The notes beneath the pieces are model-generated. The model made no database searches, had not been told where the DNA came from, and saw nothing but the letters and a program-made list of their open reading frames with translations. Position numbers and translations under genes: made by a program. From Gilvimarinus sp. 2_MG-2023 (GTDB taxonomy: Bacteria > Pseudomonadota > Gammaproteobacteria > Pseudomonadales > Cellvibrionaceae), in contig NZ_JAUOQM010000048.1 in NCBI RefSeq assembly GCF_030547685.1, positions 472,998 to 536,997 on the forward strand: 64,000 nucleotides of DNA. Direction: 5' to 3'. The stretch's first letter is position 1; each line of letters starts with the position of its first letter. Of the stretch, positions 1-64,000 are shown one piece after another.

Positions 1-224
1 GGGACTTTCAGGCTGTCCCGTAGTCGTTGTTGCCACTTCTCGATGGGTTGACGCACCTACAAAGCGGCGCCTAGATTACGAACCAGCCAGAAAGTGTTCA
101 TAAATCTGTGTCAACTCCCTAAACTGTGCAAAGCAAAACACTAGATGACAACTGTCTTGTAAAGATATCTGTTTTGACCTCTGCCATGCTCTTGAGAATG
201 CAAACCAATGAACGGACAAGACGG
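1..224. other. No gene recognised at the window edge
   Basis: I see no convincing gene here. The first 55 bases read on the minus strand give a short open stretch (VRQPIEKWQQRLRDSLKV) preceded by a stop codon. It could be a scrap of a transposase or integrase, but it is too short to assign. The rest looks like decayed sequence beyond the RAYT remnant at 225-291. Confidence 0.3.
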
Positions 225-291
225 CTTACTGACCCCGCTGAACACTATGATGATGCAATCCTGATAAAATAACGCTCGCCTGCCTTGGCAT
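225..291 (-). pseudogene. Degenerate 5' end of a RAYT transposase (copy A)
   Basis: Read on the minus strand from ATG at 291, the product begins MPRQASVILSGLHHHSVQRG and then hits a stop. The intact-looking copy at 1475-1981 begins MPRRARVIVPGLPHHIVQRG, so this is a decayed copy of the same REP-associated tyrosine transposase start. No catalytic HxH or Tyr region follows. It lies directly after a leader repeat that is shared with copy B. Confidence 0.6.
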
Positions 292-345
292 ACAACCACT
301 CCTTGATTTTATCTACAAAGCATAAACCTACCGCATCAAATCAGT
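289..345 (-). repeat. RAYT leader repeat, copy A
   Basis: A block of about 41 bases (roughly 297-337) differs at only one base from the block at about 2124-2164. In both places it sits immediately upstream, on the minus strand, of a RAYT-like ATG and immediately downstream of an immunity-like gene. It is best read as the 5' leader or end of a mobile RAYT element. Confidence 0.75.
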
Positions 346-346
346 A

Positions 347-388
347 AAAATAAATCTTTCACTTTTTTAAAGGTGAAAGATTTATTTT
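347..388 (-). terminator. Perfect 16-bp inverted repeat at the end of the distal immunity gene
   Basis: Arms 347-362 and 373-388 are perfectly complementary (AAAATAAATCTTTCAC against its reverse complement) around a 10-base loop. The repeat overlaps the stop codon of the gene at 382-870. It may act as a terminator on either strand. The arm resembles the terminal motif seen at 2040-2067 and 2171-2195, so it may equally be a transposon end. Confidence 0.55.
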
Positions 389-870
389 CGGGATCTCAGG
401 CATTTTTCTTTTCCCCTAAGAAACTCCAAAACCTCAAAAGACTCATCAATTTTTAAATCATAGCCAGAATTCAAATAAAACTCTTTATACTTTTGATGCC
501 TATAGAACACCCTCATCGCCCCCAGACCCAAATAATACTCATGAATACTTTTTATATAATTAAAAGGAAACCCCACGGACCTATTTACTCTATCAAAATA
601 AAATCCAGGAAAAAAATAATTTCCTTCGCAATCATCATAATACGAAGAAACTTTGTCGGAACACAAGGAAGCATACTCACTTAAAACCAGAAGATCATTA
701 ATAATCCCATCATCAAAAAAATCATCCTCCTCAATAAATTTAAGACCTGCGTCTTTAATCTCTAAAACATACACTTCGTGCTTATCAATGCAATCTGAGT
801 AAACTTTAAATGACTCAGAAAAACACAAATTAGGAATAACATATAAAAATATAACAATATAAGGTTTCAC
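382..870 (-). CDS. Exported immunity-like protein, distal paralogue
   Basis: A protein of about 160 residues with an N-terminal hydrophobic stretch typical of a Sec signal peptide (VKPYIVIFLYVIPNLCFS), so probably periplasmic. It is clearly related along its length to the protein at 2169-2699: both have a V-Y-x-x-C-I-x-x-H-E segment, a D-F-F segment, a later pair of cysteines and an F-Y-R-H-x-K-Y-K segment. Three cysteines align between the two, which suits disulfide formation outside the cytoplasm. It directly follows a fragment of an Rhs C-terminal tip (883-1020), the usual place for a cognate immunity gene. I prefer GTG at 870, behind AGGTGG; GTG at 879 is the alternative. The immunity role is inferred from position and duplication. 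No known family is recognised. Confidence 0.6.
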   Translation of the reverse strand: MKPYIVIFLYVIPNLCFSESFKVYSDCIDKHEVYVLEIKDAGLKFIEEDDFFDDGIINDLLVLSEYASLCSDKVSSYYDDCEGNYFFPGFYFDRVNRSVGFPFNYIKSIHEYYLGLGAMRVFYRHQKYKEFYLNSGYDLKIDESFEVLEFLRGKEKCLRSRK

Positions 871-882
871 TAGAACCACCTA

Positions 883-1020
883 CTATGCTTTCTTTAGCTT
901 TGGAACACCTGAAACAAAACAACATACAGGAGGCTTTTCATACGGATTACCATCGTCAACGGCCACATAATATTCATTAGACATCCTATCCTCTTCATTT
1001 TTCCAAATTGTAGCGGTCAA
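883..1020 (-). pseudogene. Orphan fragment of an Rhs C-terminal tip (second copy)
   Basis: About 45 codons on the minus strand ending at TAG (885-883) encode a piece with TIWKNEED, then DDGNPYEKPPVC. The end of the tip at 2699-3067 has SIWRREED and GGNPYESPPVC at matching positions, so this is the last third of a related tip. A stop codon lies directly upstream in this frame, and the neighbouring membrane-protein gene overlaps its start, so no full toxin is encoded. It keeps its place in front of its immunity-like gene. Confidence 0.65.
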
Positions 1021-1268
1021 CTAAAACTCCTTTTCCCGCTTGTCTTATTTTTTGCTTTGGTTACAAATTCCAACTCGATCTTTTTTGCAGAATACACCAA
1101 CGGCAGTATTGCAATAAGAAACATAATATATTTTAATAATTCCGGAGCGTCTTTCGCACATCCATAAACATAATCTAAGACCTCTATAACTAAATAAACA
1201 AAAACTAGAGATGCCAGCATCATAAGGACGGCTTTTACTTTACCTACATTTCGATAAATAAACTTCAT
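1017..1268 (-). CDS. Small two-helix membrane protein, candidate immunity protein
   Basis: A protein of about 83 residues with two strongly hydrophobic segments (around residues 12-32 and 45-62) and a basic C-terminus, so probably an inner-membrane protein. It starts 15-20 bases after the stop of a Gly-rich Rhs tail (1283-1474), the position normally held by an immunity gene. I chose ATG 1268 (MKFIYRN) behind a GGGGTGGAA stretch; ATG 1283 and a TTG at 1289 are in-frame alternatives. A membrane immunity protein would suit a membrane-acting tip, but that is inference. I do not recognise a family. Confidence 0.45.
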   Translation of the reverse strand: MKFIYRNVGKVKAVLMMLASLVFVYLVIEVLDYVYGCAKDAPELLKYIMFLIAILPLVYSAKKIELEFVTKAKNKTSGKRSFS

Positions 1269-1282
1269 TTCCACCCCAAACA

Positions 1283-1474
1283 TTAACAAGATTCACAGGC
1301 CAACGTACTATTTAAGGCTGCATTGCTCGAAGCATTTGACAACCCTTTAGGCTCCTGGATAGCTCCGCCAAACAATCCAGATCCAAAACTAGCCCCTCCG
1401 TTTGCTCCTGCCGCGCCAGTAATATACCCTCCAACAGCTCCGGAGACTCCCCCTTGCAAATTGTCTATTCCAAC
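1283..1474 (-). pseudogene. Gly/Ala-rich tail of an Rhs C-terminal tip
   Basis: The minus strand is open from just after the RAYT stop (1477-1475) to TAA at 1285-1283. It encodes a Gly/Ala/Ser-rich stretch (GGVSGAVGGYITGAAGANGG and onward) ending LACESC. This composition resembles glycine-rich tails of Rhs effectors with pore-forming or membrane-active tips. There is no start or upstream core; it is joined abruptly to the truncated RAYT. The opposite-strand reading frame over the same bases is low-complexity and is rejected. Confidence 0.5.
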
Positions 1475-1981
1475 TCAGCCGCTGTTGCCAAGTGCGTGCA
1501 TAACTGGCAGTGGATCCAACCAGGGACAAGGCGTCAGCTCGACTCTCGCTCTATAGCTCGACCAAATGTAATCGCGCGCGCTTTCTACCATTTCCGCCTT
1601 TACTGGGTTTAACTCCACATACCGGCAACACTGGAGCAGGTATGAATCCGTCTCAATTGGGCTTATTTTATAGCGACTCTCCCACAGTGAGCCGGTTCGC
1701 CCTTCCATTTTGTTGACAAATCGGGTTTGTCTGCCAGCCAAGCGATTCATCAACCCGCCAATATCTCCGGGGCGGTCATTGGCACCGACTATCAGGTGTA
1801 CATGGTTCGTCATCAAGCAATAGCTGTAGACTTGCAAACCAAAATAAGTCTTCCATTCCGCCAAGTTTTCCAAATAGTACTCATAGTCACGATCCTCAAC
1901 AAAGACCACCTGACGATTATGGCCCCGCTGCACAATATGGTGGGGCAACCCCGGCACTATCACCCGCGCCCGCCTTGGCAT
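1475..1981 (-). pseudogene. REP-associated tyrosine transposase (RAYT), C-terminally truncated
   Basis: A Y1 (IS200/RAYT-type) transposase domain of 168 residues. The metal-binding HxH motif is H60-V-H62 (MTNHVHLIV) and the catalytic tyrosine is Y121 in CCRYVELNPVKA. RAYTs mobilise or process REP palindromes by single-strand cleavage through this tyrosine. The start MPRRARVIVPG is typical of the family. The family usually runs past 200 residues; here the reading stops at LGNSG, just where the C-terminal part should begin, and is followed without a gap by Rhs-tail sequence. It is therefore probably broken at its 3' end, although the catalytic residues remain. Two further RAYT 5' ends lie at 225-291 and 2068-2118. 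Confidence 0.75.
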
Positions 1982-2039
1982 ATAGCCCCCTCCTTAAACC
2001 CAACTTCCAACTCCACTGGCCCCAGCTGCATACATCACT

Positions 2040-2067
2040 AGAAAAAATAAATCTGCCCCCTTTTTCC
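2040..2067. repeat. Terminal motif of the RAYT-type element
   Basis: The pattern AAAATAAATCTG followed by C-rich bases and a T run occurs here, in variant form at 2171-2195, and in variant form at 342-368. Each copy marks the outer edge of a RAYT 5' region. It is likely the end of the mobile unit or a processing signal. Confidence 0.5.
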
Positions 2068-2118
2068 AACGATATGATGGGGCAATCCTGGCACAATCAC
2101 CCTCGACCGCCTTGGCAT
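2068..2118 (-). pseudogene. 5' end of a second RAYT (copy B)
   Basis: From ATG 2118 on the minus strand the reading is MPRRSRVIVPGLPHHIV, nearly the same as the start of the RAYT at 1981, and it then runs into the terminal motif at 2040-2067 and a stop. Only the first 17 codons or so survive. This copy looks truncated by insertion of, or recombination with, the adjacent larger RAYT copy. Confidence 0.7.
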
Positions 2119-2172
2119 ATAAACCACTCCTTGACTTTATCTACAAAGCATAAACCTACCGCATAAAATTAG
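2116..2172 (-). repeat. RAYT leader repeat, copy B
   Basis: This is the partner of the repeat at 289-345: about 40 of 41 bases are identical across the best block. It lies between the end of the proximal immunity-like gene and RAYT copy B, in the same arrangement as copy A behind the distal immunity-like gene. Confidence 0.75.
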
Positions 2173-2699
2173 TAGAAAATAAACCTGTCACCTTTTTCTT
2201 TTGGCCGCCTTTCTCTGAAGGCATTTTTTTTATCTTTAAGAAAGGTCAAAACATCTAGCGCCCCCTCCAACTCCGAGTCATAATTGGAGACCAAATAATA
2301 ATTCTTATATTTATCATGTCGGTAAAATATCTTCATCCAGCCTAAATTTACATAATGAAAATAAATATTCTCCATAAATCGCATAGGAAAATTAACAATT
2401 AAATCAACCCTACCCAAATATAAACTTGGGGAAAAATATTTATTTTCACAGACATCATAATATATAAAGGTCTCACCTTCACAAAACGATACACTGCCCC
2501 TCAATGATTTGAAATATTCAGGCACATTTTCTTCAAAAAAGTCATGATCACTAATAAATCTAGAACCAACTTTCCTAACCTCTAAAACAAGATCTTCGTG
2601 CCTCATTATACATTCATCGTACACATCAAAATCCTTAGAATAGGATAGGCCGGAGACCAAAATCATCAAAAAAAACAAAATTATTTTCATTACAAACAT
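2169..2699 (-). CDS. Exported immunity-like protein, proximal paralogue
   Basis: About 176 residues with a signal peptide (MKIILFFLMILVSGLSYS) and a mature domain related to the protein at 382-870, including three matching cysteines and the F-Y-R-H-x-K-Y-K segment. It is probably periplasmic. ATG 2699 overlaps the TAA of the upstream Rhs tip (TAATG) and has GGGGGAG upstream, so tip and immunity gene are translationally coupled. The last residues (KEKGDRFIFY) are encoded by the RAYT-element terminal motif at 2171-2195, so the native 3' end was probably replaced when the element arrived; the paralogue ends soon after the matching point. Neutralisation of the upstream tip is the likely role. No known immunity family is recognised. 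Confidence 0.65.
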   Translation of the reverse strand: MFVMKIILFFLMILVSGLSYSKDFDVYDECIMRHEDLVLEVRKVGSRFISDHDFFEENVPEYFKSLRGSVSFCEGETFIYYDVCENKYFSPSLYLGRVDLIVNFPMRFMENIYFHYVNLGWMKIFYRHDKYKNYYLVSNYDSELEGALDVLTFLKDKKNAFRERRPKEKGDRFIFY

Positions 2700-3067
2700 T
2701 ACCCACTCCCCCACTTACTTATTGAAACACTTGGAATAAAAATACAAACAGGAGGACTTTCATATGGATTTCCACCAGCGACCTCATCAAGAAAAACATC
2801 TGATATTACGTCTTCCTCTCTTCTCCATATAGATACAATATCAGACTTACATTTTTCAATATCTTCTTCACAAACCAATTTCTCATATTTCTTTAATTCT
2901 TCTTTTGTTCTTTCTAAATTCTTTTTCTGCTTCTTTTCTTTATCCGCCATAAGTTCGTCAAACCATGCGTCACGATACGATCGCCCGTCCGAATGTCTTA
3001 AAGCACGACTTTTGAAAACACAATGAATATAAATAGAGACTTCAACTACAGTTACCCAAGCAGTCAA
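2699..3067 (-). pseudogene. Rhs C-terminal toxin tip, out of frame with its core
   Basis: About 122 residues, beginning at the Leu of the Rhs boundary motif (V-D-P-S-G-L). It has a hydrophobic start (TAWVTVVEVSIYIHCVF), a charged, probably coiled-coil middle (residues 40-75) and a C-terminal part with IWRREED and NPYESPPVC. In Rhs proteins the region after DPxGL is the variable toxic tip. The reading frame is displaced by one base from the core at 3064-3729; adding one T to the T5 run at 3112-3116 restores a continuous product through NVFSYGNG and WVDPSGL. No nuclease, deaminase or other toxin motif is recognised. The exported immunity partner suggests action in the periplasm or on the envelope. 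Confidence 0.6.
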
Positions 3068-3729
3068 ACCGCTCGGATCAACCCAAACAATAGGACTCCC
3101 GTTCCCATAAGAAAAACATTAACCCTACCACCCAACCCAATCGGGTCCCTCTGCAAATACCGCCCAATCCCCGAATCATAATCCCGAAAATAGTTATGAT
3201 GCAGCCCACTCTTCCCATCAAAATACTGCCCCGGAAACCACAAATTATTAGTCACATTTTCAGTAACAATCTCCACCTCACCAAACGCGCTATAACGCGC
3301 CTCCCACACCACTTCACCGCTGGCGTTAACCATCCGCTGCGGCGTACCCAAATAATCATTCTGATAGTAATACACCGGCCCATTTCGACGCTGAAACAAC
3401 GGTTCGGTCATCCAGGTGCTGTAAGGCGTAAACTGGTACTCGGCAATAAGATTACCCTGTCCATCATACTCAGCCGCCAGACCTTCATCGTTATACAGGT
3501 ACCAAGTAGTCTGGCCGTTAACAGTTTTCTTGATGCGCTGGCCTAACGGGTTGTAATCGTATTCACCCACGATAGCGCCGTTCTTTTTAACGGCAATTAA
3601 CCGCTCCTCATGGTTGTAAATATATTCTGTGGTTTCACTACCGGTTGTTTTGGTGACGGTGTGGCCATTGGTTTTATAGGTGAAAGTGGTTCTCACACTG
3701 TTTATGTTTGGCTCACCCAGTGACTGAGG
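3064..3729 (-). pseudogene. C-terminal fragment of an Rhs/YD-repeat core
   Basis: About 220 codons of YD-repeat protein (YNPLGQRIKKTVNG, WYLYNDEGLAAEYDGQG) followed by the conserved Rhs core end (YYYQNDYLGTPQRM, then RYLQRDPIGLGG). Full Rhs proteins exceed 1000 residues and form a shell that encapsulates the tip. Here everything upstream of about 3729 is missing, where the open frame meets a TAG. A one-base deletion in a T run at 3112-3116 also separates core from tip. It cannot be a working effector as it stands, but fragments of this kind can recombine with a full-length rhs elsewhere in the genome. Confidence 0.8.
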
Positions 3730-3996
3730 CTATTGAAGGTAGCCGTGATTTTCACGAACAACTAACAGGGGGTGGGATTTTAGAAAGGATTTATGTCGTA
3801 TCTCTGAGAAATCCACCAAGTAGGGATAATCAGGACTAACTGTAACTTGATGCTCAGACGTCTGCAGTGCCAAGTCTTGCTTCTTACAATAGCTTTTAAA
3901 ACCCCCTGCGACAGAGGCAAACAAGCACCACATCCCAGAAGCACTTACCATGGACGCCATTCCGATTGGGCGCAGCTCTTCCTTAAAAAACTTCAT
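3730..3996 (-). CDS. Hypothetical small protein next to the rhs fragment
   Basis: 88 codons starting at ATG 3996 behind AGGGA, with one moderately hydrophobic stretch (about residues 12-32). Its stop codon (3732-3730) is in the same frame as the Rhs fragment that follows, so it may be a chance frame over a recombination junction rather than a gene. No family is recognised. Confidence 0.25.
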   Translation of the reverse strand: MKFFKEELRPIGMASMVSASGMWCLFASVAGGFKSYCKKQDLALQTSEHQVTVSPDYPYLVDFSEIRHKSFLKSHPLLVVRENHGYLQ

Positions 3997-4109
3997 ACAT
4001 ATTCCCTGTTTTTATTTAATATCCAGCAAAAACCTTATATAACTTTCCTGTTTCAAGAGGTGAATCCTACCTTTGCCTGTGATAGGTTTCAAAAAAAGGA
4101 GGCGGCCTT

Positions 4110-4286
4110 GTGACATACCTCACACTACTTGCGCGGTCCGCTTTCATTCAACGGATCAATTCGGATTCACGACTTATTGGCCAATTGATGCGCTGGGCGA
4201 ACCACTATCGAGCACGCTTCTGGCTTCGCTCGCGCCCCATTTTAGACCAACCTACTCTATTGATACCAAGCCTCAACACAAAATAG
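4110..4286 (+). CDS. Possible 58-residue protein with a strong ribosome binding site
   Basis: A GTG at 4110 stands 8 bases after AAAGGAGG, an ideal Shine-Dalgarno sequence, and opens 58 codons (MTYLTLLARSAFIQ...) to TAG at 4284-4286. The product is Arg-rich with no membrane segment or known motif. The signal is good but the frame is short, so this is only a candidate; the rest of 3997-4369 shows nothing else. Confidence 0.22.
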   Translation: MTYLTLLARSAFIQRINSDSRLIGQLMRWANHYRARFWLRSRPILDQPTLLIPSLNTK

Positions 4287-4369
4287 AGTACACTTAAGTA
4301 AAACCCGTGCACGGTTAACGTCAGGTGCCCGACCCTAGAATACGATCAGTCTGAGCTGTAGAGGACGCG

Positions 4370-5785
4370 ATGCCAAATACTCAATTACCCTATCAACACG
4401 CCCACCAAGAAAACGGGCAGTACGACACCATAGACGCTATAGTCTCTCCCCAAAACCAACTCAATATACTCTCTAAAACCGAGGCCTCTCGTTTATTGGA
4501 CGCCAGCCAGGGCGGCCTGTACACGCTGTTTCGCAGCTGTGCCCTGGCTGTACTCAATAGTGGCAACACCCTGGATGACGGTAAAGAGTTGCTGGAGCGC
4601 TACCCCGACTTTGCCATTCGGGTCATTCAGGAAGAGCGCGGCATTAAGTTGGAAGTAAATGGGGCTCCCAGCAGCGCATTTGTTGATGGCAAAATGATTC
4701 ACGGTATCAGTGAGCATTTGTTTGCCGTATTGCGCGATGTGTTATTTGCCAGCGGCGAACAAAAGTTATTGTCTAGCGAGCAAACCAAGGCCCCTGCAGC
4801 GATTACCGACGCGGTGTTTCATATGCTGCGCAATGCCAAAATCATCCGCCCCAAGGTCGACCCCAATATTGTGGTGTGCTGGGGCGGCCACTCGATCAGC
4901 GTGGGTGAGTACGACTACACCAAAAAAGTGGGCTATGAAATGGGCCTGCGCGGCTTGGATATTTGCACAGGCTGTGGCCCGGGCGCCATGAAAGGCCCCA
5001 TGAAAGGTGCCACCATCGGCCACGCCAAACAGCGCCTGGGGGTTGGCCGCTATATCGGCATTACCGAACCGGGCATTATCGCCGCCGAAGCGCCCAATCC
5101 CATCGTCAACGAATTGGTGATTATGCCGGATATTGAAAAACGCCTGGAGGCGTTTGTGCGCAGTGGCCACGGCATTGTGGTATTCCCCGGTGGCGCCGGT
5201 ACGGCCGAGGAGATTCTCTACCTATTGGGCATTTTACTGCACCCAGACAACCAGCAACTGCCCTTCCCCCTAATATTTACCGGGCCCGAATCGGCCCGCA
5301 GCTACTTCGAACAAATCGACAATTTTATTGGCCTGACTCTAGGGGCTGAGGCGCAAAGCCGCTACACCATGATTATCGACGATCCGGCTGCGGTAGCACG
5401 CCATATGGTTGAGGGGATGGGCGAGGTTCGGGCATTCCGTAAAGACACCGACGATGCTTATTACTTTAACTGGCAGCTAAAAATTGCACCGAATTTTCAA
5501 CTGCCGTTCGAACCCAGTCACGAGAATATGCGCAACCTCACCTTGCAGCCACAACTCCCTAAACACGAGCTGGCCGCGAACTTGCGCCGCGCCTTCTCGG
5601 GCATTGTCGCCGGTAATGTAAAAGATGCCGGCATTCGCGCTATTGAGGAACACGGCTTATTTGAGATCTGTGGTGACGCTTCCATAATGGGCCCTGTAGA
5701 TGAGTTGCTGGATGCTTTCCAGCAGCAAGGGCGAATGAAGTTGCCGGGCAGTAATTACGTCCCCTGCTATCAAATCATTCGATGA
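4370..5785 (+). CDS. ppnN: Pyrimidine/purine nucleotide 5'-monophosphate nucleosidase
   Basis: A 471-residue protein of the PpnN (YgdH) type, a cytoplasmic enzyme that hydrolyses nucleoside 5'-monophosphates to base and ribose 5-phosphate; in E. coli it is controlled by (p)ppGpp. The N-terminal third matches the PpnN-specific domain (GGLYTLFRSCALAVLNSGN). The central LOG-type Rossmann domain carries the signature PGGAGTAEE (about residues 274-282), the conserved phosphate/ribose-binding loop and acid pair of the family. Length is close to the E. coli enzyme (454). GAGG precedes ATG 4370. It is transcribed alone, facing the minus-strand tol genes, with the small RNA gene between. Confidence 0.93.
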   Translation: MPNTQLPYQHAHQENGQYDTIDAIVSPQNQLNILSKTEASRLLDASQGGLYTLFRSCALAVLNSGNTLDDGKELLERYPDFAIRVIQEERGIKLEVNGAPSSAFVDGKMIHGISEHLFAVLRDVLFASGEQKLLSSEQTKAPAAITDAVFHMLRNAKIIRPKVDPNIVVCWGGHSISVGEYDYTKKVGYEMGLRGLDICTGCGPGAMKGPMKGATIGHAKQRLGVGRYIGITEPGIIAAEAPNPIVNELVIMPDIEKRLEAFVRSGHGIVVFPGGAGTAEEILYLLGILLHPDNQQLPFPLIFTGPESARSYFEQIDNFIGLTLGAEAQSRYTMIIDDPAAVARHMVEGMGEVRAFRKDTDDAYYFNWQLKIAPNFQLPFEPSHENMRNLTLQPQLPKHELAANLRRAFSGIVAGNVKDAGIRAIEEHGLFEICGDASIMGPVDELLDAFQQQGRMKLPGSNYVPCYQIIR

Positions 5786-5803
5786 TGGCATCAAAATCCA
5801 CTT

Positions 5804-5821
5804 TGTAGGAGATGTCTCACA
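5804..5821 (+). promoter_or_regulatory. GacA/UvrY-type upstream activating sequence
   Basis: TGTAGGAGATGTCTCACA matches the published Gac box pattern TGTAAG-N6-CTTACA at 10 of 12 defined positions. Its centre lies about 65 bases upstream of the likely start of the GGA-rich RNA (about 5880), the spacing expected for rsmY-like genes. A GacA-type regulator gene is present at 57912-58562. Confidence 0.65.
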
Positions 5822-5879
5822 AAAAGTAACGTCATACACCACTGTTCGTCGTCACGAGGTTTGGCGATACTGTTTAACA

Positions 5880-6174
5880 CAGGGACGTTACACGGATGAC
5901 CAAGGGGCCAGGAAGGTTCACAGGATGTTAGCTACGGACTAGCCAGGGAAAATAAAATTTAATAGGGAACGACAACGGATTTGTCTTATCGAGCAAACCA
6001 ACACCCAAGTGTAGGAATCTCGAATAAACCACCGCGACAGGGGTTTAAATAATTTTTAGGCAGGATGCCAAGCCGCAGGAAGCGGACTTATAGGGAGAAA
6101 CGGCCAAGGATGCCGACACGAACAAGGATTGGATATCGTTCACCAAAAGGTCCACTTTAGTGGGCCTTTTTTTT
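5880..6174 (+). ncRNA. CsrB/RsmZ-family small RNA that sequesters CsrA/RsmA (candidate)
   Basis: I count 16 GGA motifs between 5882 and 6132, far more than chance. Several sit in loops of short hairpins, as in Csr/Rsm RNAs: GCTA-CGGAC-TAGC (5931-5943), GGC-AGGAT-GCC (6059-6069), CCGC-AGGAA-GCGG (6073-6085) and CGGC-CAAGGAT-GCCG (6101-6115). The run ends in an intrinsic terminator at 6145-6174. A -10-like GATACT lies at about 5866-5871, and a Gac box lies further upstream. No protein frame fits the stretch. In known systems such RNAs titrate the translational repressor CsrA (RsmA). The start position is approximate. Confidence 0.82.
6145..6174 (+). terminator. Intrinsic terminator of the GGA-rich RNA
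   Basis: Arms 6145-6155 and 6160-6170 form an 11-bp stem with one G-U pair around the loop TTTA, followed by an uninterrupted T run to 6174. Confidence 0.9.
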
Positions 6175-6288
6175 CGCCCCACTTTTAACCACGGCCTCGA
6201 CACACCCAAGTAAAACCATGTAAATGCTTAAAATGCCACTACCCACCACACTGACACCACTTTCGCCTCTCATAGTGAACGCCCATAA

Positions 6289-6314
6289 AAAAACCAGCTC
6301 GAAAGCTGGTTTTT
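6289..6314 (-). terminator. Terminator after cpoB
   Basis: AAAAACCAGCT, loop CGAA, AGCTGGTTTTT: a perfect 11-bp stem. On the minus strand it is followed by a U run, 20-odd bases after the cpoB stop, closing the tol-pal operon. Confidence 0.9.
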
Positions 6315-6335
6315 AACGATCTAAAACGCTAATGC

Positions 6336-7172
6336 TCAGAAGTTGTCTTGCAAATACCGCTGAGCCAGACGCGATGCATCCGCATTGCTGGCTGCGACAA
6401 TATTTAAAAGTTCTTCTGCGCGGGCGCTATCGCCCTGCAAGTGGTAGACCTTACCAAGCTTAAACTGTGCGTCAGACACTTTACGACTATCGGGAAATTC
6501 AGCCAGTAAATCGCCAAACCAACGCTGCGCCTCGGGCAGGTTATTCTTTAACAGGTAGATTTCACCCAGCCAATAATAGCTATTACTGGCGTATTCACCG
6601 CGTGGATACGCTTGCAAGTGACCTTTAAAAGCCTCAATAGAAGCGTCTATTTGCCGCTGCTTAAGTAAATCGTAAGCCGCGCCATAGACATCCGCTTCGT
6701 TGGCATCAGAGACTGTAGGGGTCTGTGAGAGCGCCGAAGGCGCCGTCACGGGCATGCTGAGCGGTGCTTTCCCGAGCTCAGACTGGCCGTTTGCTTGTGT
6801 AGATTCACCCGATGTGTTTGTCATTGGATTAGCAGTCACTGCAGATGCACCACCGGTTGAACCACCTGTGGTTAACGCACTGATGCGCTGATCCAAATTC
6901 AAATAATCATCCAACCGTTGTTGCTTGAGCCGTTTAATCTCAAACGATTGCTCCTCCACCATACCGCGCAGGTTCATAACCTCTTGCTGCAGGGTTTGTA
7001 GTTGGAAAAATAACTGTTCGGATTGCTCAGTCGCTTGCCCCGATGATACCGGTGCACCTCGAACGGGAGACGATACAGACTGCGGCGAAGAGTCAATCAC
7101 TTGCACCTGCGCCACAGCCGCTGTACTGACAGCGGCCGCGATTGCGGCCGCCAACAACAGGGTATTTTTCAT
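6336..7172 (-). CDS. cpoB: Cell division coordinator CpoB (YbgF), Tol-Pal system
   Basis: A 278-residue periplasmic protein. A signal peptide (MKNTLLLAAAIAAAVSTAAVA) is followed by a short coiled coil (about residues 50-95, QLQTLQQEVMNLRGMVEEQ), a Ser/Thr/Gly-rich linker, and three tetratricopeptide-like repeats (about 160-275, e.g. YWLGEIYLLKNNLPEA). In E. coli CpoB links Tol-Pal constriction of the outer membrane with peptidoglycan synthesis by PBP1B. It is the last gene of the tol-pal operon, starting 10 bases after pal, and is followed by a strong terminator. Confidence 0.93.
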   Translation of the reverse strand: MKNTLLLAAAIAAAVSTAAVAQVQVIDSSPQSVSSPVRGAPVSSGQATEQSEQLFFQLQTLQQEVMNLRGMVEEQSFEIKRLKQQRLDDYLNLDQRISALTTGGSTGGASAVTANPMTNTSGESTQANGQSELGKAPLSMPVTAPSALSQTPTVSDANEADVYGAAYDLLKQRQIDASIEAFKGHLQAYPRGEYASNSYYWLGEIYLLKNNLPEAQRWFGDLLAEFPDSRKVSDAQFKLGKVYHLQGDSARAEELLNIVAASNADASRLAQRYLQDNF

Positions 7173-7182
7173 ACCGCGACTC

Positions 7183-7692
7183 TTAGTAGTCGATTTCTAC
7201 ACGACGGTTTTTGCCCCATGCAGACTCACCGCTACCCATAGAAAGAGGACGCTCTTCACCGTAGCTGATCACTTCCAGGTTACCGCGGCTTACACCTTGC
7301 AGAACCATAAAGTCACGAACCGCATTGGCACGACGCTCACCCAGGGCCATGTTGTACTCGCGCGAGCCGCGCTCATCAGCGTGACCTTCTAAACGTACAG
7401 CAGTATCAGTACCGCGCAGCTTCTCAGCGTGCGCCAGCAGCAGTGAACGCGATTCTGGCAGCAGTACCGCCTGATCAAAGTCGAAATAAATAACAGTTTC
7501 TAAGGCTTCCATAGACTCTTCAGAGCCATCAGCCGAGCCCAGCGAACCACTACCAGAAGTACCGGTTGTTACACCACCGTTAGCATCTGCACCAGCAGCG
7601 TCTGAATCTTTAGTGTCTGTGCTAGAACAGCCCACTAAGAACGCCATTACAAAGGCTAAAGTCAGACCCTGTTTCATTGCTTTAGTAATCAT
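7183..7692 (-). CDS. pal: Peptidoglycan-associated lipoprotein Pal
   Basis: A 169-residue outer-membrane lipoprotein. The lipobox is L-V-G-C at residues 19-22, followed by a low-complexity Ser/Gly/Asp linker and an OmpA-like domain (about 60-168). The peptidoglycan-binding signature is present (YFDFDQAVLLPES, LEGHADERGSREYN, ALGERRANAV). Pal anchors the outer membrane to peptidoglycan and interacts with TolB and TolA. It lies between tolB and cpoB in the standard order. Confidence 0.96.
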   Translation of the reverse strand: MITKAMKQGLTLAFVMAFLVGCSSTDTKDSDAAGADANGGVTTGTSGSGSLGSADGSEESMEALETVIYFDFDQAVLLPESRSLLLAHAEKLRGTDTAVRLEGHADERGSREYNMALGERRANAVRDFMVLQGVSRGNLEVISYGEERPLSMGSGESAWGKNRRVEIDY

Positions 7693-7736
7693 GTTTGACT
7701 CCGATCAAGTTGTTGATTTTTTGGCTTACTAAACGT

Positions 7737-9020
7737 TTAAAAAAACGGTGACCAAGCAGGCTCCCTTACATCACCCTGCTTGGATGGCAAACGATACTTC
7801 GTGCCTGCGTCGAGCGAGACCGCAGCCAGTATACCTTTTCCCCCAAATCGTGTCGCGTACAGCAACATAGCCCCGTTAGGTGCTATAGTAGGCGATTCAT
7901 CCAGGTTTGTCTCGGTCAGTATACGCAAGGTGCCTGTGGTCAGGTCTTGAGCGGCGATATGAAACACACCTCCGCGCTGATGCACCATGACCAAAGTCTT
8001 GCCATCTCTCGAAACTCGCCCGCGAGCGTTGTACTCGCCGTCAAAGGTTAAGCGTTCTACCCGCCCGCTGGCAAGTGTCACTTTATAAATTTGTGGTTTA
8101 CCACCTCGATTTGACGTAAAAACCACCCCTTTTCCGTCTGAAGTCCAGCTCGGCTCGGTATCAATAGCGTAATGATTGGTGATTCGGGTAAACCGGCGGC
8201 TGTTTAAATCCAGTGTATATACCTCAGGATTTCCGTCTTTTGACAGAACCATAGCCATTTTTGTGCCATCTGGAGAAAAGCTTGGAGCGCCATTTAGACC
8301 GGTAAAGTTGGTTAATTGCTCGCGCTGCCCAGTGGCTAGATCTTGCATAAAGATAGCCGGACGGGTGGTCTCAAAAGACACATAAGCCACTTTGCGACCA
8401 TCAGGTGACCAGGTAGGCGACAACAGTGGCTGGTCAGACTCCAGCAATTGTCTCGGCCGAGCGCCGTCGGCATCGGCCAACATCAGGCGGAATTTATCCT
8501 CGCTGCCGGTATTTTGAAAGGCTTCAACATAGAGCACCTGTGTGGCAAAAGCGCCGCGAATACCGGTGATTTTCTCGTACACTTTATCGGAGATATGGTG
8601 GGCTATATCGCGTAACTGGGCGGCGCCACCATCCACCTTACCAGCACTTACCACTTTGCGCTGAGCGAGAATATCGTATAAATGATAAGTGACATAATAG
8701 CGGCCGGCTTCCTCTTTAATATCGCCAATCAATAGAAACTCGGTGCCCATCACCCGCCAATCGCGGTAAAACACATCGGCCTCAGAGCTGGGAAAAGACA
8801 GCATACTGGTACGGGGCACAGGGTCAAATTGGCCACTGCGCTCCAGATTAGAGGAAATAATTCGACTGACATCTTCCGGCAATGGCTGGCTACCACTCCA
8901 GCCCATAGGCACCACGGCAATACGAGTGGGGTTGTCTACCCCCTGAGTAATTTCAATGGTCAGCTGGGCCTGGGCGGCCGACACAAAACAAAAAAGTAAA
9001 AGTGATACAAGTTTTCTCAC
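7737..9020 (-). CDS. tolB: Tol-Pal translocation protein TolB
   Basis: A 427-residue periplasmic protein with a signal peptide ([18 protein letters not shown]), an N-terminal alpha/beta domain and a C-terminal six-bladed beta-propeller made of repeated S-P-D-G/W blades ([31 protein letters not shown]). TolB shuttles between Pal and TolA. Its ATG overlaps the tolA stop by 4 bases, indicating translational coupling. Length agrees with the family (about 430). Confidence 0.96.
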
Positions 9021-9820
9021 AGTCGCAAGTCCTTGGGGTCAAATACCAGTTTCAATTGACGGAAATTTTCTTCAAATAATGTAGGTGGCATATTGCGCAA
9101 CTCGCTAAAGCGATCAATACGTCTTACCGCCTGCTCAGCGGAGCGATCAAAAGCGGCATTACCGCTACTGCGCACCACAGTAACATTAACCACCTGTCCG
9201 GTGGGCACTAACTGTATCAAGAGCTCGACTTTCATGCCACGTCGCGCTGAGGGTGGCCGGCTCCAGTTTTGCTCGATGCGCGACGAGATCATATTGACGT
9301 AACTTTGCGTCTGCTGGGCTGCCAACTGCGCCTGGCGCTGCTGCTCTTCTTTGCGCATGGCGTCGTCTAGTCGCTCCTCGGCAATACGCTCTTGGCGTTC
9401 ACGCTCAGCTTTTGCCTTAGCGGCGTCTGCTTCGGCACGGCGCTTAGCTTCTAGCGCCTGCTGACGTTTGCGCTCGGCTTCTTGGTCGCGTTTTTTCTTG
9501 GCCTCAGCTTTGGCTTTGCGCTCGCGTTCAACGCGGCGCTGGCGAGCGGCCTCCTCTTTCGCTCGCTTAGCGGCCTCGGCACGCTGTTGTTCAAGCTCGC
9601 GCTTTTTGGTTAGGTCAATCACATTGTTCTTTTTTTGTGCAGGTGCTTTAGTATCTTGCGCCTTAAGCTCTACCAGTTTGGCCTCAACATAACGAGGCTT
9701 AAATACCCGTGGCGTTGGATCAGAGGTACTTTCCCAGCCCAGAGTAATACCAGCCAACAGCAGCGCATGTAAAAACACACTGACAATGGCAGCAATGACA
9801 AACTGGCTCTGATTATTCAT
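9017..9820 (-). CDS. tolA: Cell envelope integrity protein TolA
   Basis: A 267-residue inner-membrane protein. One N-terminal membrane helix (about residues 9-28) is followed by a long Ala/Lys/Glu/Arg-rich helix (about 70-165) that spans the periplasm, then a C-terminal TonB/TolA-like domain (about 175-265) with [16 protein letters not shown]. It transmits proton-motive force from TolQR to TolB-Pal. It is shorter than E. coli TolA (421), mainly in the helical domain. Genes tolR and tolB flank it. Confidence 0.93.
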
Positions 9821-9834
9821 AGGGCATCTAACAT

Positions 9835-10263
9835 TTATTGTGGCGGCTCAGTGACCATGCCCACCGAAGGGGCACCAGCATTTTGCAGCTCCGTCATCAG
9901 CTTGATAACCACACCATAATTCACGGCCGTATCACCCCACACCAGCACTGGCGTGTCAGGCTTTTCGCCCAAGACTTTAGACACCATTGCGGTAATTTGC
10001 TCCAGCGGCTTACCTACTTTAGGATCGCCACCAAGCTCTACGTAATAGTTGCCGTCTTTATCCACCGACACAATTAAGGGCTCATCGTCTTTGTCGTCCA
10101 TCGGTGCCGACGGTGCCTGCGGCAGATCAACTTTCACCCCTTGCATTAACATAGGCGCGGTGACCATAAACACCACCAACAGTACCAACATCACGTCGAT
10201 GTAAGGCACCACGTTGATTTCCGCCATGGGTTTCTTTTTTACTTTGGGTCCGAATGCGGCCAT
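9835..10263 (-). CDS. tolR: TolR, proton-channel component
   Basis: A 142-residue ExbD/TolR-family protein: short cytoplasmic N-terminus, one membrane helix (about 18-38) containing the essential Asp in PYIDVMLVLLVVFM, and a periplasmic domain. With TolQ it forms the proton-driven motor that energises TolA. It lies 31 bases after tolQ. Confidence 0.95.
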   Translation of the reverse strand: MAAFGPKVKKKPMAEINVVPYIDVMLVLLVVFMVTAPMLMQGVKVDLPQAPSAPMDDKDDEPLIVSVDKDGNYYVELGGDPKVGKPLEQITAMVSKVLGEKPDTPVLVWGDTAVNYGVVIKLMTELQNAGAPSVGMVTEPPQ

Positions 10264-10294
10264 TAGACTACCCTACTTAACGGTTGTTCGAGGT

Positions 10295-10987
10295 TCACGA
10301 CGAGACTTGTTTGCTGTGCACCTGGCGGTGCAATATCGAGGAGAATTCCTCGGCAAATGTCTGGTAGTGATTTTCCATCGACTCGGCGCGGGCCGAGAAA
10401 CGGTTGTAGGCCAGCACTGCGGGAATCGCGGCGAAAAGACCCATGGCAGTTGCCACTAGCGCCTCGGAAATACCGGGCGCCACCGTTGCCAAGGTGGCCT
10501 GATGCACATTGGCCAAACCGCGGAATGAATTCATAATGCCCCACACGGTACCGAACAAACCGATGTACGGGCTAACCGAAGCGACACTGGCTAAAAACGG
10601 CAAGTTGGTTTCGAGCTTTTCTTCTTCGCGGGCTAACGCCACACGCATAGCGCGCTGACAACCTTCCATGACCGCGTCGGAGTCGGCGCTGCTTTGCGAG
10701 CGCAAGCGCATAAACTCTTTAAAACCGGCCCGGAATATATTCTCCACCCCGTCGACAGCGTTATTGCCATTGCTTTGTCGGTAGAGCTGGTTCAGGTCAA
10801 TCCCCGACCAAAACTTTTTCTCGAAAGCGAGAAATTTAGCGCGAGCCCGACTTTGGTACATCCCCCGTTGAATGATCATCACCCAAGAGACGACCGAGGC
10901 TAAAAACAAAATTGCCATGACCAGTTGCACCAGCAAACTGGCGTTGGCGATTAACCCCCAAATAGATAAAGAGTGTTCGTTCGGCAT
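10295..10987 (-). CDS. tolQ: TolQ, proton-channel component
   Basis: A 230-residue MotA/TolQ/ExbB-family inner-membrane protein with three membrane helices (about 14-36, 128-152 and 165-190). The conserved segment between helices 2 and 3 is visible (SPYIGLFGTVWGIMNSF). It partners TolR; the gene begins 6 bases after ybgC in the usual ybgC-tolQRAB-pal order. Confidence 0.95.
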   Translation of the reverse strand: MPNEHSLSIWGLIANASLLVQLVMAILFLASVVSWVMIIQRGMYQSRARAKFLAFEKKFWSGIDLNQLYRQSNGNNAVDGVENIFRAGFKEFMRLRSQSSADSDAVMEGCQRAMRVALAREEEKLETNLPFLASVASVSPYIGLFGTVWGIMNSFRGLANVHQATLATVAPGISEALVATAMGLFAAIPAVLAYNRFSARAESMENHYQTFAEEFSSILHRQVHSKQVSS

Positions 10988-10993
10988 AGCGAC

Positions 10994-11416
10994 TCAACTT
11001 TTGTCAGTGATTGTATTGGTAGCCAACTGCTCACGCATGGCGGCAGGCATGGCACAAGGTTTCATGGTTTCTGGTGCAATACAGGCAATGCGTATTAGAC
11101 CTGCGCACATCAATTCGTTCCCTTTGAGTATACGTTGGCGGAACACTACATTGGTGCGCGCCAGCTTTTCAATTTCGGTGGTGACACTTAGCAAGTCATC
11201 AAGCCGGGCCGAGCGTTTGTAATCCACCTCGGCGCGATGCACAACTAACAGCTTGCCATCATCCAATATGGCGGGCTTATCATAACCGTATTGGCGCAAA
11301 AATTCAGTGCGCGAGCGCTCCATAAACTTGAGGTAGTTAACGTAATAGACGATACCACCGGCGTCGGTATCTTCAATATAAACACGCACAGGAATGGAGA
11401 AGATGTCCGAGGTCAC
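10994..11416 (-). CDS. ybgC: Acyl-CoA thioesterase YbgC (Tol-Pal associated)
   Basis: A 140-residue hotdog-fold thioesterase. The active-site motif of the 4-hydroxybenzoyl-CoA thioesterase class is visible as [22 protein letters not shown] split by its catalytic Asp near residue 17. The enzyme is cytoplasmic or membrane-associated and is thought to act in phospholipid metabolism. It is the first gene of the tol group and overlaps the end of ruvB by 4 bases, so ruv and tol genes may be cotranscribed. Confidence 0.93.
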
Positions 11417-12435
11417 GAAGGGTCCTTAAATCGATCCGGTGTGGGCACGCCAAAATGCTGGTAAGCCAAGGCGGTTAAAGTGCGCCCGCGCGGCGTGCGG
11501 CTGATAAACCCCTGCTGAATCAGGTAGGGTTCAATCACATCTTCAATAGTGCCCCGCTCTTCGCCAATAGCGGCAGCGAGAGAATCCACCCCGACCGGGC
11601 CGCCGGCAAAGTTGTCCATTAAAGCGGCCAACAGGCGGCGGTCCATATGATCAAATCCGCGCACATCTACATTAAGCATATTGAGCGCTTTGTCGGCCAC
11701 ATCACAACTGACACGTCCGTCGGCCTTAATTTGAGCGTAGTCGCGCACCCGGCGCAGTAATCGGTTGGCAATACGCGGGGTACCACGCGAGCGCTTGGCC
11801 ACTTCGGCCGCACCGGCCTGATCCATCTCCACCCCGAGCAAACCCGCCGAACGGCCGACAATGTGAGTCAGATCAGCGATATTGTAAAATTCCAGACGCT
11901 GTACAATACCAAAGCGATCGCGCAGTGGTGAGGTCAGAAGTCCCGCACGGGTAGTGGCACCCACCAGAGTGAAAGGCGGTAAATCCAGTTTAATTGAGCG
12001 CGCTGCTGGCCCCTCACCAATGACAATATCCAGCTGAAAATCTTCCATCGCCGGATACAAAATTTCCTCAACCACGGGGCTTAAGCGATGGATTTCGTCG
12101 ATAAAAAGCACATCACCAGGCTCTAGATTGGTCATAAGTGCCGCCAAATCCCCGGCTTTTTCCAGTACGGGACCAGAGGTGCTTTTGAGGGCTACGCCCA
12201 TTTCTTGAGCAATAATATTGGCCAGCGTGGTTTTACCCAATCCGGGGGGGCCAAACACTAAGGTGTGATCAAGCGATTCCCCGCGCTGATGAGCCGCCTG
12301 AATAAATATTTCCATTTGCTCACGAACGACAGGCTGCCCCACGTATTCGGCCAGAGATTTAGGGCGAATGGCGCGGTCTATTTGTTCTTCCTGTGGAATC
12401 GCATCGGGGGCGATAAGTCGGTCGATTTCAATCAT
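11413..12435 (-). CDS. ruvB: Holliday junction branch migration ATPase RuvB
   Basis: A 340-residue AAA+ ATPase. Walker A is GPPGLGKTT (about residues 62-70), Walker B DEIH (about 114-117), sensor 1 GATTRAG, and a winged-helix C-terminal domain ([19 protein letters not shown]). It forms hexamers that drive branch migration together with RuvA. It starts 6 bases after ruvA. Confidence 0.97.
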
Positions 12436-12441
12436 GGCGTA

Positions 12442-13044
12442 CTAGCCTGCCACCTTTTTTAACGATAAGCGAATCAGTTCTTGCGCACTAGCTGCGGGTT
12501 GAGCTTTTTTGGCCGCGTTTACCATGCGACTCGCCTCGGTGGGTTTATAGCCTAATGCCACCAAGGCGCTTTCGGCTTCGCTGTCAGCATTGGTCGTCAG
12601 GCGAGCCCGAGGCTCGGGATTAAGCAAATCACCTCCGGCTGGCGCGGGCAGTTTATCGCGCAGTTCAATCACTAAACGCTCAGCGGTTTTTTTCCCCACG
12701 CCCGGCACTTTGACCAGCGCGCCGACGTTGTCTTCATGCACACAGTGAGCAATTTGCATCGCATCCAAACCCGATAAAATAGCCACTGCCATCTTGGGCC
12801 CTACGCCATTTACTTTAATTAAGGTTCTAAACAGGTCGCGCTCGCTGCGCTGGGCAAAACCAAACAGCTGTTGGGCAGTTTCACTGACGGCCAGATGGGT
12901 AAACAAGGTGGCGGGCTGATTGAGTTCGGGCAAGGCGTAAAATGTGGTCATTGGAGCCTGCACTTCATAGCCCACACCGCCCACATCCAAGAGCAAAAAT
13001 GGAGCCTGCTTTTCGAGCAATGTGCCGTGTAATCGTCCAATCAT
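12442..13044 (-). CDS. ruvA: Holliday junction DNA helicase subunit RuvA
   Basis: A 200-residue protein with an N-terminal OB fold (MIGRLHGTLLEK), a pair of helix-hairpin-helix motifs (VNGVGPKMAVAILSG and VPGVGKKTAERLVIELRD) and a C-terminal RuvB-contacting three-helix domain after a flexible linker. It binds four-way junctions as tetramers and loads RuvB. It lies 34 bases after ruvC. Confidence 0.97.
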   Translation of the reverse strand: MIGRLHGTLLEKQAPFLLLDVGGVGYEVQAPMTTFYALPELNQPATLFTHLAVSETAQQLFGFAQRSERDLFRTLIKVNGVGPKMAVAILSGLDAMQIAHCVHEDNVGALVKVPGVGKKTAERLVIELRDKLPAPAGGDLLNPEPRARLTTNADSEAESALVALGYKPTEASRMVNAAKKAQPAASAQELIRLSLKKVAG

Positions 13045-13078
13045 AATGTCGCGCGTTCACCCAATCGTTAAAAGCCCT

Positions 13079-13597
13079 TTATACCATACGGCCACGGCGA
13101 AAGCTGCGCGCGCGCGCGGTTTTTAACAAATGTTGTTGGGAGTTTACATGGCACAGAGCGATGGCCAGTGCATCGGCGGCGTCCTCTTGAGGCGTACCAG
13201 GCAACTTCAGTAATGTTTTCACCATATGCTGCACCTGTGATTTATCCGCCGCACCAGTGCCGGTGATTGCCTGTTTGACTTTGCGCGCCTCGTATTCGCT
13301 AACCGGTAAATTCTGATTAACCGCAGCCACAATCGCCGCGCCGCGCGCTTGCCCCAATTTAAGAGCCGAGCCGGCGCTTTTAGCCATAAACACTTGCTCA
13401 ATAGCAAACTCTTGCGGGATATATTGCTCAATCAATTCGGTAACACTGTCAAAAATCAGTTTTAAACGCTCAGGAAAGGCGATATCCGGTATGCGAATCA
13501 CACCGCTGGTGACATATTCTGTGCGCGAGCCTACCGTATTGACGATACCAAACCCGGTTTTGCGAGAGCCTGGGTCTATGCCCATTACTAGCGTCAT
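13079..13597 (-). CDS. ruvC: Crossover junction endodeoxyribonuclease RuvC
   Basis: A 172-residue RNase H-fold resolvase. The acidic catalytic residues are visible: D7 in [11 protein letters not shown], the Glu in [11 protein letters not shown], and the Asp pair in [13 protein letters not shown]. It cleaves Holliday junctions bound by RuvAB. In many relatives yebC lies between aspS and ruvC; here only 250 bases, without a gene, separate them. Confidence 0.96.
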
Positions 13598-13804
13598 AAG
13601 AATACGGCCTTAAATGAATCTAACTGCCCTACCCTTGTCATCGGCGGCAGGAGTGCGAACCCTTATAATACGGCAATACGGTGCTCTACTCCATCGGCGG
13701 GCCGAAACCCACCGGAGCACTGAAAACAGCCTGAGCTGTTTTGCGTTGTTTACGATGGATCTCTTAGCTGCGTTTGGCGATACAGAGCAATTATGTTACT
13801 TAAA

Positions 13805-13832
13805 AAAAAGCCGGGCATAAGCCCGGCTTTTT
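13805..13832 (-). terminator. Terminator after aspS
   Basis: A perfect 12-bp stem AAAAAGCCGGGC / GCCCGGCTTTTT with loop ATAA lies just past the aspS stop. On the minus strand it is followed by a run of U, so aspS ends here and ruvC needs its own promoter in 13598-13804. Confidence 0.92.
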
Positions 13833-13846
13833 GGGTCGTGCGGTAA

Positions 13847-15634
13847 TTACTCGGCCGCTTTTTCTTGCTTTTCTTTCTGACGTAAACGAATGTGCAGTTC
13901 GCGCAACTGGGTGGCATCAACCGCACCCGGTGCATCGGTCATAACACAGGCCGCACTCTGAGTTTTAGGGAAAGCGATGACATCGCGAATGGAGCTGGTA
14001 CCCGTCATCAACATAATCAAACGATCCAAACCAAAGGCCAGGCCGCCGTGTGGTGGCGCACCGTACTTCAAGGCGTCGAGTAAGAAGCCGAACTTTTCGC
14101 GCTGCTCATCACTGCTAATACCAAGAATTTCAAATACTGCCTGCTGCATGGATTGGTCGTGAATACGAACCGAGCCACCGCCCAATTCAGTACCGTTAAG
14201 CACCATGTCGTAAGCGCGTGACAGCGCTTCGGCGGGACTGTCTTTTAGAGCGTCGGGTGAGCACGATGGTGCGGTGAACGGATGGTGCAGCGCCTGCATG
14301 GAACCGTCATCGTTTTCCTCAAACATGGGGAAGTCCACTACCCACAGCGGCGCCCACTCGCAGGTGTAGAGATTAAGGTCTTCACCCAGCTTACAACGCA
14401 GTGCACCCAATGCTTCAGTGACGACATTGGCTTTGTCGGCACCGAAGAAAATCAGATCACCGTTAACCGCTTCAACACGATCCAAAATAGCTTTGCGCAC
14501 ATCGTTGGGCAGGAATTTCACAATGGGTGACTGCAAGCCATTTTCCATATCGCTGGCGTCATTGACCTTGATGTAAGCCAGACCTTTGGCGCCGTAGATA
14601 CCGACAAATTTGGTGTAGTCATCGATTTGCTTACGGGTTAAGGCTTCGTTACCGCCAGGCACTTTCAGTGCAGTAACACGACCTTTAGGGTCTTTGGCAG
14701 GGCCGGAAAAGACTTTAAACTCAACCTCGGTCATCAGATCTTTGATATCAACCAACTCCAGCGGGATACGCATATCCGGCTTATCGGAGCCGTATTTGGC
14801 AATAGCGGTAGCGTAATCCATACGCGGGAACTCACCCAAATCAACGCTGAGCATATCGTTAAATAAGGTTTTGATCATGCCTTCAGTGATCGACATGATG
14901 CCCTCTTCATCCATAAAAGAGGTTTCGATATCGATTTGGGTGAACTCAGGCTGGCGGTCCGCGCGCAAATCTTCATCGCGAAAACACTTAGCAATTTGGT
15001 AGTAGCGGTCAAACCCCGACACCATCAGCAATTGCTTAAACAGTTGGGGTGACTGAGGCAGTGCGAAAAATTTGTTCTCGTGGGTGCGCGAAGGCACCAG
15101 GTAATCACGCGCACCTTCTGGGGTGGCACGGGTCAAAATGGGGGTTTCTATATCCAGAAAGCCGTTTTCGTCCAGGTAGTTGCGAATGGCAATAGTCACC
15201 TTGGAGCGGAACTGCAAACTTTTTTGCATCTCGGCACGACGCAAATCTAAGTAGCGGAACTTTAAGCGCACATCCTCGCCCACACTGGAGTGTTCCGACA
15301 ACGGGAACGGCGTGGTTTCAGCCTCATTAAGAATTTCCAGCCCAGTGCCGTAGACTTCAACTTCACCGGTCGCCATATTGGCGTTTACCGTGGCGGCATC
15401 GCGAGCGCGTACTTTACCGGTCACCTGCAAGACATATTCACCGCGAACCTTATCGGCCAGGGCGAAGTTTTCTTTGGCGTCCGGATCAAACACTACCTGT
15501 ACAATGCCGTCGCGATCGCGTAGGTCGATAAAAATGACACCGCCGTGGTCGCGGCGGCGATCAACCCAGCCGCACAGGGTGACTTCTTGATCGATAAAAG
15601 AGGCATTCAGAGCGCCACAGTATTGACTGCGCAT
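13847..15634 (-). CDS. aspS: Aspartyl-tRNA synthetase
   Basis: A 595-residue class IIb synthetase of bacterial type. It has an N-terminal OB-fold anticodon-binding domain (about 1-110, [13 protein letters not shown]), a catalytic domain with motif 2 around [14 protein letters not shown], a GAD insertion domain (about 280-420), and motif 3 in [10 protein letters not shown]. It charges tRNA-Asp; whether it is discriminating cannot be told here. An in-frame upstream extension exists, but ATG 15634 ([10 protein letters not shown]) matches the family N-terminus and length. Confidence 0.96.
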
Positions 15635-15674
15635 AATTGTATTCCCGTCTATTCGCTTAGGGGGTGTCCCCGAT

Positions 15675-15938
15675 TTAACTGGCCGGCGCTGCCGGTTTCG
15701 ATTCACTTTTGCCGGCAGCCGGTTTGGCGGCATCGCCCGCAATATTTTTCTTTTTGCCTGACTTAAAGTCCGTTTCGTACCAGCCACCACCTTTTAGGCG
15801 AAAACCGGCCGCTGAAATCTTTTTGATTAAACTCGACTGCTGACAAGCTGGGCAGTCGGTTAGTGGCGCATCACTGAGTTTTTGCAGTGCTTCGAGCTCG
15901 TGGCCACAACTTTCACAACGGTATTCATAGATAGGCAT
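15675..15938 (-). CDS. FmdB-family zinc ribbon protein
   Basis: An 87-residue protein. Residues 1-40 form a zinc ribbon with two CxxC pairs (YRCESCGHE and DCPACQQS), as in the FmdB regulatory family. Then come a [20 protein letters not shown] segment shared by relatives upstream of aspS, and an Ala/Lys/Pro-rich tail. Its function is not established. It starts the aspS transcript, 40 bases upstream. Confidence 0.88.
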
Positions 15939-16124
15939 AGTCTGTTACTCCGCAAATAAACCTACCAACAAACAGCGCTCCAGGAGACCTGGCCGCCAAA
16001 AAGGGCGCAATTATACCTCAGTGACAAGCTTCGAGAAACCGCGTAAACACGCTTATGGGGGCGATAGGCAAAATAAACCCATGAGCGGGCACCACACTGG
16101 CGCAAGGTACGCTTAGGGCGGTGG

Positions 16125-16445
16125 CTAATCCACCTCTACTCCCACTGAGTTACCTTCATAAACTAGAGGAAATGCCTGTAGGGCCCCCTGGCAGGTAGCC
16201 GGGTTGGCGGCACGGCCGGTATCGAGCGAGAATTCCATGCCGTGGGCCGGGCAGCGCAGCCAAGAACCATGGATCGTCGCTTGATCGAGGCGCGCCTGCT
16301 GGTGTGGACACTGATTCAGCAGCAGTAAAAGCCGCCCATCCTCTTGCAGCAGCAGTAAATCTACGCCCTTAATGCGCAGCGATTGGCGATAACCATCGTA
16401 AAGTTCGTGCAATTTTGCCAAAGGAAGATAAGCCATAAATACCAC
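16125..16445 (-). CDS. Small Rieske [2Fe-2S] protein
   Basis: A 106-residue stand-alone Rieske domain. The cluster ligands are visible as C-P-H (in NQCPHQQ) and C-P-A-H (in LRCPAHGMEF), separated by the expected gap of about 15-17 residues. Such small ferredoxins pass electrons to oxygenases, or act alone in unknown roles. No oxygenase gene adjoins it. Start ATG 16445 or the Met at residue 4 (16436); the second gives a protein starting MAYLPLAKL. Confidence 0.85.
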   Translation of the reverse strand: MVFMAYLPLAKLHELYDGYRQSLRIKGVDLLLLQEDGRLLLLLNQCPHQQARLDQATIHGSWLRCPAHGMEFSLDTGRAANPATCQGALQAFPLVYEGNSVGVEVD

Positions 16446-16754
16446 TATGCCTCATAGTTGTACGCCAACAGAAGATTAAATTGGGCTCGATATACCCCTA
16501 GTGGAATACCATTTAACCACGACCATGTCTTAATTTGCAGAAATACAGGCGCCAATGACTTAGCTATAGCCCTAGGTTCCGACTAGACTTTCAGCTATGA
16601 TGCCGCCCGCCCAAGTATCACCGACCCGTGTGGTCGCTAAATTTATGGGCACTGGCTGTGGAAAGCCCCCCTTACGAACTCAACCTGGAAGCTTTCGCAG
16701 CACTAGGTCTGGCGCGCTCAAGGGATTTTACTACAGCCGGATAGACCGCCATCC
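16446..16754. other. Gene-free stretch upstream of two diverging genes
   Basis: It separates the Rieske gene (minus) from the hypothetical gene at 16755 (plus). I see no RNA gene or repeat. A TATGAT at about 16594-16599 could be a -10 element for plus-strand transcription. Short open frames here lack ribosome binding sites. Confidence 0.4.
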
Positions 16755-17156
16755 ATGCAGTTTGACAACCAAGGTTTCTCGACAACTATGCCCAAGCTAT
16801 TCGACGTGATTGTCTGTGGTAGTGAAATTTTTTTTGAAAACCATACCGAGAGTGCTATTACCGGCTTTCTTACCTGCCGACGAATTGAAGCGACCGATGA
16901 ACAACAAGCAGCGGTTCACGCCTGCCATAAAGTGCTTATTGACTGGAACCAGAATCACAACAGTGATCGCAAGCTTGGGGTTCCCAGCCTGCATGTTGAG
17001 CTCATCAAAAATGCAAACCGCTGGGTAAACCGCGCCCCCACCGACGAGTATTATTTTTACGATAGTCAAGCGCGCAAACGCGAACACTTCCAGCACTTAT
17101 GCCAAAGCACCCGTCCCTGGTATCGGCTCAGCCGTCCTGCTCGTAAACCTGAGTAA
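16755..17156 (+). CDS. Hypothetical protein, convergent with avtA
   Basis: A 133-residue soluble protein with no signal peptide, and an aromatic- and charge-rich C-terminus (TDEYYFYDSQARKREHFQHL). ATG 16755 or ATG 16788 (MPKLFDVIVCG) may be the start; neither has a clear ribosome binding site. Its 3' end overlaps the 3' end of avtA by 29 bases. It is longer than expected for a chance frame and has ordinary amino acid composition, so it is probably a real gene, but I do not recognise the family. Confidence 0.5.
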   Translation: MQFDNQGFSTTMPKLFDVIVCGSEIFFENHTESAITGFLTCRRIEATDEQQAAVHACHKVLIDWNQNHNSDRKLGVPSLHVELIKNANRWVNRAPTDEYYFYDSQARKREHFQHLCQSTRPWYRLSRPARKPE

Positions 17157-18387
17157 CCTCCTGAGCGATAATCTGTGCCGCTCGCTCAATAACATCCGCT
17201 GGCTGTGCGTAGCTTAACCTTATACACTCGTAACGGTGGCGCCAGGGCTCGGTCAATCCCGGAAAAAAATGCTCGCCGGCGATCACTAACACCCCTTTCG
17301 CTTTTAAGCGCTCATAGAGCGCCTGCGAGGTGATTGGCAAGCCCTCAAACCACAACCAGAGAAAGATTGCCCCTTCCGGTTTGTGCAGACGGTAAGGTAA
17401 ATGAGCCAGTGCCCGCTGGAGCACCTGCACGGCCTGATGGCAGCGCTGCTGGTAAAAAGGGGCAATACTCTGACGCCCCATGGCGAGCAGCTGTTCGCGC
17501 TTAAGGAGCTCGTGGGCCACCGCCGGGCCGATATTGCCTGCGGCCAAACTAATGACCGTATTGGCTTTGGCGAAGGCTTCAATCAATGGCTCGGCGGCAA
17601 TCACAATAGAGGTTCGAGCGCCGGGAAACCCTAGCTTAGAGAGGCTTAAGACCAAAATCGTATTGTCATTCCAGCGACAGCTGGCCTCGGTAAAAACAAT
17701 ACCGGGAAATGGCAGCCCGTATGCACCATCGATTATTAAAGGCACTGCGGCGCTTTGAGCGAGCCTATCCAGCGCAGCCATCTCGGTATCGCCAATCATA
17801 TTGCCCGTGGGGTTAGTGGGCCGCGAAACACACAATGCTGCGCTATTGGGCTCGACCGTCAGACTGTCGAGATCGAGATGGTATTTAAATTCGTGCTCAC
17901 TTAAGCGCTCTATGCTGGGCCGGTTGGCATGAAAAAAGTCCGGCGTAAGCCCCAGCTCGCTGTAGCCCAAATACTCAGGCACCAGAGGTAATTGTATTTG
18001 CCGGTTAGAGCCGTCGCTGTGGCGTCCGGCCAAGAGGTTGAACAGGGTAAAGAAAGCGCTCTGACTGCCGTTGGCTAATGCAATATTGGCAGCACCTACC
18101 CCCCACTCGAACTGCTGATTTAAGTGCTCGGCCAGGCTCTTGCGAAAAACAAGATCACCCGCGGGCGACTGATAAACGCCAAACATCTCGTGGGCTCGCT
18201 CAGGCTGGTCCAGCACATGACGGGCCGCATCACTCAACAAGGACTCTACCGCCTCAATCCGAGCCGGATTACCACCGCCGAGAAATAGCATATCGGGGTT
18301 TTCACGCAAAGCTGTGCCAAGATCGTCCATCAGCGAGACAATACCGGAGCCGGCGGTCAAGCGCTGACCAAATTCAGAAAACTGCAT
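17128..18387 (-). CDS. avtA: Valine--pyruvate aminotransferase
   Basis: A 419-residue fold-type I PLP aminotransferase that closely follows E. coli AvtA along its length: FLGGGNPARIEAVE near the start, LANGSQSAFFTLFNLLAGR, CVSRPTNPTGN, the PLP-binding Lys in LSLSKLGFPGARTS, and GAIFLWLWFEGLPIT near the end. AvtA exchanges the amino group between valine or alanine and the matching keto acids. It lies 14 bases after a single-domain response regulator and may be cotranscribed with it. Confidence 0.93.
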   Translation of the reverse strand: MQFSEFGQRLTAGSGIVSLMDDLGTALRENPDMLFLGGGNPARIEAVESLLSDAARHVLDQPERAHEMFGVYQSPAGDLVFRKSLAEHLNQQFEWGVGAANIALANGSQSAFFTLFNLLAGRHSDGSNRQIQLPLVPEYLGYSELGLTPDFFHANRPSIERLSEHEFKYHLDLDSLTVEPNSAALCVSRPTNPTGNMIGDTEMAALDRLAQSAAVPLIIDGAYGLPFPGIVFTEASCRWNDNTILVLSLSKLGFPGARTSIVIAAEPLIEAFAKANTVISLAAGNIGPAVAHELLKREQLLAMGRQSIAPFYQQRCHQAVQVLQRALAHLPYRLHKPEGAIFLWLWFEGLPITSQALYERLKAKGVLVIAGEHFFPGLTEPWRHRYECIRLSYAQPADVIERAAQIIAQEVTQVYEQDG

Positions 18388-18401
18388 GTGAAAAGATACT
18401 T

Positions 18402-18767
18402 CTAGATAAGCCCAAAACGGCGCAGTGTATCTTGCAACTTATCGGCGTTAATGGGTTTTTGAATAAAATCGAGGGCGCCTAAGCCGGTCACCCGCTCTAG
18501 TGCGTCGGGTTGAATATCACCCGAAATCACGATGATCACGCTTTTTAGATTTTCCTGTTGAACGGTCTCAAGTACTTGATAACCGTCCATTTCAGGCATG
18601 GTGAGATCTAAAAAGACCATTTCACCTTGACCGGCACGTATAGCCTCCACCGCCTCAAGACCATTAGTGGCGAAGGTAATGTCTACCTCCCACTCAGGGG
18701 GCAGTGAGCGCGCAACCTGCTTGCGGGCCATTTTCGAGTCATCACAAATTAACAGCGGTGTACTCAT
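18402..18767 (-). CDS. Single-domain (CheY-like) response regulator
   Basis: A 121-residue receiver domain with no output domain: the acidic pair is in ICDDSK (residues 9-10), the phosphoacceptor is D54 in VFLDLTMPEMDG, with a conserved Ser in VISGD and Lys in FIQKPIN. It probably acts by protein-protein contact. No sensor kinase is nearby. I chose ATG 18767 (MSTPLLICDD) because receivers normally begin there; ATG 18785 adds six residues. A chemotaxis- or phosphatase-linked role is possible but not shown. Confidence 0.85.
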   Translation of the reverse strand: MSTPLLICDDSKMARKQVARSLPPEWEVDITFATNGLEAVEAIRAGQGEMVFLDLTMPEMDGYQVLETVQQENLKSVIIVISGDIQPDALERVTGLGALDFIQKPINADKLQDTLRRFGLI

Positions 18768-18993
18768 TGAGGCTTTTGAGTCCATTTAAATTTATCTTGA
18801 GGGCGACTGCGTATTATTAAAGATGCCCTTCGCAGTATAGCGAAGAGATACTGTCCAATAACAAGACAATATACGGTTTTTAACACTGTGCGCAAGACTC
18901 AAGGGAGCAATAAGACTTTTAGCCGGTTACGTTAAGCGCCCGCTTACCGATATAATCGGCTTTTACACTCTTAGCTTGAGCTGGAATTTCTCT

Positions 18994-20338
<1,345 letters not shown>

Positions 20339-20361
20339 CCCGCTAAGAAAGGACTCATTCT

Positions 20362-22206
20362 GTGAGTGATACACATTCTTCACGCAACCCCGTTGCTCGG
20401 TTCTTTTCCTTCATTTGGCGGGGACTAACCTGCTTGCGCCGCGCCCTGGCCAACTTGATATTTCTCGCTATTATAGTGGCCATTATTGTCGCCATCAGCC
20501 AGCGCGAAGCGGATATATTGCCCGACAATTTTGCGCTTTATATCGCCCCCTCAGGATTTTTAGTCGATGAGCGGCAGCCCGTCGCGCCACTGGCTGCGCT
20601 AAACGGGAGCGATCCTTATGAATCGGAAACTTTGGTCAGTGATCTGGTACAAGCCATTACCAATGCCCGCACGGACGAGCGTATCACCCATTTAGTATTA
20701 GATCTTAACTACCTCGCCAGCAGCGGCATCAGCAAATTGTATGAGGTTGGCCAAGCCCTGCAGAGCTTTAAAGACAGCGGCAAAGAGATCATCGCCTATA
20801 GCGATCATTACAATCAGGCTCAATATTATTTAGCCAGCCATGCCAACACCATTTATTTACACGATATGGGCCATGTAATGTTAATGGGCTATGGCAGCTA
20901 CCGCAGTTATTTTAAAGAAGCCATCGACAAGCTCGGCATTAACTTTCATATTTTCCGTGCCGGAAAATTTAAAGATGCGGTCGAGCCATTTATGCGCAAT
21001 GACATGTCCGATGCCTCGCGTCAGCATAACCGTCAATGGATCAATCAACTATGGAACCTGTACACCAGTCGGGTGGAAACACAACGTTCATTGCCCGTTG
21101 GCGCTATTGATAACTTAATTGAACATATCCAACAGCGTCTCGAAGTGGCCGCAGGTGACCCCGCCCAAATGGCACTGACAGCAGGCTTAGTGGATCACGT
21201 GCACAGCCGCCAGCACCTTCGTGCCGAACTGATCGATCAATTCGGTTACGACCGGCAAGCCGACAGTTTTAAAGCCGTTAACTGGTACCGCTATTTAGAT
21301 CATCAACATTCTTTACCTTTGCCTGGTAAGTCCTATGTTGGGGTCATCAATGCCAGTGGTACTATCTACGACGGTGAGCAGCCACCGGGTACTGTAGGCA
21401 GCGATTCCTTTATCAATTTATTACGTCAAGCCCGTGATAATGGCGACATAAAAGCCTTAGTGATTCGTATCGACAGTCCCGGTGGCAGCGCATTTGCCTC
21501 CGAAGTTATTCGAGCAGAAATTCAAGCGGTGCGCGATTCCGGCATTCCCGTTTTAATCAGCATGGGGGGCGTTGCCGCCTCGGGCGGGTATTGGATGGCC
21601 ACCAGTGCCGATGAAATTTGGGCGCTCCCCAGCACCATCACAGGCTCAATCGGAGTATTCAGTGTGATTCCCACCCTCGATCAATCGCTGGATAAGCTCG
21701 GCATCCACACCGATGGTATCGGCAGCACGTCACTGGCCGGAGCCATGAACCCCGCCCTGCCTATGGATAAGCAAACTGCTTTTATTATGCAAAGTAGTGT
21801 CGATGGAATATACCGCCGGTTTATAAATACCGTTGCCGAGGCGCGCGGCCTCAGTGCAGAGCAGGTGGATCAAATTGGTCAGGGGCGGGTTTGGAGTGGT
21901 GCCAAAGCACTAGAAATAGGATTGGTGGATAAGTTGGGCACCTTAACCGATACCCTTGAAGCGGCAGCGGCCTATGCCAAGCTAGAGCAGTGGGAGGTAA
22001 AAACCATTGAACAACCGCTCACGCCCTTCGAGCAATTTATGCAACAGCTATCAAGTGTGAGTATTCCACTACCCGAGAGCGCCGAGCGGGCGCTATCAAG
22101 TTTAGCGCAACTGGACTCCGCCACCTCAATCGGCGCAGCCCTGCAGCTTGAGCCCAACCGTGTTTACGCCCAGTGTTTAGACTGTACGGTATGGTCTGAA
22201 CAATAA
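20362..22206 (+). CDS. sppA: Signal peptide peptidase SppA (protease IV), 67K type
   Basis: A 614-residue inner-membrane protease that degrades cleaved signal peptides. One N-terminal membrane anchor (about 30-48) is followed by two tandem SppA domains. The catalytic Lys lies in the N-terminal domain (FRAGKFKDAVEPF) and the catalytic Ser in the C-terminal domain (GGVAASGGYWMA), the arrangement of the E. coli enzyme (618 residues). It starts at GTG 20362 behind AAAGGA, 24 bases after the DUF2069 gene. Confidence 0.95.
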   Translation: MSDTHSSRNPVARFFSFIWRGLTCLRRALANLIFLAIIVAIIVAISQREADILPDNFALYIAPSGFLVDERQPVAPLAALNGSDPYESETLVSDLVQAITNARTDERITHLVLDLNYLASSGISKLYEVGQALQSFKDSGKEIIAYSDHYNQAQYYLASHANTIYLHDMGHVMLMGYGSYRSYFKEAIDKLGINFHIFRAGKFKDAVEPFMRNDMSDASRQHNRQWINQLWNLYTSRVETQRSLPVGAIDNLIEHIQQRLEVAAGDPAQMALTAGLVDHVHSRQHLRAELIDQFGYDRQADSFKAVNWYRYLDHQHSLPLPGKSYVGVINASGTIYDGEQPPGTVGSDSFINLLRQARDNGDIKALVIRIDSPGGSAFASEVIRAEIQAVRDSGIPVLISMGGVAASGGYWMATSADEIWALPSTITGSIGVFSVIPTLDQSLDKLGIHTDGIGSTSLAGAMNPALPMDKQTAFIMQSSVDGIYRRFINTVAEARGLSAEQVDQIGQGRVWSGAKALEIGLVDKLGTLTDTLEAAAAYAKLEQWEVKTIEQPLTPFEQFMQQLSSVSIPLPESAERALSSLAQLDSATSIGAALQLEPNRVYAQCLDCTVWSEQ

Positions 22207-22214
22207 ACCCGACT

Positions 22215-22252
22215 ATCAGGCCCCGCCCCCCAGCGTGTGGACGGGGCCTGAT
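22215..22252 (+). terminator. Hairpin after sppA
   Basis: A perfect 11-bp GC-rich stem (ATCAGGCCCCG / CGGGGCCTGAT, 22215-22225 and 22242-22252) starts 9 bases after the sppA stop. No T run follows, so it may be a weak terminator or a 3' stabilising hairpin. Confidence 0.5.
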
Positions 22253-22367
22253 CAAGTAATCTGAGAGACTAAGACTGGAGAGTCAGCCGAAGCCACCCCT
22301 GAAAACCGTACAACGGTTTGGAGGTGGCAGCGACAACAGTTTTACCCACCCCTACTTCAGACCGCGC

Positions 22368-23069
22368 TTATTTCCCATCAACTTGCAGAATAAACTTTGA
22401 CGTCTTCCAGGGTTGGCTAATGCGGTGCTCGATCAGGTCGCAACCGAATTTATCTTCACAAAGATCGAACAAACTCAAAAAGGGTGTACGCCCCGGATCG
22501 GCAATCAATATATTCTTCACGCCCGCGGCCCGCGCTCTTTTTATAAGATTAAACAGCGGCTTGGTCATTTCATCCCAGAAACAAATCTCACTGCCAATCA
22601 GTGTATGGACACCCTCAAGATCTTTTTTGGTGATTTTCTCAAAGCGCTTCGTCATAAACTCAACACGCTTCACCTGATTGGCCGATTTTACAAATTCAAC
22701 GTAAGGCGCCAAGGCACCGTCGGCGTCCAATGCCGTCACTCGGGCGTCAAAGTGCTTTGCCATAAAACAGCTCAGCCCACCCCAGCCACAGCCTATTTCC
22801 ATAACACGGGCACGCTTTTTAATAGGGTTATCCAGCAAATAATCCATTAACACCGCGCTGGAGCGCCACACTTTATTACCGTGCAGCGAAGGCTCCTCCG
22901 CCTCGCGCTTTAAGCGACGAATTTCCGGGTGCTGGCCTTTGGGCAACAGTATGCCGTGCAAGGAGTGAAAGTGCTTCTCGGTACTGTCCGACTTATTTGT
23001 TTGCGTTTTTTTTGTTTGCGACTTCTTTTTTGCGGCCACGATTTCCCCCAAATAAATCAAATTAGCCAA
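22368..23069 (-). CDS. Class I SAM-dependent methyltransferase
   Basis: A 233-residue protein. A Lys/Thr/Ser-rich, probably disordered N-terminus (1-35) precedes a Rossmann methyltransferase domain: motif I is VMEIGCGWGGLS, an acidic residue after strand 2 sits in ALDAD, and a conserved IADPGRTPF segment resembles the Methyltransf_16 group, which contains lysine methyltransferases. The substrate cannot be deduced. It is a single gene. Confidence 0.8.
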   Translation of the reverse strand: MANLIYLGEIVAAKKKSQTKKTQTNKSDSTEKHFHSLHGILLPKGQHPEIRRLKREAEEPSLHGNKVWRSSAVLMDYLLDNPIKKRARVMEIGCGWGGLSCFMAKHFDARVTALDADGALAPYVEFVKSANQVKRVEFMTKRFEKITKKDLEGVHTLIGSEICFWDEMTKPLFNLIKRARAAGVKNILIADPGRTPFLSLFDLCEDKFGCDLIEHRISQPWKTSKFILQVDGK

Positions 23070-23075
23070 GCAGAC

Positions 23076-23136
23076 TGTTGAAAAATTCTATGCATGCTCA
23101 GTGTAAAAGCCTGAGTACGTATGGGGTTTTTCAACA
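23076..23136. repeat. 26-bp imperfect palindrome
   Basis: Arms 23076-23101 and 23111-23136 pair across a 9-base loop. All but one of the 26 positions are Watson-Crick or G-U pairs in the plus-strand RNA, and the outer 10 bases (TGTTGAAAAA / TTTTTCAACA) are perfect. It lies between two minus-strand genes. It may be a dispersed palindromic repeat (REP/MITE-like) or an RNA processing hairpin. Confidence 0.6.
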
Positions 23137-23236
23137 ACCTGCTAGCACTGCATGTTAGCACGCACAGGCACAATGGTTCTATCTCACTGAATTTAACTGC
23201 GACGCCATAACAATCGGTCGCCGAATGATTTGCTCA

Positions 23237-24454
23237 TTAAACAGAGACAATAAAGATGGATGCGATTGCCGCGCTCATCATATTGGCAAAAAAACCGGCA
23301 AACACAGCCTTAAGCCCCATGCTGGCAACTTCGGCGCGACGGGTTGGTGCCAGCGTGGCAAAGCCACCCAGCAACACCGCCAGCGACCCAAAATTGGCAA
23401 AGCCACATAGAGCAAAGGATGCGATGGCTTCTGAGCGGGCCGATAAAGCATCGCGCTGAGCGGCGAGATCAATAAAAGCCACAAACTCATTTAGTACTAA
23501 CTTCTGCCCGATCAAACTGCCCACGATTCGGGTTTCTTCCCAGGGCACACCCAGCAAAAAAGCTAAAGGCCGAAAAATTCCACCCAACACCCATTGCATA
23601 CTGAGATAGTCCATCCCCAACCAGCCGCCAACCACAGCCAACATTCCATTTACCATCGCAATAAGGCTGATAAACGCCAGTAACATAGCCCCGATATTGG
23701 CGGCCATTTTCATACCATTACTGGCCCCTGTGGCCGCAGCGTCAAACACGTTAGCATTGCCCTCAGAATCTTCGGCAATAGCCAGGTCGTCGCGCGGTGT
23801 TTCGGTTTCGGGCACCATCAGCTTGGCCATCAAAAAACCGCCGGGCGCCGCCATAAAGCTGGCCGCAAGCAGATACTTAAGCTCCACACCTAAACCGACA
23901 TACCCAGCCAGTACCGACCCCGCAACGGTCGAAAGCCCCCCAACCATTACCGCAAACAACTCAGACCGTGTCATGGTGGGCAGGTAGGGTTTCACCACCA
24001 TAGGAGCCTCGGTATGCCCCACAAAAATATTCGCCGTCGCGGATAATGATTCGGCGCGGCTTGTATTCAATAAAAACCGCAATGCGCCCCCGAGCAAGCG
24101 AATAACCCACTGCATTATGCCGAGGTAATAAAGTACGGAGACAAAAGAGGCAAAAAAAACGACCACTGGCAACACATTAAAGGCGAAAATAAAACCGACA
24201 GAATCCCCGCTCAAGCCACCAAACATAAATTCAATACCAGCGCGGCCATAGCCAATCACACTGTAGACACCATCAGACAAATGTTTAAGCGCAGATCGCC
24301 CCCAGGAGGAGTACAACACCAGCGCTCCCAACCCCAACTGAGCCGCAAAAGCCACCAGAATCGTGCGCCAGTTAATTTGAGAGCGGTTTTCACTCAAAGC
24401 AAAGGCCAGCAACAGCAAAGTCGCCATACCCAACAGACTAATCAGAACGTGCAA
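23237..24454 (-). CDS. Concentrative nucleoside transporter (NupC/CNT family)
   Basis: About 405 residues with roughly ten hydrophobic segments. CNT family marks include FVGHTEAPMVVKPYL, the N-terminal gate segment, and a C-terminal nucleoside-recognition region (FALCGFANFGSLAVLLGG). It imports nucleosides with Na+ or H+. The start is TTG 24454, because AAGGAG lies 7 bases upstream within the last codons of the uridine kinase gene, and the kinase stop ends one base before the TTG. Uptake and phosphorylation of uridine or cytidine are thus coupled in one operon. Confidence 0.9.
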   Translation of the reverse strand: MHVLISLLGMATLLLLAFALSENRSQINWRTILVAFAAQLGLGALVLYSSWGRSALKHLSDGVYSVIGYGRAGIEFMFGGLSGDSVGFIFAFNVLPVVVFFASFVSVLYYLGIMQWVIRLLGGALRFLLNTSRAESLSATANIFVGHTEAPMVVKPYLPTMTRSELFAVMVGGLSTVAGSVLAGYVGLGVELKYLLAASFMAAPGGFLMAKLMVPETETPRDDLAIAEDSEGNANVFDAAATGASNGMKMAANIGAMLLAFISLIAMVNGMLAVVGGWLGMDYLSMQWVLGGIFRPLAFLLGVPWEETRIVGSLIGQKLVLNEFVAFIDLAAQRDALSARSEAIASFALCGFANFGSLAVLLGGFATLAPTRRAEVASMGLKAVFAGFFANMMSAAIASIFIVSV

Positions 24455-24455
24455 G

Positions 24456-25064
24456 TCACATCTCCTTAAGGAGTGAATCGTATACCCAGCGGTTTGAACC
24501 ACCGTCACTGGCCACTATATCGGCCCACTGTCGCTGCGGAGCAACATATTGCTCAAACATTGGCTCTACATGGTTTTTAAATTGTGCCCGGACCGATGAC
24601 TCTACTCGCCCCCGCTGCTTCACATCCCGCGCCAGTCGGCGTTCAAAACAAGTCTCAAGCGGCGTTTTCAGGTACACACCAGTGTCAACTAAGCTTCGTA
24701 TTTGTGGCCAGTGCAACGCCAGAATACCTTCAAAGATAATGATATCCACAGGTACTTGCTGGCACACTTTGGAAGCGCGTTTGTGTTCGGCATAGTCGTA
24801 TTGTGGCATCTCAATCGATTGACCGGCTTTCAATGATTGCAGAGACTGAATCAATGTCTTATGGTCGAAACTGGCGGGATGATCAAAATTGATAGCCGCG
24901 CGCTCAGTGAGACTGCGGGCAGAAAAATCACGATAATAACTGTCCTGAGCAAGGACACAACAGCTGTATTGCCCCTGCTCCGTAAAGGCAGTCTTTAGAT
25001 AGTGAGCCAGGCTTGTTTTTCCCGAACCTGATACGCCGGCGACGGCAAAGAGTAAACTACGCAA
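24456..25064 (-). CDS. udk: Uridine kinase
   Basis: About 202 residues. P-loop GVSGSGKTSLA near the start, DSYYRD, the NFDHPASFD substrate segment, a Walker B-like IIFEGILAL and an arginine-rich lid (ERRLARDVKQRGR) identify a uridine/cytidine kinase that makes UMP and CMP with ATP or GTP. It is slightly shorter than E. coli Udk (213). An open frame extends further upstream, but the family N-terminus (LRSLLFAVAGVSGSGKT) and a GGGGGA ribosome binding site favour TTG 25064. It partners the nucleoside transporter. Confidence 0.88.
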   Translation of the reverse strand: MRSLLFAVAGVSGSGKTSLAHYLKTAFTEQGQYSCCVLAQDSYYRDFSARSLTERAAINFDHPASFDHKTLIQSLQSLKAGQSIEMPQYDYAEHKRASKVCQQVPVDIIIFEGILALHWPQIRSLVDTGVYLKTPLETCFERRLARDVKQRGRVESSVRAQFKNHVEPMFEQYVAPQRQWADIVASDGGSNRWVYDSLLKEM

Positions 25065-25108
25065 ACAATATTCCCCCAATGAAACGTCATTATAGAGGTC
25101 GTTGCGCT

Positions 25109-25711
25109 GTGAATGATGACAATTTGATTGCAAGTCACTGTAAAACTCTATTGCACAGGGTGCGCCAGTGTACGGAATGCGCCGAACACTTGCCCTTTCC
25201 ACCCCGTCCAATCCTGCAGGCCAGTAGCCGTTCGCGTATTCTAATTGCCGCACAGGCCCCGGGGAAACTGGCTCACGACTCTGGCTTGGCGTTTAACGAC
25301 CCGAGCGGTGACCGCTTGCGCCGGTGGTTAGGTGTGGACTCTACAACATTTTATAATTCGAACAATTTTGCGCTATTGCCTATGGGGTTTTGTTTTCCGG
25401 GGGCAGGTAAAAGCGGTGATTTAGCGCCGCGGCCAGAGTGTGCCCCGCTCTGGCGACAGCCCCTGCTGGATCATTTAAGTCATATTAGACTCACACTGGT
25501 TATCGGGCAGTACGCCCAAGCCTGGCACCTGCCCAACAGCGGCAAAAGCGTCACCGAGCGCGTACAGCAATGGCACGTACTCTGGCCCGATATACTGCCC
25601 CTGCCCCACCCCAGCGGCCGTAACAATCGCTGGTTAAAACGCAACCCATGGTTTGAGCAAGAAGTCGTTCCCATGCTACAGGAGCGGATCAAAACCTTAT
25701 TATCAGTTTAA
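25109..25711 (+). CDS. Uracil-DNA glycosylase superfamily protein
   Basis: About 200 residues of the uracil-DNA glycosylase superfamily: C-T-E-C near the N-terminus (RQCTECAEHLPFPPRPIL), the active-site loop AAQAPGKLAHDSGLAFND and the C-terminal loop PLPHPSGRNNRW. Such enzymes remove uracil from DNA, but this group is poorly characterised. GTG 25109 behind GAGG gives the family-like start VNDDNLIASHCK; ATG 25079 is an alternative. It diverges from udk with a very short gap. Confidence 0.8.
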   Translation: MNDDNLIASHCKTLLHRVRQCTECAEHLPFPPRPILQASSRSRILIAAQAPGKLAHDSGLAFNDPSGDRLRRWLGVDSTTFYNSNNFALLPMGFCFPGAGKSGDLAPRPECAPLWRQPLLDHLSHIRLTLVIGQYAQAWHLPNSGKSVTERVQQWHVLWPDILPLPHPSGRNNRWLKRNPWFEQEVVPMLQERIKTLLSV

Positions 25712-25805
25712 GATCATCATTAACGGCAGGTTTCAACGCAACAACACCGTCATCGATGGCGTCTCTTTTTGTTCACCGCAATCCGTTTCCCGCCAGCCTA
25801 ACTTC

Positions 25806-26975
25806 CTATGACAACCGAGATTTAAAGTCCTCGTAGCCAAACTCACGTATCACCTGCAACTCTTCGGTGCGCGAATCCCAAATGGCGATAGCCGGCAGGT
25901 TAATGCCGTTAAATGTCGTGGTTTTAACCATGGTGTAGTGGGCCATATCGTCAAACACAAGGCGCTGGCCGACTTCGAGCGGGGCGTCAAAGCTGTAATC
26001 GCCAATCACATCCCCGGCTAAGCAAGTCATCCCTCCCAGACGGTAGGTATGGGCTTTTTCATCGGGCATGCCCGCGTTCAATATATCGGCACGATATGGC
26101 ATTTCTAAGGTATCCGGCATATGGCAGGTAGCGGAGGTATCCAGTATGGCTTGGGGAACCGTACTGACAAAAGTATCCAACACCTCGGCCACCAAAACAC
26201 CGCTGCGAATGGCTGTGGCCTCACCCGGCTCAATATAGACCTGCACGTTATATCGCTGGGCAAAGCCGCGAATTAATGCAATCAGCTCGTCCACTTGATA
26301 ATCTTCACGAGAGATATGGTGGCCACCGCCAAAGTTTACCCACTGGGCTTGATGCAGGAGCGTGCCAAACTTTTCTTCGACCACTTTAATGGTTCGCGCT
26401 AAGGGCGGCACGTCATGTTCGCACAAGGTGTGAAAATGCAAACCGGTAATGCCCTCGGGTAAATGTTCGGAAAACTGGGCGCGGGGAATGCCCATACGCG
26501 ATTTGGGGGCGCACGGATCGTAAATAGGAACATCCCCCTCCGAGTGCTCCGGATTGATTCGCAGCCCAAATTGCATTGATGGTCGTTTTTGTTTGGCCGC
26601 CATGGCAGTGGCTTGAAAACGCTCCCATTGCGATAACGAATTAAACAATACATGGTCCGACAGCTGTAGTACCTGTTCTAAGTCTTCAGGTTTATAGGCT
26701 GCCGAATAGGTGTGCACTTCGCCACCATAGTATTCGCGGGCCAGCCTCGCTTCGTTCACCCCACTGGCACAACTGCCGGATAAATAGCGCTGAAATAAAT
26801 CGCCTAAAGACCAACAACTAAACGCTTTAAGTGCGGCTAAAACTTTGGCACCACTGGCCTCGCCGACGCGATGCAATATTTTTAAATTGTCCTCAACTGC
26901 GGCTTTGTCTATGACAAAACAAGGGGACGGCACTCGGGTCGGGTCGAAATTATCAAAGTATCGGCGCTTATGCAT
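25806..26975 (-). CDS. nspC: Carboxynorspermidine/carboxyspermidine decarboxylase
   Basis: A 389-residue fold-type III PLP decarboxylase. The PLP Lys is in LAALKAFSCW (about residue 50), with conserved NFGGGHHISRED and EPGEATAIRSG segments. It decarboxylates carboxy(nor)spermidine, the last step of the alternative polyamine route that does not use decarboxylated SAM. It follows the synthase gene on the same strand, with a terminator (26994-27016) between, so a separate promoter or partial readthrough is likely. Confidence 0.93.
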   Translation of the reverse strand: MHKRRYFDNFDPTRVPSPCFVIDKAAVEDNLKILHRVGEASGAKVLAALKAFSCWSLGDLFQRYLSGSCASGVNEARLAREYYGGEVHTYSAAYKPEDLEQVLQLSDHVLFNSLSQWERFQATAMAAKQKRPSMQFGLRINPEHSEGDVPIYDPCAPKSRMGIPRAQFSEHLPEGITGLHFHTLCEHDVPPLARTIKVVEEKFGTLLHQAQWVNFGGGHHISREDYQVDELIALIRGFAQRYNVQVYIEPGEATAIRSGVLVAEVLDTFVSTVPQAILDTSATCHMPDTLEMPYRADILNAGMPDEKAHTYRLGGMTCLAGDVIGDYSFDAPLEVGQRLVFDDMAHYTMVKTTTFNGINLPAIAIWDSRTEELQVIREFGYEDFKSRLS

Positions 26976-26993
26976 AATTTACTCACTGATAAA

Positions 26994-27016
26994 AAAGCCC
27001 GTCTTAGACGGGCTTT
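26994..27016 (-). terminator. Terminator between carboxynorspermidine synthase and nspC
   Basis: AAAGCCCGTC / GACGGGCTTT (10 bp) with loop TTA, followed by a T run on the minus strand (A run 26991-26996 on the plus strand). It would end or attenuate transcription coming from the synthase gene. Confidence 0.88.
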
Positions 27017-27041
27017 AAAACACGGTTGGCAGGCAAAAACG

Positions 27042-28244
27042 TTAATCTTCCATGCCGGTCGCTTGATCTAACTCAACCACCTGCCAGGGCAAGCCGTACT
27101 GGTTTAAATCTTCCATAAAGGGGTCCGGGTCTAGCTGTTCCATATTCCAAACTCCGGCGCCGGCCCATTTTTTCTCCAGCATCATCTTGGCGCCAATCAT
27201 CGCCGGCACCCCGGTCGTGTAAGAAATGGCTTGAGATTGCACCTCGGCATAGCAGGCTTCGTGATCGCAAATATTGTAAATATAGTAGGTTTTTTCTACA
27301 CCGTCTTTCACCCCGCGCGCCAGGCAGCCAATGCAGGTTTTCCCCTTGGTCAGAGGCCCGAGGCTGGCCGGGTCGGGCAAAAGTGCCTTAAGAAATTGCA
27401 GAGGTATAATTTCTTTACCTTCAAACTCGACCGGATCAATGGATGTCATGCCAATGTTACCCAGCACTTCTAAATGCTTTAGGTAATTATCAGAGAAGGT
27501 CATCCAAAAGCGGGCCCGCTTAATTTCCGGCAGGTGCTTGGTTATAGACTCCAACTCTTCGTGATACATCAGGTAGATTTGTTTGGGGCCGATGCCGGCG
27601 GGAAAGTCAAATGAGCGATTTTCTTCCAGTGGACCGGTTTCTTGCCAGTTGCCGTCTCGCCAATAGCGACCATTGGCGGTCACTTCCCGAATATTAATTT
27701 CGGGGTTAAAATTAGTCGCAAAGGGCTGGCCATGATCACCGGCATTGCAATCTATAATATCCAGATAGTGAATTTCATCCAGGTAATGCTTCTTTAAATA
27801 GGCGGTGTATACGTTAGTTACCCCCGGATCGAAGCCCGAGCCCAACAGCGCCATACGCCCGGCACTTTTGAACTTATCCTGATAGGCCCACTGCCACTTA
27901 TATTCAAATTTAGCTTCTTCCGGTGGCTCGTAGTTAGCCGTGTCTAAATAATCCACGCCGGCTGCCAAACAGGCATCCATAATGGCCAAATCCTGATAAG
28001 GCAAGGCCACGTTTATGACCAGATCAGGTTTTTCTGCTTTGAGCAGTGCGGTCGTTGCCTCGACATCATCGGCATCGATTTGCGCCGTTGTGACCGGGCG
28101 CGGCAATTGCGCGGCAATTGCCTTACATTTTGCCTCGGTGCGACTCGCCAGTACGATTTCGGTAAATACATCGGACAATTGAGCACACTTGTGTGCCACT
28201 ACACCACCGACACCGCCGGCGCCAATAATCATTACTTTAGCCAT
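27042..28244 (-). CDS. Carboxynorspermidine synthase (saccharopine dehydrogenase-like)
   Basis: A 400-residue NAD(P)-dependent enzyme of the saccharopine dehydrogenase fold. The Rossmann loop is IIGAGGVGGVVAHKCA at the N-terminus, with VINVALPYQDLAIMDAC and GFDPGVTNVY further on, all typical of carboxy(nor)spermidine dehydrogenases. It condenses aspartate semialdehyde with putrescine or diaminopropane. Neighbours speA (upstream, 29 bases) and nspC (downstream) complete a spermidine or norspermidine pathway. The natural diamine cannot be told from sequence. Confidence 0.92.
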   Translation of the reverse strand: MAKVMIIGAGGVGGVVAHKCAQLSDVFTEIVLASRTEAKCKAIAAQLPRPVTTAQIDADDVEATTALLKAEKPDLVINVALPYQDLAIMDACLAAGVDYLDTANYEPPEEAKFEYKWQWAYQDKFKSAGRMALLGSGFDPGVTNVYTAYLKKHYLDEIHYLDIIDCNAGDHGQPFATNFNPEINIREVTANGRYWRDGNWQETGPLEENRSFDFPAGIGPKQIYLMYHEELESITKHLPEIKRARFWMTFSDNYLKHLEVLGNIGMTSIDPVEFEGKEIIPLQFLKALLPDPASLGPLTKGKTCIGCLARGVKDGVEKTYYIYNICDHEACYAEVQSQAISYTTGVPAMIGAKMMLEKKWAGAGVWNMEQLDPDPFMEDLNQYGLPWQVVELDQATGMED

Positions 28245-28273
28245 AATTTCCTGACCCTTTTACCGTATTGAAC

Positions 28274-30196
28274 TTATCGTTCAAAGTAAGTGTAACCACG
28301 CAAACTTTCAGAATAAGCCGCCAGCATATTCTGACGCTCTGATACTGTTATCCGGCCATCGCGAACGGCTTGTTCGGCCGCCATTCGGAACTGGCGAAAC
28401 ATAGACTGTGGATCGTACTCCACATAGCTAAGTACATCGGCGATACTATCACCATGCAACTCATGCACAAAATCAAGACTGCCATCACTGTTGATTCGAA
28501 CGCTGGCCACGTTGGTGTCGCCAAATAGGTTGTGCAAGTCACCCAGGGTTTCTTGATAGGCCCCAACCAAAAACACCCCTAAATAATACTCTTCGCCGCT
28601 GTTAACCGGGTGCAGGGAAACCGTATTGGTCTCCCCCTCGGGACCAGCAAAACGGTCTAGCTTACCGTCGCAATCACAGGTTAAATCCGCGATAGTTGCC
28701 TGCCGGCTAGGCTGTTCATTTAACCGGTGGATGGGCATAACCGGGAACACTTGATTAATCGCCCAGGAATCCGGCAGCGATTGGAACACACTAAAATTAC
28801 CGTAGTAGATGTCGGCCAACTGTTCTGGCAGCTGCTCCAATTCAGCGGGTATTCTTTTCATTTCTGGCAGCAGTTGCATAATACTTTGCAACCCCGACAA
28901 ACACAGATTTTCGGCAAATGCGCGGTCACGCAGGTTAATTTCACCGCTAAAAAAGCAATCGCGCACCTGATCCCGGTAATAAATAACGTCGTTATAGCAC
29001 TCTTGCAGTTTTTCCAGACGTACACCCTTGACGGTGTACCACAGGTTAGAAATTTGCTCGTGCAAGTTTTCCGGCAGCTGTTCAGGCACCGGGCCCGGTT
29101 TGAAATGGCCGACGTCGAGTATGTTAAACAAGAGTACTGAGGTGTGGGCAACTGTGGCCCGCCCAGATTCGGTGACAATAGTCGGGTGTGGCAACTGGTG
29201 GGCATCAAGCTGTTGGGCGATTGCCTCAACCACATCGACACAATACTCCTCTACCGAGTAGTTGCGACTGTGCCCACTGGCACTGGAGGTGCCGTCATAG
29301 TCGATTGCAAGCCCACCGCCCAAATCCATATAGCTTAAGGGAGCGCCCTCACCCACAAGCTCGATATAATAGCGGCAAGCCTCCAGTACTCCGGTTCGAA
29401 TATTGCGAATATTCGGTATTTGCGAGCCCAGATGAAAATGCAACAGTTGCAAACAGTGCAGCAACTGGCTGGCTTTGAGCTGATCAATCACTTCAACCAG
29501 ATCTTTGGTCGTAAGGCCAAACAGACTGCGATCACCGCTGTCCTCTGCCCAGTGACCATCAACCTTAGTGGATAGTTTTAGGCGTACACCTATCATCGGG
29601 TCAATATCGAGAATCCGGCTGCGCTCAATGACCAATTTAACCTCAGCCAGAGTTTCCAGAACAAAAATGCATTTAAAGCCCAGCTTGCGTGCCTGCAGCC
29701 CCAAATCGATAAATTCGGCGTCTTTATAGCCGTTGCAAATAATCAGGCTTTCGCGGTTTTGCAATACCGACATGGCAATCATCAGTTCGGCTTTACTGCC
29801 CGCCTCCAAACCGTGATTGTATCGCTCGCCAAAACGTGCGATCTCTTCCACGATATGGCTTTGCTGGTTTACCTTAATCGGAAAGGCGCCGCGATACTCG
29901 CCTTGGTAACCCGTAGTCGCTATCGCCTGAGCAAAGGATTCATTGAGAATACTGAGGCGGCTATCCACTAGGTTTTCAATGCGCAAGAGTACCGGCATTT
30001 CCAGACCACGCTGGGACAAGCCATCAATAATATCGGTCAGGGCGACAGCCACTTCACCGTTGTCACCCGAAGCGCGCACCTCGACATTGCCTTCGGCACT
30101 GACGCCAAAATAGCCACTGCCCCACTCATCGATACCATAAAGCTCTGCCGACTGCTTGGCAGACCACCGGTTAACTTGTGAGTCGTTCAATCGCAT
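28274..30196 (-). CDS. speA: Biosynthetic arginine decarboxylase
   Basis: A 640-residue fold-type III PLP enzyme of the SpeA family (E. coli 658). The PLP Lys is in FPIKVNQQSHIV, with HFHLGSQIPNIR, a glycine-rich DLGGGLAIDYDG segment and a C-terminal VGAYQETLGDLHNLFGD. It makes agmatine, the first step toward putrescine. No agmatine ureohydrolase or deiminase is in the window. It leads the polyamine gene group. Confidence 0.95.
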   Translation of the reverse strand: MRLNDSQVNRWSAKQSAELYGIDEWGSGYFGVSAEGNVEVRASGDNGEVAVALTDIIDGLSQRGLEMPVLLRIENLVDSRLSILNESFAQAIATTGYQGEYRGAFPIKVNQQSHIVEEIARFGERYNHGLEAGSKAELMIAMSVLQNRESLIICNGYKDAEFIDLGLQARKLGFKCIFVLETLAEVKLVIERSRILDIDPMIGVRLKLSTKVDGHWAEDSGDRSLFGLTTKDLVEVIDQLKASQLLHCLQLLHFHLGSQIPNIRNIRTGVLEACRYYIELVGEGAPLSYMDLGGGLAIDYDGTSSASGHSRNYSVEEYCVDVVEAIAQQLDAHQLPHPTIVTESGRATVAHTSVLLFNILDVGHFKPGPVPEQLPENLHEQISNLWYTVKGVRLEKLQECYNDVIYYRDQVRDCFFSGEINLRDRAFAENLCLSGLQSIMQLLPEMKRIPAELEQLPEQLADIYYGNFSVFQSLPDSWAINQVFPVMPIHRLNEQPSRQATIADLTCDCDGKLDRFAGPEGETNTVSLHPVNSGEEYYLGVFLVGAYQETLGDLHNLFGDTNVASVRINSDGSLDFVHELHGDSIADVLSYVEYDPQSMFRQFRMAAEQAVRDGRITVSERQNMLAAYSESLRGYTYFER

Positions 30197-30322
30197 ATCT
30201 CCTTTGAGGGCAGCACGAGCGCAATGAGCTCGCTAAAGTCGCGCAATTTCCCACACTTTCAGATAAATGAAAAGCGGTTTTACACCTTTTTATAAGCTGT
30301 ACAGAGTATTGCGGCGGATACA

Positions 30323-30349
30323 AAAAAGGCGGCCCAAGGCCGCCTTTTT
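30323..30349 (-). terminator. Terminator after sucD
   Basis: A perfect 12-bp stem AAAAAGGCGGCC / GGCCGCCTTTTT with loop CAA, 17 bases past the sucD stop, ends the sdh-suc block on the minus strand. Confidence 0.93.
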
Positions 30350-30365
30350 GACTGCAGGTTAAAAC

Positions 30366-31238
30366 TTACCAACCCGTCAGCTCTTTCAGTGCATCGCCGA
30401 TACCGGCCAGGCTGCGCACAGTTTTTACACCGGCGTCTTCCAGGGCGGCAAACTTATCATCAGCGGTACCTTGACCACCAGAGATAATAGCACCGGCATG
30501 GCCCATGCGCTTTCCTGGAGGCGCGGTAACACCCGCAATGTAAGAAACAACCGGCTTAGTGACGTTGTCCTTGATGTAAGCGGCCGCTTCTTCTTCAGCG
30601 GTACCACCGATTTCACCGATCATAACAATCGCTTCGGTTTGTGGATCTTCCTGGAACAACTTCAAAATATCGATGAAGTTAGAGCCCGGAATTGGATCGC
30701 CACCAATACCGACACAGCTAGACTGGCCATAACCGAAATCTGTGGTTTGTTTAACCGCTTCATAGGTCAAAGTACCAGAGCGAGAAACAATACCAACCTT
30801 ACCTGGCTTGTGAATGTGACCGGGCATAATGCCGATTTTACATTCGCCTGGAGTAATCACACCTGGGCAGTTAGGGCCGATCAGGGTAACACCCAGCTCG
30901 TCACACTTCACTTTACAGTCCAGCATGTCCATAGTGGGCACGCCTTCGGTAATACAAACGATCAGCTTAATGCCGCCGTTGGCCGCTTCCAAGATTGAGT
31001 CCTTACAAAAAGGCGCTGGCACGTAGATAACAGAGGCCTCGGCACCGGTTTCGGCAACCGCTTCGGCTACTGTGTTAAACACAGGCAGACCCAAGTGCGT
31101 TTGACCGCCTTTACCTGGAGTTACACCACCAACCATTTTTGTACCGTAGGCAATCGCTTGCTCGGAGTGAAAGGTACCCTGAGAACCGGTAAAGCCCTGA
31201 CAGATAACCTTAGTCTCTTTATTGATCAATACGCTCAT
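30366..31238 (-). CDS. sucD: Succinyl-CoA synthetase alpha subunit
   Basis: A 290-residue protein with a CoA-binding Rossmann domain ([17 protein letters not shown]) and the phosphohistidine loop near [10 protein letters not shown]. With SucC it makes succinate and ATP or GTP from succinyl-CoA. It starts immediately after sucC without a gap. Confidence 0.97.
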
Positions 31239-32405
31239 TTATTTACCCTCCGCTGCTTTTACCACTTGCTCGGCAGCGTCAGTCAGACTGGTCGCAGCAA
31301 TAATGTTCAAACCGCTGTCTGCCAATACTTTAGCACCCAGCTCCGCGTTGTTACCTTCCAGGCGCACAACCACGGGGATTTTAACACCCACCTCTTCGAC
31401 TGCTCCGATCACACCTTCAGCGATCAGGTCACAGCGAACAATACCGCCAAAGATGTTAATCAATACGGCTTTTACGTTGTCGTCAGACAGGATGATTTTG
31501 AATGCTTCAACAACACGCTCTTTGGTAGCACCGCCACCTACGTCGAGGAAGTTAGCAGGCTGACCACCGTGCAGTTTAACGATGTCCATGGTACCCATGG
31601 CCAAACCAGCACCGTTTACCATGCAGCCAATGTTGCCATCCAGAGCAACGTAGTTCAGCTCCCACTGGGCTGCGTGCGCTTCGCGCTCGTCTTCCTGGCT
31701 AGGGTCGTGCATTTCGTGCAGATCTGGGTGGCGATACATAGCGTTGCCATCCACGCCCACTTTGGCGTCCAGACAGTGCAGATCACCGGCCGGGGTAATA
31801 ACCAGCGGATTGATTTCAACCAGAGCCAAATCTTTTTCTTTAAACATTTTGCCCAGACCCATAAAGATCTGTACAAATTGTTTGATTTGCTTGCCTTCCA
31901 GACCCAGCTTAAACGCTAAATCGCGCGCTTGGTATGGCTGTGGGCCTACCAGTGGATCGATGGTTGCCTTGAGGATTTTCTCAGGGGTTTCTTCGGCCAC
32001 TTTTTCAATTTCAACGCCACCTTCGGTCGACGCCATAAATACGATACGACGGCTGGAGCGATCAACAACAGCGCCCAAGTACAATTCTTGGTCAATGTCG
32101 GTGCAGCTCTCAACCAAAATACGGCTGACCGGCTGGCCTTTTTCATCAGTTTGGTAAGTAACCAGATTTTTACCCAGCCACTGCTTAGCAAAGGCTTCAA
32201 TTTCACTTTTCGATTTAACCAGCTTTACACCACCGGCTTTACCGCGGCCACCAGCGTGTACCTGGGCCTTAACAACATACTCTTCTCCACCGATGGTATC
32301 GGCAGCGGCTACAGCCTCAGCAGGTGTCTGCGCAGCAACACCCTGGGAGACGGGCAAACCGTATTGTGCAAACAATTGTTTGCCTTGGTACTCATGCAGA
32401 TTCAT
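31239..32405 (-). CDS. sucC: Succinyl-CoA synthetase beta subunit
   Basis: A 388-residue ATP-grasp protein with the family start [31 protein letters not shown] and a C-terminal [13 protein letters not shown] segment. It binds nucleotide and succinate. A 178-base space to lpd holds a hairpin (about 32498-32529) but no gene. Confidence 0.97.
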
Positions 32406-32583
32406 GATGCTCTTCCGTTTATTAACGTGAATTAAATAACGACAGCGAAACTAGGCTTGCGCCCTTTTCGCCCCTTGTTTCTTCCCAGCTACCGGTGCCT
32501 TGTGGCTCTAAGGTTCGGCAGCCACAGGGCCCAAGAGCATTGACTCATGGGACCTGCATTTTTCTTTGTTGTTGGAATAATTA

Positions 32584-34086
<1,503 letters not shown>

Positions 34087-34129
34087 TTAAATTTTCCGGC
34101 GACGGGTAAGCCGCCGGTAGCCTCTGCTA

Positions 34130-35350
34130 TTAGATTTCCAGCAGGATACGCGCTGGATCTTCCAGAAGCTCTTTAATCGCCACCAAGAATTGTACAGCTT
34201 CTTTGCCGTCAATTAAGCGGTGGTCGTAAGACAGAGCCAAGTACATCATTGGCAAGATTTTCACTTCGCCATTAACCGCCATCGGACGCTCTTGGATTTT
34301 GTGCATACCCAAAATAGCGGTTTGCGGCAAGTTCAGAATCGGCGTTGACAACAGTGATCCGAACACACCGCCATTGGTGATGGTAAAGGTACCACCGGTC
34401 ATTTCATCGATCGACAGTTTGCCGTCACGAGCGCGCAAACCGAAATCGCGAATGGTGGACTCGACCTCAGCCACACTCATTTTTTCGCTGTTGCGAAGCA
34501 CCGGTACAACCAAACCTTTTTCGGTCGATACGGCTACACCGATATCTTGGTAGCCGTGATAAACAATGTCGTCACCATCCAGTGAAGCATTAACCGCGGG
34601 GAAACGCTTCAGCGCTTCGGTCGCAGCCTTTACAAACAAGCCCATAAAGCCCAAACGAGTACCGTTATGAACTTTTTCAAACTTGTCTTTGTATTGCTTA
34701 CGCAGCTCCATAACCGGTGCCATGTTCACTTCGTTAAAAGTGGTCAACATGGCCGTTGAGCTAGTGGCATCGAGCAGGCGCTCTGCAATGCGCTTACGCA
34801 AACGCGTCATAGGCACACGTTTTTCAACACGATCGCCTTCGGCCGCAAGTGGTGCAGGTGCCGCGGGTGCACTGGCAGGAGCAGCGGCGGGTTTACTGCT
34901 GGCAGAGCTGATGTGGTTCATCACATCTTCTTTGGTCACTCGACCATCTTTACCGGTACCGGCAATTGAGCTTGGCTCAATATTATTTTCTTCCGCTAAC
35001 TTGCGCGCCGCCGGACTCAGAATTTTATCATCGGCTGAAGCCGATTCAGCCGCTGGGGCTTCATCTTTGGCAGGCTCAGAAGTCTCTGTAGAGGCTCCTG
35101 TGCTACCGGCGGCACCGGCTGTAAATACCGCAATAACTTCATTTGACAGGACGGTATCGCCCTCGCCTTTCATCACTTCGCTCAATACACCATCAGCGGG
35201 AGCGACAACTTCCAAAACCACTTTATCGGTTTCAATATCAACAATCAGTTCGTCACGTGAACAAGCTTCACCGGGTTGCTTGTGCCAGGTCGCAACGGTC
35301 CCATCCTGTACGGATTCGGGGAATGTAGGGGCTTTAATTTCTGTGCTCAT
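34130..35350 (-). CDS. sucB: Dihydrolipoyllysine succinyltransferase (E2)
   Basis: A 406-residue protein with one lipoyl domain (lipoylated Lys in [12 protein letters not shown], about residue 43), an Ala/Pro-rich linker, an E3-binding domain ([19 protein letters not shown]), a second linker, and the catalytic acyltransferase domain ending with [16 protein letters not shown]. It is the core of the 2-oxoglutarate dehydrogenase complex. Confidence 0.97.
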
Positions 35351-35395
35351 TACGTTTCCTTAGCTTTCGCTAGCTTTCTCTATTCAGTTGCGTGC

Positions 35396-38227
35396 TTATA
35401 CACTCAGCGCTTCATTGATAAAGCGCTTTTGCTCTTCAAGATGCACCGAAGCGTAGCCGGATGCAGGTGCCGCTGAAGGATCACGCCCTACATAACCGAG
35501 GTACAAGTTCGGGTTCAGGTCATAAACCACACGGCGCATATGGTGTTGGCTCGAATACCAAGCGCCTTGGTTCATGGGCTCTTCCTGACACCACATGATG
35601 TCTTTTATGTTAGTGAAAGGCGCTAATGCGGCTTTCAATTCCTCTTCCGGGAATGGATAAAGTTGTTCTAAACGCACCAAGGCGACATCGTCTTGCTCGC
35701 GCTTGTTGCGCTCTTCCAGTAAGTGGTAGTAAACCTTACCACTGCACAATACCGCGCGCTTCACCTTAGCAGGATCCAGATCATTGTCGCCAATGACATT
35801 CTGGAAGCTGCCGTGGGCCAAATCTTCCAGACTGGAGGTTGCCAATGGGTGGCGCAAAATCCATTTCGGGCTCATTACCACCAACGGGCGACGCATAGGT
35901 CGAATCGCCTGACGACGCAGCATGTGGAATACCTGAGCCGGCGTGGTGGGTATAACCACTTGAATATTGTGCTCGGCGCACAGCTGCATAAAGCGCTCAA
36001 GGCGAGCCGATGAGTGCTCTGGCCCCTGTCCCTCATAACCGTGCGGCAGCAACATAGTCAGGCCGCACAAACGTCCCCACTTATGCTCACCGCTGGTAAT
36101 AAATTGATCGATCACAACTTGCGCACCGTTGGCGAAGTCACCAAACTGCGCTTCCCAAATAATCAGGGCATTGGGTGTCGTCGTGGCGTAACCGTATTCG
36201 AAGGCCAGCACCGCTTCTTCAGACAAGTAAGAATCGTACAAATCGAAAGCGGGTTGATTGTCATACATTTTCGCCAATGGCGTGTAGCGCTTGCCTTCTT
36301 TTTGGCTGTGCAGTACGGCGTGACGATGCGAGAAAGTGCCACGACCGACGTCTTGCCCGGTCATGCGAATTTGATGACCCTGCTCTAACAATGTTGCATA
36401 GGCCAGTGTTTCCGCAAAACCCCAGTTAATGGGCAATGCACCACCGGCCATTTTGCGGCGATCGTCGTATATTTTCGACACTTGGCGTTGCAGCACTATG
36501 CCGTCGGGCACATCGCACATTTTGTGTGCCACTGCCTGCAAGGCTTTTAATTCGAAACCGGTTTCCGCGGGCGTTTTCCAGTCGTGGCCAATATAAGGTG
36601 ACCAGTCGACAAACAGTGAGCTGTCAGGTTCGCTGACCAGTCCACTGGCTACGCTTTCGCCACGATCCAGCGAGGCGCGGTAATCGTTCATCATTTTGGT
36701 CGATTCTTCGGCACTTAACACACCGCTATTGACCAATAAGTCTGAGTACAGGGTGCGCGCGGTTTTTTGCTTGCGGATGGCCTGATACATCAAAGGCTGA
36801 GTCGATGAAGGATCGTCCGCTTCGTTGTGACCACGACGGCGATAACACACCAGATCGATAACCACGTCTTTTTTAAACTCATAGCGATAATCCATCGCTA
36901 ACTGAGCCACAAACAGTACGGCGTCTGGGTCATCTGCATTGACGTGGAAGATCGGTGTTTCGATCATCTTGGCCACATCGGTACAGTATTCGGTAGAGCG
37001 AGCATCTTCGCGGAAACTGGTGGTGAAGCCCACTTGGTTATTGATCACCAAGTGCAGGGTGCCGCCAGTTTTGTAGGCGCGGGTTTGCGACATTTGGAAT
37101 GTCTCCATCACCACACCTTGACCCGCAAAGGCCGCGTCGCCGTGAACCACAATAGGCACTACGGTTTTACCCGATGCGTCTGAGCGCCGATCTTGACGGG
37201 CCCGTACCGAGCCTTCAACTACAGGCGAAACAATTTCCAAATGCGATGGGTTAAACGCCATCGCCATGTGCAGCTCGCCGCCGGGAGTCATAACATTGGA
37301 GGAGAAACCTTGGTGATACTTTACGTCGCCCGAGGTATCCACCAAGCGCTTGCCCTCAAACTCGCCAAACAGTTCGGCCGGGCTTTTACCAAAGATATTA
37401 ACCAGTGTGTTCAGACGACCGCGGTGGGCCATGCCCAACACAATTTCTTTGGCGCCGTAGCCACCTGCACGTTTCACTAGTGCATCGACCAACGGAATAA
37501 AGCTTTCGCCACCTTCCAGACCAAAACGCTTGGTGCCTGGGTATTTGCTGTCCAGATGGCGTTCAAGACCTTCAGCGGCGGTTAAGCGCTCGAGCACGGC
37601 TAAGCGCTGTTCGGGGCTGAAGGTAGGTTGAGAACGAACGCTTTCGAGGCGTTGCTGCAACCACTGCTTTTCCGACAGGTTGGTAATGTGCATTATTTCT
37701 GGGCCGACATGGCCACAGTAGGTTTGTTCTAGCGCAGCGATGATCTCTTTTAATGGCGCCTCTTCACGGCCAATAAATAGAGGGCCGGTTTGAAAAACCG
37801 TGTCCAGATCAGCGGAGGTTAAACCATGAAAAGCAATATCGAGGTCGGGAACGTGCTCGCGCTCCATCAAACCGAGGGGGTCGAGCTGGGCTTTTTGGTG
37901 CCCGCGGAAACGGTAAGAGCTGATTAATTGCAGCACTTTAACTTGTTTGCGCTCATGTTCGACGGAAATTGAGCTTGCCAGAGTCGGAGAGGCAGCCCTG
38001 GATTTAGACTTGGCTAGTTGAGCAAACTGCTCGCGAATCACCGAGTGTGGTGTATCTTGGGAAACGACGCCCTCTACCCGAGGCAACTGATCGAAGTAAT
38101 CACGCCATTGCTCCGGTACACCATTGGGGTCGTGTAAATATAAATCGTAGAGATCTTCCACATACGAAGCGTTCCCACCAGAAATATGGGACGTGCTCCA
38201 AAGCTGCTCCATAATGCTGTCTTGCAT
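35396..38227 (-). CDS. sucA: 2-Oxoglutarate dehydrogenase E1 component
   Basis: A 943-residue thiamine diphosphate enzyme. The N-terminal SucB-contacting segment resembles LWSTSHISGGNASYVEDLY. The ThDP domain carries HGDAAFAGQGVVMETFQMS and the C-terminal part WGFAETLAYATLLEQG. ATG 38227 (MQDSIMEQLW) with AAGG upstream is preferred to a GTG three codons earlier. A 235-base space to sdhB may hold an internal promoter. Confidence 0.96.
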   Translation of the reverse strand: MQDSIMEQLWSTSHISGGNASYVEDLYDLYLHDPNGVPEQWRDYFDQLPRVEGVVSQDTPHSVIREQFAQLAKSKSRAASPTLASSISVEHERKQVKVLQLISSYRFRGHQKAQLDPLGLMEREHVPDLDIAFHGLTSADLDTVFQTGPLFIGREEAPLKEIIAALEQTYCGHVGPEIMHITNLSEKQWLQQRLESVRSQPTFSPEQRLAVLERLTAAEGLERHLDSKYPGTKRFGLEGGESFIPLVDALVKRAGGYGAKEIVLGMAHRGRLNTLVNIFGKSPAELFGEFEGKRLVDTSGDVKYHQGFSSNVMTPGGELHMAMAFNPSHLEIVSPVVEGSVRARQDRRSDASGKTVVPIVVHGDAAFAGQGVVMETFQMSQTRAYKTGGTLHLVINNQVGFTTSFREDARSTEYCTDVAKMIETPIFHVNADDPDAVLFVAQLAMDYRYEFKKDVVIDLVCYRRRGHNEADDPSSTQPLMYQAIRKQKTARTLYSDLLVNSGVLSAEESTKMMNDYRASLDRGESVASGLVSEPDSSLFVDWSPYIGHDWKTPAETGFELKALQAVAHKMCDVPDGIVLQRQVSKIYDDRRKMAGGALPINWGFAETLAYATLLEQGHQIRMTGQDVGRGTFSHRHAVLHSQKEGKRYTPLAKMYDNQPAFDLYDSYLSEEAVLAFEYGYATTTPNALIIWEAQFGDFANGAQVVIDQFITSGEHKWGRLCGLTMLLPHGYEGQGPEHSSARLERFMQLCAEHNIQVVIPTTPAQVFHMLRRQAIRPMRRPLVVMSPKWILRHPLATSSLEDLAHGSFQNVIGDNDLDPAKVKRAVLCSGKVYYHLLEERNKREQDDVALVRLEQLYPFPEEELKAALAPFTNIKDIMWCQEEPMNQGAWYSSQHHMRRVVYDLNPNLYLGYVGRDPSAAPASGYASVHLEEQKRFINEALSV

Positions 38228-38462
38228 TCCACCCACCTTGTCATGGAGATTTGGTCAGCCTCAGCCGACACAGCCCGGGCGATAACCTGGACTCCCCTGC
38301 TATATAGATATAGCCGTTAGCTTCCAAAAACGCGTTCAGCTTTTGGCCGAGCGCGCCGCTTAGTTTGTACCAAGTTTGAGTCTGGCACATACACAAATGC
38401 GCTGCATGCGAGTATTGCTCCCAGACAGCGCACTGTGTTACTCAAAGGCAATTAATAACTGC

Positions 38463-39167
38463 CTAGGTCGCACTGCGCAATAACATAGACCGGATATGAC
38501 CGATGGCGCGCGTCGGGTTTAAGCCCTTAGGACACACAGCTACGCAGTTCTGAATGCCGTGGCAGCGAAATACGCTGAACGGGTCATCCAGTTTTGACAA
38601 ACGATCCTCAGTGGCCTCATCGCGGCTATCCACCAAGAAGCGGTAAGCCTGCAACAATCCCGCGGGACCGATAAATTTGTCTGGGTTCCACCAGAATGAC
38701 GGGCAGCTGGTTGAACAACAGGCGCAAAGTATACACTCATACAGCCCATCAAGCTTAGCCCGATCTTCGGGAGATTGTAACCGCTCAATGGCCGGTGCGG
38801 GGCTTTTATTCTGCAAATACGGCTCAATTTTCTTGTACTGAGCGTAAAATTGCGACATATCAACCACTAGATCGCGAATAACAGGCAGCCCCGGCAGAGG
38901 CCGCAGAATCAGCTTACCCTTTTTTACGCACTCAGACAGCGGCGTAATACAGGCCAAACCGTTCTTGCCGTTAATGTTTAGCCCATCGGAACCACAAACA
39001 CCTTCGCGACAAGAGCGGCGGTAAGCCAGTGTGGAGTCCTGTGCTTTTAACAGCTCCATAACATCCAACACCATCAGGTCTTTGCCCTGTGTATCCACCT
39101 CGTAAGACTTCATATAGGGCGCGGAGTCTGTCTCCGGGTTATAGCGATAAATTTCTACTTTCAACAT
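38463..39167 (-). CDS. sdhB: Succinate dehydrogenase iron-sulfur subunit
   Basis: A 234-residue protein with an N-terminal [2Fe-2S] domain (RSCREGVCGSDGLNING) and a C-terminal domain with cysteine motifs for [4Fe-4S] and [3Fe-4S] clusters (CILCACCSTSCPSFWWN, CHGIQNCVAVCPKGLNP). It carries electrons from SdhA to ubiquinone in the inner membrane. Confidence 0.97.
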   Translation of the reverse strand: MLKVEIYRYNPETDSAPYMKSYEVDTQGKDLMVLDVMELLKAQDSTLAYRRSCREGVCGSDGLNINGKNGLACITPLSECVKKGKLILRPLPGLPVIRDLVVDMSQFYAQYKKIEPYLQNKSPAPAIERLQSPEDRAKLDGLYECILCACCSTSCPSFWWNPDKFIGPAGLLQAYRFLVDSRDEATEDRLSKLDDPFSVFRCHGIQNCVAVCPKGLNPTRAIGHIRSMLLRSAT

Positions 39168-39182
39168 AACTTATCCACCCTA

Positions 39183-40955
39183 TTAATAAGTGCGAGCTTT
39201 TGGCTCGAATGCATCCATCGATTTAGGCGCGAAGTTTACACTGCGCTTACCCACCCGCTTCTCAGCTGGAAAAAATATAGAGTGACACAACCAGTTTTCA
39301 TCGTCTCGCTCCTGGAAGTCATCGCGAGCATGAGCGCCGCGTGACTCTTTGCGCTCTTCAGCAGCAATGGCGGTCGCCTCAGCTACTTCCAATAAGTTTT
39401 GCAACTCTAGCGCTTCAATTCGGGCGGTGTTAAAGGCATTACTTTTATCGTCCAGAGTGACATTGGCGATACGTTCACGCAAATCCGCCAGTTTTTTAAT
39501 GCCCTCTTCCATAAACTCGCCTTTGCGGAACACACCGAAATGATTCTGCATAACATTTTGCAGCTCGGTACGCAGCGCAGCGGTCGATTCACCACCCTCA
39601 GAAGTATTGAGGCGATTGAGTCGTGACATGGCAGCTTCGATATCCGCTTGGCTAGGCTCGCGCAACTCGATGCCCTCGCGCAGACTCTTCTCAATGTACT
39701 GGCCCGCAGCGCGACCAAACACCACCAAGTCCAACAGCGAGTTACCACCCAAACGGTTGGCACCGTGCACAGAAACACACGCCGCCTCACCACAGGCGTA
39801 GAAGCCTGGAATCACCTGATCATTGCCATCGGCATCAAGCGTCAGGGCCTGGCCGCTTACGTTGGTTGGAATACCGCCCATCATATAGTGACAGGTTGGC
39901 ACCACAGGGATTGGCTCTTTAACCGGGTCGGCATGGGCAAAGGTACGCGACAACTCAAGAATACCGGGAAGCTTAGCGTTTAGCGTTTCTTCGCCCAAGT
40001 GATCAAGTTTGAGGTAAACGTGATCGCCGTTCTCACCACAACCGCGTCCCTCAAGAATTTCCAAGACCATGGAGCGCGCCACAACATCGCGGCCCGCCAG
40101 GTCTTTGGCATTAGGTGCGTAACGCTCCATAAAGCGCTCGCCGTCTTTATTGACTAAGTAGCCACCTTCACCACGACAACCTTCGGTCACCAAGGTGCCC
40201 GCACCGTGAATACCGGTGGGGTGAAATTGCCACATTTCGATATCTTGTACCGGGAAGCCCGCGCGCAGTGCCATACCAATACCATCACCGGTATTGATGT
40301 GGGCATTGGTGGTCGAAGCATAAATACGACCCGCACCGCCGGTAGCGAAAACAGTGGCTTTTGATTTTACAAAAACAACCTCACCGTCTTCGATATTGAT
40401 AGCGATAACACCAACAACCGCACCATCTTCGTTCTTAACCAGATCAACGGCGAACCACTCGTTCAAAAATACGGTGTCGTTTTGCACATTTTGTTGATAC
40501 AAAGTGTGCAACAGCGCATGACCGGTACGGTCAGCCGCCGCACAAGTGCGAGCAGCCTGGCCACCGCGACCAAAATCCTTCGACTGACCGCCGAAAGGAC
40601 GCTGATAAATACGGCCATTATCGGTGCGCGAAAATGGCAACCCCATGTGCTCCAGCTCGAATACGGCCTCGGGACCTACCGAGCACATATACTCAATAGC
40701 ACTCTGGTCACCGATGTAATCCGACCCCTTAACGGTGTCGTACATATGCCAACGCCAATCATCTTGCGGGTCATCACTGGCAATCGCACAGGTGATGCCA
40801 CCTTGAGCCGAAACCGTATGAGAGCGAGTTGGGAATACCTTGGTAATAACAGCGGTTTTATAACCGGACTGAGCCAGTTGCAGCGCAGCGCGCATGCCCG
40901 CTCCGCCACCGCCAATGACGATACCGTCAAAAGTAATTGTACGCATATTAGCCAT
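39183..40955 (-). CDS. sdhA: Succinate dehydrogenase flavoprotein subunit
   Basis: A 590-residue FAD protein: dinucleotide loop [17 protein letters not shown], the covalent-FAD His region in [12 protein letters not shown], the catalytic Arg region in [20 protein letters not shown], and a conserved C-terminal end (FEPKARTY). It oxidises succinate to fumarate. It starts 3 bases after sdhD. Confidence 0.97.
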
Positions 40956-40958
40956 TGA

Positions 40959-41333
40959 TCAAAGCCCCCAAAGAATATCGAAACCCCAGACCACATAAGT
41001 GACTGCAACTAAGGCCAGCATCAGCTGGACAAAGACGCGCACTGCAGTAGCTTTGCTACCGAGGGTCTGAGTAGTAATGTAATCGGTCAGAACCGCCCAC
41101 AGGCCGATCCAGGCGTGAGCGACAATCGACAACAGAGTAATCACGCTAAACACACGCATCCACAACTGAGCGAACAGCGCGCGCCATTGATTGAAATCGA
41201 GATCCGGGTTGATGACCAAATAGGCCACCAAAAATACAATATAAGCCACCATAACGACGGCGCTTATACGTTGAATAAACCAGTCAGATAGGCCACTACG
41301 GCCTAAATTAGTAATCGAGGTTACCATACCCAA
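40959..41333 (-). CDS. sdhD: Succinate dehydrogenase membrane anchor SdhD
   Basis: A 124-residue protein with three membrane helices (about 24-45, 58-80 and 98-122). The haem/quinone region appears as AHAWIGLWAVLTDYI. Its start overlaps the sdhC end by 13 bases. Confidence 0.93.
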   Translation of the reverse strand: MGMVTSITNLGRSGLSDWFIQRISAVVMVAYIVFLVAYLVINPDLDFNQWRALFAQLWMRVFSVITLLSIVAHAWIGLWAVLTDYITTQTLGSKATAVRVFVQLMLALVAVTYVVWGFDILWGL

Positions 41334-41695
41334 ACTCCTGCCAATACGATCAGTACAACAGCCACCACCAGTGCAAGCTTGGCACCCAGGCGACCCCCTT
41401 CATAGGACTCACCGACACCGCAATCCATAATCAGGTGACGTACACCCATGGCGGTGTGGTATCCCAGGGCGGCGAGTACACCCCAGAGAATCAGTTTGCA
41501 CACCGGGCTTGCCAGTGAGTCTTGAACAGAAGCGAAGCCTTCGGCAGAGCTTAGGCTGGCGTCAAGCATCCACAACAACACTGCGACACCCGCAAAAAGT
41601 GCCACCCCGGTTACGCGATGCGTAATCGAAACAAGTGCTGTGATTGGAAATTTAATGGTTGAGAGCTCGAGATTGACAGGTCTTTTTTTGTTCAC
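41321..41695 (-). CDS. sdhC: Succinate dehydrogenase cytochrome b556 subunit SdhC
   Basis: A 124-residue protein with three membrane helices and the family signature ITHRVTGVALFAG near the N-terminus, and a haem His in GYHTAMGVRHLIMDCG. It is the first gene of the sdhCDAB-sucAB-lpd-sucCD block and diverges from gltA. Confidence 0.95.
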   Translation of the reverse strand: MNKKRPVNLELSTIKFPITALVSITHRVTGVALFAGVAVLLWMLDASLSSAEGFASVQDSLASPVCKLILWGVLAALGYHTAMGVRHLIMDCGVGESYEGGRLGAKLALVVAVVLIVLAGVWVW

Positions 41696-42465
41696 GGTAG
41701 CTATTCACCTTTATGCCCAAGGGCCGGTTTTAAGAATCGGTGTCCGACGGCAAATCCCAATCAATAAGGAGGGCAAGTATTGAATGCGCAACATAAGTGC
41801 ACCAAAGGCTGCCGCCAGCCACATCCTGCAAGTCGCGGCGTATTATAGGGATTCGACTTGCGAAACACAAATAATTTGGCCCGACCACAATTTGGATTTT
41901 TTACTGATATTCCAATCACTTCGCCCCCTAAACACCAACATCAAAACATCGAAATTTATGCCTCACAAGCGTGCAGTTTTGCGCCACCGCCCCATTCTGG
42001 ACGCAGCAACCGCCCCAAAACAGGACAGCACTTCTGTCCATACCTAGCTTGGGAGCAATAATTTGGCAAAAAAAACCTGTTTTCACGCCCAACGCTATGC
42101 CTGTATAGCAAATCTCATCTATAATGCCGCCTCCTCAACGAAGTAGTTACTGCCGAATTGGGGAATGCAGTGCCTCACAAAGCAATGTCTAGGGGCATTA
42201 CAACAGAGCCGCCGAAGCGTAAGTTCGACCCATCTCGGGCTCGAAACCAAGAGCTGGCAACAGCGAGAGAGCCCTCCAGGGGCCGGAAAATACTCGAGGT
42301 AAGTCTAGACAGTAGCCGCACAGGCTGCGAGCTTACCCTCAACACTAATAAGCAGTGCACCCTGCCGCCGGCATCCACAGGACGCCGTATGGGGCAAACT
42401 TGTGCCACTGACTCATGAGCCCGGCCATACTTGCCGAGCCCGCAAAGTAACTACAGGAGTCCGTA
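41696..42465. promoter_or_regulatory. Divergent control region between sdhC and gltA (770 bases)
   Basis: This space must hold the promoters for the sdh/suc block (minus) and gltA (plus). Frames within it lack ribosome binding sites and look like chance. AGGAG lies 6 bases before the gltA ATG. The final 300 bases are GC-richer than the AT-rich part near 41860-41960. I could not find a sure CRP, ArcA or Fur site. Confidence 0.5.
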
Positions 42466-43740
42466 ATGACTGACAAAAAAGCACGTTTAACGGTCGACGG
42501 CCAGGATACGTCGGTAGAGCTGCCAATTTACGCAAGCACTGCCGGTCCTGACGTTATTGATGTTACCAGCCTGACCAAGAACGGTTTTTTTACTTACGAC
42601 CCAGGCTTTATGTCAACAGCTTCATGCGAGTCTAAAATTACCTTTATCGATGGCGGCAATGGCATTTTGCTGCACCGGGGTTACCCCATAGATCAGCTGG
42701 CCGAGCACTCTGACTACTTGGAAACGTGCTACCTACTGTTAAAAGGTGAATTACCCAGCGCAGACCAAAAGCAATCGTTTGTAAAAGCCGTCAAAGAGCA
42801 CTCTGCCGTTGACGCCTCCATTGCCAAGTTAATTCAAAGCTTCCCCAAAAATGCTCACCCCATGGCGGTACTTTGCAGCGCTGTTGCCGGTCTGGCCGCG
42901 GTGTACAATGACGACATCGACATCACCAAAGCCGAAGATCGCGACACTACCGCTTACCGCTTGATCGGACAGATGCCAACCTTAGCGGCCATGAGCTATA
43001 AGCATTTGAAAGGCGAAGATTTTGTTGAGCCTAACGAAGCTCTGGAGTATGCGGAAAACTTCCTCAACATGACTTTTGGCAGCTCAGCGGCCAGCAAAGT
43101 AAGCCCGACACTCGCCAAGGCAATGGACCGCATTTTCTTGTTGCATGCCGATCACGAGCAAAACGCATCTACCTCTACGGTCCGTTTGTCTGGCTCATCT
43201 GGCACCAACCCATTTGCTGCTATCGCAGCCGGTATTTCTACCCTTTGGGGGCCAGCACACGGTGGTGCCAACGAAGCGGTATTAACCATGCTGGAAGAAA
43301 TCGGCTCAGTGGACAACATTGACACTTATGTTGCCAAAGCCAAAGACAAGGCTGACCCTTTCCGCCTGATGGGCTTTGGTCACCGCGTTTACAAAAACTT
43401 TGACCCACGCGCCAAAGTTATGAAACAAGCCGCCGACGAAGTTCTGTCGGAACTGGGGCTGGAAAACGATCCCCTATTGGCCATTGCCAAGAAGCTGGAA
43501 AAAATCGCACTGGAAGATGAGTACTTCATTCAGAAGAAACTCTACCCCAATGTGGATTTCTACTCGGGCATCATCATGAAGGCCTTGGGTATTCCCACCG
43601 AAATGTTTACCGTTATTTTTGCCACTGGACGCGCCGTTGGCTGGTACGCCCACTGGGACGAGATGGTAAGCAGCTCGTACAAAATTGGTCGCCCACGCCA
43701 GCTCTACACCGGCTACGCAAAACGTGACTACCCCGCCTAA
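42466..43740 (+). CDS. gltA: Citrate synthase (type II, hexameric)
   Basis: A 424-residue enzyme of the proteobacterial GltA type. Catalytic His regions are in [13 protein letters not shown] and [14 protein letters not shown], and the catalytic Asp lies in [10 protein letters not shown]. It condenses oxaloacetate and acetyl-CoA. In this class NADH inhibits allosterically. It is followed by two hairpins, the second a strong terminator. Confidence 0.97.
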
Positions 43741-43813
43741 GGTTTCAGCCTTTTTGTGCTGAAACCTGCCGTACGGCCACAAAAAAGCCAACCTGAAACA
43801 GGTTGGCTTTTTT
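43741..43813 (+). terminator. Hairpin pair after gltA
   Basis: A first hairpin GGTTTCAG / CTGAAACC (43741-43748 and 43759-43766) is followed by a perfect 14-bp stem AAAAAAGCCAACCT / AGGTTGGCTTTTTT (43781-43794 and 43800-43813) with a T run. The second can work on both strands. Confidence 0.92.
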
Positions 43814-43910
43814 TGTTTTAAGGTGAGGCGCATACCAGAACCACCTACCACTGTCTCATTAATGTAACAAACCACCCTTGCCATAAGCGTAGGGCTTTAT
43901 CTACAGATCC

Positions 43911-43933
43911 AAAAAAACCGCCCGAAGGCGGTT
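43911..43933 (-). terminator. Terminator after the GH3 gene
   Basis: AACCGCC / GGCGGTT with loop CGAA, followed on the minus strand by seven U. It lies about 60 bases past the GH3 stop and closes the glycan locus. Confidence 0.88.
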
Positions 43934-43996
43934 AAGAGAGAGACGAGAATTCTTTTTAACATTGACGGTTTATAATTCTAACTACCCCGTCAAAAT

Positions 43997-46582
43997 TTAA
44001 TCCTGGCAGCTAATAGTCGCATCGGCGGCTTGATATTTCTCAACTCGAACATTGGCAAAGGTAAAATCCAACTCACCCTCGGTGTAGATGCTAAATGGGC
44101 GAACCACTTGCGTGATAAACTCTTCTAACGGTTGTCGAACACCAAAACGTTCGCCCGAATCGGGGAAGCAGCTCAAATCAACGGACACTGTCTGCCAACC
44201 ATTACCTGCCAAGTGTTCATTCAAGCCGGTGGTGACATCCAAATCAGAGGCGCAGTAGCTGCCACAACCCAAGCGTAAAAAGGCTTCTTTTGTGGCTGGG
44301 CTGTCGACTTTTATATCTAAGATCAACGCCGCGTTGTCACTGACATATTCGGTCCAATCTTGAAGCTCTTCGGTAAACAAAGCCACATGACCTGGGCCAC
44401 GACCATTAAACACAACCCGGCGAGCGTCTTCTTGCTCGTTGCGGTCAACTGCGGTTACGGTCACTGTGGATGTACTCATGGATTTGCCTTCCATCACTAA
44501 GCGATCATTTTCGGCACCCACCGCCTCAATGGCCCAAGGCTCAATAGGACGACGTTCAAACAACTTAAGCACATCGGTGGTTGTGGCAACGCTAAGCCCC
44601 TGCTCAGAAAGATTATCGCCTAGCGAATCGGTATCTTGATAAGTCAGACCAAAACCGTATGCGAACAAAGGATCGTAATGGCTATCACCGATATTAAGTG
44701 GTGTTTGATCGGGTAATTTGGGCCATGAAAAAGATAACTTGCCGGACATCGGCACATTAACTTCGCCCTGGTTGTTCCGAAAAATCACATCAGAAACACC
44801 GATGCCTTCTGTTCCTGGATGCCAAATTACAGCAAAAGCATCGGAGGCATTGAGTTCGCGGTTAATCCAAAGAGGACGACCGGTAATAAACAACGATACC
44901 ACTGGAATACCAGCATCCTTAAAGCTTTGCAAAAGCTCTAAATCCGTGGTTTTGCCGCGATTGTAAGCCAAGTGTGCAACATCGCCCTGCATTTCTGCGT
45001 AAGGGTTTTCGCCGAAAACGACAATCGCGACATCCGGTTTATCGGTAAAACTGCCGTCTTCACTTAACGTGACACTACCACCACCGGCTTCAACGGTTGT
45101 TTTTATGCCGTCGTAAACAGAAGTAGCCCCGGGGAAGTCAGAGTTTTTATTGCCTGTACCCTGCCAGGAAATCGACCAGCCGCCCGCCTGTTTTCCGATA
45201 TTATCAGCACCATCTCCTGCCACCAGCACGTCTAATTCGCGCGACAAAGGCAATAGGTTATTGCTGTTTTTAAGCATCACTAAGGATTCTTGAACAGCTT
45301 GTCGAGCGATAGCGCGATGCTCCGGAGCACCAAGCAACTCAGATTTTCCGGCGAGTGGACGAGCCGAAGGCTTTTTAGCCTCAAACAACCCAGCACGTAA
45401 TTTAACTCGCAAAATACGACGCACAGCATCGTCGATGCGAGCCATGCTGATTGCCCCATCCCGGATATCCTGCAAAGTGTTGGCATAGAGCTCTTTCCAA
45501 TCGGCATCTGGCGCCATGAAAATATCCAGGCCAGCATTAACAGATTGCGGACAGTGAACTGATGTACAGCCTTTGACAAAACCATGTCCGGCCCAGTCAC
45601 CAACCACTAACCCGTCAAAGTTCATTTGGCCCTTTAGCACGTCGGTCAAAAGGTACTTATGACCATGCATACGCGTACCATCCCAACGAGTAAACGATGC
45701 CATAACTGTCTGCACCCCGGCCTCAAGCGCTGTAAAGTAGCCAGCACCGTGGATATCGCGCAAATGAACTTCATCACCGGTGGTATCACCGCGGTCAATA
45801 CCATCTTTGGTGCCGCCGTCGCCAATAAAGTGCTTGGCCGTGGCTATAATATGCCCTTCTGCCATAAAGTCTTGGCCGTACTGCCCCTGTAAACCGCGCA
45901 CCATTTCACCGGCATAGGCTCCGACAATATCAGGGGCCTCAGACCAAGACTCGTAAGTGCGTCCCCAACGATCATTACGCGCAACAGCAACCGTAGGGGA
46001 AAAATCCCAATCAATACCTGTAACGGAGAGCTCACGGGCAGTTGCCCAACCTATTTTCTCCAATAATTCGGGGTTGTTGGTGGCCCCCAAACCAATATTA
46101 TGAGGATATAAAGTTGCCCCAATCACATTCCCTACGCCGTGTACGGCATCTGTGCCCCACATAATGGGAATTCCGGCGCGTCCGTCGGTTTTATCTACCG
46201 AGGCTAGATAATAGTCATCAGCTAATGCCAGCCAATCTTCGACTTTGGCATGCTTATCTCCATTGGGAAAACCACCGCCGCCATTAAGCACTGAACCAAT
46301 ATGATATTTTTTCACATCTTCTGCGGTCAAATGGCGAATTTCGGGCTGGATCATCTGTCCCACTTTCTCTTCCAGTGTTAACTGAGACAAGATTTGATCA
46401 ATTCGGCTCTCTAGAGCAGGCTCCTTCTGTACCTCACTTTGAATGGAAGGCCAAATACTAGCGTCATACTTCCTAGCGTCGGTTAGATCTGCTGATTGAC
46501 GATCAGATGTAGGGCTACATGCCCCGAGAGTAGCTACAACTGCGCCCGCAAGCGCAATACTGTTAAGAGTCTTTATTGCCAT
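43997..46582 (-). CDS. GH3 exo-beta-glucosidase / glucan hydrolase lipoprotein
   Basis: An 861-residue glycoside hydrolase family 3 protein. The signal peptide ends in a lipobox (L-G-A-C, C22), so it is probably lipid-anchored. The GH3 TIM-barrel domain spans about 60-400, with substrate-binding AKHFIGDGGT (KH at 250-251) and the nucleophile D329 in GLVVGDWAGHG. The second GH3 domain (about 430-650) should supply the acid/base. A C-terminal beta-sandwich (about 690-850) resembles the extra domain of marine ExoP-like glucanases. It likely releases glucose from beta-1,3 or beta-1,4 glucans. It ends a head-to-tail run with the JmjC, SapC, halogenase and TonB-receptor genes. Confidence 0.92.
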   Translation of the reverse strand: MAIKTLNSIALAGAVVATLGACSPTSDRQSADLTDARKYDASIWPSIQSEVQKEPALESRIDQILSQLTLEEKVGQMIQPEIRHLTAEDVKKYHIGSVLNGGGGFPNGDKHAKVEDWLALADDYYLASVDKTDGRAGIPIMWGTDAVHGVGNVIGATLYPHNIGLGATNNPELLEKIGWATARELSVTGIDWDFSPTVAVARNDRWGRTYESWSEAPDIVGAYAGEMVRGLQGQYGQDFMAEGHIIATAKHFIGDGGTKDGIDRGDTTGDEVHLRDIHGAGYFTALEAGVQTVMASFTRWDGTRMHGHKYLLTDVLKGQMNFDGLVVGDWAGHGFVKGCTSVHCPQSVNAGLDIFMAPDADWKELYANTLQDIRDGAISMARIDDAVRRILRVKLRAGLFEAKKPSARPLAGKSELLGAPEHRAIARQAVQESLVMLKNSNNLLPLSRELDVLVAGDGADNIGKQAGGWSISWQGTGNKNSDFPGATSVYDGIKTTVEAGGGSVTLSEDGSFTDKPDVAIVVFGENPYAEMQGDVAHLAYNRGKTTDLELLQSFKDAGIPVVSLFITGRPLWINRELNASDAFAVIWHPGTEGIGVSDVIFRNNQGEVNVPMSGKLSFSWPKLPDQTPLNIGDSHYDPLFAYGFGLTYQDTDSLGDNLSEQGLSVATTTDVLKLFERRPIEPWAIEAVGAENDRLVMEGKSMSTSTVTVTAVDRNEQEDARRVVFNGRGPGHVALFTEELQDWTEYVSDNAALILDIKVDSPATKEAFLRLGCGSYCASDLDVTTGLNEHLAGNGWQTVSVDLSCFPDSGERFGVRQPLEEFITQVVRPFSIYTEGELDFTFANVRVEKYQAADATISCQD

Positions 46583-46741
46583 TCAACGGCTCCTATAATT
46601 TTATAACACTCGAACAATCGGTAAATTAACAACTACCACTACTCAAATCGCCCCACATCATGCAAAACGTGAAAAGTGGTCTACTATTCAAAGCCATGCA
46701 AAAGTAGTCATCTTTTTTATTTAAGTCTTAAAACAATAACT

Positions 46742-47788
46742 TTATCGGTTTAACCGGTTGATCAGCCATGCTCTAAGCTGACGCGCTTTAGCATCGTCTA
46801 GCGGTGCCAGCTCCCCCTGCACCTGAGATGGGATGTGAGAGCGACTATTTTCAGTATCTCCAAAAATATAGTAATCAAATAGGGCCTGCCAAGCTTTACG
46901 CTCGTTAAGCGGCCGGTCTCGCAGGGTCAAAATAGCGTGTTTTAAAACATTGGCCGGCGTGCCCATAAAAGCGGGAACAGTATTCCACCAATAATTAATC
47001 ATCACATTAAAGCGATCGATCCCCTCAACCTGGTGCCACCACATACTGGGGTAAAAAAGTGCGTCGCCCGCCTCCATATCGGCTACTTGTCCAGCCTCTA
47101 AGGCATGGCGAACCTTGGGAAAGCGCTCGAAATCTGGATTATTTAAGTCCACCAGACTTATCGCCTGCCCACCGGGAGTTGGCTCCAGTGGCCCCGGATA
47201 CAAATTGTCGACCTGTTCGGGCGGGAATAAGGTGAAACGACGCATACCGGTGACACAACAGGCCAGATTATTGGGGGCATCGTAATGCGCCGAAATAACT
47301 GAGGGGTTACCCAACCAAATACTGGCCAGCGGGTCATTATCGGCAAACATAGGGTGATTAAAGCTAAGATCATTGTCTTGGCGGAAGCCGGGCAAACAGG
47401 CGTCAATGGTGGTGGAACCTACGTAGCGACCCGGTGGATTATCATCCTCTAAATGCTGCGCAATACTGTCCAGCACATCGGTCAGTGGCACTCGCTTTTT
47501 CTCAAAATTGAAGCCTGAAAAATCGTCGGTATAGGTATATCGCCCTCTAATAGTAGAGTCTGCCCAGAATGAACCGACATTGAGTCCAGCATAGAATGAC
47601 TTTAAATAATCCATCGCGGCCAAAGGTGAGTGCTGGCTGGCTTCAACAAGCCCCCACTTTTTTGTCAAACCTTTCAACAAGACAGGCTCACCGGCTTCAA
47701 CCAATTCTTCCCAGGGGATGGTCTCGGGCGTAATACCGTTTAACTCACGGGTTTTACGCGGCACTAAGGACGCATGAAATTGAGTCAT
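46742..47788 (-). CDS. Cupin-8/JmjC-like Fe(II)/2-oxoglutarate-type protein
   Basis: A 348-residue protein with a JmjC-like double-stranded beta-helix. The metal triad is visible as H168-x-D170 (SAHYDAPNN) and H252 (MWWHQVEG), and a conserved basic residue pair in GMRRFTLFPP may hold 2-oxoglutarate. Such proteins hydroxylate proteins or small molecules. Genes of this group repeatedly occur beside SapC-like and tryptophan-halogenase-like genes and TonB receptors in Caulobacter-, Xanthomonas- and Alteromonas-type genomes; the substrate is unknown. The gene starts 16 bases after the SapC-like gene. Confidence 0.88.
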   Translation of the reverse strand: MTQFHASLVPRKTRELNGITPETIPWEELVEAGEPVLLKGLTKKWGLVEASQHSPLAAMDYLKSFYAGLNVGSFWADSTIRGRYTYTDDFSGFNFEKKRVPLTDVLDSIAQHLEDDNPPGRYVGSTTIDACLPGFRQDNDLSFNHPMFADNDPLASIWLGNPSVISAHYDAPNNLACCVTGMRRFTLFPPEQVDNLYPGPLEPTPGGQAISLVDLNNPDFERFPKVRHALEAGQVADMEAGDALFYPSMWWHQVEGIDRFNVMINYWWNTVPAFMGTPANVLKHAILTLRDRPLNERKAWQALFDYYIFGDTENSRSHIPSQVQGELAPLDDAKARQLRAWLINRLNR

Positions 47789-47804
47789 AGGAGTACCCCT
47801 CGCA

Positions 47805-48527
47805 TTAAAGCGCGGCTCGTTTTCTTTCCACCAAGCTTTTGATGTTTGATAGAGATGATTTCAATAGGTAAACGCCTTCTAAAAAGCCCATTTTGTTCAG
47901 CTTTTCAAGATTGGCCGCGTCTAAATCACGCAATTTATCTTCATTGATCGCGTAATAACCGGTTAAGTTATATTGGGCTTCAGGGGTGATTTGTATTTCC
48001 AAGTTAACAGGCTCAATCAGCTCTAGGTCTGCCAGCGCCTCGTACATCACCTTGCCGTAACCTAGCCCTTCGTGAATGGCGTTAAGCGTTTTAACCACTT
48101 TCTCAAGGTATGGAGAATTACCACCATGCTCTAAAAATACGGGCTCCCCTTCACTTTGGCTGACCCGCGGGTTGTCCATGTCGACATGAATAACCGTCTC
48201 GCGCTGCAGCTCGCCATCCATCTCTTTTTCTTGAAAACCAATCAGAAAAGGACCACGGGCAACGATCGCGGGAACATAGCTCGCATCCCAATTGTCATTG
48301 TTTAAATATAAGTTTTCCCCGGGCTCAAACCCCAACACAGCATGGGTTTGAAACTCTCCCGTTTTATCATTTTTACGCAATAAAATCGGATATTCGCGCT
48401 GCATATCCGCAAATTCAGTGGGAAAGGTTAAAACCGAACTTAGGTTGTCACCAAACTCTGCACCGTATCGATTAATAACCTTAAGATCTTTATGTGCGAC
48501 ATTATTAAGTAATACTGCATTGGGCAT
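47805..48527 (-). CDS. SapC-family protein
   Basis: A 240-residue soluble protein of the SapC family, named after an S-layer locus of Campylobacter but of unknown activity in this context. The N-terminal strand-rich part (FADMQREYPILLRKN, AVLGFEPGENLYLN) and the P-F-L-I-G-F segment are typical. No signal peptide is present. ATG 48527 behind GGTGG is chosen over ATG 48539. It sits between halogenase and JmjC genes, the usual neighbours of this family. Confidence 0.86.
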   Translation of the reverse strand: MPNAVLLNNVAHKDLKVINRYGAEFGDNLSSVLTFPTEFADMQREYPILLRKNDKTGEFQTHAVLGFEPGENLYLNNDNWDASYVPAIVARGPFLIGFQEKEMDGELQRETVIHVDMDNPRVSQSEGEPVFLEHGGNSPYLEKVVKTLNAIHEGLGYGKVMYEALADLELIEPVNLEIQITPEAQYNLTGYYAINEDKLRDLDAANLEKLNKMGFLEGVYLLKSSLSNIKSLVERKRAAL

Positions 48528-48625
48528 TAGAACCACCATCTATTTTTTATTTTCAATTGTCGGCCCATTTATTGGCAAATAAGTAAAACCGACGTCAATG
48601 ACTTGAAGCTTAAACTGAACCAACC

Positions 48626-50116
48626 TTACTCGGTCGAGCAGTACTGGCTAATAAATTGTTTATGACTGGGCATCTTATCGACAAACCCAGCGATGGATTT
48701 GCGATAGTTTTGCATCATTGCAGAAAACTCCGCCTCAGGTATATGATCCGCCGCCGGATGATAATGCTTAGGCATAACGCCCTGCCCTAGTAATACCTGG
48801 TTCCAGGAGTTAACGGTAAAGAGTTCATGGCTATCCCAGTAGATTCGACCAGAATCTCGGTAAATTTCCATCCGGGTACGCAAGCTATCGGGAATATCCA
48901 TTGCCTGACAGTATCGCCAAAATTCACTGTCATTGCGCCCGGTGGCCTTATAGTGCAGTAAAATAAAATCTCTTAGACCTTCAAGCTCCATACGGCTTTG
49001 TCGGTTAAATTCATCAATTTCCAGCTGCTTTGGGCTTCCCATCGGAATCATTCGCATTAAGCGAATAACGGCCGATGACACTAAATGTATACTGGTCGAC
49101 TCCAGAGGCTCAATAAAGCCGCTCGACAAGCCAATTGCCACACAGTTCTTACGCCAAATTTCTTTGCGCCTGCCCGGCTTAAAGCCAATAAATCTTGGCT
49201 CGTTAATACACTCGCCTTCAATATTGTTTAACAATAAACTACGCGCTTGCTCATCGCTTAAATATTTACTGCTAAACACCAGACCATTACCCACCCTGTT
49301 TTGCAATGGAATACGCCATTGCCAGCCACTTTCATGGGCTATGGATCGCGTATAAGGCACAGGGTCTTGGACGGTTTCGGTTTGTACGGCTACCGCTCTA
49401 TCGCACAAAAAGTAATCGGACCAATCTTCGTAACCAGAGTGCAGTGCTTTATTGATCAATAAACCTCTAAAGCCTGTGCAGTCTATAAACAAGTCACCTT
49501 TTATTTCATCCCCTTGTTCCAATAAAAGCGATTCAATATCGCCCGCTGGGGATAACTTAACATGGTTAATATCACCTTCAATTCTACGCACCCCGCGCGA
49601 CTCACTGATTTTGCGTAGGTACTGCGCGTACAGCCCGGCATCTAAATGGTAGGCATAGCCCAACCTTGGATTTTTGGTAATGGCGAATTTATTGGCGAAA
49701 GCCGCCTGGGCTTCAGCGGAATAATCAGCGTACGCTGTATGCTTGCCGGATAATGTTTCTCGCAACCAATAATGTTGAAACTGTCCGGCCCAAAACTCAT
49801 GGCCGGTATCCCCAAATGAATGAAAGTAGTCTTTTCCTACCTCACCCCAATTTTCGAACTGAATCCCCAGCTTAAACGTGGCATTGGTGGCGCGGATAAA
49901 ATCTTGCTCGGGCAACTGCAACAACAAATGAAAAGTCTGCATGGTTGGGATAGTTGCCTCACCTACCCCAACGGTTGGAATATTGGCCGATTCGACCAAA
50001 ACAACGTCTACACAGTGCCCCATTTGGGAAACCAAAGCACAGGCTGTCATCCATCCAGCTGTTCCACCGCCCGCCACCACAATGCGCTTAATACCTGCGT
50101 GCTGATTATTATCCAT
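48626..50116 (-). CDS. Flavin-dependent tryptophan halogenase-family protein 1
   Basis: About 496 residues. FADH2-binding GxGxxG is AGGGTAGWMTA, the halogenase WxWxIP motif is intact (GWQWRIPL), the lysine equivalent to PrnA K79 is kept (NATFKLGIQF), and so is the glutamate in GFIEPLESTSIH. All residues required for HOCl-type halogenation are thus visible, unlike in simple monooxygenases. The substrate is unknown; a free tryptophan role is not supported by context, since no natural-product genes adjoin. ATG 50116 behind GGGGGA is preferred to ATG 50128. The flavin reductase must come from elsewhere. Confidence 0.88.
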   Translation of the reverse strand: MDNNQHAGIKRIVVAGGGTAGWMTACALVSQMGHCVDVVLVESANIPTVGVGEATIPTMQTFHLLLQLPEQDFIRATNATFKLGIQFENWGEVGKDYFHSFGDTGHEFWAGQFQHYWLRETLSGKHTAYADYSAEAQAAFANKFAITKNPRLGYAYHLDAGLYAQYLRKISESRGVRRIEGDINHVKLSPAGDIESLLLEQGDEIKGDLFIDCTGFRGLLINKALHSGYEDWSDYFLCDRAVAVQTETVQDPVPYTRSIAHESGWQWRIPLQNRVGNGLVFSSKYLSDEQARSLLLNNIEGECINEPRFIGFKPGRRKEIWRKNCVAIGLSSGFIEPLESTSIHLVSSAVIRLMRMIPMGSPKQLEIDEFNRQSRMELEGLRDFILLHYKATGRNDSEFWRYCQAMDIPDSLRTRMEIYRDSGRIYWDSHELFTVNSWNQVLLGQGVMPKHYHPAADHIPEAEFSAMMQNYRKSIAGFVDKMPSHKQFISQYCSTE

Positions 50117-50135
50117 TGAATCCCCCATGGCCGTA

Positions 50136-51680
50136 TTATATTTTGCTCAGTCGATGTTCCAAGATCGCGGTTAAAATTTCGCGATTACTGGGAAGTCCGC
50201 TTAGATGTCTGTCGAGTTTCTTTTCGACCTCCGACACGGCCGCCACCCCACGTTCGATATTGGCGGATGATCTCAATTGATTTATAGGCGAGGTTTCAAA
50301 TCCCATGCCGTATAACACAAAGGCATAGCTTGCGGCGGGAAACAGCTCTTCCACATGCAGAAAATCGCGCATACTGGGAGGTCGATCTTGCCACAGCAAC
50401 AAAAACTCTTGTAGCGACGGAGGGCACGATTCTATTGCCGTAACATCGCGCCAGTATTGTGTGTCTCGACGTTCACTCAATACATAGTGAAGTTTTAAAA
50501 ATTCAATTATTCTCTGCCAACGATAAGCAAATAGTGCATTAAAGCGTTGACTGACGATATTCATTGCATCGCGAGATTGTGGAAATTCATCGCGAATCAT
50601 ATTAGCTGACAGCTCAACCAAGGCTAAAGCAGAAGCCTCTAAGGGTTCAATAAAGCCTGCCGACATTCCGACAGCCACACAGTTGTGGTGCCAAAATTTT
50701 TGCCTATGCCCCGGACTGATGGTTAAGGTTCGAGGGGTCAGTTGATCAAGTACATCTGCCGATACGCTATTTTCAAGATATTGCCACAACTGAGTTTTTG
50801 CTTGCTCTTCGGTGCTGTGGGCACTGGAATACACATAGCCGACACCGCGCCGGGTGGTGAGGCCGATATCCCAAGTCCAGCCCGCCTCTTGCGCCGTTGC
50901 TATGGTGGCACTGGCAATGGGTGTTTGATCATTAGCATAGGGCACCTGTACCGCCATTGCTCGGTCATTAATTGAGTAGTGAGAGCAATCTATAAAAGGT
51001 ATTTGATAGTGCTCACCCAGTAACAAACTGCGTGAGCCCGTGCAATCAACAAACAAATCACCGGTGATGGCACCGTGCTGGCGCGTTACAACAGCGGCGA
51101 TATCGCCGTTTTCGGCGTTTTCTACTTGTTCCACATGGTCTTTAATATGTCGAACATTTAAATTATTTGTGCAGTGTTCTTGCAGTAATTGCGCAAACTT
51201 ACCTGCATCCAGATGATAACCGTAATTCAGTGCGCCCGCATATTCGGGCATTGCCATACTTTTTGGCGCGCAAAAACTCTCGCTAACTTGTGCCTGCATA
51301 CCAGCCACATCGGCAAAGGATTGCTCGGCATAATGTGCACGCCATACAGCGTGAATATCTGACTCACCAGTCGCTGTGGGCAAGGTGAATGGATGGTAGT
51401 AATAATCATCAAGCCCCCCAACGTGCCAGCCGACAAACTTTGACCCCTGCTTGAATGAAGCTGAGCATTGTCTGAGAAAATCCGTTTCAGATATTCCAAT
51501 GCGCTTGAGAGTAGTGCGCATAGTAGGCCAGGTTCCCTCCCCCACACCAATGGTGCTCACCTCTGGGGATTCAATCAATGTGACAGAAACTGTTGCCGCG
51601 CTTTTAAACTCCGCCGCTAAAATACCTGCTGTCAGCCAGCCAGCCGTGCCGCCGCCAACAATAACGATATCTTTATTCAT
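50136..51680 (-). CDS. Flavin-dependent tryptophan halogenase-family protein 2
   Basis: About 514 residues, a paralogue of the next gene. It has VGGGTAGWLTA, the K79-equivalent lysine (SASFKQGSKF) and the glutamate in GFIEPLEASALAL, but the WxWxIP motif reads WTWDIGL, so the Pro is replaced by Gly. It may have another substrate or activity. It follows the TonB receptor by about 95 bases, with a hairpin terminator between, and precedes halogenase 1 by about 20 bases. ATG 51680 (MNKDIVIVGGG) is preferred to a GTG two codons upstream. Confidence 0.88.
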   Translation of the reverse strand: MNKDIVIVGGGTAGWLTAGILAAEFKSAATVSVTLIESPEVSTIGVGEGTWPTMRTTLKRIGISETDFLRQCSASFKQGSKFVGWHVGGLDDYYYHPFTLPTATGESDIHAVWRAHYAEQSFADVAGMQAQVSESFCAPKSMAMPEYAGALNYGYHLDAGKFAQLLQEHCTNNLNVRHIKDHVEQVENAENGDIAAVVTRQHGAITGDLFVDCTGSRSLLLGEHYQIPFIDCSHYSINDRAMAVQVPYANDQTPIASATIATAQEAGWTWDIGLTTRRGVGYVYSSAHSTEEQAKTQLWQYLENSVSADVLDQLTPRTLTISPGHRQKFWHHNCVAVGMSAGFIEPLEASALALVELSANMIRDEFPQSRDAMNIVSQRFNALFAYRWQRIIEFLKLHYVLSERRDTQYWRDVTAIESCPPSLQEFLLLWQDRPPSMRDFLHVEELFPAASYAFVLYGMGFETSPINQLRSSANIERGVAAVSEVEKKLDRHLSGLPSNREILTAILEHRLSKI

Positions 51681-51727
51681 ACCCACACTTCTTTTTTGTT
51701 GTCACAGGTATTCGATTCTCCCATGAA

Positions 51728-51753
51728 AAAAGCCGCTGTTTCCAGCGGCTTTT
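51728..51753 (-). terminator. Terminator/attenuator between TonB receptor and halogenase genes
   Basis: AAAAGCCGCTG / CAGCGGCTTTT (11 bp) with loop TTTC and a T run on the minus strand, starting 22 bases past the receptor stop. It would make the receptor more abundant than the downstream enzymes. Confidence 0.88.
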
Positions 51754-51775
51754 AACAATCGACTCTCTAATTAGA

Positions 51776-54700
51776 TTAGAAAGTGTAGCGAGCGCCAACG
51801 GAGTAGCGAGCACCTAAGTCTTCCAGGCTAAACATTTGATTCTCAGAACGACCGTACAGTCGTGAATCTTCACCTGTAACATTCAGACCTTCAGCGGAGA
51901 GAGTAACGTTGTCGGTCACTTCATAACTGATAGAGAAGTCGATTTGGGAGTAATCGGCAACATAACCTGGCGCATTGTTGCCACCTTGGGCAAGGCTGGT
52001 CAGGTAAGAATCACGCCAATTGTAAGTCAAACGAGCTTGCAAGCGATCGTGGTCATACATCAACGCTAAGTTGGCTGTATCACTGACGCCCAGCATCGCA
52101 AACTGCTCATCTTGACTGGTGTTATCCACGTCCAGATCAGACTCTACGAAGGTGTAGTTCGCTTGAACACCGAACCCAGTCTCACCAAAGAAATGCTGCA
52201 CGGAAAGCTCAGCACCGGTAATGGTGTCATCTTGGAAGTTGCTCGGTACCGATACATTCCACTGCTGAATAGGATCACTTGAATTTGCCACAATAGATGT
52301 GGTTTCGTCATTAGGATCCAAGCCTTCGTTGATCAGCATCATATCGTGCTGATGGGCTTCACTGTTAGGATTCCAAAGTGTACCGTCGCGGTTCAAATCG
52401 CCATTAGACCGTGCAGACTCAATATCTGCAATAGCTTGATCAAAGCGTGGCCCCATACGTGGGTCGCGCAGATCGTAGACTGGCATTGAGGTTACACCGG
52501 TTCCAATAAAGTCAGACACTTCTTTTTGGAACAAGGCTACCGACAAGTAGCTCGCGTCGTCGTAGTACCATTCAGCCGAGATATCGAGGTTTTCTGATTC
52601 CAGCGGAGTCAGCAGCGGGTTACCACCACTTGCACTGCGATCATATTGGCCGCCGATGCTAACAGTAGAGCTTAAGTTACCATAAGATGGACGAGCAATG
52701 GTCACACTGTAAGAAGCGCGTAACTTGATGGCCTCTGTCAGAGCAATGTCAAAATCGACATTAGGCAGGAAGTTATCATAGCTGTTTTCTACCGTTACAG
52801 TAGTCAACGGACCTGGGTTGTAAATCAAGTGGAAATCGTTATCACTATCCCAGCTTTGCTGATCAGGGGTGTTAACAACCGAACTTGAGATCAGGTCAGT
52901 TTCTTCTTGGCGTAAACCAACAACCAAGTTGGAAGCCATATCACCAATATTGAATGAGCCTGAGAACTGAACGTAAGCTGCTTGCACTTCTTCAACAATG
53001 GTACGATCGGTGTTGATAACATTGTTTGGCTGAACTTTACCATTCGGGAAGTCCGCGAAATTGGCACCAATTGCCGGATCAGTCAAGCCACGAGCATACA
53101 TCCACTCCAGGTTATCAATGATTTTATCGATATCACCTTCAACACCACCACTTAAGAAGTTGGGATTGTCGGTTGTTTCACTGAAGCTTGGGAAGCCTTC
53201 AGAAAAATCACGGGGCGAGAAATAACTCTGCCAGTCAGAGCCAAACAAATCGGGATCAACACCACCCCAGTTACCCATAGTGATACGAGGTGAAGTACCT
53301 GTATTTACCAGAGCTTGGTTAGTATCTTTACGATCTTCAATACCGAAAGTAACGTCAGCTTGTTCGAAGAAAGCAAAACCACCTAGATCTAAAGAGCCGT
53401 CGATACGCAGCTGTTCAATGTCGGAATCTACGCTGTCCCAGCGGGCAGAACCCATCGCAGCCGAGATATCACCGCCGTCGATATAACCATTACCATTGCC
53501 CTTATCTTCAGGGGAGTCATCAATGGTGCTACCCATCACTGGAAGATCTGGACGGAAATCAGCATATTCGCCCACAGTAACGTTAGCGTTTAGACCGATT
53601 TCAGTTTGCGTGGTGTAGTTACGAGCACTTGAGTTATGGTAATCCAAAGCCAATGCAAAGTTGTCGGTTACATTCCACTCTAGGTTTAGACCCGCAGACT
53701 CCATTTTACTATTCGCGGCATATGCTTGCTGGGCAAACGAGGTGTCTTTACCGCCACCAACAGCGTAAACTTCATTATAAATAACAGGCGTATACACTTC
53801 TTGGTTGGTGTCGAAAGTTAATGCGGTAATCGCTGATTCGTTAAACCAAATTGATTGTTGCGCGCGTTCAAAATCCAAATCATATTCTGTGTAGGTGTAG
53901 TCAACAGTCGCCGTGAAAGAGTCTACTGGGCGGAACTGCATGGTCATCTGACCATTAGTTCGCTCACGGTGACCATCTTCCAAGGCGTAACGCAAATCGG
54001 TAGGAAGCGCGTATAGATCGCCAGGCGACAGTGGGTTGGTAATAGATGCTTCGGCTGGAGTATTACCGTGGGTGCCATCGGCCGCCACTTCACGCATTTG
54101 CCAGTTGTTTACAAACGCGTTAGAGCGAACATTATCGCGCTCTTGGTAAGCTGCACTAAGCGCCACACCAAAGGTTTCATCGTCGTTTGCCCAGCTAAAT
54201 ACACCTGATACTTCTGGGGTTACTTCACGACCATCGCCATCACGGCCAATGGTTGTGTCGTGAACGGCTTTTACACCCACCGATGCTTTAGTATCACCCA
54301 CATCCAATGGACGAAGAGTCTTCAAGTTAACGGTTGCACCCAAACCACCACCAGAAAGATCCGCGCGGCCAGTTTTGTAGATTTCTGCGCCACTCACACT
54401 TTCAGCGGCCAGTGATGCAAAGTCAAAAGCGCGGCTAGCGCGGTCGCCAGCGCCGCCATCGTTGGTTACCGAAGGCATGTTACGGCCATTCAAAGTCACC
54501 AAGTTCATCGATGGGTCAATACCGCGGACGGTTACACGCGCACCTTCACCATTACTTCGAGTGATAGACACACCCGCCACGCGCTGTAGCGATTCAGCCA
54601 GGTTGGCATCGGGCATTTTACCGATGTCTTCGGCAGAAATGGCATCAACCACACCGGTTGATTCACGCTTAACATCCATTGCGCGATCCAAAGATGCACG

Positions 54701-54838
54701 GATACCAGTTACTACGACCTCTTCGATTTGACCAGCGTCGTCTTGTGCGAATGACGGGGCACTAAACCCAGCCATAGCACAAGAAGCCACCGCTGAGGCG
54801 ATCAACTTGCGCTTAAAGTTGGCATTATATTTAGACAT
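51776..54838 (-). CDS. TonB-dependent receptor, Xanthomonas/Caulobacter-type
   Basis: A 1020-residue outer-membrane receptor. It has a signal peptide (to about residue 31, FSAPSFA), a TonB box (IEEVVVTGIRA), a plug domain (about 55-165; KMPDANLAESLQRVAGVSI, VRGIDPSMNLVTLNGR) and a long beta-barrel ending in the terminal Phe (GARYSVGARYTF). Its size and plug style fit the receptor class that imports oligosaccharides in polysaccharide-degrading bacteria. AAGGAG lies 7 bases before the ATG. The neighbouring GH3 gene suggests a glucan- or glucoside-derived ligand. It is the first gene of the locus, downstream of a 1.2-kb control region. Confidence 0.93.
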   Translation of the reverse strand: MSKYNANFKRKLIASAVASCAMAGFSAPSFAQDDAGQIEEVVVTGIRASLDRAMDVKRESTGVVDAISAEDIGKMPDANLAESLQRVAGVSITRSNGEGARVTVRGIDPSMNLVTLNGRNMPSVTNDGGAGDRASRAFDFASLAAESVSGAEIYKTGRADLSGGGLGATVNLKTLRPLDVGDTKASVGVKAVHDTTIGRDGDGREVTPEVSGVFSWANDDETFGVALSAAYQERDNVRSNAFVNNWQMREVAADGTHGNTPAEASITNPLSPGDLYALPTDLRYALEDGHRERTNGQMTMQFRPVDSFTATVDYTYTEYDLDFERAQQSIWFNESAITALTFDTNQEVYTPVIYNEVYAVGGGKDTSFAQQAYAANSKMESAGLNLEWNVTDNFALALDYHNSSARNYTTQTEIGLNANVTVGEYADFRPDLPVMGSTIDDSPEDKGNGNGYIDGGDISAAMGSARWDSVDSDIEQLRIDGSLDLGGFAFFEQADVTFGIEDRKDTNQALVNTGTSPRITMGNWGGVDPDLFGSDWQSYFSPRDFSEGFPSFSETTDNPNFLSGGVEGDIDKIIDNLEWMYARGLTDPAIGANFADFPNGKVQPNNVINTDRTIVEEVQAAYVQFSGSFNIGDMASNLVVGLRQEETDLISSSVVNTPDQQSWDSDNDFHLIYNPGPLTTVTVENSYDNFLPNVDFDIALTEAIKLRASYSVTIARPSYGNLSSTVSIGGQYDRSASGGNPLLTPLESENLDISAEWYYDDASYLSVALFQKEVSDFIGTGVTSMPVYDLRDPRMGPRFDQAIADIESARSNGDLNRDGTLWNPNSEAHQHDMMLINEGLDPNDETTSIVANSSDPIQQWNVSVPSNFQDDTITGAELSVQHFFGETGFGVQANYTFVESDLDVDNTSQDEQFAMLGVSDTANLALMYDHDRLQARLTYNWRDSYLTSLAQGGNNAPGYVADYSQIDFSISYEVTDNVTLSAEGLNVTGEDSRLYGRSENQMFSLEDLGARYSVGARYTF

Positions 54839-55196
54839 GGGACTCTCCTTCGTATTATTAAGATTATGCTGTGCTTTAAATTGTGGTGCTTAACATTATT
54901 AATATTTAGTGTTCTTTGCACTTAATCAAACAGGTGGTCATTCTTTAAACAACGAACCATCCCATCGCGTACAGCTGTGCATTTGTCATTGTTATGCGTT
55001 TACCAAGATGATGTTTAAACCAACCTTGCGTTCAGAGTTAACCCTGTTTTTTTACCGCACCCATTGCATCAATTGAGCAATAAGTAGGTTGAATTTGAAT
55101 TTTATTTTGGCTCTTAAACACGCTTTATAACTTCGACTCGTCAACCAATTTACGGCAAGGATTTCCACTATTCAATACTCCAGTTCACATCACCAC

Positions 55197-55216
55197 AAAT
55201 GTATCCGGTTACATTT
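55197..55216. promoter_or_regulatory. Palindrome of LacI-family operator type (site 1)
   Basis: AAATGTATCCGGTTACATTT is a 20-base palindrome with a single mismatched pair. Its form, TGTA-n-CCGG-n-TACA, resembles operators of LacI-family sugar regulators. It lies about 360 bases upstream of the TonB-receptor ATG. Confidence 0.55.
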
Positions 55217-55502
55217 CCTATGTTAACAATAACGCAAACATTAACGAGGCCTAATGGGCCCCACTTTTCACGAGTTAAAGCAAGCCGTTGAAATTAATCC
55301 TAGTTAAGCCATGTTATGTTCCATCATTAGCTTTCCAACACTGAGATATACCCATAACCTGTTGTTATTATTAGATATATTATCCATCTAGTAGCCGCCA
55401 CGCTCAATGCCAGCGTCGCCACCAATGACAGCGCTACCATTGCTGTAACTCCAAAGGCTACTTGATTCATTGGTAGAATTAATTTTTTTTAACTTTTTTT
55501 CT

Positions 55503-55516
55503 TGTTAACGCTAACA
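55503..55516. promoter_or_regulatory. Palindrome of LacI-family operator type (site 2)
   Basis: TGTTAACGCTAACA is symmetric except for one pair and has the central CG step common in LacI-family operators. Confidence 0.45.
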
Positions 55517-55627
55517 TAATCATCTTAGTATCGATGGTAGTGGGAAATCATTCTCAACCACAAGTAAAGCCGCACCAGATAAGGCCTACAGAGGGAAACT
55601 TGAGCCCTCACTATTCAGCAATAGCAA

Positions 55628-55641
55628 TGTAATCGTTTACA
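55628..55641. promoter_or_regulatory. Palindrome of LacI-family operator type (site 3)
   Basis: TGTAATCGTTTACA is symmetric except for one pair, again with a central CG. It is close to the general LacI/CcpA-like pattern TGTAAACGTTTACA. Confidence 0.45.
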
Positions 55642-56030
55642 CTTATGACAGCGGTGTCAATTTAGCCTTAAAAATGATCTGAAAGATCGAGAAATGGCGC
55701 AATTATCAACACAAAGAAGGTAACTAAAGGCTCAATCGAAGACGCAGAAAAATACAGCGAAACCGCCTTAACAGGCATTTAAAAGATGGATAGAGCCACA
55801 CTGAAAGTACTTCCCCACCACCGGTGGAATCGAACTAAGAGTGGTTAGTCTGAAATAGAAACTTGATAGCGGGTGAGTAAACGTACGAATAAAATTTGGG
55901 GAGAGCGTTGCAACGAACTAGGGGCCCCGCCGATACAATCAACACTGCGCTAGACGCTTAAGCATTTGACCTTGCCAGACACCAAGGTCAATTTTCATAC
56001 CTGTACCACGACCCATTGCTAGCGCCGACG

Positions 56031-57857
56031 CTAAACCGAGTGAAAGAAACCGTAGATTTCTTCAGCTAAAGTGCGGCTAATCCCTTTGGTTTTGGCCAAA
56101 TCAGTAATGCTCGCCTTTTGCAACTCCTGCAATCCGCCAAAGTGGCGCAGTAACTCCCGACGCTTGGCGGGCCCTACTCCGGGTATATCATCCAAAGTGG
56201 AACCCCGACGTTTTTTATCGCGGCGGTTTTTATGCCCGGTAATCGCAAAGCGGTGCGCTTCGTCGCGAATTTGCTGGATAATATGCAGTGCGGGTGAGTC
56301 GCTGCCGAGCACAATCTCCTGCCCTGTTTGGGCATTGTACAGTGTTTCGAAGCCGGGCTTGCGAGTGGTACCTTTCGCCACCCCCACCAATTGCACACCG
56401 CTTACCCCCAGCTCGCCCAATACGCGCTCTGCCACCCCCATTTGCCCTTTACCACCATCGATAAACAAAATGTCGGGTAGCTTGCCCTCACCTTTTTGCA
56501 AGCGAGTATAGCGGCGAGTGAGGGCTTGCTCCATGGCGGCGTAGTCATCACCGCCGGTAATGCCGTCTATATTAAAACGGCGGTAATCGGATTTTGCCGG
56601 GCCTTCCTTATCAAACACCACACAGGAGGCCACCGTAAGCTCACCACTGGAGTGGCTGATATCAAAGCACTCCATACGCGCTGGGATTTCATCCAGGCCC
56701 AGTACATCCTGTAACGCCAGCAGCCGCTCGGTCACGGTTTTACGGCTATTAATGCGAGCAATAATATTCTGCTCGGCCGCTTTTTGCGCCATATCCACCC
56801 ATTTAGCCCGATAGGAGCGCACCTTATGGGTAATCATCACTTTGGCCCCCCTGGCGGTTGCCAACGCTTGGCTCAGCAGTTCGGCGTCCTCCAACGGGGC
56901 GCTAGTTACCACCGCTGCGGGCACTTCGCGCCCTGCGCTTAAATAAAAGGGGGGCAGAAACTCACCCAGCACATCGGCATCTGTCTCGCCTAGCCCGAGC
57001 TTGGGGTAATAACTACGACTGCCCAGTATCCGCCCTTGGCGAATAAACAATACATGCACGCAGGCGTTACCACTTTTGAGCGCGACCGCCACAATATCCA
57101 TATCGCCGGTGCCTTCTTCGACACTTTGCTGAGCTTGTACGGTGCGCAATGCACTGATTTGATCGCGCAATTGAGCCGCCCGCTCGAAGGCTAATTGCTC
57201 CGAGGCCGCGTCCATTTCATTGGCCAGCTCTTGCAGTAATTGCTGGTTCTTGCCCTGCAAAAATAAGCGCGTATGGTGCACATCCTGAGCGTAATCCTGC
57301 GGGGTAATCAGATCCACGCAGGGACCGGTACAGCGATCAATTTGGTATTGCAGGCACGGGCGTGAGCGGTTGCGAAATACGCTGTCCTCGCACTGGCGTA
57401 CTTTAAAGGTTTTTTGCAGAAAACCGAGGCTATCGCGCACAGCGCTAACATTAGGGTAAGGCCCATAGTAATCGCCGGTTTTCTTTTTCGCACCGCGGTG
57501 CAGCGCAATCCTAGGATAGGGCTCGGCGGATGACATAAATACGTAGGGGTAGGACTTATCGTCGCGCAGTAAAATATTATACGGGGGGCGGTTCGACTTA
57601 ATTAAATTCTGCTCAAGTATCAACGCCTCACTTTCGCTGGTGGTGATGGTCACCTCAACCCGAGCAATGCGGGCCACCAGCGATTGTGTTTTTGGTGCCA
57701 GGCCTGTGGCTCTAAAGTAGCTCGCTAAACGCTTTTTTAAATTCTTCGCTTTGCCGACATAGAGAATGTCCCCCTCGGCATTAAACATTTGATATACGCC
57801 GGGGGCTTGGGTCTGATGAGACAGGAACTGTTTGGGGTCAAAATGAGCATCTACCAT
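56031..57857 (-). CDS. uvrC: Excinuclease ABC subunit C
   Basis: A 608-residue nucleotide-excision-repair nuclease: N-terminal GIY-YIG domain (GVYQMFNAEGDILYVGKAKNLKKRL), a UVR motif near 200-235, an RNase H-like endonuclease domain (CFDISHSSGELTVAS, ILFIDGGKGQ) and C-terminal helix-hairpin-helix repeats (LDDIPGVGPAKRREL). It cuts on both sides of lesions marked by UvrAB. A perfect TATAAT ends 6 bases before the ATG and no ribosome binding site is visible, so one transcript could be leaderless; cotranscription with gacA (54 bases upstream) is also likely. Confidence 0.96.
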   Translation of the reverse strand: MVDAHFDPKQFLSHQTQAPGVYQMFNAEGDILYVGKAKNLKKRLASYFRATGLAPKTQSLVARIARVEVTITTSESEALILEQNLIKSNRPPYNILLRDDKSYPYVFMSSAEPYPRIALHRGAKKKTGDYYGPYPNVSAVRDSLGFLQKTFKVRQCEDSVFRNRSRPCLQYQIDRCTGPCVDLITPQDYAQDVHHTRLFLQGKNQQLLQELANEMDAASEQLAFERAAQLRDQISALRTVQAQQSVEEGTGDMDIVAVALKSGNACVHVLFIRQGRILGSRSYYPKLGLGETDADVLGEFLPPFYLSAGREVPAAVVTSAPLEDAELLSQALATARGAKVMITHKVRSYRAKWVDMAQKAAEQNIIARINSRKTVTERLLALQDVLGLDEIPARMECFDISHSSGELTVASCVVFDKEGPAKSDYRRFNIDGITGGDDYAAMEQALTRRYTRLQKGEGKLPDILFIDGGKGQMGVAERVLGELGVSGVQLVGVAKGTTRKPGFETLYNAQTGQEIVLGSDSPALHIIQQIRDEAHRFAITGHKNRRDKKRRGSTLDDIPGVGPAKRRELLRHFGGLQELQKASITDLAKTKGISRTLAEEIYGFFHSV

Positions 57858-57863
57858 GGGGGT

Positions 57864-57869
57864 ATTATA
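57864..57869 (-). promoter_or_regulatory. Possible -10 element directly before uvrC
   Basis: TATAAT on the minus strand, 6 bases upstream of the uvrC ATG. Transcription from it would begin at or next to the A of the ATG. A -35 match is not obvious. Confidence 0.35.
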
Positions 57870-57911
57870 CCCATAATAGTAAGCCTAAAACCCACACGGA
57901 TAAGGCTATCG

Positions 57912-58562
57912 TTATACTACGGCCTCTGGATCTAAATAGTTGTGCTTGACTGCCAGAAGTGCCAACTCAACATCGGAGTTGATGCCCAGCTTTTCGAATA
58001 TTCGATAGCGATAACTGTTAACCGTTTTAGAGCTAACACAGAATATATTGGCGATATCCTGCGCTTTACGGCCGCCGGCGATTAGCATTGCAGTTTCCAG
58101 CTCACGTCGCGAGAGCAGTTCGAAGGGGCTGACATCGGCCTGACCAGAAATATTCTTTAAGGCAAGCTGCTGAGCAATGGCGCTGCTCATATATTGATTG
58201 CCACGTACCACTGTATCAATAGCGGTTGTGATATCGCCAAAGCCGGTACCTTTGGTGACATAGCCAACGGCGCCGGCTTGTAGTAATCGGGAAGGGTAGA
58301 GATCATCATCACAGGCCGTCACGGCGATGATTTTAACCCCGGGGTTCGCGGCCAGCATTTTTCGGGTCGCCTCTAAGCCCCCAATACCGGGCATTTTCAC
58401 ATCCATCAGTACAACATCTGGGGTGAGCTCCCGAGCCTTAGCAATGCCCTCCTCACCGCTTTTGGCCTGACCTACGACTTCATACCCATTAACGTCGTCT
58501 AGCATACGGACAATGCCCATACGCACTAGGTCATGATCATCTACGACCAGTATTTTCGTCAC
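57912..58562 (-). CDS. gacA: Response regulator GacA/UvrY
   Basis: A 216-residue NarL/FixJ-type regulator. The receiver domain has the acidic pair at 8-9, phosphoacceptor D54 (VLMDVKMPG) and K104 (GYVTKG); the LuxR-type HTH lies at about 145-210 ([42 protein letters not shown]). This sequence and the linkage to uvrC identify the GacA/UvrY/VarA group, which activates transcription of Csr/Rsm small RNAs. It starts at GTG 58562 with GGGGGAG six bases upstream. Its cognate sensor (GacS/BarA) is not in the window. A likely target RNA is at 5880-6174. Confidence 0.94.
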
Positions 58563-58689
58563 CGGATACTCCCCCGCAAAATAGGCACTGCCTACCTTGT
58601 TTTTAATACGACTCGGGCTGTATAAGCCACTTTATGTTTATGCACAGAGAATATTAGCAGTTTATAGCTAAAATGGGGAACTGTTATCC

Positions 58690-59313
58690 TTAACTATCCT
58701 TAACGGAGGGCTTCACCAGACGAAAGGTTAAGTTAATTCTAGGCTTTAATAATCGCTGAGATTTGACCAGTTGGTGTTGCCAATGATGTTGTAAGCGCCC
58801 CCCCATTAGCAATAAATCACCGGAGGCCAATGCCACCCGGCAAGTGTGCCGACTTGTTTTGTGACGCAATGTGAAGTGGCGTGTTTGCCCCAAGCTAAGC
58901 GAGGCTATGGTAGGCTCTGGCCCCAGTTCTGGCTCATCATCACTGTGCCAGGCCACACTGTCTCGGCCATCGCGATATAAGTTAGCCAGCACACTGTTAA
59001 ATTCACATTCACAAAAATCTTCAAGCTGGCAGCGCAAAGTGTGAAGTTCTGCCGTCCAAGGCTTGGGCGTGAAACTCGCTCCGGAATAACGGTAATGAGC
59101 ACTGGGCTCACCATACCAGGCATTGAGACGCGGTATAGGCATTGATTTGCCATACATCCTAAGGACAGTCTGCTGCCAAACAAGCTGATCACTGAATATC
59201 GACAATAGCCGCTCAGCCTGTACCTCGGGCAACCATTGCCGGTGCAAGGTAGCCCAACCATCATGCTCGACCAATACCTCGGGGCCTGAACGGGCAAACA
59301 AATCACGTTGCAT
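58690..59313 (-). CDS. AlkB-like Fe(II)/2-oxoglutarate DNA-repair dioxygenase
   Basis: A 207-residue AlkB-family protein nearer to the ALKBH2 style than to E. coli AlkB. The metal triad is H123-x-D125 (AWHSDDEPELG) and H180 (HHWQHQL), and the 2-oxoglutarate and substrate Arg residues are in KPRINLTFR (R192, R198). It oxidatively removes methyl groups from damaged bases. It is 16 bases from the murB end, with no obvious functional link. Confidence 0.9.
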   Translation of the reverse strand: MQRDLFARSGPEVLVEHDGWATLHRQWLPEVQAERLLSIFSDQLVWQQTVLRMYGKSMPIPRLNAWYGEPSAHYRYSGASFTPKPWTAELHTLRCQLEDFCECEFNSVLANLYRDGRDSVAWHSDDEPELGPEPTIASLSLGQTRHFTLRHKTSRHTCRVALASGDLLLMGGRLQHHWQHQLVKSQRLLKPRINLTFRLVKPSVKDS

Positions 59314-59329
59314 AAGAGTCAGTGGGCTT

Positions 59330-60352
59330 CTAGGGGTAAATACGCGGCTCTATCTCTAGTGTTACTTCAAACCGATCCTGTATCTCTTTTTGTATCGTGC
59401 GGGCAAGCGCCAAGACTTTTTCGCCCTCGAGCTTAGCCGGGTTGGTAAGGACCAAAGCTTGCTTATTGTGCACACTTACCCCATCCAAGCTACGACCTTT
59501 AAAGCCGGCCCGGTCGATCAGCCAGGCGGCGGCCAACTTTACGAGATCATCGCGTTGCGGGTAACCCACCACGCCTGGCTCAGCGCGGCGCAACTGCTCA
59601 AAGTGTGAACGGCTGATGACGGGGTTTTTAAAGAAACTGCCCACATTGGGAAGCGTGTTAGGGTCAGGTAATTTCTCTCGGCGGATATCGCAGACTACAT
59701 CGCTTACCAACTGCGCGGTAATCTGACCAGGGGCTACCGACTCTAAGCGCTTGCGCAGCACGGGGTATTGCAGTTGTAGATCCGGGGTTTTACTAAGCTT
59801 AAACAACACACTGGTAATAATGTATTGGTCGCGCAGCGCCTGCTTAAAAACACTGTCGCGGTAAGAAAACCCACAACCGTCCCGCGTAAAAGTTACCGGC
59901 AAGCAGCTATCGATATTCACCGCACTTAATTCAGCAAAGACCGACTCCAACTCGACCCCGTAGGCACCAATATTTTGAATGGGGGCGGCCCCTACCGTCC
60001 CCGGAATCAGCGATAAATTCTCCAAGCCGAACCAATTCATGGCAAGGCTATAAGTCACAAAGTCATGCCAGTTCTCACCAGCCTGTACCCGCACCCATAG
60101 ATGTTTATCATCTTCTTTTTCGAGCTCTATACCCTTTAGGTTAATGTCCACCACCATGCCGGGAAAGTCGCCCACCAACACAATGTTACTCCCCTCACCC
60201 AAAGGCAATACCGGCCAGTTTTCTGCGCGGGCAAGTTGGATGGCCTCGACTAACTCCTGCGTTGTCTTAACCGATACATAGGCCTTCGATTTGGCCGGAG
60301 CTGCCAATGTGTTCAAGCGAGATAGGTCGAATTCAGGGAGTATCAAGGGCAT
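59330..60352 (-). CDS. murB: UDP-N-acetylenolpyruvoylglucosamine reductase
   Basis: A 340-residue type I MurB. FAD-binding regions are visible as PLGEGSNIVLVGDFPG and IPGTVGAAPIQNIGAYGVE, the catalytic Ser in NVGSFFKNPVIS, and a C-terminal Glu region (VTLEIEPRIYP). It makes UDP-MurNAc for peptidoglycan. It follows the phosphatase gene at 60395. Confidence 0.96.
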   Translation of the reverse strand: MPLILPEFDLSRLNTLAAPAKSKAYVSVKTTQELVEAIQLARAENWPVLPLGEGSNIVLVGDFPGMVVDINLKGIELEKEDDKHLWVRVQAGENWHDFVTYSLAMNWFGLENLSLIPGTVGAAPIQNIGAYGVELESVFAELSAVNIDSCLPVTFTRDGCGFSYRDSVFKQALRDQYIITSVLFKLSKTPDLQLQYPVLRKRLESVAPGQITAQLVSDVVCDIRREKLPDPNTLPNVGSFFKNPVISRSHFEQLRRAEPGVVGYPQRDDLVKLAAAWLIDRAGFKGRSLDGVSVHNKQALVLTNPAKLEGEKVLALARTIQKEIQDRFEVTLEIEPRIYP

Positions 60353-60394
60353 GGTGTTTCTCTTGTGGCTGCTGCGGCTTCGAGCTGATAAAGC

Positions 60395-60874
60395 TCAGGT
60401 CAAATGTCGTTGGCGAATATCGGCGAGCAACCCCTCGGCGGCCTGCTCGATTAAGTCCAATACATGCTCAAAACCTTCATCACCGCCATAATAAGGGTCA
60501 GGCACTTGTGTTTGCGCGGTATCCTGAGCGTAATCTAAAAACAGGCTCAGCTGGCCGGTAAAGCCCTCTGGCCTAAGCGCCTGTAGATCCGACAAGTTGG
60601 CGCTATCCATGGCCAGCACATAATCGAAACGATCAAAATCAACCGCTTGCACCTGGCGTGCACGCAAGACACTGATATCAATTCCTCGTTCAGCGGCCGC
60701 TGAAATAGCGCGTTTATCTGGCGGGTTGCCCGTGTGCCAACCGCCAGTACCGGCCGAATCGGTGGCTACCACATCCTCGAGGCCAACCTTTTCCAGCTGA
60801 GCCTTAAACAGCCCTTCAGCGGTTGGAGAGCGGCAGATATTACCCAGACAGACAAACAAAACACTAACACTCAT
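60395..60874 (-). CDS. Low-molecular-weight protein-tyrosine phosphatase
   Basis: A 159-residue phosphatase with the P-loop VCLGNICRS (nucleophile C9, Arg at 15) and the general-acid Asp in VPDPYYGGDEGFEHV. Relatives act on tyrosine kinases of polysaccharide export or on small phosphates. The kdsB-phosphatase-murB order is the same in Pseudomonas. Confidence 0.93.
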   Translation of the reverse strand: MSVSVLFVCLGNICRSPTAEGLFKAQLEKVGLEDVVATDSAGTGGWHTGNPPDKRAISAAAERGIDISVLRARQVQAVDFDRFDYVLAMDSANLSDLQALRPEGFTGQLSLFLDYAQDTAQTQVPDPYYGGDEGFEHVLDLIEQAAEGLLADIRQRHLT

Positions 60875-60901
60875 AGTGACTCCTAGTAAAAACGGCCGCC
60901 A

Positions 60902-61672
60902 TTAAGCTTTCGAGGATAACAAAACGGCTTGAACCCGGGCCAGATCTTCCGGGGTATCTACCCCGCCGGGTACCGCGGCAACCGCATCCGCCAAATGGAT
61001 TTTTTCACCGTAGGCCAACACTCGCAGTTGCTCCAAACTTTCGGTTATCTCCAGTACGGCGGGCTGCCAGCCGACAAAGCGATTTAATAAGGCTACCCGG
61101 TAAGCGTAAAGACCTATGTGTCGACGAGCGGGAAAGTTTACCGGTAGAGCGAGATCACTATCCGTGTCTTTATCATCGCGCGGCCAGGGAATAGGCGCAC
61201 GGGAAAAGTACAGGGCGTAGCCATTGCGATCACACAATGCTTTGACGATATTGGGATTGCGAAAATCGCCATAACTGGTCAATGGTTCACACAGTGTGGC
61301 AACGCTTGCCTGAGGATGTTCTGCTAAGTTTACCGCCACCTGATCAATCACCTGCGGCGGTAGTAAGGGCTCGTCGCCCTGCACATTAACGACAATCTCT
61401 TCATCGCCCAGCCCCAGACTTTGAGCCACTTCTTGTAAACGGTCGGTACCCGACACATGGTCAGCCCGTGTTATTAAGGCCTCACCGCCAAAAGCCTCTA
61501 CCGCCTGTTTAACTCGGGCATCATCAGTCGCCACCAAGACCCGGCTCGCCCCGCTTTGTGAGGCGCGCCGATAAACATGCTCGATCATAGGCTTGCCGGC
61601 AATATCGGCCAGCGGTTTGCCCGGCAATCGGGTGGAGCCAAAACGAGCGGGAATAACCACGGTAAAATTCAT
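60902..61672 (-). CDS. kdsB: 3-Deoxy-manno-octulosonate cytidylyltransferase
   Basis: A 256-residue nucleotidyltransferase: [17 protein letters not shown] at the N-terminus, [12 protein letters not shown], and [16 protein letters not shown]. It activates Kdo as CMP-Kdo for lipopolysaccharide. It overlaps lpxK by 4 bases; the Trm112-like small gene that often lies between them is missing here. Confidence 0.96.
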
Positions 61673-62709
61673 AATACAGGTCCTGAAGGCGCCGATGTTG
61701 AACTGTCTTCCACGTGTTTAAGGGCGGCATCCAAGGCGGGCCAGAATTTCTTATCGATCACGGCATCTACTTCCAGTGCAAGCCAATTAGGTGACGCAAA
61801 AGGCTGACATTTTACGGCGTCTTTGCTGGTCATCACCACCGGTAAAGGGGCTTTAAAGGCAAAGTTCGCGACAGTAAATTGATGATGATCGGGGTATATG
61901 TGCGGTTGCGGAGCTAAATTTAAGCGCGCCAGTGTATCGAAAAAGCGCTGCGGGTTGCCAATACCCGCCACAGCGTGCACTCGGGTACCCGGGACTAGAG
62001 TATCGAGCGGTAGGCGCTCTAAGGTTTTGACCCGAAACCAATGCCTTGGCTGTAACCGCATATGATAAGCGCCGGTGGCGATATCAACCTCACCATCTAA
62101 CTGAGTTTGGTTGGCAATGACAAAATCCACACTTTTTAAACGCCCAGGGGCTTCTCGCAGTGGTCCCACCGGCAAGCAGTGGCCATTGCCCATACCGCGG
62201 GCGGCATCCAGTACCGCTATTTCGATATCGCGCCCCAGCCGGTAGTGCTGCATGCCATCGTCGCTAAGCAGCAGCGTGCAACCGGACTGCACTAACGTAT
62301 GAGCGGCGGCCACCCGGTTGGCATCAATACAAACGGCACAACCGGTGGCGCGCCAAATAGACAGAGGCTCATCACCGGCCTGTTCGGCGCTGGAGGCCGC
62401 GGTAATCACGTAAGGGTATTCAGGAGCGCGCGAGCCATAGCCGCGACTAATCACCCCAACCTTGTGCCCGCGTGACTGTAGGTATTGAACCAGAGCGATA
62501 ATAACGGGGGTTTTACCGGTGCCGCCCACCGATAGGTTACCCACCACAATGACCGGCACAGGGATTTTTTTCTGGCAGTACTGACGGATAAAAAAGCGTC
62601 GAATAAAGCTGATACCACGAAATAACCCTTCCAGCGGTAGCAGCCAGTAAACCCAGCGCTTACCACCGTACCAAGCCTCTAACCAGCGGGCTTCCCGGTC
62701 ATTATTCAT
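61669..62709 (-). CDS. lpxK: Tetraacyldisaccharide 4'-kinase
   Basis: A 346-residue inner-membrane kinase of lipid A synthesis. The P-loop is [14 protein letters not shown], preceded by a hydrophobic, basic N-terminus; [15 protein letters not shown] and the D-x-H segment in YPDHHQFT are family marks. It starts 3 bases after exbD and overlaps kdsB. Confidence 0.95.
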
Positions 62710-62712
62710 AGT

Positions 62713-63138
62713 TTATTCGGCGCTGCCCTCTGGGCGACGTGTAGTGAGACTGAGATTAGAAAACCCCAACTGACCGGCGGTGTCCATTGCCCGCACCACA
62801 TTCTCGTGGGCGGCCTTGGCATCGGCGGTAATGATAATACGCTGCTCGGTATCCCCACCGGACACCTCACTCAGTGCTGCACTCAAAGTCGCCGACTGGT
62901 TGTTCACCAAAGCTTGACCGTTGATGGCATAGCCGCCTTCGGCACTGATAATGATCTCCAAAGGTTCGCTAACCTCTGGTGCTGGTGCACCCACCGCTTC
63001 CGGCAGATCCAATTCTAAATGGGTTTCTTTGGTGAAGGTGGTCGACACCATAAAGAAAATCAACAACAGAAAAACCACATCAATCAATGGCGTGAGGTTA
63101 ATAGAGTCTTCATCGCGCGACTGTCTGCGAAACTGCAC
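62713..63138 (-). CDS. exbD: ExbD/TolR-family biopolymer transport protein
   Basis: A 141-residue protein with one membrane helix (about 17-36) that holds the essential Asp (LIDVVFLLLIFFMV) and a periplasmic domain. Together with the ExbB-like neighbour it would power an envelope process. In Pseudomonas the same pair lies between comEC and lpxK and its partner is not settled, so the TonB-ExbBD role is only probable. Confidence 0.9.
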   Translation of the reverse strand: MQFRRQSRDEDSINLTPLIDVVFLLLIFFMVSTTFTKETHLELDLPEAVGAPAPEVSEPLEIIISAEGGYAINGQALVNNQSATLSAALSEVSGGDTEQRIIITADAKAAHENVVRAMDTAGQLGFSNLSLTTRRPEGSAE

Positions 63139-63152
63139 TATGCTTTCCCCGC

Positions 63153-63782
63153 TCAGCTTTTGGTTTTGACGTCGACACGACGGTCGCTGTGCAAGGCATC
63201 AACCAACTTAATGGCCTCTTCTTCCATGGTCACAACCAGCGAGTCGATATGGCGCTGAAAATAGCGATGAAAAATCATGGCGGGAATCGCGACACACAAA
63301 CCCGCAGCGGTGGTGATCAGCGCCTGCGAGATACCACCGGCAAGCACACCGGCATTGCCCGTACCCTGCAGCATAATCGCGTTAAACACCTCGATCATGC
63401 CCAGTACCGTACCCAGAAGCCCGAGCAGTGGAGTAACCGCGGCAATCGTGCCCAGTATGCCGATAAAGCGCTCCAGCTCATGGATCACTTTATTGGCGGC
63501 CTCTTCGATGGAGTCTTTCATGATCTCTCGGCCGTAGCGCGAATTGGAAAGCCCAGCCGATAAGATTTCACCCAGCTGCGACGATTGCTTTAACTCTTTT
63601 AAGCGCTCGGCATTGAGTTCATTGTTTTTAATCCAACCCCACACCTGTGCCAAAAGATGACGCGGTGCAATTTTATTGGGGTTGAGACTCCAGTAGCGCT
63701 CAGCGCTGATTGCCACAACGGCGATTGAACATAGAATGATCGGCAGCATTAACCAACCGCCAGCGGCAATCACTTCAAACAC
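63153..63782 (-). CDS. exbB: ExbB/TolQ/MotA-family proton channel protein
   Basis: A 209-residue protein with three membrane helices (about 9-25, 108-130 and 145-170) and the MotA/TolQ/ExbB signature (TPLLGLLGTVLGMIEVF). It starts at GTG 63782 behind GAGGG. It pairs with the ExbD-like gene 14 bases downstream. Confidence 0.9.
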   Translation of the reverse strand: MFEVIAAGGWLMLPIILCSIAVVAISAERYWSLNPNKIAPRHLLAQVWGWIKNNELNAERLKELKQSSQLGEILSAGLSNSRYGREIMKDSIEEAANKVIHELERFIGILGTIAAVTPLLGLLGTVLGMIEVFNAIMLQGTGNAGVLAGGISQALITTAAGLCVAIPAMIFHRYFQRHIDSLVVTMEEEAIKLVDALHSDRRVDVKTKS

Positions 63783-63867
63783 TCAGCAAACCCTCTTCAA
63801 TGGTTTTATTATTGCCCGTTGTACAATTCGGGGCGTCAATTAGTAAAGGCGGTAGACTACCACAGTC

Positions 63868-63999
63868 CTAGGGCCTGTTAACACTAATTAGATGCCGACT
63901 GTTGCGCCTAAAAATTTGCCAATTAAGGCGCGAGGCCAATGGGTTATAGCGCCGGTTCACACTTGCTCGGCAAACTTCAACGCCAATATCGTTGCGCCA
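63868..63999 (-). CDS. Probable C-terminus of ComEC (partial, runs off the window)
   Basis: An open minus-strand frame enters from the window edge and ends at TAG 63870-63868 (44 codons, ending RNSRHLISVNRP). comEC occupies this spot upstream of exbB-exbD-lpxK in Pseudomonas, and the DIGVEV segment resembles ComEC C-termini weakly. Identity is inferred from gene order. Confidence 0.4.
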   Translation of the reverse strand, partial: WRNDIGVEVCRASVNRRYNPLASRLNWQIFRRNSRHLISVNRP

Positions 64000-64000
64000 T

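Follow-up and report, generated by a model that had tools for sequence, protein, structure and literature searches.

A candidate CsrA-sequestering small RNA of the CsrB/RsmZ type behind ppnN in Gilvimarinus

The DNA between positions 5804 and 6174 of the window, by which we mean the whole 64,000-nucleotide stretch that was analysed (G000:C5:472998-536997, from a genome of 3.76 Mb in 58 contigs), is very probably an independent gene for a small RNA that would sequester CsrA under the control of GacA. By kind the RNA is of the CsrB/RsmZ type and by score it lies outside the existing Rfam families; the type is already known, and this copy is unannotated and missed by the standard RNA-family models. 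An earlier, sequence-only reading of this DNA had proposed a CsrA-sequestering, GacA-driven RNA here. The proposal is supported by each sequence feature that could be tested, by the conservation of the unit across the genus and by the presence of genes for CsrA, GacA and GacS/BarA.

The gene behind ppnN

The gap between ppnN and a cpoB/ybgF-like gene holds, in this order, a palindrome, a -10 element, a stretch rich in G and A that carries 16 GGA motifs, and lastly an intrinsic terminator. The features, with those of the regulatory genes in the window, are:

4370-5785, plus strand: ppnN, nucleotide 5'-monophosphate nucleosidase (NCBIfam NF038390, 741.7 bits, cut-off 450)
5804-5821: GacA/UvrY-type box, imperfect palindrome TGTAGGAGATGTCTCACA, aligned in eight Gilvimarinus genomes including G044
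5866-5871, plus strand: -10 element GATACT, invariant in seven aligned genomes and GAAACT in G044
5879-6174, plus strand: candidate CsrB/RsmZ-type small RNA of about 296 nt with 16 GGA, predicted to start at 5878-5881
5905-5928, plus strand: two candidate CsrA sites towards the 5' end, conserved as a pair, the hairpin gggccAGGAAggttc and then acaGGAtgt
5971-5985, plus strand: GGA hairpin gacaaCGGATttgtc, from the ensemble fold and the local hairpin search
6059-6069, plus strand: GGA hairpin ggcaGGAtgcc, helix 8, with one pair changed on both sides
6073-6085, plus strand: GGA hairpin ccgcAGGAAgcgg, from the ensemble fold and the local hairpin search
6101-6115, plus strand: GGA hairpin cggcCAAGGATgccg, a local hairpin with a probability of just 0.14 in the global fold
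6145-6174, plus strand: intrinsic terminator, 11-pair stem (6145-6155 with 6160-6170) and U tract to 6174
6336-7172, minus strand: cpoB/ybgF-like gene on the other flank of the intergenic region, below both NCBIfam cut-offs
56031-57857, minus strand: uvrC (TIGR00194)
57912-58562, minus strand: gacA/uvrY homologue, presumed activator, 47% identical over 215 aa to E. coli UvrY

The Gac box starts 18 bases past the stop codon of ppnN. A Gac-box-like palindrome had been placed about 65 bases before the likely start of the RNA, and the box centre does lie 66.5 nt before A5879; in all eight Gilvimarinus genomes the box centre and the presumed start are 65.5-66.5 nt apart. The weight of the box comes from this position and from its conservation and not from the loose pattern, which on its own is not significant (one site found in the window, 0.96 expected) and which we rejected as a genome-wide finder, there being 36 sites in the genome as against 33 with the pattern reversed. 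A recognisable -35 is absent upstream of the GATACT -10, and neither a sigma-70 scan nor a simple terminator scan listed anything at the 5804-6174 site. Since the simple scans are empty and the loose pattern does about as well as its reversed control, the case for box and promoter rests on conservation; judged by sequence only, a GacA/UvrY box stands upstream of a free-standing promoter, conserved and at a fixed spacing. A perfect TGTAAGN6CTTACA palindrome elsewhere in the genome (C5:286940-286957, L029) was rejected, as it sits in a terminator-like hairpin with a T run, without a GGA-rich RNA. This false box is intergenic, and the gene downstream of it looks by eye like comEA.

The terminator was also found where it had been claimed, as a stem and U tract at 6145-6174 with a folding energy of -14.7 kcal/mol, and seven pairs of its helix (helix 11) never vary among six aligned Gilvimarinus RNAs. 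The longest ATG open reading frame on the plus strand of 5786-6335 is 31 aa, so the region reads as non-coding, and the whole RNA folds better than its shuffles (z -2.71).

The count of 16 GGA motifs is exact for 5880-6174 (15 in the best 250-nt stretch), and seven of these are AGGA. The next-best 250-nt stretch on the plus strand of the window holds 8 GGA, and the best on the minus strand 12 (at 1353). Samples from a first-order model of the window's composition average 3.2 GGA, and none of 5000 reached 16. When the dinucleotides of the RNA itself are used instead, the average is 9.7 and 144 of 5000 samples reached 16, so the excess is partly built into the G/A-rich composition. At least four GGA hairpins had been described, and 8 of the 16 GGAs fall in an ungapped local hairpin of at least four pairs, with G-U allowed. 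In the Boltzmann ensemble three GGAs lie in a hairpin loop with a probability of at least 0.7 and a fourth with 0.33. The summed GGA loop probability is 3.19, compared with 0.97 +/- 0.65 in shuffles (0/40 as high), and in each of seven Gilvimarinus RNAs, this one and six congeners, the exposure exceeds that of 40/40 shuffles. That the global fold puts only 3 of the 16 GGAs confidently in hairpin loops counts against reading the RNA as a sponge. ANGGA occurs nine times in the RNA, and the pattern ACA(G/A)0-1GGA(T/C)GT is matched twice. In the conserved pair at 5905-5928 the hairpin shows compensatory changes in helix 3, and the acaGGAtgt resembles the SELEX consensus RUACARGGAUGU, in which, according to excerpts of the source, the GGA usually sits in a hairpin loop; the need for several GGAs is stated there too (PMC7652899).

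Conservation and wider kin

When 144 genomes of the family were searched at the plain DNA level, the unit turned up in six of the seven other Gilvimarinus genomes; the copy missed, in G044, was then recovered by the model R1 described below, and the unit lies behind ppnN in all eight. At the ppnN locus of Gilvimarinus xylanilyticus HB14 (NZ_JAMFTH010000001.1) the Gac box is identical to that of G048. Across the eight congeners the RNA is 245-431 nt long and carries 14-22 GGAs, which amounts to natural variation in sponge size. The G042 copy (L114, 1123-1553, minus strand) has 431 nt, 22 GGAs and repeated CACAGGATGTG-type hairpins; that of G046 is also longer, at 331 nt. Because these two longer RNAs fail to align past their 5' part they were left out of the covariation analysis, which covers six of the eight sequences. 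In it 11 of the 43 pairs of the consensus structure changed on both sides, compared with 4.7 +/- 1.5 in shuffles (0/500 as high) and 0-4 in slid controls, though the test favours its structure, as the sequences tested also served to derive it. Two further matches of the DNA search, in G128 and G009, were dropped from the count of homologues since only about 40 bases at the terminator end match and there is no Gac box within 400 nt; around the G128 match there are at most 6 GGA per 250 nt and around that of G009 at most 10, some 650 nt away.

It had also been predicted that the RNA might escape annotation. A cmscan of the window against the 4227 families of Rfam release 15 gave no match, and at 5804-6174 the cut-offs of RsmY, CsrB, CsrC and PrrB_RsmZ, the families suggested for comparison with Infernal, were all unreached. 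RsmY (RF00195) scores 29 bits here against a gathering cut-off of 57 and is over its cut-off in none of the 144 family genomes. Neither CsrB (RF00018, cut-off 71) nor PrrB_RsmZ (RF00166, cut-off 44) matches this genome at E 0.001, and each is over its cut-off in 0/144; the best congener for CsrB among the loci scanned reaches 34.6 bits (G042, L003). These family-wide searches used stricter filters and recovered CsrB in the E. coli control, and the 14 control genomes gave no match over the cut-off for RsmY or RsmZ. We rejected sub-threshold matches as evidence of RsmY membership: the RsmY match counts for little because RF00195 also matches two unrelated controls, Thermotoga and Lactococcus, at E 0.001 or better. 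It matches bare terminators of about 30 nt in several family genomes as well.

R1 is a model of sequence only, covering the box, the promoter and the first ~55 nt, built from seven Gilvimarinus copies. It matches all eight Gilvimarinus genomes with a best E of 2.7e-21 or lower, seven of these being its training set and only G044 independent. At E 0.01 it matches 109 of the 144 family genomes, 101 of the 136 outside the genus and 23 of 32 genera. A decoy made by reversing the alignment (R2) matches 0/144, a result that bounds only the rate of false positives because the decoy has no true target. At the 30 best R1 loci, which were taken from the top of the ranking, one per genome, rather than at random, there are 4.8 GGA per 100 nt in the 150 nt past the match (a few unmatched model columns fall inside these 150 nt where the match is partial) and 0.9 in the DNA upstream of the box, the former being higher in 30/30. 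For the 22 of these loci that are not from Gilvimarinus the figures are 4.5 and 0.8. With none of the 144 genomes over the cut-off of the three Rfam models and 109 matched by R1, a model anchored on the Gac box offers a practical route to annotation.

A search of 390 genomes of the order gave an R1 match at E 1 or lower in 98, many of them at chance level, and at 0.01 or lower in 38 by a hand count of the listing. One of the loci, L141, belongs to another family of the order (R1 E 0.0024) and is confirmed by Rfam as RsmY at 126.5 bits, so that R1, trained on Gilvimarinus alone, recovers a known member of the RsmY family. Of the 28 loci from this search outside Gilvimarinus (L115-L142), 25 have an in-register box with at most one mismatch of 8. 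L132, L135 and L142, with 2, 3 and 3 mismatches of 8, were regarded as chance matches. Scans of the same 28 loci at the Rfam gathering level returned the RsmY of L141 and nothing else. A Gac box and GGA-rich stretch also lie behind ppnN in three Cellvibrio-labelled loci (L034-L036) and in L125 (G016), L153 (G019) and L157 (G033). In other genera, for example at L123, L126 and L128, long stretches behind Gac boxes reach 16-19 GGA in 250 nt, and these three stretches have no Rfam match at the gathering level. Genomes of genus g9 (G019, G024), identified as Cellvibrio by comparing G019 with L036, have up to five R1 matches each.

A proposed CsrA sponge and its alternatives

The proteins that such an RNA would need are encoded in the same genome. 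CsrA has a single match, of 61 aa (PF02599, 86.9 bits). The gacA homologue has its best NCBIfam match to NF007018, UvrY/SirA/GacA, at 251.9 bits, under the cut-off of 280; in E. coli gacA/uvrY lies directly upstream of uvrC, and the window has the same order. A BarA/GacS homologue is a frame of 925 aa (C29:84179-86872) that is 35% identical over residues 4-907 of the 918 of BarA.

In the CsrB and RsmY/Z systems the RNA is switched on by a response regulator and titrates CsrA through its GGA motifs (excerpts of PMC7652899 and PMC2375449). We read the Gilvimarinus RNA as a GacA-activated CsrA sponge because this mechanism and the GGA features match. GacS/BarA would phosphorylate GacA, and GacA-P would bind the box at 5804-5821 and activate the promoter with its -10 at 5866-5871. 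The product would be an RNA of about 296 nt that ends at the terminator at 6145-6174, and its exposed GGA motifs would bind several CsrA dimers and so pull CsrA off its target mRNAs. Transcription, binding by and dependence on GacA, CsrA binding and the relief of CsrA repression are thus all things that we infer.

RsmY is close in layout. In L141 the RsmY match of Rfam begins 67.5 nt after the box centre, and in the window the equivalent base, A5881, comes 68.5 nt after it (hand count); the two share a GATAAT/GATACT -10, CACA(T/G)GGACG at the start, repeated GGA and an intrinsic terminator. The Pseudomonas-type RsmY, however, has 118 nt and 8 GGA, compared with ~296 nt and 16 GGA here; its GGA loop exposure (0/60 shuffles as high) is about as strong as that of the Gilvimarinus RNA. 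E. coli CsrB resembles it in being a long array of GGA hairpins, at 6.0 GGA per 100 nt as against 5.4 here, with BarA-UvrY-type regulators and a terminator, but exposes its GGAs more (10.1 expected of 22, 0/60 shuffles as high) and has different neighbours, lying between syd and yqcC. PrrB/RsmZ is alike in design and presumed function. CsrA-related sRNAs have been predicted in the marine gammaproteobacterium Alcanivorax dieselolei; going by excerpts of that paper their loci differ, CsrR1 coming from the hfq 5' UTR and CsrR2 lying near a ferredoxin gene (PMC9788540).

The position of the gene raises the question of whether it is mainly the 3' UTR of the ppnN mRNA, or a piece processed from it, that binds CsrA to control ppnN. 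In this genome the Gac box follows the ppnN stop after 18 bases, too few for a terminator, folding of the corresponding gaps in relatives gave weak short hairpins only (in four cases the script's first box-like site was not the true box), and the gene order is common to Gilvimarinus and Cellvibrio. Yet a conserved Gac box and -10 at a fixed spacing would then lie inside the supposed UTR, 20 of the 30 R1 loci have no ppnN upstream (though L152 has only 402 upstream bases) and a second Gac-box RNA sits behind motAB-like genes; we consider this explanation improbable. According to excerpts of a 2017 paper, regulators of RsmA that derive from 3' UTRs would, if validated, be the first of their kind (PMC5568370).

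It would seem still less probable that the RNA, although made under GacA, acts mostly by base pairing with mRNAs and carries its GGA motifs incidentally. Against this, GGA is placed in loops beyond the shuffles in 7/7 RNAs, while the length of the RNA (245-431 nt) and much of its sequence drift. The least credible explanation is that the intergenic DNA is G/A-rich, and contains a palindrome, by chance. The near-equal counts of the loose box pattern and its reverse in the genome (36 and 33) and the 144 of 5000 like-dinucleotide samples with as many GGAs would allow for it, but the whole unit is conserved in 8/8 Gilvimarinus genomes, with compensatory pairs, and the decoy control is empty.

Independent transcription of a CsrA sponge from the GacA-type promoter is therefore the reading that we prefer. 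Because no terminator fits before the Gac box, the ppnN mRNA may read through and provide a second source of the RNA that is independent of GacA. A wider possibility, which we put forward tentatively and think unlikely as a whole, is that long, fast-evolving sponges linked to ppnN, with the present RNA as type member and invisible to current RNA-family models, act as the chief antagonist of CsrA in Gilvimarinus and Cellvibrio, to which read-through from ppnN adds a GacA-independent 3' UTR sponge. If so, read-through would couple CsrA activity both to GacA and to the expression of a gene of nucleotide metabolism.

Polysaccharide degraders are found among Gilvimarinus and its relatives. CsrA sponges set the lifestyle switch in many gammaproteobacteria (excerpts of PMC7652899), and among the literature matches listed, as far as their excerpts go, there is no description of the RNA side of the Gac/Csr system in Gilvimarinus or its relatives. 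The excerpted text on the Teredinibacter genome reports orthologues of GacS, GacA and CsrA; small RNAs under GacA control are mentioned there in general terms only (PMC2699552). Searches of the open-licence literature found nothing linking CsrA with Gilvimarinus and, judged by the listing, nothing related for RsmY and RsmZ with Cellvibrio; for GacA/CsrA with Cellvibrio, and for Saccharophagus with CsrA or small RNA, no such RNA was among the matches listed. A paper of 2006 reportedly predicted CsrA-regulating sRNAs, and an earlier prediction of such an RNA in a relative may exist.

Other Gac-box and GGA-rich sequences in the genome

The second Gac-box RNA of this genome (L028:2001-2195; G000:C32:38265-38459) is about 125 nt long, with 5 GGAs and a strong terminator, and lies behind the motAB-like genes (named by eye); R1 matches it at E 2.9e-4. 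Its fold does not expose GGA beyond shuffles (8/60 as high). A second R1 match is present in 7/8 Gilvimarinus genomes, and the L028 RNA may act as an RsmY/Z-like partner to the RNA behind ppnN.

Within the window there is a second GGA-dense stretch on the minus strand, at 1353-1602, with 12 GGA in 250 nt. It covers the 3' end of a small open reading frame that looks transposase-like (1475-1981, minus strand; named by eye) and continues past it. Two small frames that look similar to one another, 382-879 and 2169-2714 (both minus strand), flank the transposase-like frame, and an RHS-like fragment (3064-3696) lies beside them; judged by eye, this suggests a duplicated gene.
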